Below the pieces are notes generated by a model that saw nothing but the letters and a program-made list of their open reading frames with translations, was not told the DNA's origin and ran no database searches. A stretch of 32,059 nucleotides of DNA from Hyphomonadaceae bacterium. GTDB taxonomy: Bacteria > Pseudomonadota > Alphaproteobacteria > Caulobacterales > Aquidulcibacteraceae. A program made the position numbers and the translations under genes. The stretch lies in NCBI GenBank assembly GCA_021299265.1, contig JAJTGP010000018.1:1-32059 (forward strand), given 5' to 3'. This document shows, piece by piece, positions 1 through 32,059 of the stretch (position 1 is the stretch's first letter; the number at the start of each line of letters is the position of its first letter).

Positions 1-62
1 CCACCATGCGCCTGAAAAATACGCTTGGCCAAATCTAACCCAATTATGCTAACCTCTTCCAC
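1..62 (-). CDS. IS110-family transposase, N-terminal fragment (runs off the window)
   Basis: Reading the minus strand from a GTG at 62-60, the frame gives VEEVSIIGLDLAKRIFQAHG and then leaves the window. The pattern I-G-L-D-L-A-K-x-x-F-Q-x-H-G is the start of the DEDD catalytic domain of IS110/IS1111 transposases, where the Asp is the first acidic active-site residue. A strong Shine-Dalgarno AAGGAGG (74-68) sits five bases before the GTG, which supports this start. Only 20 codons are visible, so whether the element is intact cannot be told. These enzymes recombine DNA guided by a structured bridge RNA encoded in the element's own noncoding end. The family call is from motif recognition and is fairly secure despite the short length. 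Confidence 0.82.
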   Translation of the reverse strand, partial: MEEVSIIGLDLAKRIFQAHG

Positions 63-518
63 GGACGCCTCCTTCGTATGTGACTCCAACAATCCACATA
101 CTGGCACATAGATGCCGTCAGGAAGCGTCCACCCCATCATTCCAAGTGGAAACAATCAAACCCAAGACTGCAGCCAACGAAAATGGTGCATTCCTTACGG
201 AATGTAATCTACGATCGGCGCGTCAGCGAATGTCGGCTTTCAAGCAACCACCAACCTACCCCAAACGGCAACCCCTGGCGCAAAGCCGCCCCAAAGCCTA
301 ACGTGGAAATAGATGATTATCCATGTAGGGCAGCGTACGGCGGTCTTAAGAGCCGGACCTATGTCGACGGTTCTGCGCAGGGAACATTTCTCAAAGGTGG
401 TTGCCCGCCAAATTGGCCAACCAGTGGCCGCCTTACAGTGCCTCCTATTCCCTCGCGCCAGCACGCACCCCAGATGAGACCCAATCGGCACCGTGCTGAT
501 CACCAGAGGGAAACTCAT
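63..518. other. Noncoding stretch upstream of IS110 transposase; probable IS left end plus flank
   Basis: No convincing gene is seen here. The part next to the transposase start should belong to the left end of the IS110 element, which in IS110-group elements carries the bridge RNA; the exact IS boundary cannot be placed without the other end. A good hairpin lies at 187-206 (stem TGCATTCC/GGAATGTA with loop TTAC, one G-T pair). The stretch from about 240 to 500 has open frames on both strands without recognisable protein features or ribosome sites. It ends at the Shine-Dalgarno AGAGGG (505-510) of the nitroreductase. Confidence 0.5.
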
Positions 519-1151
519 ATGCTAATCGATCAGCTCAAGTGGCGCTACGCAACCAAGAAAATGGACCCGAGCAAAAAAGTCGCTGAAGACAAGATTGCGG
601 CGATCCTTGAAGCCATTCGTCTCACGCCAACTTCGAGCGGTTTGCGGCCTTACGAAGTGATCCTCGTCACCAATCCAGAAGTCCGCGCCCAAATCCAAGC
701 TGCCGCTTGGAACCAAGCCCAGATTACCGAAGGCTCCCACGTGTTGGTTTTCGCAGCCTGGGACAATTATACGGCTGACCGCATCAACCACATGTTTGAC
801 CTGACCAATGAAATCCGCGGCTTTAAAAACGATGGCTGGGAAAATTATCGCAACATGCTGCTGGCGACTTATCCACAGCGCGATGCGGAGGCAAATTATC
901 AGCATGCTGCCCGTCAGGCCTATATTGGCGTCGGTGTAGCCATGGTTGCGGCTGCCGAAGCGGAAGTGGACGCCACCCCCATGGAGGGCTTTGACCCAAC
1001 AGCTGTCGACAAGATTTTGGGTCTGGCTGAGCGCGGCCTGCGCAGCGTGGTTATCATCCCGCTTGGCTATCGCCAAGAAGAAGGCGATTGGCTGGTAAAT
1101 CTGACAAAAGTGCGCCGTCCGACGGCCGATTTTGTGACTGAAGTCCGTTAA
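519..1151 (+). CDS. NAD(P)H-dependent nitroreductase, NfsB-like
   Basis: A 210-residue protein of the FMN-dependent nitroreductase family, which reduces nitro compounds or quinones with NAD(P)H as a cytoplasmic homodimer. The N-terminus MLIDQLKWRYATKK, the stretch LTPTSSGLRPYEVILV (FMN-contacting arm), the segment AAAEAEVDATPMEGFDP and the C-terminal GLRSVVIIPLGYR are all typical of NfsB/YdgI relatives, and the length fits the family. ATG at 519 is chosen because AGAGGG lies eight bases upstream and homology begins exactly there; the frame stays open back to 183 but that part has no family resemblance. It stands alone between the IS110 end and a tRNA, so context gives no substrate. No terminator directly follows the gene; the first one downstream is at 1266-1297. 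Confidence 0.88.
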   Translation: MLIDQLKWRYATKKMDPSKKVAEDKIAAILEAIRLTPTSSGLRPYEVILVTNPEVRAQIQAAAWNQAQITEGSHVLVFAAWDNYTADRINHMFDLTNEIRGFKNDGWENYRNMLLATYPQRDAEANYQHAARQAYIGVGVAMVAAAEAEVDATPMEGFDPTAVDKILGLAERGLRSVVIIPLGYRQEEGDWLVNLTKVRRPTADFVTEVR

Positions 1152-1187
1152 TTTAGCCCAAGGCCATACCCATCAGTAACAACGATA

Positions 1188-1202
1188 TTAACCGAACATT
1201 AA
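1188..1202 (+). promoter_or_regulatory. CtrA-type binding site
   Basis: The sequence TTAACCGAACATTAA is a perfect TTAA-N7-TTAA box, the consensus of the cell-cycle regulator CtrA in Caulobacter and relatives; the first half even has the favoured TTAACC. It overlaps the place where a -35 would sit for the -10-like TATTAA at 1214-1219, the usual geometry for CtrA-activated promoters. The predicted start near 1226 coincides with the beginning of a UUCG hairpin and a short terminated transcript. Binding is inferred from sequence only. Confidence 0.6.
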
Positions 1203-1225
1203 GGTTAGAATCATATTAACTGTCC

Positions 1226-1297
1226 TTGTCTTCTTCGGAAGACACCCCACCATACCCGATCTTAACGGGGGGCCTGCAACGGCTCCCCGCTTTTTTT
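1226..1297 (+). ncRNA. Putative CtrA-controlled small RNA, about 70 nt
   Basis: Between a CtrA-type promoter and a strong terminator lies a stretch without an ORF that folds well. A perfect 6-bp stem GTCTTC/GAAGAC closes a UUCG tetraloop at 1228-1243, starting almost at the predicted transcription start. A C-rich single-stranded segment ACCCCACCATACCC follows, which could pair with G-rich ribosome binding sites, and the RNA would end in the GC-rich terminator stem. No known RNA family was recognised. The alternative is that this is only a leader or 3' region, but the nearest upstream gene ends 75 bases earlier and the tRNA downstream has its own promoter. Confidence 0.45.
1266..1297 (+). terminator. 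Rho-independent terminator
   Basis: A 9-bp stem CGGGGGGCC/GGCTCCCCG (one G-T pair) with the 6-base loop TGCAAC is followed by C and seven T. It would end the putative small RNA and any read-through from the nitroreductase gene, and isolates the tRNA-Asn promoter downstream. Confidence 0.82.
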
Positions 1298-1367
1298 GGG
1301 CCCTTGGTTTTTGGATGCCTTGGATGTCTTGATCTGCAGCTTGCTGCAATCAAACCGCATCAAAGGC

Positions 1368-1395
1368 TTGCACGATCCGAAGGTGGCGGTATAAG
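1368..1395 (+). promoter_or_regulatory. Sigma-70 type promoter of tRNA-Asn
   Basis: TTGCAC (1368-1373) and TATAAG (1390-1395) are separated by 16 bases. The expected transcription start is near 1402, ten bases before the mature tRNA 5' end, which is the usual arrangement for a stand-alone tRNA gene. Confidence 0.6.
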
Positions 1396-1411
1396 GCGCG
1401 CCTTCAAGTGT

Positions 1412-1487
1412 TCCCCGATAGCTCAGTTGGTAGAGCAAGCGACTGTTAATCGCTTTGTCGTAGGTTCGAGCCCTACTCGGGGAGCCA
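1412..1487 (+). tRNA. tRNA-Asn (anticodon GTT)
   Basis: A complete cloverleaf is visible: acceptor stem TCCCCGA/TCGGGGA, D arm containing AGCTCAGTTGGTAGAGC, anticodon stem AGCGA/TCGCT enclosing the loop CTGTTAA with anticodon GTT at 1445-1447, T arm with GTTCGAG, discriminator G at 1484 and an encoded CCA at 1485-1487. It decodes AAC and AAU. Transcribed from its own promoter just upstream, convergent with the ABC transporter gene. Confidence 0.97.
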
Positions 1488-1544
1488 CTTTCCTCCACTC
1501 CCAAAATTGCAACACTGGACGCCCGCCAAGGGTGCGACTTGCCT

Positions 1545-3362
1545 CTAGGCCGGCTCTGCATTCATGCGGGCCTGCATTTCCCACAATTCGGCATAGACCG
1601 CGCCTTTGGCCAAAAGCGCATCATGGGTGCCGCGCTCCGCGACTTGGCCGTCGGCCAGCACAATGATCTCGTCGGCATCGGCGACCGTCGACAGGCGGTG
1701 GGCGACCACGAGTGTCGTGCGGCCCTTGGCGGCATCTTCTAAGGCCTCGCGCACTTCAGCTTCGGTGACTGAGTCGAGGCTGGAAGTGGCTTCATCCAGA
1801 ACAAGGATCGGAGGATTCTTCAACAAAGCGCGGGCAATGCCAACGCGCTGACGCTCGCCACCCGACAGCTTTAAGCCACGCTCCCCCACTTTGGTTGCCA
1901 GCCCCATGGGTGCGGCCGCGATCAGGCCCTCTAGGCGGGCCATTTTGGCAGCCTGTTCAATTTCTTCTTGCGAGGCATCTGGGCGGCCGTAGGCGATATT
2001 ATAGGCCAAGGTGTCGTTGAACAGCACGACGTCCTGCGGCACGAGGCCAATGGCCGCACGGACACTTTCTTGGGTCACATCGCGCAAGTCTTGGCCATCA
2101 ATGCGCACGGCACCAGCTTGGGGGTCATAAAAGCGGAACAGCAAGCGCACAATGGTAGACTTACCCGAGCCAGACGGGCCGACAATCGCCACAGTCTTGC
2201 CCGTGGGGATAGTGAAGGACACATCTGACAGCCCCGCATGGCGGCCATCATGCACAAAGGCGACGCGATCAAATTGCACCTCACCTTTACTGACGTTCAA
2301 GGCGGGCGCGGCTGGCTTGTCAGCAATATCGGGCACTTCATCGAGCAGTGCATACATGGCTTCCATATCGATGGAGCTTTGTTTGATCTCGCGCCAAGCA
2401 AAGCCCAAGATATTCAGCGGCCCATAGAGGTTCAGCATCACCAATGTGACGGCGGCAATATCCCCTGCCCCCATCGTCCCGCGTGAGATCGCATAGCCGG
2501 CAGCCGCCACCATCGCAGCAAGGCCGAGGTTCTGGATAAAGCCTTGGGCGGCATTGAGGCCCTGTAAGGTCGCGTTAGATTGAACCGAAGCACGGGCATA
2601 AGTTCTCACCGCCTGATTATAACGCTCTGTCTCGCGCGCTTCGGCGGCAAAGGCCTTGACGGTCTCGAAATTCATCAAGGAATCGACCGCCCGCCCCGTT
2701 GCTTCGCTATCGGCGTCATTCATGTCGCGACGATATTGCAGGCGCCATTCGGTAATCGCCAAGGTGATGATCGTATAAACCACGACGGTCGATGCCGCGA
2801 TCATGGCAAAGAACCAGCCGTAACGTACACCCAAGACCACTGCGGCCATCACCAGCTCAATCAAGGTTGGTCCGATGTTGAAGGCGACAAAGCGGGTTAG
2901 AAAGTCGATGGCGCGAACCCCGCGCTCAATCGTCCGCCAAACAGCCCCCGTACGTTTAGACTGATGGAAGCGGATCCCAAGGGCATGGACATGTCCGAAA
3001 ACAGCAACCCCTGCCCGCCTTTGGGCTTCTTCGCTCACGGGCTGGAAAATCGTGTCGCGCAATTGCGGCGCTCCAGAGCCCAAAAAGCGCATCAAGGCCC
3101 AAGCACCAATCGCCATCAGAAACACGCTGTCCCATGACGGATTGCTGCCGCTCGTGAGGCCATTGACCGCATCGGCGAGCACCAAAGGCGCACCCACGAT
3201 GAAAACCTTGGAAATCAGGGTCAGCCCCAATGCCAACCCGACCCGCACGCGTAGCTCGGTTGTATCCAGTCCACCGATCAATCGAACCAAGCGCGACAAG
3301 GCCCGCCCTATTGGTGATATCTCATTGGCTGCGTCGGCAGCGGTGCGTTCGCCTTTTCTCAT
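1545..3362 (-). CDS. Atm1-type ABC exporter (fused membrane and ATPase domains)
   Basis: A half-size ABC exporter of about 605 residues, one transmembrane domain followed by one nucleotide-binding domain, acting as a homodimer in the inner membrane. The N-terminal half has six hydrophobic helices (for example the stretches around VGLALGLTLISKVFIV and LIELVMAAVVLGV). The ATPase part has Walker A GPSGSGKST (about 395-403), Q-loop LVPQD, signature LSGGERQR (about 499) and Walker B ILVLDEATSSLD (about 519). The overall sequence, including FHQSKRTGAVWRTIERG and VDSLMNFETVKAF, matches the Atm1/HMT1 group, which exports glutathione conjugates or a sulfur precursor. ATG at 3362 is preferred; a TTG at 3434 would extend the frame with a sequence unlike the family. 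It is divergent from the LOG gene. Confidence 0.9.
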   Translation of the reverse strand: MRKGERTAADAANEISPIGRALSRLVRLIGGLDTTELRVRVGLALGLTLISKVFIVGAPLVLADAVNGLTSGSNPSWDSVFLMAIGAWALMRFLGSGAPQLRDTIFQPVSEEAQRRAGVAVFGHVHALGIRFHQSKRTGAVWRTIERGVRAIDFLTRFVAFNIGPTLIELVMAAVVLGVRYGWFFAMIAASTVVVYTIITLAITEWRLQYRRDMNDADSEATGRAVDSLMNFETVKAFAAEARETERYNQAVRTYARASVQSNATLQGLNAAQGFIQNLGLAAMVAAAGYAISRGTMGAGDIAAVTLVMLNLYGPLNILGFAWREIKQSSIDMEAMYALLDEVPDIADKPAAPALNVSKGEVQFDRVAFVHDGRHAGLSDVSFTIPTGKTVAIVGPSGSGKSTIVRLLFRFYDPQAGAVRIDGQDLRDVTQESVRAAIGLVPQDVVLFNDTLAYNIAYGRPDASQEEIEQAAKMARLEGLIAAAPMGLATKVGERGLKLSGGERQRVGIARALLKNPPILVLDEATSSLDSVTEAEVREALEDAAKGRTTLVVAHRLSTVADADEIIVLADGQVAERGTHDALLAKGAVYAELWEMQARMNAEPA

Positions 3363-3525
3363 AAAGAGCACATAGGCAATGTTGCGTCCGATTGAACAGC
3401 CCAAATGTATTTGCTGGCAAGCCTTGATGCACAATTGTCAGGAAACATGCATATAGCGCTCGCAAAATCATGTGCCGCACCAACCGAGTCGCGTGCACGT
3501 GTCAGAACGGCTTAAGGAGCAGGGC

Positions 3526-4080
3526 ATGAGCAAACTGAAATCTGTCTGTGTCTATTGTGGTTCTTCCAACCTTGTGGACCCAGCTTACCTTGAGCTTGCC
3601 ACCCTGATGGGCCAAGCAATTGCTAAGCGCGGCATTCGCCTCGTCTATGGCGGCGGCAATGTCGGCCTGATGGGCGCTTCCTCCCGGGCGGCCCATGAAG
3701 CCGGTGGCGAAGTCTTGGGGATCATGCCGCACTTTTTGACCAAATGGGAAAAACCCAATCCAGCTTTTGAAACGCGGATGGTGGAGACCATGCACGAGCG
3801 TAAATGGGGCCTGTTTGCAGAATCCGACGCTTTCATCGTTCTGCCCGGCGGCATCGGCACCTTGGAAGAAGTGGTTGAGACCCTGTCGTGGCAACGCCTC
3901 GAACTCCACTGCAAGCCCGTTGTGTTCGTTGGGCGGGCGTTCTGGCAACCCTTTGTCGATCTGATTGAGGCAACCATTGTCACCAAATTCACGCCCGAGG
4001 CGTTCCGCAATTCCTTCTTTTGCGTGGACACACCAGAAGAAGCGTTGGATGGTTTAGCCGCCGCTCAAAGCAAGGCTTAA
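3526..4080 (+). CDS. LOG family protein, cytokinin riboside 5'-monophosphate phosphoribohydrolase type
   Basis: A 184-residue cytoplasmic protein of the LOG (Lonely guy) family, Rossmann-fold enzymes that split nucleoside 5'-monophosphates into base and ribose phosphate. It shows the start SVCVYCGSSN, the loop YGGGNVGLMG (about 41-50), and the family signature PGGIGTLEE (107-115), preceded by METMHERKWGL. ATG at 3526 follows AAGGAG at 3514-3519 with six bases between, while the frame open back to 3472 adds 18 unlike residues. Length and motifs are standard for bacterial LOG proteins. The real substrate (cytokinin or a general nucleotide such as AMP) cannot be read from the sequence. Divergent from the Atm1-type exporter. 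Confidence 0.93.
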   Translation: MSKLKSVCVYCGSSNLVDPAYLELATLMGQAIAKRGIRLVYGGGNVGLMGASSRAAHEAGGEVLGIMPHFLTKWEKPNPAFETRMVETMHERKWGLFAESDAFIVLPGGIGTLEEVVETLSWQRLELHCKPVVFVGRAFWQPFVDLIEATIVTKFTPEAFRNSFFCVDTPEEALDGLAAAQSKA

Positions 4081-4604
4081 CGCCCCTCTTACCGCAGTCG
4101 AAATCCGCCGCTTTTGGACGTCGCCAGAACATGGCGCGCCGGCCTTCGCGAGCGTGCTCAGCCACGGCCAAACTATCCCGCGAAAATCAGAAATACGTTA
4201 AAGTAAATTTGAGTATATTTTTCCTACATTGCGATTCAATTTTACCACAAATAAACTTAAAATTTTATATTATGCAATTTACAGGGGAAATTGGCGAATT
4301 TTTAACGTCTAAGGCATTGAATTTATGATTATTTTAATCGTTAACTGTAATTGAATATTTATTTCGAATTTGATTCGTTTTATTCTTTGTACAGCAACAA
4401 AGTAAACACATTACTTTTTGGTATAAAGACCAAGTCAATCCTTAAAATGCCCTCCTTTGCGGGGTGCTTGAAAAGGGTGATCTGGAACAAAGCCAAGCGA
4501 TCTTTCTAGGGCCATGAATGGCTCGCCTGAGGTCGAAAGGGGTGTGTGATCTTGGGAGCATGAGCGCCAGCCGCAAAGCAGCTGGAGAATGAGGCTGTGG
4601 GTTG
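4081..4604. other. AT-rich gap upstream of the TetR array
   Basis: No gene is supported over these 524 bases. From about 4190 to 4440 the composition turns strongly AT-rich, unlike the rest of the window, which suits a promoter/operator region or a junction of acquired DNA. It contains two perfect inverted repeats: CGAAT-TTG-ATTCG (4365-4377) and AAAGTAA-ACACA-TTACTTT (4399-4417), the latter just before a TATAAA at 4422-4427. No clear -35/-10 pair with standard spacing was found. Confidence 0.6.
4399..4417. promoter_or_regulatory. Candidate operator palindrome upstream of the TetR array
   Basis: AAAGTAA-ACACA-TTACTTT is a perfect 7-5-7 inverted repeat, a size and symmetry typical of TetR-family operators. 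It lies four bases before a TATAAA (4422-4427) that could serve as a -10. It is about 190 bases upstream of the first unit. The same sequence was not found by eye before the other three ORFs. Low confidence, since AT-rich DNA yields palindromes by chance. Confidence 0.3.
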
Positions 4605-5399
4605 ATGAAGATGGAAAATTTTACCTTCAAGCTAAGTGAGGCTGAGAGCCTTGGCGGATCCGTCGCTGTTTCTCCCGGCCACGCCTCCGACGGCGGACTG
4701 TTTTTCGAGAACAAGATTCGACGCTACCTCAAGGCTGCCGTGCGCCGTCATGATACTGCGGCCCGCCTCTACCGTACGCTTGCAAGTGTTTTGCAGGAAT
4801 GGACCGAGGTCGGCTATTTAAAGGGACAAGTGTCCAGCATCGCCAATCGGGCCGGCATGTCGACGGCAACCCTTTACCGCGACTTCCCGGACAAATCTTT
4901 TCTATTTTGCGAGGCCCTCAAATTTGGGCAGGCAATCCTGATTGAAGCGCTTTCGACTTATCCTAAGCACCCAAACCCAATCCTGGATTTGACAGGCATG
5001 CTGTGCAACCACGCAGAAACGCTCGCCCAGCCCGCCCCCCAGCAAATGTTGCTGGCTCAACGCTTGATGCTACTGGAGCCTGAATTGCAAAGCGCCGTCA
5101 GTGCGATTGCCGCCGAGAGTCATGAAAAGCTGAAACAGGTTTGGCACGAAAAAATCCAAGAGCTAATCTCGAGCGATTGGATCAAGATCGACCACTTAGA
5201 ATGGCAACGTTGTCGCCTCGTTGGCGCTTTAGAGGCGCGGACCTTTGGTTGGTTCATGATGGGCCATGCGCCGCGTAGCCCGGCCATTAGCTGGGAGCAC
5301 GATGCACACCAAGTCGTGCAAGATTTCTTCAGGCTCTATGGCACCGAGAAATTTGAAGAACATCGTCGCCTCTATAATTGGGATTGGGGGCTGGTGTGA
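4605..5399 (+). CDS. TetR-like regulator, single unit (A1) of the array
   Basis: A single-unit protein of 264 residues. After a poorly conserved lead of about 35 residues comes the A-type block RRHDTAARLYRTLASVLQEW, then the TetR helix-turn-helix SSIANRAGMSTATLYRDFPDK (about 77-97), then an all-helical ligand-type domain ending in LYGTEKFEEHRRLYNWDWG. ATG at 4605 is chosen with GAGG at 4591-4594; TTG at 4602 and ATG at 4611 are alternatives. It is the only stand-alone unit of the eight. Its stop codon overlaps the GTG start of the next ORF as GTGA, so the two are probably made together, in place of the covalent A-B fusion seen in the later pairs. Ligand and target genes are unknown. Confidence 0.88.
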   Translation: MKMENFTFKLSEAESLGGSVAVSPGHASDGGLFFENKIRRYLKAAVRRHDTAARLYRTLASVLQEWTEVGYLKGQVSSIANRAGMSTATLYRDFPDKSFLFCEALKFGQAILIEALSTYPKHPNPILDLTGMLCNHAETLAQPAPQQMLLAQRLMLLEPELQSAVSAIAAESHEKLKQVWHEKIQELISSDWIKIDHLEWQRCRLVGALEARTFGWFMMGHAPRSPAISWEHDAHQVVQDFFRLYGTEKFEEHRRLYNWDWGLV

Positions 5400-7873
5400 C
5401 CGCCTCGCAAGAGCCGAAGGATGTTGATGCTTTCATCCTGCAACAGCTTGAACTTATGCTCTCTCAGAAAGGCAATCGCCTAGATCCGACCTTTCGCCGA
5501 GAGCGGATTGCGGCGGCCGTCCATTTCGAAACGCTTTCCAAAAACTACACCCAATTAAGTGCGCCGGCAGTTGCTAAGCGCGCGGGCGTCTCAACCGCGA
5601 CGCTTTACCGACTATTTCCTGATGATAATGCCCTCTATGAAGCGGGTTTTTTTCTTGGGGTCCAACAATATCTCGCGTGGCTGTCCTATGATTTCGACCA
5701 CCCGAATCCCCTGCTTCGGCTAGCGACTTTGCTAGATCGCCGCGTTCAAGTCTGGACGCGGCCAAAGGCGATGGAAGCACTGTCGCCACTATACTACATA
5801 ATCGGTGCTCGAGACCCAAATTTGAGCGCCCAAGCGACTCCCTATCTCAAGCATTCGTCAGACTTCTGGCTCGCACAGTTCAATAAGCTAAAGACTGAGG
5901 GCTATCTCGATCTCGAGACTGATTGGAATTTGCTCGAGATCTTTTGGGGACCGATTGAAAGCCTACTCTTCTATCCAACGGTCCTAACCGACCTGCCCTA
6001 TATCTCGGAAACTTCTAAATTTGAAGATTGCTGGCGGGCGGTCGACGACTTTCTGACTCTCTATGGAACACCCCATTTTCAAAAAAATCGTGAAAAGCTC
6101 AATTGGGATGCCGAATTGGCGGCATTTCGAACCGCAAAATCAGTATCAGGACCTTGCGATGATCAGCCTTTATCTTTCTATTCAGCTCAATCGCTTGTTC
6201 AACCATCTGGCTGGGCGGACAGAGGAAGCGCTCAAACGAGGCTAGCAATGAATGCTCCCTTTCCCCGTGCAGAACAGCCTCCCTGTTTCGAGCAACAGAT
6301 TCGCAACCAATTGTCGGTGCGGGTTCGCCGCCATGATGATGGTACGCGCTCTTATCTGATCCTCGCGGCTGTCCTTCAGGAATGGGCGGAAGTCGGCCTC
6401 TTAAGCGCCCAAATGACAACCATTGCAGCGCGCGCCAAGGTTTCAACCGCGACGCTCTACCGCCTGTTTCCGAACCGCGAGGAGATGCATCTAGAAGCTT
6501 TAGCGCTCGGCCAACAATTGCTGGTCGAGGCGATGAAGGAATGCCAGCAGCATCCTAATCCGGTGCGCGATTTGCTGGAAATGGCCCAGCACTATGCCGC
6601 TGTCCTGCGAGAGCCCTATTTCAAGCAATTCTCGCTCAGCCAAACCTTTTTGGTCCGAATGGATTCTAGCGTCAAAGAACAGGCCAGCATCATTGCCGTA
6701 GCGGGCTATGCTGGGCTTATTCAATGCTGGCAGGAACGGCTGCAAAACTTAGTTGATGAAGGTTTTCTGAAACCTGCCTCAATCAACCATATGATTTTCC
6801 GATTAATCGGCCCGATCGAAGCCCGCACCCTGCATTGGCACCAGAGCGGCCGCGGCACCTATGTTCCTGACAAGGGGTGGCTTCACGAGGTCGCGACGAT
6901 TGTTGAAGCCTTCTTCGAGATTTACGGCACGAAAAAGTACCAAACAGCGTGTCAGACCCTAGGGTGGGACTGGTCCAGCTTTGCCGCTGCCACCCCCTCA
7001 CCGCAACCTGAACCAACCCAAGCGCCTGATGCCACGCTCGAGAGCAAAGGGCTTTTGCAGCTAGAGTCCCTAGAGCGCGCGATCGCTGAGGGGCCATTGC
7101 CCGCTGACTTTATCGCGTTTGTTGAGGGACAGCACACGCACATGCTGGCCCATGGTAGCAATCGCCTCGATACCAGCGACCGTTACTTGCGGATCGTCGC
7201 GGCGACTTTGTATGAAAATTATCGCGTCGGCTATGAACAGATTAGCATGGCCGGCATCGCCAAGCGCGCCGGCGTTTCGACCAAAACCTTGTACCGGACC
7301 TTTCCCGACGATCTCAACCTCTATCAAGAGGCCCATAGCTTAGGTTTAGCCTTCTTTAGCGCTTGGCTGTCGCGCGATGTGGAAGAGGCAAACCCGATAA
7401 AGCGCATGGCGGACTATCTTAAAATCGCTGTCGACACCTATTTGGACACCCGCAGCCTGCAGGTCAGCTCAATCCAATTTGGCCTCTTGGCCGATCAAGG
7501 GCGCGAGACAAGGCTTCACACGTCAAATTTCATCAAAAGCTATATTTTCGCCTTTTGGTCTCGTCGATTTAGTCGCCTTAAGGCGGAAGGCTACCTTCAA
7601 GGCGAGATTGACTGGGCCATGATCCACGCCCTGTATGGGCCTATTCAGAGCCTGTCTTGGGGACATAAGAGCAACCTAGGAGCCACGCCTGAGCCCGAAG
7701 GCAGCTGGGCCGAGGCCTGCTGGCACATTGCCGAAGACTTCTTCGTCATTTATGGCACCCCGCAATTCCACGTCAAGCGAAAGGCATTAGGCTGGGACGC
7801 GGCCGAGGAGCCAGAACCCGACACCAACTCATCCAATGAAGTCATGGCTGCGGTTCGGACAAATGAAATTTAG
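5396..7873 (+). CDS. Triple-unit TetR-like fusion (B1-A2-B2)
   Basis: About 825 residues with three TetR units in one chain. HTH cores lie near residues 57-77 (VAKRAGVSTATLYRLFPDD, B1), 342-361 (IAARAKVSTATLYRLFPNR, A2) and 621-640 (IAKRAGVSTKTLYRTFPDD, B2; the third variable residue is Lys rather than Ala). Each is followed by a helical domain closing with YGTPHF..., YGTKKY... or YGTPQF... and a WD. B units carry NRLD before the HTH; the A unit carries RRHD...LQEW. GTG at 5396 is chosen: it overlaps the preceding TGA as GTGA and has GGGGG at 5386-5390; a TTG at 5378 is the longer option. The B1-A2 linker (about 245-290) is low in conservation, like translated intergenic DNA, and contains an ATG at 6248 with its own Shine-Dalgarno. 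Such triple fusions are uncommon in this family, which normally has about 200 residues. Confidence 0.85.
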   Translation: MTASQEPKDVDAFILQQLELMLSQKGNRLDPTFRRERIAAAVHFETLSKNYTQLSAPAVAKRAGVSTATLYRLFPDDNALYEAGFFLGVQQYLAWLSYDFDHPNPLLRLATLLDRRVQVWTRPKAMEALSPLYYIIGARDPNLSAQATPYLKHSSDFWLAQFNKLKTEGYLDLETDWNLLEIFWGPIESLLFYPTVLTDLPYISETSKFEDCWRAVDDFLTLYGTPHFQKNREKLNWDAELAAFRTAKSVSGPCDDQPLSFYSAQSLVQPSGWADRGSAQTRLAMNAPFPRAEQPPCFEQQIRNQLSVRVRRHDDGTRSYLILAAVLQEWAEVGLLSAQMTTIAARAKVSTATLYRLFPNREEMHLEALALGQQLLVEAMKECQQHPNPVRDLLEMAQHYAAVLREPYFKQFSLSQTFLVRMDSSVKEQASIIAVAGYAGLIQCWQERLQNLVDEGFLKPASINHMIFRLIGPIEARTLHWHQSGRGTYVPDKGWLHEVATIVEAFFEIYGTKKYQTACQTLGWDWSSFAAATPSPQPEPTQAPDATLESKGLLQLESLERAIAEGPLPADFIAFVEGQHTHMLAHGSNRLDTSDRYLRIVAATLYENYRVGYEQISMAGIAKRAGVSTKTLYRTFPDDLNLYQEAHSLGLAFFSAWLSRDVEEANPIKRMADYLKIAVDTYLDTRSLQVSSIQFGLLADQGRETRLHTSNFIKSYIFAFWSRRFSRLKAEGYLQGEIDWAMIHALYGPIQSLSWGHKSNLGATPEPEGSWAEACWHIAEDFFVIYGTPQFHVKRKALGWDAAEEPEPDTNSSNEVMAAVRTNEI
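6237..6250 (+). promoter_or_regulatory. Possible internal ribosome binding site and start (A2-B2)
   Basis: GAGG (6238-6241) is followed six bases later by an in-frame ATG at 6248, exactly at the border between the unconserved B1-A2 linker and the A2 unit. It could be the relic of an independent start from before B1 and A2 fused, or still allow a separate A2-B2 protein of about 541 residues. Inferred from spacing and position only. Confidence 0.35.
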
Positions 7874-7966
7874 ATATCGCTTAGCGAAAACACGGAGCTA
7901 GGCATTTGTGGGATTTGTGGAACAAACTTCACGCATGAAAAACAACGGTTTCTAGGCGCTAAAACG

Positions 7967-9553
7967 ATGGATATTCGCACCCAGCCTGCACCAAGGCGGT
8001 TGAAATTTGACGAGAGAATACAAGCGCTTTTGCTACACCATGCCAAGCGCCAAGATGATATCACGCGCAAACAACGCGTTTGCGCAAGCCAATTGATAGA
8101 GTGGGTCAGTTTTGGACTGGCCGCCACAAATATGGCACGAATTGCGGAACGGGCAGGCGTTTCAACGGCTACACTTTATCGTCTGTACCCTGACCGAAAT
8201 AATCTGACGGTTGATGCTCTGAAACTCGGCAACAACGTCCTTCTCGAGACCATTCAGGAAGCGCCGCGCCATCCCCACCCTTTCCGCGATTTGGTAGAGA
8301 TTGTCGACCACCTCTTAGCGATCTACCGAGAGTCCAGCGTGCTCATGCTCTGGCACACGCAAGCTTTCATCCTACAAAGTGAGACAGAAACATTTGCTGA
8401 CGTCCAAAATAATTCAGCCTTATTCATTCAAGAACTACAAGAATTCTTTTTCAATATAATTGATCGGTTAGTTTCGGACGGATTTATTCAAGATAACAAT
8501 CGATTGAGCATGTTCTTACGAATTCAGGGAGCGATTGAGGACAAGACGGTTGAATGGCAGGGGCGATTTAAAGTGCCATTTCAACCCGTCGTCAGTTGGT
8601 CTGAGGAGGCGGTGAAAATCGCCGAAGAGTTCTTCATTGTCCATGGCACAGCTAAGTTTAGAGCCTTGCGGCAGCAGGACCAAGTTGCTTGGTTGGATGG
8701 CAAAAGCCTGCAGAAAAAAGCGCTGGAGCCGGTGGATGAAACAAGGCTTCAGGCGTCGATTGATCGCCAGCTCCCCTTTTTGAGAGACGTCGAAGCTTCG
8801 TTACGTGCCAAGCCTAGGCCTGCGACGACGGACGCATTCATCTGGCAAGAATTAGAGAGATTCATGTCCAAAAGCGGCAATAGGTTAGACGCCAGCAATC
8901 GGCGCAGCCGCATTGTGGCTTCCGCCATTGTGGTCAATTACTCGCAAGGCTTCCAAAACGTGAATATGGCAGCAGTGGCCAAGCAGGCGGGTGTTTCGAC
9001 GGCCACTCTCTATCGTCTTTATCCCGATGACAGAGCCCTTTACGAGGCCGCGCATGGGCTAGGGACCAGTTTTTATATGGCGTGGCTGGCACAGGAATCC
9101 ACGTCCCCAAACCCCCTTGTGCAATTTTGCGAATACACCTCGATTTCAATTGAAACGTTCCTTGACCCGCGCGTCAAAAACGCCATCTCGATGGGGGCAT
9201 TCACCAATGCGCTGCAGCAATTGGACGAACATCTCAGCATCGGCGACTTGATTGTTATTTATACGAATATGCTTTGGCGAAAGCGCTTCGCGAGACTCTT
9301 GGAGGAAGGCTTCATTGACCAACCGCCGAGTTGGGACATGCTGCACGCGCTGCAAGGCACGACCTCGGCCATTAACGGCCTCTATCTGAGGCACGGCATC
9401 CAGCTTCAACCAAATGGGTCATGGTTCGCCGAATGCCGGACTGTCGTCGACGAATTCTTCCAGATCTATGGCACCCCTCATTTCCATGCGATGCGCAAAA
9501 AAATGAATTGGGACGAGGATTTGGCGCTCTATAAGCCGGGCGAAGTCTCGTGA
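7967..9553 (+). CDS. Double-unit TetR-like fusion (A3-B3)
   Basis: A 528-residue chain with two TetR units. Unit A3 has AKRQDD...ASQLIEWVSFG and the HTH ARIAERAGVSTATLYRLYPDR (57-77), its C-terminal domain ending in VHGTAKFRALR. A linker of about 60 residues containing LPFLRDVEASLRAKP leads to unit B3 with SGNRLDASNRRSRI, HTH AAVAKQAGVSTATLYRLYPDD (335-355), and the closing IYGTPHFHAMRKKMNWDED. It is colinear over its whole length with the next ORF, the HTH motifs sitting at identical residue numbers, so the two arose by duplication of an A-B gene. ATG at 7967 has only a weak upstream AGG. A 93-base gap separates it from the triple fusion. Functionally a single-chain pseudo-dimer is likely; target unknown. 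Confidence 0.87.
   Translation: MDIRTQPAPRRLKFDERIQALLLHHAKRQDDITRKQRVCASQLIEWVSFGLAATNMARIAERAGVSTATLYRLYPDRNNLTVDALKLGNNVLLETIQEAPRHPHPFRDLVEIVDHLLAIYRESSVLMLWHTQAFILQSETETFADVQNNSALFIQELQEFFFNIIDRLVSDGFIQDNNRLSMFLRIQGAIEDKTVEWQGRFKVPFQPVVSWSEEAVKIAEEFFIVHGTAKFRALRQQDQVAWLDGKSLQKKALEPVDETRLQASIDRQLPFLRDVEASLRAKPRPATTDAFIWQELERFMSKSGNRLDASNRRSRIVASAIVVNYSQGFQNVNMAAVAKQAGVSTATLYRLYPDDRALYEAAHGLGTSFYMAWLAQESTSPNPLVQFCEYTSISIETFLDPRVKNAISMGAFTNALQQLDEHLSIGDLIVIYTNMLWRKRFARLLEEGFIDQPPSWDMLHALQGTTSAINGLYLRHGIQLQPNGSWFAECRTVVDEFFQIYGTPHFHAMRKKMNWDEDLALYKPGEVS
9452..9498 (+). repeat. 47-bp near-identical repeat (copy 1), end of A3-B3
   Basis: This stretch matches 11168-11214 at the end of the A4-B4 ORF with a single C/T difference. 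It encodes EFFQIYGTPHFHAMRK. Third codon positions are also the same, which exceeds what the rest of these paralogues show, and suggests recent gene conversion or local constraint. Confidence 0.8.
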
Positions 9554-9682
9554 AGTCAGGTCCTTGATCACAGCGCAGCAATGTTGCGCCATTGACCAAT
9601 TAGACTACTGAACCAGTCGGTAGACAGCGGTATCGATTGAACATAGCCTCCAATCGAAATCGGCTATTTCTCGGACTTACTG

Positions 9683-11266
9683 ATGGAAACGCATCTTCAG
9701 TCAAATGTCGCCGGACCACACTTTAAAGGTAAAGTCCGCACCCTCTTGGCAACACAAGCCAAGCGGCAAGATGATGAGGCGCGTAAGAGTTTGGTCTGCG
9801 CGAGCGAGTTAGAAGAGTGGCTGGAAGTTGGGTTCAACGCGGCAAATGTTGCGCGGATTGCTGATCGTGCTGGTGTCTCTACCGCAACTCTGTATCGGCT
9901 TTACCCAGATCGTAACAAACTGAACTTGGACACGTTGGAGATCGGCAATCAGATCGTGTGGGAAATCGTTCAAGATGCACCACAACATCCCCATCCATTT
10001 CGTAACTTGGTCGAACTCACCCATCACATTGCTTCACTTTGGCAACAATCCAGCGTTCAGATGTTTTTCCATACGCAAGGCTATATCTTGCAAACGGAGA
10101 CCGAGATTACCGCGGACGCCCGAGCCATTGCGACAAAGTTTGGCGAAAAATTCAGAAAACTTATTGATTTGGTCTTCGATCATTTGGTCGTGGATGGCTT
10201 TTTGGAAGACCGTAACCGCCAAGCCATGTTCTATCGGCTGATTGGTCCGATTGAAATAAAAACAAGGGGTTGGGCTGGCGATCATGGTATACCGTTTAAG
10301 CCAGCAACAAGCTGGTACGACGAAGCCATCAAAATTGTTGAAGAATTTTTCTGCTTCTATGGAACCGCCAAATTTAAGTCTATTCGACAGCAGTCGAGTA
10401 TCGCGCCCCTAGATGGACATCGCCTGCCAAAGACACCAGTTAAGGAGATCGACCATGCGAAATTGTATGCGGATTTGGACCGAGACCTTCCATTTCTGAG
10501 AGACTTAGAAGACTTCCTAGCCTCAAATCCTGAACCCGCTAACGCGGCCGAATTCATGTGGCAGGTCTTGCAGCGCCTTTTAACCAAAAGCCCCAATCGA
10601 TTGGACGTGACCAATCGTCAGAACCGAATTGTGGCCTCGGCGGCGATTGTTACTTACACGCAGGGCTTTCGTAACCTAAGCATGGCGCGGGTGGCCAAAC
10701 AGGCGGGTGTCTCTACCGCGACACTTTACCGTTTGTACCCCACAGACCGCGAGCTTTATAAGGCCGCCTATGGCTTAGGTCTCAGCATTTATTTGGCTTG
10801 GCTCGCGCGGGAAAGCCGAGCCTCCAATCCATTGGCCCAGTTTACCCAATATGCCTCCTTCTATGTCGAGACCTTTATGGATGGACGGGCCAGAAACGCC
10901 CGATCAATGGACCAACTGCGCGCAGAGCCATCGCAAATTGATATGATGCAACGTTACAGCGAACTCAGAGTCCAGCACCACAGCTTGCTTTGGCAAGAGC
11001 GCTTTTCCAAGCTTCAGGCGGATGGCTATATCAAGGAACCGGCAAGCTGGGACATGATCCACACCTTGATTGGACCGGGCATTCTTATCGCTGGATTACA
11101 ACTCCGGGCAGGCATCCGGTTGGAACCTCAAAGATCTTGGTTTGAAGAGTGTTGGGGCTTCGCCGATGAATTCTTCCAGATCTATGGCACTCCTCATTTC
11201 CATGCGATGCGCAAGAAAATGAGGTGGGATGACGCTTTAGAAGCCTATCGCGCCAATTCGATTTAA
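9683..11266 (+). CDS. Double-unit TetR-like fusion (A4-B4)
   Basis: A 527-residue paralogue of the preceding A3-B3 protein. Unit A4: AKRQDDEARKSLVCASELEEW, HTH ARIADRAGVSTATLYRLYPDR (57-77), closing in FYGTAKFKSIR. The linker keeps LPFLRDLEDFLASNP. Unit B4: SPNRLDVTNRQNRI, HTH ARVAKQAGVSTATLYRLYPTD (335-355), closing in IYGTPHFHAMRKKMRWDD. Several YxxG and FF/W-rich helices shape the presumed ligand pocket. ATG at 9683 has no strong Shine-Dalgarno. The 129-base gap before it shows no gene. The stop TAA (11264-11266) interlocks with the stop of gltX on the other strand, leaving no room for a terminator. Near its 3' end 47 bases differ from A3-B3 at one position only. Confidence 0.87.
   Translation: METHLQSNVAGPHFKGKVRTLLATQAKRQDDEARKSLVCASELEEWLEVGFNAANVARIADRAGVSTATLYRLYPDRNKLNLDTLEIGNQIVWEIVQDAPQHPHPFRNLVELTHHIASLWQQSSVQMFFHTQGYILQTETEITADARAIATKFGEKFRKLIDLVFDHLVVDGFLEDRNRQAMFYRLIGPIEIKTRGWAGDHGIPFKPATSWYDEAIKIVEEFFCFYGTAKFKSIRQQSSIAPLDGHRLPKTPVKEIDHAKLYADLDRDLPFLRDLEDFLASNPEPANAAEFMWQVLQRLLTKSPNRLDVTNRQNRIVASAAIVTYTQGFRNLSMARVAKQAGVSTATLYRLYPTDRELYKAAYGLGLSIYLAWLARESRASNPLAQFTQYASFYVETFMDGRARNARSMDQLRAEPSQIDMMQRYSELRVQHHSLLWQERFSKLQADGYIKEPASWDMIHTLIGPGILIAGLQLRAGIRLEPQRSWFEECWGFADEFFQIYGTPHFHAMRKKMRWDDALEAYRANSI
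11168..11214 (+). repeat. 47-bp near-identical repeat (copy 2), end of A4-B4
   Basis: Second copy of the sequence at 9452-9498, in the same position of the paralogous ORF, with one mismatch. A pair of direct repeats 1.7 kb apart could support recombination that deletes or duplicates one A-B gene. Confidence 0.8.
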
Positions 11267-12597
11267 GAAACTTTGCCCGATAAGCGGCTTGCCGCGCGCT
11301 CAGGGCCGATCAGCATAAAGATCAACTTCATCTCTGGCCCATGCTCTTTGCCCGTCAGCGCCTTGCGCAAGGGCATGAACAGGCCTTTGCCTTTGGCACC
11401 AGTTGCGGCCTTCACCGCCTCGGTAAAGCCTGACCAAGAGGTCTCATCATAAGGCCCAGCTGGCAAAAGGCCCGCCGCCGTGGCGATGAAGTCCGGCTCG
11501 TCAATTTGTGGCTCAATCGGGCCTTGGACGACGCGTGCCCACAGCGCCACATCATCAAACTTCGCGAGATTACCGCGCACTGCCAGCCAGAAAGCTTCCC
11601 CCAGATCGCACTCAATCGCGGCAAGGCGCGGCTTGATCACCGCATAGTCCGCATGTTGCAGCAATTGCGCATCTAGACGGCGGACATCTTCAGGGTCAAA
11701 GCGGGCTGGCGCACGGCCGATCTTGCCAAAGTCAAAGCCCGCCACCAGAGCGTCCAAATTATCAACCGCCTCAACCGGGTCAGAGGTGCCGATCCGCGCC
11801 ATCAAGGATAGGACCGCCAAGGGCGCTACCCCCTGCTCGCGCAGGCTTTCAACCGACAGAGAGCCGATACGCTTCGACAAGGTCTCGCCATCCGCGCCCA
11901 CCAACAGCGGGAAGTGGCCAAATTCAGGGCGGGTGCCGCCGGTTAGCGCTTCAAAGATTTCTGCCTGTGCGCCGGTATTGGTCACATGGTCTTCACCCCG
12001 TATCACATGCGTCACGCCCAAATCCACATCGTCCACGACCGATGGCAGCGTATAGAGATAAGCGCCATCTTCGCGGATCAACACGGGGTCAGACATAGAG
12101 GCCGTATCCACCGTTTGCTCGCCGCGGATCAAATCTTGCCAAGCAACGCGCTTGCCCGAGAGCTTAAAGCGCCAATGCGGCTTGCGCCCTTCGGCTTCAA
12201 AAGCGGCCTTTTCAGCGTCCGTTAGGGCAAGGGCCGCGCGGTCATAGACCGGGGGCAATTTTCGCGACAAAGCGATCTTGCGCTTGCGGTCTAATTCTTC
12301 GGACGTCTCATAACAGGGATAGAGCAGGCCAGCTGCGATCAGCCGATCCCGCGCCTTGTCATACACGTCAAAGCGGGCCGATTGGCGCGCCTCTTCATCC
12401 CAGGTCAGGCCCAGCCACGTCAGGTCCATCCGGATCCCGTCTTCATAGGCTTGGGTGGAGCGCGCCGTATCGGTGTCGTCAATGCGCAACAGGAAGGTGC
12501 CGCGATGTTGGCGCACAAACAACCAATTGCGCAATGCGGTGATCACATTGCCGACGTGGAGCTTGCCGGTGGGCGAAGGTGCAAATCTGACTTTCAT
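11263..12597 (-). CDS. gltX: Glutamate--tRNA ligase
   Basis: A 444-residue class I aminoacyl-tRNA synthetase that charges tRNA with glutamate. The start MKVRFAPSPTGKLHVGN contains the HIGH box as HVGN (14-17); IDDTDTARS follows at 39-47; THVIRGEDHVTNT (196-208) is the conserved tRNA-acceptor region; the KMSKS loop is LSKR at 240-243. The size is on the short side for GluRS. Alphaproteobacteria often carry two gltX genes and make Gln-tRNA by amidation of Glu-tRNA(Gln), so this copy could serve either tRNA; that cannot be decided here. It is divergent from lexA, with two LexA boxes in the 220-base gap, and its stop codon interlocks with that of the last TetR-like ORF. Confidence 0.95.
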   Translation of the reverse strand: MKVRFAPSPTGKLHVGNVITALRNWLFVRQHRGTFLLRIDDTDTARSTQAYEDGIRMDLTWLGLTWDEEARQSARFDVYDKARDRLIAAGLLYPCYETSEELDRKRKIALSRKLPPVYDRAALALTDAEKAAFEAEGRKPHWRFKLSGKRVAWQDLIRGEQTVDTASMSDPVLIREDGAYLYTLPSVVDDVDLGVTHVIRGEDHVTNTGAQAEIFEALTGGTRPEFGHFPLLVGADGETLSKRIGSLSVESLREQGVAPLAVLSLMARIGTSDPVEAVDNLDALVAGFDFGKIGRAPARFDPEDVRRLDAQLLQHADYAVIKPRLAAIECDLGEAFWLAVRGNLAKFDDVALWARVVQGPIEPQIDEPDFIATAAGLLPAGPYDETSWSGFTEAVKAATGAKGKGLFMPLRKALTGKEHGPEMKLIFMLIGPERAASRLSGKVS

Positions 12598-12716
12598 GTT
12601 TCTTTCCTATCAGGGGTGACTTAGCAGTCATGGCCCCGACAGGCGAGAGGGGCATGTGTAGGTCAGGCGTGCTTTGGCTGCGGAAAAATTTACAGCGGCC
12701 TATAGACGCAAAAACG

Positions 12717-12731
12717 GAACAGAGTTAGAAC
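12717..12731. promoter_or_regulatory. LexA (SOS) box 1
   Basis: GAAC-AGAGTTA-GAAC, the reverse orientation of the alphaproteobacterial LexA consensus GTTC-N7-GTTC, lies 88 bases before the lexA start and about 120 before the gltX start. Confidence 0.75.
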
Positions 12732-12742
12732 ATCGTTACTTT

Positions 12743-12757
12743 GTTCGTGCATCGTTC
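12743..12757. promoter_or_regulatory. LexA (SOS) box 2
   Basis: GTTC-GTGCATC-GTTC is a perfect alphaproteobacterial LexA box, 61 bases before lexA. Box 1 lies in the opposite orientation 11 bases away, so two LexA dimers may bind side by side for autoregulation. Confidence 0.85.
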
Positions 12758-12818
12758 ACGGTGCCATCGGATTTATAGGGGCCAAGCGTGTGCGCGCGCC
12801 ACAAGATAGGGGAAGTTG

Positions 12819-13511
12819 ATGCTGACGTCCAAACAACGAGAGCTTTTGCTATTCATTCATGAGCGTCTCAAGGAAACAGGTGTCTCGCCGTCCTTTGACG
12901 AAATGAAGGATGCGTTGGACTTGGCATCAAAGTCGGGCATTCACCGCCTGATTAACGCTTTGGAAGAGCGTGGCTTCTTACGGCGTCTGGCGCACCGGGC
13001 ACGGGCCTTGGAAGTGTTGAAACTGCCCGATAGCGCAACAACCGCAGCCCCTCCCAAGGGCCGCCAGCCCTTTACGCCACTGGTCGTGGGCTCCAAGCCC
13101 GCAAGTGCGGCGCCACCTTCGCCACCACGGGCAGCCAATGACATCGCCGTTTTGGGTCGGATTGCCGCCGGTGTGCCCATCGCAGCCATCCAGCATGAGA
13201 TCGACCGGATTGCGGCCCCTGACCAACTAGACCCTGCCCTTCACTTTGCCTTGGAAGTCAAAGGCGATTCCATGATTGATGCTGGCATTCTCGAAGGGGA
13301 CTTTGTCATCATCCGCCGCACCGATGACGCCCAATCAGGCGATATCGTGGTCGCTTTGGTTGATGATGAAGAAGCAACTCTAAAGCGCCTGCGCCGCCGC
13401 GGCCAGTCCATCGCTTTGGAAGCCGCCAACCCCCGTTACGAGACCCGCATCTTCGGGCCAGACCGGGTAAAGGTACAAGGCGTGCTGGCGGGCCTTTATC
13501 GGCGGTACTAG
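12819..13511 (+). CDS. lexA: LexA repressor
   Basis: A 230-residue SOS repressor and self-cleaving S24 peptidase. The N-terminal winged HTH starts [25 protein letters not shown] and includes [21 protein letters not shown] long Pro/Ala-rich linker (about 72-106), typical of alphaproteobacterial LexA, precedes the cleavage site RIAAGVP (Ala117-Gly118). The catalytic serine is in GDSM (Ser151) and the lysine in EATLKRL (Lys189). ATG at 12819 follows AGGGGAAG; a TTG three bases earlier is the only other option. Two GTTC-N7-GTTC boxes upstream indicate autoregulation, and a third one precedes the sidA-like gene. Cleavage is triggered by RecA filaments, which derepresses the regulon. Confidence 0.97.
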
Positions 13512-13596
13512 GGCCATTTTGTCGGGCTGAAGACGGACTGACAGCGCGCGTCCTCATTGGTCTGGAGGGTGATGTAATTTCTTCCTTTTTAGACTA

Positions 13597-13657
13597 CCTT
13601 TGCCGCAGGCTGTGCCTCGGCAGAGGCAGTGCTCTAGTGTGAGCGCGCAAGATGGGG
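13597..13657. repeat. Dispersed structured repeat, type 2 (copy 1)
   Basis: A near-perfect stem-loop at 13597-13626 (CCTTTGCCGCAGGC / GCCTCGGCAGAGG around TGT, one bulge, one G-T pair) is followed by GCGCAAGATGGGG at 13645-13657. The same order, a hairpin with CCTTT-CCGCAGGC-TGCCT and then GCGCAAGATGGGG, recurs at 24814-24875. Found only between genes. Confidence 0.55.
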
Positions 13658-13666
13658 GCTAGTAAA

Positions 13667-13730
13667 GGACCGCGCAACACGAGTTGCGCTTGCCGCCGAG
13701 TACACATGCGCAGCCCTTGCTACGCGGTCC
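13667..13730. repeat. Dispersed cruciform repeat, type 1 (copy 1)
   Basis: An outer stem GGACCGCG/CGCGGTCC encloses two arms: GCGCAAC-ACGA-GTTGCGC and GCGCAGC-CCTT-GCTACGC (one mismatch). Together they would form a multi-arm junction in RNA or a cruciform in DNA. A second copy lies at 13848-13914 and a shorter one at 21487-21528. Confidence 0.65.
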
Positions 13731-13847
13731 TAGTGGCGCGCCATTTCGCAGCAACAATTGTCGGGTGGCTTCAAGGTGAGCAGAGCGACGCTTTGAGCCG
13801 TACCAAGTTATTTCGGTGAACAGATGAGCCCATTTTAGCGCTACCTT

Positions 13848-13914
13848 GGACCGCGCAACACGAGTTGCGCTGCCCCCCCCCGCGTCGACAGGCGCAGCCC
13901 TTGCTGCGCGGTCC
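13848..13914. repeat. Dispersed cruciform repeat, type 1 (copy 2)
   Basis: Same plan as 13667-13730: outer GGACCGCG/CGCGGTCC, first arm identical (GCGCAAC-ACGA-GTTGCGC), second arm GCGCAGC-CCTT-GCTGCGC now perfect. The part between the arms differs (a run of nine C here), so arms are conserved while the spacer is not. No gene is seen in the rest of the 13512-13980 gap. Confidence 0.65.
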
Positions 13915-13980
13915 CTTTGGCGAAGGCCCAACGAACCATGAAGCCGTTCCAAAGCGTTAAGCTAAGAGCCGGCCTCCCCC

Positions 13981-16900
13981 CTAAAACTCCGCTACCAAAT
14001 CAACGCCGGATGCGCTTTTCAAAGCGCGCCGCGCAGCGACGTCGATGGGGAAGCGGCCGGGGGCTTGGATTTCGACTTCGCGGCCATCGGCCAGTTCGAC
14101 GACGACGCGCAATTCGCCAAAGCTGGATGAGGTGGCACCGCGTAGGGTTTCGGTCACGCGAGCCAGCTCTTCGATGGGGGCACCGCGCGCTAGAAACACT
14201 TTAATCCCGGCGCAGCCCGACATGTCGGTTTGATCCAACAGCTCAATCTTTTCCGCCGATAGTTTCAAATCGCCATCGCGCAGGCGCGCCTTGGCCCGGA
14301 AGCTGACCGAGGTGCCGGGGTCGAGATAATCGCGCGCCTCATTGAGGGTTTCGGGCATAATCATGACTTCAAACTCACCCGTTGGATCGCTCAACGTCAC
14401 CCAGGCGAACTTGCCGCCATCGCGCGCCGGGCGTTCCTTGCGCGCCCGCACGACACCGGCCATGCGGAAAATCGCGTCTGATCCCTGCATTTTGGAGTGA
14501 ATTTCAGAGAAGAAAACCGTCTGCCGACGCCGCAAAGCCTCAATCAAATCATCCAATGGATGGCCCGACAGGAACAGGCCGAGGGCGGCAAACTCATTAT
14601 CCAAGCGCTCTTGCGCCGACCACGGTTTGACGCTGGGCAAGGGTGCGCGCGGCGGAGGTGCGGAATCGCCAAACAGGCTCGTCTGGGCGCTTTGGCGATC
14701 CGAGGCAGCCGCATTGGCATGGGCCACCAATTGATCGGACGAAGCAAACACCAAAGCACGATTGGGCTCTATCGAATCAAAGGCCCCGGCCTTGGACAAA
14801 GTCTCCCAAGTCCGCCTACCCAGCACACGCGGATCGACCCGCTCGGCCAGATCATGCAGGGATTTGAACTTGCCGCCTGCTTGGCGGATCTCCACCACTT
14901 GGGCCATAGCCGCCACGCCAACCGACTTAATCCCGCCGAGCGCATAGCGAATGGCGTTGTCTTGGACGGAGAAATCGGCCTCAGAATAATTAAGATCGGG
15001 CGACAATACCTTGATCTTCATGCTTTTTGCCTCTTGCATGAAGGCACCAAGTTTGTCGGTATCATCAATATCGAGCGACATGGAGGCGGCCATGAACTCA
15101 ACGGGATGATTGGCCTTCAGATAGGCGGTTTGATAGGCGATCACGGCATAGGCGGCGGCGTGGGATTTGTTGAAGCCATAGCCGGCAAACTCGCTCACCA
15201 ATTCAAAGATGCGGTCGGCAAGCTCAGCGTCCACGCCCCGTTCGGTGGCCCCGCTGACGAAGCGGTCCTTTTGCTTGGCCATTTCTTCGGGCTTCTTCTT
15301 ACCCATGGCGCGGCGCAACAGATCTGCTTCGCCCAATGAATAGCCCGACAGGATCTGGGCGATCTGCATCACCTGTTCCTGATAGATGATGACGCCTTGG
15401 GTTTCTTTGAGAACCGAGACCAAGCTTTCATGCAAATAATCCGCATCTTTGCGACCAAATTTCACGTCGCAATAGGTCTCGATATTCTTCATCGGACCCG
15501 GCCGATAGAGCGAAATCAGAGCGATGATATCGTCTAACGTGTCGGCCCGCATTTTGCGCAAGGTGTCGCGCATGCCTTGGCTTTCCAACTGGAACACGCC
15601 CATTGTTTTGCCCGAGGCCAAAAGCTCATAGGTTTTGGGATCGTCAAACGGCAGCGTGTCGAGATCGACCACAATGTCGCGTGCTTTCAAGAAGTCCAAG
15701 GCGCGCTGGATCACGGTGAGGGTTTTGAGGCCCAAGAAGTCGAATTTCACAAGACCTGCCGGCTCGACCCATTTCATATTGAATTGGGTGGCAGGTAGGC
15801 TGGAGCGCGGGTCCTTATAGAGCGGGACCAGCTCATGCAGCGGACGGTCGCCAATCACCACACCGGCGGCGTGGGTAGAGGCGTTGCGGTAAAGGCCTTC
15901 TAACTCAATAGCGGCATCGAGCAGCGTGCGCACGTCGGCATCGCGCGACCGCTCCTCCTGCAGACGCGGCTCATCCTTGATGGCTTGGGCCAAAGTCACG
16001 GGTGCAGCCGGGTTATTCGGCACCATTTTGGCCAGTCGGTCGACTTGGCCGTAAGACATATCCAAAACGCGGCCGACGTCGCGAAGGGCGGCGCGCGCCT
16101 GCAGCGTTCCGAAGGTGATGATCTGTGCGACACGGTCTGCACCGTACTTCTTCTGCACATAGTCAATGACTTTATCGCGCTTTTCCTGACAGAAGTCGAT
16201 ATCGAAGTCGGGCATGGAGACGCGTTCTGGGTTCAAGAAGCGCTCAAACAATAGGCCAAAGGCCAAGGGATCAAGGTCGGTAATCGTCAGTGAATAAGCG
16301 ACCAGGGAGCCCGCCCCAGAGCCCCGGCCCGGACCGACTGGAATATTGTTTTCCTTCGACCATTTGATGAAGTCCGCAACGATCAGGAAGTAGCCCGCAA
16401 AGCCCATCCGATTGATCACATTGATTTCGTGTTCCAACCGCTGGTCATAGATTTCGCGCGCCACAACAGGGGGGCGCTTCAGAAGGCGCGCTTCCAAGCC
16501 TTGGCGAGCTTGGCTTGCCAATTCCTCCGGCTCATCGCGGCCTTCGGCTGTGGTAAAGCGCGGCAGGATGGGGGCGCGGATCAAGGGCCGGATCGCACAG
16601 CGCCGTGCAATGTCGACACTATTGGCCAAAGCCTCAGGCAAATCCGCAAACAGCGTCAGCATATCGGCTTCACTGCGGAAGCAATGATTGGCAGAAACCC
16701 GCTCACGCTTATCATCGGCCACGCGGGTGGCTTGGCCGATACACATGAGGATATCCTGCGCGCGATGCCGCTCTGGGCTGTCAAAGCGCACATCATTGGT
16801 CGCCACCAATGGCAGATTGTTTTGATAGGCCAGTTCAATCAGAAGCGGCTCAATCTGGGCCTCATCGGCCATGCCATGGCGCTGCAGCTCGATATAAAGT

Positions 16901-17544
16901 CGGTTTGGAAATGCCTTCGCCAGTTGGCGCAGCAGCATGTCGGCCTCTGACTTCAGATTGGCCAGAAGTGCGCGGCTTAACAGCCCTTCCCGCCCACCGG
17001 TAAGGCAGATCACGCCATCGCTATGGTCCAGCACTTTTTGCAAATCGACATGTGGCAAACTGCCGGCTGGCACCTCTAGGAAGGAGAGGCTGGAAAGCGC
17101 CATCAGATTGGCCCAGCCGACTTCATTCTGGGCGATCAGTGCCAGACTGCCATCTGGCCCCGCCGCCGCACCGGGCTTTTGGCTGAGGAAAGAGACCGGC
17201 AGCGTCAGGCCCATAATGGGCTGAATGCCTTTTTCGGCCAAGGCTTCTGAAAACTCGAGCGCGCCAAACAGGTTTGGATCCGAGATGCCGACAGCGACAC
17301 AGTTCGCCTTAGCGGCAAAGCCCGCAAGCTTCTTGACCGTCATCGCGCCATCAAGCAGCGAATAGGCCGACCTTACCCGCAGATGGACAAAACCCGGGCC
17401 TGCCAAAGCAGGTCTTTCTACTTGCCCAGCCCCAGACGCTGACGCCCCCTTTGCCAGTGCCCCGGATGACCCAGCCAAACCGACATCACCTAAGCCCTGA
17501 TCACCGCCAGAGAAAGCGCCGCCTGAAAGAGTAGTATCCGCCAT
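13981..17544 (-). CDS. dnaE: DNA polymerase III alpha subunit
   Basis: The replicative polymerase subunit, about 1187 residues. A low-complexity Gly/Ala/Ser lead of about 50 residues is followed by the PHP domain (FVHLRVRSAYSLLDGAM), the polymerase core with GPGRGSGAGSLVAY (about 404) and PDFDIDFC (about 445-452, two catalytic Asp), the third Asp in VKFDFLGLKT, helix-hairpin-helix and an OB-fold region (GVVRARKERPARDGGKFAWVTLSD). In the PHP part the HxH pair expected of metal-binding forms reads RVR, so metal-dependent proofreading there is doubtful. ATG at 17544 follows AGGTGG; ATG at 17574 is equally open and adds ten residues. It lies 106 bases after the sidA-like ORF and may share its SOS-controlled transcript. 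Confidence 0.96.
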   Translation of the reverse strand: MADTTLSGGAFSGGDQGLGDVGLAGSSGALAKGASASGAGQVERPALAGPGFVHLRVRSAYSLLDGAMTVKKLAGFAAKANCVAVGISDPNLFGALEFSEALAEKGIQPIMGLTLPVSFLSQKPGAAAGPDGSLALIAQNEVGWANLMALSSLSFLEVPAGSLPHVDLQKVLDHSDGVICLTGGREGLLSRALLANLKSEADMLLRQLAKAFPNRLYIELQRHGMADEAQIEPLLIELAYQNNLPLVATNDVRFDSPERHRAQDILMCIGQATRVADDKRERVSANHCFRSEADMLTLFADLPEALANSVDIARRCAIRPLIRAPILPRFTTAEGRDEPEELASQARQGLEARLLKRPPVVAREIYDQRLEHEINVINRMGFAGYFLIVADFIKWSKENNIPVGPGRGSGAGSLVAYSLTITDLDPLAFGLLFERFLNPERVSMPDFDIDFCQEKRDKVIDYVQKKYGADRVAQIITFGTLQARAALRDVGRVLDMSYGQVDRLAKMVPNNPAAPVTLAQAIKDEPRLQEERSRDADVRTLLDAAIELEGLYRNASTHAAGVVIGDRPLHELVPLYKDPRSSLPATQFNMKWVEPAGLVKFDFLGLKTLTVIQRALDFLKARDIVVDLDTLPFDDPKTYELLASGKTMGVFQLESQGMRDTLRKMRADTLDDIIALISLYRPGPMKNIETYCDVKFGRKDADYLHESLVSVLKETQGVIIYQEQVMQIAQILSGYSLGEADLLRRAMGKKKPEEMAKQKDRFVSGATERGVDAELADRIFELVSEFAGYGFNKSHAAAYAVIAYQTAYLKANHPVEFMAASMSLDIDDTDKLGAFMQEAKSMKIKVLSPDLNYSEADFSVQDNAIRYALGGIKSVGVAAMAQVVEIRQAGGKFKSLHDLAERVDPRVLGRRTWETLSKAGAFDSIEPNRALVFASSDQLVAHANAAASDRQSAQTSLFGDSAPPPRAPLPSVKPWSAQERLDNEFAALGLFLSGHPLDDLIEALRRRQTVFFSEIHSKMQGSDAIFRMAGVVRARKERPARDGGKFAWVTLSDPTGEFEVMIMPETLNEARDYLDPGTSVSFRAKARLRDGDLKLSAEKIELLDQTDMSGCAGIKVFLARGAPIEELARVTETLRGATSSSFGELRVVVELADGREVEIQAPGRFPIDVAARRALKSASGVDLVAEF

Positions 17545-17650
17545 GGGGCCACCTGAATCCGTCGACTGAATCATCACCAAAGAGGGACTCAGTGTGACAG
17601 GACTCTCAGGCCTCTGTCAGCCCTCGCCGACAGAAAATTCAAAGCCATCC

Positions 17651-17737
17651 TCAACCGATCACAGCACCCCAGCCCCAAGCCATCAGGGTGAATGCGAGAA
17701 TAGCTGCGAAAGCGGCTGCGTCTTGAAGTTGGGCCAT
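17651..17737 (-). CDS. sidA: SidA-like small membrane protein (28 residues), SOS-linked
   Basis: A 28-codon ORF starting MAQLQDAAAFAAIL and ending WGWGAVIG, with a single hydrophobic helix spanning nearly its whole length (residues about 8-27). GAGGTGG stands three bases before the ATG, a strong ribosome site. A perfect LexA box lies 14 bases upstream of the ATG. In Caulobacter crescentus the SOS-induced division inhibitor SidA is a 29-residue inner-membrane peptide that acts on FtsW/FtsN, and to my recollection its gene also sits just before dnaE. Size, membrane character, SOS box and position all agree; the assignment rests on these rather than on sequence identity. Expected role: halting septation after DNA damage. 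Confidence 0.68.
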   Translation of the reverse strand: MAQLQDAAAFAAILAFTLMAWGWGAVIG

Positions 17738-17751
17738 GTTCCACCTCGTTT

Positions 17752-17766
17752 GTTCTGCCTTCGTTC
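17752..17766. promoter_or_regulatory. LexA (SOS) box before the sidA-like ORF and dnaE
   Basis: GTTC-TGCCTTC-GTTC is a perfect GTTC-N7-GTTC box. It lies between lolD and the small ORF, 14 bases upstream of the latter's ATG, so LexA bound here would block transcription of the peptide and perhaps of dnaE. Confidence 0.8.
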
Positions 17767-17831
17767 TATTCTTGTTTTGTTCTCATGGCAAGAGGTAATT
17801 TGCATAAACCTGGAACAAGATTTTGGGCACT

Positions 17832-18512
17832 TCAGTCTTGGACGAGGCGTCCGCCATCGATGCGGAAGACGCGGTCCATTTGCCGAGCTAAATCAATATT
17901 GTGCGTGGCGACCAGGGCAGAGGTCCCCTCCTCCCGCGTGGCTTTGCGGAAAGTGTCGAATACAAAACTGGAGGTGGCAGGGTCGAGGTTGCCGGTTGGT
18001 TCATCGGCAATCAAGAGCGCCGGTTGATTGGCCAGTGCGCGCGCAATGGCGACGCGCTGCTGCTCGCCACCCGAAAGCTGGCCGGGCTGATGGAGTTTCC
18101 GGTCCGCCAGTCCCATCATGTCGAGGAGTTGCTCTGCCCGTGCACGTGCTTCGGCTTGCCCAACACCTGCAATCCATTGCGGCAGGGCGACATTATCAAC
18201 GGCGCTAAATTCTGGCAGCAAATGGTGGAATTGATAGACAAAGCCCAAGGCCGTGCGGCGCAGCGCGGTGCGGGCGGCATCGGGCAGTTTTGTCGCGTCA
18301 ATGCCCGCCAGCTCTACCGTACCACCTTGAACAGCCTCTAACAGGCCCGCGGCATGGAGGAGCGAGGACTTGCCAGAGCCTGAGGGGCCAATCAGGGCAA
18401 CGATCTCGCCCGGCATAATGGTGAGATTGGCACCTTTGAGGACTTCGAGCTCGCCTGCGCGGGTTTGATAGACGCGGCGAAGGTCGGTCAGGCGGAGAAC
18501 AGGGCTACTCAT
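17832..18512 (-). CDS. lolD: Lipoprotein-releasing system ATP-binding protein LolD
   Basis: A 226-residue ABC ATPase that powers release of outer-membrane lipoproteins from the inner membrane to LolA, together with the LolC/E-type permease encoded just upstream. Walker A GPSGSGKS (42-49), Q-loop GFVYQFHHLLPEF (the FHHLL form typical of LolD), signature LSGGEQQR and Walker B LLIADEPTGNLD are all present. ATG at 18512 overlaps the last eight bases of the permease gene (ATGAGTAG), which marks translational coupling; a longer frame back to 18578 lies wholly inside the permease gene and has no family resemblance. Confidence 0.94.
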   Translation of the reverse strand: MSSPVLRLTDLRRVYQTRAGELEVLKGANLTIMPGEIVALIGPSGSGKSSLLHAAGLLEAVQGGTVELAGIDATKLPDAARTALRRTALGFVYQFHHLLPEFSAVDNVALPQWIAGVGQAEARARAEQLLDMMGLADRKLHQPGQLSGGEQQRVAIARALANQPALLIADEPTGNLDPATSSFVFDTFRKATREEGTSALVATHNIDLARQMDRVFRIDGGRLVQD

Positions 18513-19782
18513 AGCGAAGCGCCTCCACTGGATCGAGCTTTGAGGCACGCCAAGACGGTGGCAGGGTGGCCACAACACTCGCGATGGCTGCGAACAAGGC
18601 CGTGGTGATCACTTCGTGCCATTCCACTTTCGCGGGGATCTGGCTCAAGAAATAGATGTCGGCATTGAAGACCGGGCCAAACACAAACTCGACGACCTTT
18701 TGAATGGTGCCGATATTGAGACAGAACAAAGTCCCGCCAATAGCTCCGGCCATTGTCGCCAAAATACCGACACTGGCCCCAGACATCATGAACACCCGCA
18801 TAATTGAGGCGCGCGAGGCCCCCATGGTGCGCAGAATTGCGATATCACGGCCCTTATTCTTCACCAGCATGACAAGGCCAGAGATGATGTTCATGGCGGC
18901 AATTGCGACAATCAGCATCAGGATCAAGCGCATCACATTGCGCTCTATCTGCAAAGCCGAGACGAGGCTTTCTGATTGCTGCCGCCAGTCGGTGACATAA
19001 CGGTTCTGGCTGAATTTCGCGACTTCCAGCGCCAAAAGGTCAGCTTTATCGGGGTCCTGCATCCGCAGTTCGATCGTGTCCCAAGAGGTTTCTTTGGAGA
19101 AGAAGAGTTGGGCTTGTTCGATCGGCATATAGATGAAGGTGGCGTCATATTCGCTCATGCCAATGTCGAAAATGGCCGAGACGGTGTAGTCCTTGATGCG
19201 CGGGGTCGTGCCAAAGGGCGTTGAGGCCCCTTGGGGCGAAATCAATTGCACCGAATCCCCCGGCAGAACGCCTAAAGCTTCCGCTAGGCGAGAGCCCATG
19301 GCGATCTCGTCCCCGCCATATTCGCCTGTGCCCCAGGCCTTGAGGTTGCCGCCAACCAGATTGCCGGAAACGATTTTGAGCTTAGCGAGGTCGGAGGCGG
19401 CAAGGCCTGTCACCATCGCGCCGCGTGCCAGATTGCCACCTTGGCCGACCGCCATCACTTGGCCGTCAATCTTGGGCATGACGTCCACAACGCCGGGCAA
19501 AGCTTTGGCTTTGGCCACAATGGCGCGGGCCTCTGGGATGGGCATGTTGCGCACATCCACAAAAACATGGCCGTTGACGCCCAAAATCCGGCCCAACAAT
19601 TCAGCGCGAAAGCCATTCATCACGCTCATCACGATGATGAGCACGGCGACGGCCAGAAAGATGCCGATAAAGCTAATCAGCGAGATCAAAGCGACCCCGC
19701 CGTCTTCACGCCGAGCCCGCAAATAGCGTGCGGCTAGCGTGCGCTCCCACATGCCAAAGGGCCCCGCGCCGCCAGCTTTCAT
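18505..19782 (-). CDS. lolC: Lipoprotein-releasing ABC permease, LolC/LolE family
   Basis: A 425-residue inner-membrane permease. One N-terminal transmembrane helix ([29 protein letters not shown]) precedes a periplasmic MacB-PCD-like domain (about 60-265), followed by three helices in the FtsX-like part ([56 protein letters not shown]) and the coupling segment [16 protein letters not shown]. Only one permease gene is present beside lolD, so it probably works as a homodimer (the LolF type) rather than as a LolC-LolE pair. ATG at 19782 overlaps the stop of proS as ATGA, and its own end overlaps lolD. With proS and lolD it forms one coupled operon. Confidence 0.93.
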
Positions 19783-21128
19783 GCCGATGCCTTAGCGGTC
19801 AGACGCGAGAGCGCGCTTTCCAAGGAAACTTCTTCCTTGGTGCCCGTCTTGCGGTCCTTCACTTCGACCAGCCCATTGGCAAGCCCCTTCGGCCCAACGA
19901 TCAATTGAGTGGGCACCCCGATCAAATCCATCGTGGCAAACTTCGCGCCCGGACGATCTTGGCTGTCATCATAAAGCGGGTCCATGCCGGCCTTCAAAAG
20001 CGTTTGATAGGCTTTCTCACAAGCTGTATCGACGGCCTCATCGCCAGGACGCAAGCTGATCACGCCAACATCAAACGGGGCAACCGGATCTGGCCAAATA
20101 ATGCCATTGTCATCATGGCTGGCTTCAATGATTGCCCCAACCAGACGCGACACGCCAATGCCGTAAGAGCCCATTTGCACCAAGACATCTTTACCATCAG
20201 GGCCAGAGACTTTGGCGTTCATGGGCGCGGAATATTTGGTACCAAAGAAGAAGATATGGCCCACTTCGATGCCGCGACCGGTGCGTCGGCGATCCATCGG
20301 CACTTCGGTTTCAAAGCGGCCCTCATCATGGATTTCGTCAGTTGCCGCATAGGCCTTGACGATGCGGGAGACGGTTTCTGCACGATTAGCGCGAGCGGCG
20401 TCATTATTGTCAAAACTGATGTCCATGCCGGCCCAATCGGTCTCGTCATAAATGGCATCATAGAAGACGCCACTTTCGCCTGTGGGGGCCAAGACCAAAA
20501 ACTCATGGCTGAGATCGCCACCAATCGGCCCGGTATCGGCGCGCATCGGCACCGCCTGCAGGCCCAAGCGCTGGAACGTCTTCAGATAGGCCAGAAACAT
20601 CTTATTATAGGCATCGCGCGCGCCAGCTTCATCCAGATCGAAGCTATAGGCATCTTTCATCAAGAATTCGCGGCCGCGCATCACGCCAAAGCGGGGGCGG
20701 ACTTCGTCGCGAAACTTCCATTGGATGTTATAGAGGTTCAGCGGCAATTCCTTGTAAGACCGCACATGGTTGCGGAAAATATCGGTCACGACTTCTTCTG
20801 CCGTCGGCCCAAACAACAAATCGCGCTCGTGCCGATCGGTGATGCGCAGCATTTCGGCACCATAGGCGTCATAGCGGCCGCTTTCCCGCCACAGGTCCGC
20901 GCCTTGCATGGTCGGCATCAAGACTTCCAGCGCGCCAGAGCGGTTTTGTTCTTCGCGCACAATCGCCTCGATCTTTTGCAAGACTTTCAGGCCCAAAGGC
21001 AGCCAGGAATAGATACCGGCGGAATGTTGCTTGATCATACCGGTGCGCAGCATCAACTTGTGCGACACGATTTCGGCATTGGCTGGGGTTTCTTTTGTAA
21101 CGGGCAGGAAATAGCGCGACATGCGCAT
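19779..21128 (-). CDS. proS: Proline--tRNA ligase (short alphaproteobacterial type)
   Basis: A class II aminoacyl-tRNA synthetase of 449 residues that charges tRNA-Pro. It has the compact form without the editing insertion found in the E. coli enzyme. Visible are the start [46 protein letters not shown], motif 2 around [31 protein letters not shown], motif 3 near [17 protein letters not shown], and an anticodon domain at the C-terminus. ATG at 21128 is chosen since AAGGTG lies six bases upstream; a GTG at 21137 and an ATG at 21122 are in frame too. Its stop overlaps the lolC start by four bases. First gene of the proS-lolC-lolD operon. Confidence 0.96.
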
Positions 21129-21292
21129 GGCGATCACCTTCTCTTTGACGCTCTGCCATAGTCTGTGCCGCGCGCTGAGGCAATTAGTCAGCGCTGCGGG
21201 TGGTGTGGTGGGGGGGCAAGCAGAAGTTCTTTTCGTCTGGACCCATTTTGGTAGAAACTATGTTTCACCAAAATAGATCATCGAGGATGAGA

Positions 21293-21382
21293 GCGACATC
21301 TGGGTAGTCAAGTGCGCAGCTTTGCTGCGTCGCGAGCGATCCGTTTTCAAAGAAAACGGACACTTGACGACCCACATGTCGC
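21293..21382. repeat. 90-bp three-way-junction inverted repeat
   Basis: Two 22-base arms (21293-21314 and 21361-21382) pair with two mismatches and enclose two further hairpins: CGCAGC-TTT-GCTGCG (21315-21329) and TCCGTTTTC-AAA-GAAAACGGA (21340-21360). The whole forms a long stem topped by two loops. The first inner arm resembles the second arm of the type 1 repeats. It lies upstream of proS in a 680-base gap without genes. Confidence 0.7.
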
Positions 21383-21486
21383 AAAGAGAATTGAGGTAGC
21401 GGTTTGGTGAACCAGAATGGGCACCAAAGCGCTTCTAGGTGAAAGGCATTGGGCTAGCTTGTCCGCTACGCCAAGGTGCGCCCAAA

Positions 21487-21528
21487 GGACCGCGCACCAC
21501 TAGGTGCGCAGCTAATGCTGCGCGCTCC
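21487..21528. repeat. Dispersed cruciform repeat, type 1 (short copy 3)
   Basis: GGACCGCG at the left and CGCGCTCC at the right (one mismatch) frame the arms GCGCACC-ACTA-GGTGCGC and GCAGC-TAAT-GCTGC. The arms differ in sequence from the copies at 13667 and 13848 but by paired changes (AAC/GTT versus ACC/GGT), so the stem is kept. Confidence 0.55.
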
Positions 21529-21551
21529 ATCATTCGACCAACCCCCAAACG

Positions 21552-21585
21552 AAAAAAGGCCGCGCTTGAACAAGTCAGGCGCGGC
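21552..21585 (-). terminator. Rho-independent terminator of the mce-DUF1467 operon or of a small RNA
   Basis: On the minus strand GCCGCGC and GCGCGGC form a 7-bp stem around a 13-base loop, followed by CTTTTTT. It is 225 bases past the DUF1467 gene. The intervening sequence (21586-21809) has no ORF and contains TTTCCTCCCAG just before the stem, so a separate small RNA ending here is possible. Confidence 0.65.
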
Positions 21586-21809
21586 GCAAAGGTTCTGGGA
21601 GGAAACGCCATCAGGCATTTACGAGGGGGCGACAGGCCCGTCTCGCAAGTGCACAATCGCCGTTCCTGCTCGCAGGTGCAACATGATGGCTGCCCAATTG
21701 TCGCAAAAAGATGCCATTGCCCATGAGGCGGCTAAATGTCGTGCAAACCCTGCTCTCTTTTTGGGCTCGACGCCTAAATTACCACTATTTCAGGGACGAT
21801 AAGGCCACC

Positions 21810-22073
21810 TCACCCCATCAAACGACCCAAGGGATGTTCCAAAGAGACCCATCCCGACATCAAAAGCAGGGCAAAGGCTGTCCACACAATGGACGTGATC
21901 GCCGTCGTCCAGATGAGTTTCTGTTTGATATTAGCAATGACGGGCGCGCCAGGGTCGGTTCCAGCGACGACTTCACCGCTTTCTTCTTGGCTGCGCACGC
22001 CAATTGGCAAAACGCAGAAGAGGATCACCCACCACATGGTGAGGAAGATTGCGATCCCGGTGAACCAATCCAT
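21810..22073 (-). CDS. DUF1467 family small membrane protein
   Basis: An 87-residue protein with two membrane helices: GIAIFLTMWWVILFCVLPIG (about 6-25) and AITSIVWTAFALLLMSGWV (about 58-76), with a short charged loop RSQEESGEVVAGTDPGAP between them. This is the pattern of the alphaproteobacterial DUF1467 family, which is commonly found beside mce and proS as here. Its ATG directly abuts the stop of mce (TAAATG), so both are translated from one mRNA. The function is unknown. Confidence 0.86.
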   Translation of the reverse strand: MDWFTGIAIFLTMWWVILFCVLPIGVRSQEESGEVVAGTDPGAPVIANIKQKLIWTTAITSIVWTAFALLLMSGWVSLEHPLGRLMG

Positions 22074-22499
22074 TTAGTGGGCCCCTTTCGGCGTTTCCAT
22101 CAATTCGATCAACACCCCATTAGAATTCTTTGGGTGGACGAAGATAATCAAAGTGCCGTGAGCCCCAATACGGGGCTCGCCCAGAATAGTGGCCCCATTG
22201 GCTTTCATGGCGTCGCGCGCGGCATAAATCTCGGGGACTTCAAAGCACACATGGTGTTGGCCGCCATTGGGGTTCTTCTCGAGGAATTTATGGATGGGTG
22301 AGGCTTCACCCAAGGGCTCAATCAACTCAAGCTGGCTATTGGGAATATCGACAAAAGCCACCTTCACGCCTTGCTCGGGCATATCGCGAATCGGCGTGAT
22401 ATCGGCGTCGGTGACACCATAAAGCGATTTGTAATTTTCCAAGGCTGCAGCGATAGACGGCACGGCAATGCCGACGTGATTGAGACGACCCAGTTTCAT
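22074..22499 (-). CDS. mce: Methylmalonyl-CoA epimerase
   Basis: A 141-residue protein of the glyoxalase/vicinal oxygen chelate fold that interconverts (2S)- and (2R)-methylmalonyl-CoA in propionyl-CoA breakdown. The start MKLGRLNHVGIAVPSI carries the first metal His; SQLELIEPLGEASPIHKFLEKNPNGGQHHVCFEV carries further ligands and the family signature; VLIELMETP holds the last metal-binding Glu. ATG at 22499 fits the family, with AGGAA upstream; the frame stays open to 22535 but that part is unlike homologues. It abuts the DUF1467 gene. The methylmalonyl-CoA mutase genes are not in this window. Confidence 0.93.
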   Translation of the reverse strand: MKLGRLNHVGIAVPSIAAALENYKSLYGVTDADITPIRDMPEQGVKVAFVDIPNSQLELIEPLGEASPIHKFLEKNPNGGQHHVCFEVPEIYAARDAMKANGATILGEPRIGAHGTLIIFVHPKNSNGVLIELMETPKGAH

Positions 22500-22655
22500 G
22501 ATGCTGTTCCTGTATGAGTTGCCTGCTTCCATCATGGCTTTAGGCGGCTACGTCAATCTTAGCCGACAGGTAGGCTTCACTTTTGAATAGACAAGTGCGG
22601 CGGGGGTCCTTAGCCTCACAAGGCTGTGATCAGAAAAATGATCGGGGAGACCAGA

Positions 22656-23996
22656 ATGAAACGAACTTCTACCTTGGCCACATTGGCTGCTCTTATGATT
22701 TTGGGTGCCGCCGCGCCTAAGCCGACTGCGCCTGTGCAGACGTTGAAGATTCCAGAATTGAGCGCCAGTGTCGCGGCTGATTATTCAAGCTCGCTAAAAG
22801 CCTTGTGGGAAGATTTGCACGCCAATCCAGAACTGTCCTTCCGCGAGACCCGCACAGCAGGCGTGGTGGTGCGAGAGCTACGGGCCATTGGCGGGATTGA
22901 AATCACCGAGAAGGTTGGCGGCACGGGTGTTGTTGGCGTAATCCGCAATGGCGCGGGGCCAATTGTGATGTTGCGCGCCGACATGGACGGCCTCCCCATC
23001 CTAGAGCGCAATGGTCTGCCTTATGAATCGAAAGTCCGCCAAATTGACGCGGACGGGGTTGAGATGCCCGTCATGCATGCTTGCGGCCATGATGTGCATG
23101 TTGCTGCTTTGATCGGTGCGGCGAAGCAATTGATGGCGCGTAAGAGCCTGTGGCGTGGCACGATTGTGCTGGTCTTCCAGCCGGCTGAAGAGCGTCTGGG
23201 CGGGGCCTTGGCCATGTTGCAAGACGGCCTCTATACCCGCTTCCCCAAACCAGACATCGCCTTGGGCTTGCACATTGGCAGCGGCCAAGAGCGCGGCAAG
23301 TTCAAAGTGGAAAGCCGGGTTGCCAATTCCAGCTCTGACGGCGTCAACATCATTGTGCGCGGTGTGGGCGGTCATGGGGCTTCGCCACAACAAACGGTGG
23401 ACCCCATTGTTGTCGCCTCTAACCTCGTCATGGCCTTGCAGACCTTGGTCAGCCGCAACATCTCGCCGTTAGAGCCCGGCATTGTGACTGTGGGCGTTGT
23501 CCACGCCGGTTCTAAGCGCAACATCATTCCCGAAGAAGCCCGTTTGGAGCTGACCGTGCGTGCCGATACGCCGGAAGTACGGGCAAAGCTGCTTGACGGG
23601 ATCAAACGCATTTCTGACGGGGTGGCCAGAACCTATGGCGTGCCCGAAGATCGGATGCCGATTGTCACCAATCTGGCCGAAAAAGCCCCACCCAATCTGA
23701 ACGATCCTGAAAATGCCGCCAAGCTGCGCGCCAGTCTTGAATCGGCCTTTGGTGCTGACCGCATGTCAAAAATCCCCCGTGCTGGCATGGGTGCGGAAGA
23801 CTTCGCCTATTATGGCGCGCCCGAGTGGGGCGGCATCAAAAGCGTGTTCTTCAATGTCGGTGGCAGCATCACCGATGACATGAGCAAAGCCCCGCCCCAC
23901 CACTCGCCCTTGTTCCGGATTGAACCCGAAGCCTCGGTCAAGTCGAGCGTCGAAGGCTATGTGGTTGCGGCCATGACGTTCTTGGGCACGCCTTAG
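22656..23996 (+). CDS. Exported M20-family amidohydrolase (peptidase/aminoacylase type)
   Basis: A 446-residue metallo-hydrolase of the M20D group (hippurate hydrolase, N-acyl amino acid or peptide hydrolases). MKRTSTLATLAALMILGAAAPK is a signal peptide, so it acts in the periplasm. The two-metal site is seen in MLRADMDGLPI, MHACGHDVHVAALIGAA, FQPAEE and GAEDFAYY; a dimerisation domain (VRGVGGHGASPQQTVDPIV) sits in the middle. ATG at 22656 is chosen since GGGGAG lies nearby and the signal peptide starts here; the frame is open 30 bases further up. It is the only plus-strand gene in a long minus-strand block, so it is probably an accessory insertion between mce and rnj. The substrate cannot be told. 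Confidence 0.9.
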   Translation: MKRTSTLATLAALMILGAAAPKPTAPVQTLKIPELSASVAADYSSSLKALWEDLHANPELSFRETRTAGVVVRELRAIGGIEITEKVGGTGVVGVIRNGAGPIVMLRADMDGLPILERNGLPYESKVRQIDADGVEMPVMHACGHDVHVAALIGAAKQLMARKSLWRGTIVLVFQPAEERLGGALAMLQDGLYTRFPKPDIALGLHIGSGQERGKFKVESRVANSSSDGVNIIVRGVGGHGASPQQTVDPIVVASNLVMALQTLVSRNISPLEPGIVTVGVVHAGSKRNIIPEEARLELTVRADTPEVRAKLLDGIKRISDGVARTYGVPEDRMPIVTNLAEKAPPNLNDPENAAKLRASLESAFGADRMSKIPRAGMGAEDFAYYGAPEWGGIKSVFFNVGGSITDDMSKAPPHHSPLFRIEPEASVKSSVEGYVVAAMTFLGTP

Positions 23997-24220
23997 GGGT
24001 ATGCATCTGTCGTCTGCGGATTAGACGCCTCGACTAGAAGCAATTTGGTGGTAGCCCTGCCTTTCACCGAAGTGCTACACCTCGGGTGCTTGTGCACGAG
24101 CCTCAGTCAAGCCAATAGACCGCGCTGCCGGTGGCATACTTGATGCAACAGTGGACAGGGTTGGCTGACACTGACCTCTGACTGGCCACATTTTGCCTCG
24201 CCCAGTTGTTGATCCGCGCC

Positions 24221-24661
24221 TCAGCCTTGAAAGTGACTAATCAAAAAATCAACTGTCTGCTCTAAGTTCATTGCTTTTGGAATGGAGGCGCTAAGTTCTG
24301 GTTCACCGAAGAACGAGCCATCTTTTTGACCAACAAATAAAGTAATGTCGAACCTCCCAAAATTTCGTTCCGCTGAAACGAGTTTAACCTCTCGGGCTAG
24401 TTGCTTCTGGCTTTTAACTCTTAGAGAGCGGAGAAATAGCCTTATATCCTCTTTGTCACTGGCCCCATCATAACTGTTTACTTTTTCAACGTTTTCTGCC
24501 GACAAGATCACCCTTAGTTGTTCCTTTGTCTCCGGTTGATCTAGAGAAAGCTTGCGATATGGAGCTATGAGAGAAAGCAATCCGTTCGGAAACATTACCT
24601 TAGTAGGGATGATTAAAAAGTCTTCTCTGTAATAAAATGACCACGATGACCAGTCTTGCAT
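24221..24661 (-). CDS. Hypothetical protein of low GC
   Basis: A 146-residue protein that I do not recognise. It starts MQDWSSWSFYYREDFLIIPTK after a good AGGAG spaced six bases from the ATG, which supports real translation. It has mixed alpha/beta-like character, no signal peptide, no membrane helix and no Cys. Aromatic residues crowd the first 20 positions, and charged stretches lie in the middle (SYDGASDKEDIRLFLRSLRVKSQKQLAREVKL). Composition is clearly more AT-rich than the flanking core genes, which suggests recent transfer. It sits alone between the M20 hydrolase and rnj, flanked by about 220 and 410 bases of noncoding DNA. A partner gene of toxin or immunity type is not visible. Confidence 0.6.
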   Translation of the reverse strand: MQDWSSWSFYYREDFLIIPTKVMFPNGLLSLIAPYRKLSLDQPETKEQLRVILSAENVEKVNSYDGASDKEDIRLFLRSLRVKSQKQLAREVKLVSAERNFGRFDITLFVGQKDGSFFGEPELSASIPKAMNLEQTVDFLISHFQG

Positions 24662-24813
24662 TCCGATCTCCTAAAAGTTCTAAGTGTTCATTCCTACCCT
24701 AATCATCTCTTTGCCGATCCAACGTCAGCACGGCGCACACTCAGCAGAACGCATTCGGTCACGAAGACAGCATAATAATGCTCTGTTTTCAAGAATTTAT
24801 CTTTGTCTCGACA

Positions 24814-24875
24814 GCCTTTACCGCAGGCAATGCCTACGCAAAGGCCCGACGCAAGTTTGGCTGCGCAAGATGGGG
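24814..24875. repeat. Dispersed structured repeat, type 2 (copy 2)
   Basis: GCCTTTACCGCAGGC / GCCTACGCAAAGGC around AAT forms an imperfect stem-loop (24814-24845), followed by GCGCAAGATGGGG (24863-24875). The same two elements in the same order occur at 13597-13657. The remaining parts of the 24662-25073 gap show no gene. Confidence 0.55.
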
Positions 24876-25002
24876 CCGTGGCTTATAAGTTGACTTTCAA
24901 ACAGATTGGGCGTGTCTATCTTCGGTGGTAGGTCGCACCGACACTTAAGTCCAACTTCGGTTGGCCGCTTTGGGTGGAGATAGCAAACTTTCCAAAGTGT
25001 CT

Positions 25003-25035
25003 GCAAAGCCCAGCCTAAGCGGGGCTTTGCCTTTT
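25003..25035 (+). terminator. Terminator-like stem-loop between the low-GC gene and rnj
   Basis: GCAAAGCCC and GGGCTTTGC form a perfect 9-bp stem around a 10-base loop, followed on the plus strand by CTTTT. On the minus strand it lies 44 bases past the rnj stop, so it may end the nuo-birA-coaX-rnj transcript too, although no T-run follows on that strand. Confidence 0.55.
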
Positions 25036-25073
25036 AGGGCACTCACCCAACTCCAAAAACGAGCCATCCCACC

Positions 25074-26756
25074 CTAAATCGTCATCACCACCACATCGAC
25101 GATCGGTCGTTTGCCGAAGATGCGGTCGCAGGCCTTGCGGACGGCGCGCATAACAAAGCCTTCGGCGGTTTCTTCATCCATGCGTTGATCTGGCTTTAAG
25201 CGGTTGAAGGCCTCTTCGGCGGCATCGGCCAATTGCTCAAGTCGGCCTTCAGCAGGGCTACCATTGCGCTCAGACAAGCCGCGTGCCCGCACATCGGGAC
25301 CAGCTTTGATCCGGCCTTTGGCATCTATGGCGATGGAGACCATCACATAGCCATGCTCGCCCAAACGAATGCGGTCGCGGATGGTCTCGCTGTCCGAAGC
25401 GATGATGGCATCGCCGTCCACCAACAATCGACCGTTGGGCACTTCATCAATCACCGCTGCAGGGCCTGGTGCCAGACGGATCATGTCACCGTTTTTGACG
25501 GCCAAGGCCTCTGGAACCTGCAGGCTCAAGGCAAACTTCACATGTTCCATCAAATGGCGCTGTTCGCCATGGGTCGGAATGGCGATTTGCGGGCGCACCA
25601 TCTCATACATGGCGCGCAACTCATCCCGGCACGGGTGGCCCGAGACGTGGATGTGGCGATCCTTGCCGGTGATGATATTGACGCCGCGCATGGCAAGCTT
25701 GTTTTGAAGCTCTAAGATCGCCCGCTCATTGCCGGGAATTTCGCGGCTAGAGAAGAGGCAGGTATCGCCGCGTCCAAGGGTGACAAAGGGGTGGCTGCCT
25801 TCGGCGATGCGGGCCAAAGCGGCGCGCGGCTCACCTTGGCTACCCGTGCACAGATAGAGCACTTTGTCGTCGGGCAAATGGCGCGCCATTTCCGGCTCAA
25901 TAAAGGTTGCGTCTTGCAACAGGCCAACCGCTTTGGCGGCCCCCGTGATGCGCAACATGGAGCGACCAATCAGAGAGACTGAGCGGCCAGCCGCTGTTGC
26001 AGCTTCCACGGTCGACAAGATGCGTGCCACATTGGACGCAAAGCAAGCCACGGCCACTTTGCCCTTTTGTTCGGCGATGGCCTCAAACAGACCGTCACGA
26101 ACCCCGGCTTCAGAGCCTGCTTCGCCTTCGGAAAAGACGTTCGTGCTGTCGCAGACCATCGCCAAGACGCCATCATCGCCAATCTGGCGGATGCGGGCGC
26201 TGTCAGTTTGCTCGCCGATCAGAGGATCAATGTCGATCTTCCAGTCGCCGGTGTGCATCACCGTGCCCAAAGGCGTATGGATCGCAAGACCGTTAGGCTC
26301 GGCGATGGAGTGGGTCAGCGTGACATATTCAATGTCGAAGGGGCCGATTTGAAAGCGGTGCTTCAAAGGCACTTCATGCAGGGGGACTTTACGCTCGATA
26401 CCGCGCTCACGCAGCTTGTCGCGCAACAGGTGGGCGGTGAAGGGCGTTGCATAGACGGGTGCCGGAAAGCGCGGCCAAAGCCAGCCCATGGCCCCGATAT
26501 GGTCCTCATGCGCATGGGTCAGCACGATGGCAAGAATATCGTCCTTATTGGTCTCGAGAAATTCTGGGTCAGGCAGGATCAAGTCCACGCCCGGTATGCC
26601 TTCCTCGCCGGCGAAGGTGACACCGACATCAACCACAATCCACTTCTTATCGCCCTCCGGCCCGAAGCCGTAAGCGTTGAGGTTCATGCCGATTTCATTA
26701 GAGCCACCGAGGGGGAGAAAGACGAGTTCATCTGTTTTATTTTTTGTTTCTGTCAC
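25074..26756 (-). CDS. rnj: Ribonuclease J
   Basis: A 560-residue metallo-beta-lactamase/beta-CASP nuclease that degrades and matures RNA from the 5' end. Visible are [10 protein letters not shown], the zinc motif HAHEDHIG (His81, His83, Asp85, His86), the metal ligand in MHTGDWKID, the beta-CASP part with SLIGRSM and [12 protein letters not shown], and [15 protein letters not shown] and IPTHGEQRH near the end. A C-terminal domain of about 100 residues follows. The start is a GTG at 26756 that overlaps the stop of coaX as GTGA, so the pair is translationally coupled. Length and position next to coaX and birA are usual for alphaproteobacteria. Confidence 0.95.
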
Positions 26757-27544
26757 GTTGGGTTCCGATTGGCGGACCTACCGCCATTGCGTTCAAAGAT
26801 TTCTAAAAGCCCGACAGTCGTCAGGTCCTGATCATAATGATCAATATGGGTCGATGCGCCTTCAAACAAAGAGGCGACACCCCCGGTTGCGATTACCTTC
26901 ATGGGCTTGCCATACTCGGCTTTAATTCGGTCGATCAGACCATCAATCAGCTCAATATAGCCCCAAAATACGCCAGATTGCATCGCACCGACAGTGTCGA
27001 TACCGATGACTTTGTCTGGCTTGCGAATTTCAATGCGCGGCAAACGTGCTGCGGCTGTATGTAGCGCCTGAAGAGACAAATTGATCCCTGGCGAAATCAC
27101 ACCGCCCTCAAATGCGCCATCTGCCCCCACAATGTCAAATGTGGTCGCGGTTCCGCTGTCGATCACAATGCAGGGACCACCATATTGGATGAAGGAACCA
27201 ATAGCATTGACGAGGCGGTCTGCCCCAGCTTCTGAAGGTTTTGGAATGCGCACATCAATGCCCAGTTCCGCATTTTCGCCCACGACCCAAGGCTCTGCCC
27301 CCACATAGCGGCGCGACAGATTGCGTAAGTGAAACAAGGCTTGCGGCACCACGGTTGAGATCACACAATGATTGAGGTCGTTGATCGATAGGCCCGCAAA
27401 GCGCATCGCTGCATCCAGCCACACCGCATATTCATCCGCTGTGCGCGAGGAATTACTGGCCGCGCGCCAGGTGCCGCGCCAATGGGTGCCATCATGGACA
27501 GCAAATTTCGAATTGGTGTTCCCAACGTCAATGGCCAGCAGCAT
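26753..27544 (-). CDS. coaX: Type III pantothenate kinase
   Basis: A 263-residue ASKHA-fold kinase that phosphorylates pantothenate, the first step of coenzyme A synthesis, in the cytoplasm. The start [16 protein letters not shown] is the phosphate-binding loop; [24 protein letters not shown] and [23 protein letters not shown] are the other conserved motifs (PHOSPHATE 2 and substrate site). ATG at 27544 has AGGGGG four bases before it. Its end overlaps the rnj GTG start. A 114-base gap to birA upstream holds no gene. Confidence 0.96.
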
Positions 27545-27658
27545 GTATCCCCCTAGGTCTGTCTCTGATACGGGGCCAGGCCCACGCGGGTTACCATTTT
27601 CGCGCTCTCTTTAGCCTGTCCGACAGGGGCTGCGCCAGTGCTAAGGGTGCAGGCCGTC

Positions 27659-28411
27659 TTAGCCAAAGAACACATCCCCGGCCGTCACTTCGTGGATCGT
27701 GCCATCGGGCTGTTCCAATTGCAGCGCACCGCTGGGTGCGAGGCCATGAAAGCGGCCTTCCAGTGTCTCGTGCGGCAAGCGCACGATGATAGGTTGGCCA
27801 ACGCCGGAAGCCCGTGCCAGCCAAGCCCCTGCAATCGGGGCAAAGCCCAGTTTCGCCCAAATGTCGAACCAGTCGTGAAAGCGCGCCCGCAAGCCCTCAA
27901 ACAGGATTTCCGCGCTGACTTGTGGCATCCCTGTTAGAACATGATCCGTGACACAGGTGATGGGCTGATCAATGCCATCCGGGCTGGTACGCACATTCAC
28001 GCCAATGCCGACTGCCAAGTGAAACCCATAAGGCCCCTGCCAGCTTTCCAACAAAATGCCGCTGGTTTTCTTGCCTGCGATCAACACGTCATTCGGCCAC
28101 TTAAGGCTGACAGCACCTTGGGCCACATGCGGGTCGATGGCTTCAGCCACGGCCAAGGCGGCGACAAAGGACAGATTGGCGGCCTCCGCTGGCCCACAAC
28201 TCAACGTAAAAAGGCCTGTTGTGAACAGATTGCCGGGCTCGCCCAGCCACGTCCGACCACGCCGCCCCCTGCCCTTTGTCTGTTCGAGGCTACGCACCCA
28301 CAAGGGGCCAGTCTCGCCGCCTTCGCTCAGACGGCGTGCTTCGTCATTGGTGGAATCTATCGTGTCATAGAGCCGGACGTCGCCCAGCCCGCCCCCTCGG
28401 CTTGGCCTCAA
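27659..28411 (-). CDS. birA: Biotin--protein ligase (BirA, catalytic form without HTH)
   Basis: About 250 residues, the short form that lacks the N-terminal repressor domain of E. coli BirA. It makes biotinyl-AMP and attaches biotin to the carrier domain of acetyl-CoA and related carboxylases. The motif KGRGRRGRTW (46-55) is the biotinyl-AMP binding loop, KWPNDVLIAGKKTSGIL (104-120) carries the active-site lysine, and GIGVNV completes the site. No ATG exists near the 5' end; the likely start is a TTG at 28411 that overlaps the nuoN stop as TTGA. Being fused to the nuo operon end is typical for alphaproteobacteria. Confidence 0.94.
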   Translation of the reverse strand: MRPSRGGGLGDVRLYDTIDSTNDEARRLSEGGETGPLWVRSLEQTKGRGRRGRTWLGEPGNLFTTGLFTLSCGPAEAANLSFVAALAVAEAIDPHVAQGAVSLKWPNDVLIAGKKTSGILLESWQGPYGFHLAVGIGVNVRTSPDGIDQPITCVTDHVLTGMPQVSAEILFEGLRARFHDWFDIWAKLGFAPIAGAWLARASGVGQPIIVRLPHETLEGRFHGLAPSGALQLEQPDGTIHEVTAGDVFFG

Positions 28412-29886
28412 TGGAAGCCAGCCCCAGCGATGCTGGCGGCAGAGCCGACAAGGCCGATCACCAAGGTCAAAGCCGCCAAGACAAAGGTCGCCCCGGTCAG
28501 CGTCAAAGTGGTGGACGCGCCAACTGGCACCATGGCAATGCGCGGCTCGTCAAACCAAACGGTCTTGATGATGCGCAGATAATAGAAGGCCGAGACTACC
28601 GACGCCAAGATCAGGACAATGGCGAGCGGTAAAAGCCCCGACGCACTGGTCGCCAAGATCACTTCCCACTTCCCGAAGAAGCCTGCTAAAGGCGGGATCC
28701 CCATGACTGAGAATAACAGCATGGTCAAAGCCGAAGCCAAAAGCGGGTTGGACCGCGAGAGGCCCGACAGTGCGGAAATGGTCTCCACCCGTTCGCCTTC
28801 AGTGTTGCGCAAGGAGAGCACGACGCCAAACAGGCCAACCGAAGTGATGGCATAAATGGAAACAAAGACCAGAAGCGCCTTTGGCCCAAACTCTGGCCCG
28901 CAAGCAATCGCGACCAGCGCATAGCCCATGTTCGCGATGGAAGAATAGGCAAGCAGGCGCTTGATATTGGTCTGCTGCAGCGCGAACAAAGCGCCAATCG
29001 CCATGGACAGGACGGCCATGATCACGACGATGCCCAGCCAATCCTTTTGGAGAGGGCCAAAGGCTTCAAAGCAGACGCGGGCAAACAGAACTGAGGCCGC
29101 AACCTTCGGCGCAGAAGCAAAGAAGGCGGTCGAAACCGTGGGCGAGCCTTCGTACACATCGGGCGTCCACATATGGAATGGGGCTGCCGACATCTTAAAC
29201 GCCAGACCACACAGGATGAAGACGAGGCCAAAGACGACTCCGATGGAGCGCTCGCCAGCCACTTGGGCAGCGATCACGTCGAAATTGACTGAACCGGTAA
29301 AGCCGTAGACGAGCGAGCAGCCGTAGAGCAAAAGGCCAGACGACAAAGCACCGAGCACGAAATATTTGAGGCCAGCTTCAGAGCTTCTGGCGTCATCCCG
29401 GGCATAGGCTGCGAGCACATAAAGCGCCAAGGATTGCATCTCAACGCCGACATAAAGCGCGATCAAATCATGGGCGGAGACCATGATGAACATGCCCAAG
29501 GTCGCAAGAAGTGCCAAAACCGGAAACTCTGGCTTATCGAGCTTTTTCTCGGCCAAGAAGTCGATGGAGAGCAAAAGCGCACTACTGGCGGTCAAGGCAA
29601 TGATCAGCTTGGCATAGGCGGAAAAACCGTCTGCCGCATAGGAACCAGAAAAGACCACCACTTGCTCTGGCGGCATATGAAGGACAGCCATAGAGCCAGC
29701 AGCCACAATGGTGGCAACGCACAGCCAAGTGACCAAGCGGGCACCCTTATCGCCCATGAAGGCACCGATCAGCATGATGATCAAAGCCCCCGCTGCGAGG
29801 GTGATCTCCGGCAGGATATAGGGAACCTGCTGGAAGAAGAGCTCTGCTGTCATGGTTTGGTTGATGGCCATTACCGCACCGGTCAC
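28408..29886 (-). CDS. nuoN: NADH-quinone oxidoreductase subunit N
   Basis: A 492-residue antiporter-like membrane subunit of respiratory complex I with about 14 transmembrane helices. The proton-channel signature is seen in [18 protein letters not shown] and in the region [16 protein letters not shown], with the family's conserved lysines and a Glu in [12 protein letters not shown]. It contributes to proton pumping coupled to NADH oxidation. The GTG at 29886 overlaps the nuoM stop as GTGA; ATG at 29871 and 29853 are later options. Neither has a strong Shine-Dalgarno, so coupling from nuoM seems likely. Followed by birA with another four-base overlap. Confidence 0.95.
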
Positions 29887-31373
29887 TTAAAGTTGGCGTG
29901 GAAGGCGTCCACGAGCGCAACGGCAGAAGTCGCCGTCTGGTCAAAGATGAGGTTGGGTTGGAAGCCCAAATAAAGCGCCGCCACGACCAAAGGCACGAAA
30001 ATCAAGATCTCGCGCGCATTCATGTCGGTGATCGTGTTCAGCGCCGGATTGACGATCGTGCCAAAAATCACCTTGCGATAGAGCGTCAACATATAGGCCG
30101 CCGACAAGATCACGCCGCTGGCAGCCACCATCGCCGTCACGGGGTCTACATTGAATGCGCCCTGCATGGTGAGGATTTCGCCGACAAAACCCGACGTGCC
30201 CGGTAAGCCGACATTGCCCATGGTGAAGAGCAAAAACACCGCCGCATAAATCGGCATGCGGTTCACAAGGCCACCATATTGGGCGATCTCGCGGGTATGC
30301 ATGCGGTCATAGATGACACCGACGCAGAGGAACAACGCGCCCGAAATCACGCCATGGCTGAGCATTTGGAACAAAGCGCCTTGGATGCCCTGCTCATTGC
30401 CCGAGAAAATCCCCATGGTGACAAAGCCCATGTGGGCGACCGAAGAATAAGCAATCAGCTTTTTGATGTCGGTCTGACGGAAAGCGACCAGCGAGGTGTA
30501 GACAATCGCAATGCCTGACAGAGCAAACACAAAGGGTGCGAAGTCGTTGGAGGCTTCGGGGAACATGGGCAAGGAGAAGCGCAGGAAGCCATAGCCGCCC
30601 ATCTTCAACAATACCCCTGCCAGAATGACAGAACCTGCCGTCGGCGCTTCCACGTGGGCATCCGGCAACCAAGTGTGGACCGGCCACATCGGCATTTTGA
30701 CAGCGAAGGAGGCAAAGAAGGCCAACCACAGCCAGGTCTGGGCGTCCTTGGCAAATTCAAAGGCTTGCAGGTCGGGGATCGAGGTCGTCTTGGCGGTGAT
30801 CGCCATCCACGCAATCGCGATCAGCAAGAAGAGCGAGCCCAAAAGCGTATAGAGGAAGAATTTGTAAGCCGCATAAACGCGGTTCTTCCCGCCCCAAATC
30901 CCGATGATCAGATACATCGGGATCAGGCCAGCTTCGAAGAAGATATAGAAGAGCACGATATCAAGCGCGCAGAACACGCCGATCATCAGCGTCTGCAATA
31001 GCAAGAAGGCCGCCATATATTCGACGACGCGCTTCTCAATCGAGGTCCAACTGGCCAAGATGCACAAGGGCATCAAGAAAGCGGTCAACAGGATCAAGAG
31101 CACCGAAATGCCGTCAATGCCCAGATGATATTGGATCATGCCATACCAATCGGCCCGCTCTACGAATTGATAGCCGGATTTGGTTTCGTCAAACGCCAAG
31201 GTCATCCATAGCGCTAAGCCGAACACGATAACGGTCGTAACCAAGGCAATCCAGCGGGCCGCATTGGCGCGCGCGGCCTCTGGGCTCTTAATGAGCTGGG
31301 GCAAAAACAGGATCAGGACGGCCGCCACAGCGGGCAGCCACGTGAGGATCGAGAGGATGGGCAGCGTGTCCAT
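29883..31373 (-). CDS. nuoM: NADH-quinone oxidoreductase subunit M
   Basis: A 496-residue membrane subunit of complex I, one of the three antiporter-like proton channels. It starts [18 protein letters not shown]. The conserved features are [36 protein letters not shown] (channel Glu), [40 protein letters not shown] and [23 protein letters not shown] at 31373 has GAGG six bases upstream and lies seven bases after nuoL; a frame open to 31412 runs back into nuoL. Length and hydrophobic profile are standard. Confidence 0.96.
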
Positions 31374-31380
31374 GATAGCC

Positions 31381-32059
31381 TCAGGCACCCCGGAATAGAA
31401 CAAAAGCGCCAAGCGCGACCGCCGCGATCAGCATCAAAAAGGCATAGTGATAGACATAGCCCGACTGGATTTTGACGGCTTTCTTCGAACCAAAATTCAA
31501 AGCTGCGGCAATACCATTGGGTCCAAGCCCGTCGATCAGCTTGCCGTCACCGATTTTCCAAAAGAAGTCGCCCAGCGCGCGGGCACCCTTCACAAAGACG
31601 ATCTCATAGAGCTCGTCGAAATACCATTTGTTCTCCAAGAAGGCGTGCGCCATGCCCTTGCGGTCGGCGATCTTCTTACCCAAGCCCTCATTGAACAGAT
31701 AGAAATAGAGGGCAGCCGCAAGGCCAATCAACATCACAACCAAAGGTGCATAGAAGACCCAGCCTGGGATGGAATATTTGTCTTTCAGGACTGTATTGTC
31801 TGGCGCGGTATAGATAGAGCTGCCCCAGAATTCCTTGGCATGATGGCCAACAAAGGCATCATAGAAAATCGAACCCGCAAACACGGCACCCAAGGCCAGA
31901 AGCACCAGCGGGATCAACATCACCAGCGGGCTTTCATGCGGGCCATGCCACGCATGGTGACCAAGGCCGTCATCATGGCTGCCAGCCGCATCGCTACCGA
32001 CTTCACCGACATGGGCAACCGCAGGCAGGCCATGGGCATGGGCGGCATCGCTATGGCCA
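31381..32059 (-). CDS. nuoL: NADH-quinone oxidoreductase subunit L, C-terminal part (runs off the window)
   Basis: The last 225 or so codons of the largest complex I antiporter-like subunit. The frame is open to the window edge, with a His/Gly/Asp-rich loop ([12 protein letters not shown]..., [17 protein letters not shown]) that is common before the last helices of alphaproteobacterial NuoL. Then follow a membrane helix ([17 protein letters not shown]), the segment [43 protein letters not shown] that is diagnostic for NuoL and lies along the long lateral helix, and a last helix. The N-terminal two thirds lie outside the window. A GTG at 31921-31923 is internal, not a start. Confidence 0.95.

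Follow-up and report, generated by a model that had tools for sequence, protein, structure and literature searches.

Eight TetR-like units of two types, A and B, stand in strict alternation at one locus of the window (the whole 32,059-nucleotide stretch of DNA that was analysed, from a member of the genus Aquidulcibacter). Judged from the sequences of nine genomes of the genus, the locus expanded and shrank largely by whole A-B pairs, and the pair is the main unit of its evolution. The mechanism that explains the array best, and to which we give somewhat better than an even chance, is one of A:B heterodimeric TetR regulators whose partners would be coupled (pair 1) or built into a single chain (pairs 2–4).

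Layout and genomic place of the array

Searches with the profile of the TetR N-terminal domain (TetR_N, PF00440; curated cut-off of 24 bits) found eight separate domains above the cut-off, distributed 1+3+2+2 over the four ORFs between positions 4602 and 11266 (Table 1), and a profile scan of the whole genome gave the identical eight places, all above. These domain counts, together with the phylogeny described below, confirmed the order A1 / B1-A2-B2 / A3-B3 / A4-B4 put forward in the sequence-only reading, and motifs named in that reading were recovered: the HTH motif in each of the eight units (STATLYR in seven, STKTLYR in B2), NRLD in the four even units, R(H/Q)D and EW in the four odd units, and (H/Y)GT..(F/Y) close to the C-terminus in all eight. 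Units are ∼240 residues long and the linkers between fused units ∼40 residues. Among the C-terminal TetR families of Pfam, none was listed for the array ORFs at E-values up to 1, and none of the NCBIfam TetR models listed reached its own cut-off on them. The genome holds 33 TetR_N matches in total; because the remaining 25 all sit in open frames of ≤239 aa, multi-unit TetR chains are seen only at the array in this draft genome.

Table 1. Coordinates of the array and its surroundings in the window.
Feature	Position	Strand	Basis
LOG/lysine-decarboxylase-like gene (PF03641), upstream neighbour	3472..4080	+	syntenic boundary
Conserved AT-rich noncoding element upstream of A1	4193..4432	+	single copy; identity across 5 species
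Candidate operator AAAGTAA-N5-TTACTTT, 19-bp palindrome	4399..4417	.	core conserved; function putative
A1, single TetR unit	4602..5399	+	PF00440, E 1.9e-07; dN/dS 0.15 vs G003
B1-A2-B2, triple TetR ORF, 825 aa	5396..7873	+	three PF00440 stretches; reading of the junction
Unit B1	5411..6121	+	B clade
TCA codon, fusion point, where B1 of G003 has a TAA stop	6146..6148	+	aligned junctions
Unit A2	6263..6982	+	tree placement
Unit B2	7097..7810	+	tree placement
A3-B3, double TetR ORF	7967..9553	+	two PF00440 stretches (A3 7982-8701, B3 8816-9526)
A4-B4, double TetR ORF	9683..11266	+	two PF00440 stretches (A4 9698-10417, B4 10532-11242)
Glutamyl-tRNA synthetase family gene (PF00749), gltX, downstream neighbour	11263..12597	-	syntenic boundary

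A1 has three possible starts (TTG 4602, ATG 4605 or ATG 4611). The second ORF as listed (5378-7873) begins with TTG 5378; its true start is more plausibly GTG 5396, which would share 4 bp (GTGA) with the end of the A1 gene and is preferred because relatives show a 4-bp overlap at this place.

Pairwise identity among the eight units of the window is 21–57% over about 240 residues, with values of 21–28% between A and B, 30–50% among A units and 34–57% among B units. Pairs 3 and 4 are the most similar (50% for A, 57% for B), and the A3-B3 and A4-B4 chains are 53% identical. Nei-Gojobori estimates (own script, covering A1, B1 and A2-B2) between the window's genome (G000) and G003 gave dN/dS ratios of 0.15, 0.075 and 0.17, respectively; purifying selection acts on all three. 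Given this shared identity and the dN/dS range of 0.075–0.17, a chance origin of the array is implausible. No tandem DNA repeats were reported by a program that covers periods up to 500 bases and could therefore not detect units of ∼720 bases; how old the units are is judged from their divergence. In the same comparison with G003 (window 4602-7870), dS was uneven along the array (A1 0.59, B1 0.83, A2-B2 0.21), which may point to recombination inside it.

Array units were found in all nine Aquidulcibacter genomes, the window's included, at one locus that has the LOG-like gene before it wherever the contig covers that side (all but G005) and gltX and lexA after it. With a profile of the A-B unit (E ≤ 1e-10), hits came from 20/398 genomes in a sample of the order, 11/385 in one of the class and 7/398 in one of the phylum; these samples overlap, each include the window's genome and had at most three candidates scored per genome. 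End-to-end matches over both halves were confined to the genus (8/9 genomes), G006 having a split pair only. G011 and G013, from two further genera of the family, carry long TetR ORFs of their own, with two TetR_N stretches in G011, and in G013 one by Pfam and a second by the unit profile alone (E 9.3e-11). A TetR-like HTH was also seen in a 657-aa open frame of a genome of the same class (L091, G810:C1671:8506-8676). Elsewhere in the window, an AT skew of 0.24–0.28 over 28001-32000 coincides with minus-strand genes for NADH dehydrogenase membrane proteins (the C-terminus of subunit 5 and two Proton_antipo_M proteins) and is ordinary.

Duplication, fusion and loss by pairs

Phylogenetic analysis of 43 rows, comprising 39 array units (21 A, 18 B) from the nine genus genomes and four outgroup halves from G011 and G013, recovered the two clades expected from the sequence-only reading, with support of 98/97 on the A branch and 99/98 on the B branch; the tree program warned that long branches meet at the A/B split. 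All four outgroup halves fell outside both clades, and for two of them fewer than one third of the alignment columns were filled. On the A side and again on the B side, the units group as pair 1, pair 2 and pairs 3/4, the branching order among these three being weakly supported, and the A and B distance matrices correlate at r = 0.925 (18 pairs; none of 2000 shuffles as high). Since distances and groups mirror each other, whole pairs appear to have been duplicated together. Copy number varies in the genus: eight units in G000, five in G001, four in G002, six in G003, four in G004, two each in G005 and G006, and four each in G007 and G008. In G005 the contig edge lies close in front of the A-B gene, and the count there may be too low, any further units perhaps lying beyond that edge.

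Amplification from an ancestral A-B gene had been proposed, and the A-B pair is indeed the unit of duplication; the ancestor, however, need not have been fused. Pair 1 consists of two separate, overlapping ORFs in seven genomes, and a linker resembling LPxLxxLE is common to pairs 2–4 in the alignment but differs in the fused pair of G005; a fused ancestor is therefore not required. With starts inferred and the start codon nearest the overlap taken in each case, A1 and B1 overlap by 4 bp in six of the seven genomes (ATGA in G002, G006, G007 and G008; GTGA in G000 and G003) and by 14 bp in G001. Short gene overlaps of this sort usually mean translational coupling, so the arrangement would suit subunits of one complex. 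Pairs other than pair 1 are fused, except where B2 has been lost (G001, G004) and where a TGA interrupts A3-B3 (G004).

The triple ORF is present in the window's genome, as had been read, but was seen in none of the other eight, and the closest relative has B1 and A2-B2 as separate ORFs. At the G003 junction a lone TAA stands between B1 and a leader that is in frame with A2-B2; the codon at this place in the window is TCA. Across the 33 aligned codons of this former leader the two genomes differ by one synonymous and four nonsynonymous changes, which, set against the constrained A1, B1 and A2-B2, makes the triple look recent and its linker free of protein-level constraint. The triple thus probably reflects either the recent loss of a stop codon or an error of one base. 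That it is an error of sequencing or assembly, the real order being A1 / B1 / A2-B2 / A3-B3 / A4-B4 (that of the closest relative except for the number of pairs), is a possibility that we hold to be less likely than not. The two states differ by a single codon, the genome is a 310-contig draft, the triple occurs in one genome of nine and the linker bears no sign of protein-level selection; against this, the surrounding sequence shows no damage, 825 codons stay open, and selection on B1 and A2-B2 is purifying. This reading concerns the triple alone and is compatible with the other readings of the array.

Loss of B partners was accompanied by change in the recognition helix. The B partner is missing from the array for A2 of G001 and for A1 and A2 of G004, and no other B unit that could partner them was found in those two genomes. 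None of the three partnerless A units keeps an intact helix (TPATLER in G001 A2, STASLYQ in G004 A1, TSATLDR in G004 A2), whereas the motif is kept in 35 of 36 paired units, the exception (STATLCR) belonging to the TGA-broken gene of G004. Fisher's exact test on this comparison gives p = 4e-4, a post hoc value for a motif set after looking and for two or three events at most in two sister genomes. G004 A1 is 59.6, 61.8 and 56.4% identical to three relatives, compared with 65.7, 68.0 and 61.5% for A1 of its sister G001. The array of G004 has lost B1 and B2, and its A3-B3 carries an in-frame TGA. G004 A1 (L040 12177-13007) has at its end what looks like the remains of a B1 C-terminus, as though the two genes had been joined by a deletion between them.

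Predicted structure and likeness to Mce3R

AlphaFold2 (AF2) prediction of A3-B3 from nine alignment rows gave a best model with pLDDT 86.4 and pTM 0.86, the five models spanning mean pLDDT values of 63.3–86.4 with two of them poor (66.1, 63.3). The model is almost wholly helical, and its A half (residues 28-228) matches single TetR chains with Z up to 19.5. Prediction of the triple was weaker (pLDDT 68.9, pTM 0.56), with three TetR-like series of helices joined by low-confidence linkers.

The top Foldseek match of the A3-B3 model was Mce3R of Mycobacterium tuberculosis (PDB 9b7y; E 2.1e-05), which likewise combines two unlike TetR units, both equipped with an HTH, in a single polypeptide. VIA-align superposed residues 27-503 of the model on 9b7y over 362/385 residues with Z 15.2 and an rmsd of 6.9, a value that does not fix how the A half is oriented towards the B half. 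Among the matches listed, 9b7y alone aligned over more than 200 residues; one other, of 185 residues, spanned both halves. In a profile search of solved structures 9b7y was again best, with a match confined to one HTH (profile positions 310-376).

The report of the Mce3R structure (PMC11667970) describes a single-chain, asymmetric TetR-family regulator (TFR) that binds a non-palindromic site and pairs within the chain, its whole chains also homodimerising; it presents Mce3R as the first structure of a double TFR, an infrequent class with 204 members predicted in actinomycetes. The double-TFR layout of two TetR units in one polypeptide is that of A3-B3, A4-B4 and, inside the triple, A2-B2. The gene mce3R is a single one, upstream of the mce3 operon that Mce3R represses (PMC11667970), while the array comprises four pairs, of which one is split and another is part of the triple chain, has no recognised target and belongs to a different phylum. 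The Mce3R operator is described there as non-palindromic; the candidate site upstream of A1 is palindromic, but it lies at the promoter of the split pair. Engineered sc-TetR and sc-rtTA, in which two linked TetR units fold intramolecularly and which were meant to avoid mixing with other TetR variants (PMC1797012), are artificial and built from copies of one TetR; the units of the array are natural and divergent (A vs B 21–28%). KstR, RutR and FadR, homodimeric repressors, share an N-terminal TetR_N and a helical C-terminal domain with the array units but are single units of ∼200 residues. The suggestion that each chain is a built-in heterodimer gains a precedent in Mce3R (PMC11667970) and is compatible with the pTM of 0.86 and with the helix decay; heterodimerisation itself we infer.

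The upstream element and readings of the array

The LOG-like gene and A1 are separated by ∼520 bp, in which lies a ∼240-bp AT-rich element with identity of 0.53–0.83 (mean pairwise in 20-column blocks, five species, gaps counted as mismatches). Identity beside it is about 0.2–0.5; the A1 coding sequence reaches 0.60 and gltX 0.82, gaps being left out for these two. Of 61 genomes searched, eight gave a match to the element; all eight belong to the genus, and in G002 the match was only partial; the contig of G005 starts too near its A-B gene to show it. Shuffling tests (eight sequences, 60 column shuffles) gave no signal of RNA structure in the element (z of +0.23 and -1.0 by strand), and Rfam at the gathering threshold returned a tRNA alone in the whole window. 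Its 25-base word GTTAACTGTAATTGAATATTTATTT (window 4340-4364) is exact in six of the eight genomes with the element (G000, G001, G003, G004, G007, G008) and contains a TTAA-N7-TGAA spacing that may recall a CtrA-type box.

At the 3' end of the element, the palindrome core AAGTAA-N5-TTACTT is kept in seven of the eight genomes with the region, G002 lacking it. Matches to the palindrome with up to three mismatches are expected 0.56 times in the window by chance, so that what is informative is that the palindrome is conserved at this position. Elsewhere, each of seven genomes has one more conserved site, and two have a third. The second site, AAGTAAGTCACTTACTT (L114 1501-1517; also L109, L110, L111, L113, L115 and L116, L113 differing at one base), overlaps the stop codon in a gene for a small Ala/Val/Thr-rich protein that is followed by a hairpin we read as terminator-like, and the third class sits at the end of a gene read as aldolase-like. 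Because they lie at a stop codon or gene end, these sites were rejected as operators. A regulon search with the 19-bp palindrome (up to two mismatches) gave 48 sites in nine genomes vs 52 for the reversed control. The near-constant recognition helix had been taken to suggest related operators. The helix is more uniform in the array than in other TetR proteins, among which STATLYR occurs in 1 and STATLY in 5 of 26 helices parsed out of 38 proteins (a set biased to the nearest TetR hits, with two of the 26, AYRAALH, possibly misparsed), but no shared regulon emerged, and related operators are weakly suggested.

Under the heterodimer mechanism, A1 and B1 would be two translationally coupled chains that pair with each other, and A2-B2, A3-B3 and A4-B4 single chains whose halves fold back on each other as a built-in heterodimer, which would bring two non-identical HTHs to one operator without mixing of pairs. 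B1 of the window, tethered to A2-B2 by loss of the stop codon, could still partner the separate A1. The array would probably be autorepressed, its proteins acting at sites within the conserved element before A1, with a ligand in the C-terminal domain releasing repression; autoregulation is argued from position alone, since no target gene was found. More tentatively, and with well under an even chance, paralogous heterodimers may avoid cross-pairing through fusion of the later pairs while the first pair stays two coupled genes, and the triple would be a three-headed protein that recruits A1 into a two-operator complex.

TetR proteins normally homodimerise, and to our knowledge obligate TetR heterodimers have rarely been described. 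The mirror correlation of 0.925, the A1/B1 overlap, the helix decay, the AF2 pTM of 0.86 and the match to Mce3R speak for heterodimers here, and the conserved upstream element with its palindrome for the mechanism as a whole. On the other side stand the poor AF2 models, the homodimerisation of whole Mce3R chains, the post hoc nature of the decay test, the absence of the palindrome from G002 and the palindromic form of the candidate operator, for which a symmetric homodimer is at least as good a fit. That form also favours an alternative we consider unlikely, in which a fused chain dimerises with its own copy through like halves (A to A, B to B), so that a complex has two symmetric heads for DNA binding and two sensors, the A-B alternation being duplication history only. 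It would follow the norm of the family, and linkers of ∼40 residues would permit it. However, Mce3R, with the same layout, is reported to pair within the chain (PMC11667970). Moreover, A and B mostly travel in pairs and co-diverge, and the HTH decayed in A copies left without a B.

Least probable in our view, and markedly so, is a non-classical role in which the proteins bind DNA at the upstream element or for chromosome organisation rather than as ligand-sensing repressors. SlmA is a TetR-family protein whose DNA binding is of the chromosome-organising kind; here, neither a regulon nor an obvious neighbouring target was found, and the AT-rich element exceeds the A1 gene in conservation. Yet a conserved element before the first gene is most simply a promoter, and SlmA is just one of many NCBIfam TetR models matched, all below cut-off. 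We retain the A:B heterodimer as the preferred mechanism.

Double TetR proteins are already known; the paired array with its amplification in pairs, the split and fused series, and the triple are new variants. Neither a triple TetR chain nor a paired array was among the literature matches listed for multi-unit TetR proteins, a coverage that leaves most subscription papers outside. The evolution of regulators raises the general question of what keeps paralogous dimers from mixing, and the array offers, in a freshwater bacterium, a natural series for how paired regulators become single molecules. Because one genus holds split, fused, triple and decayed partnerless copies, variants found in nature are available for testing pairing specificity and what fusion does.
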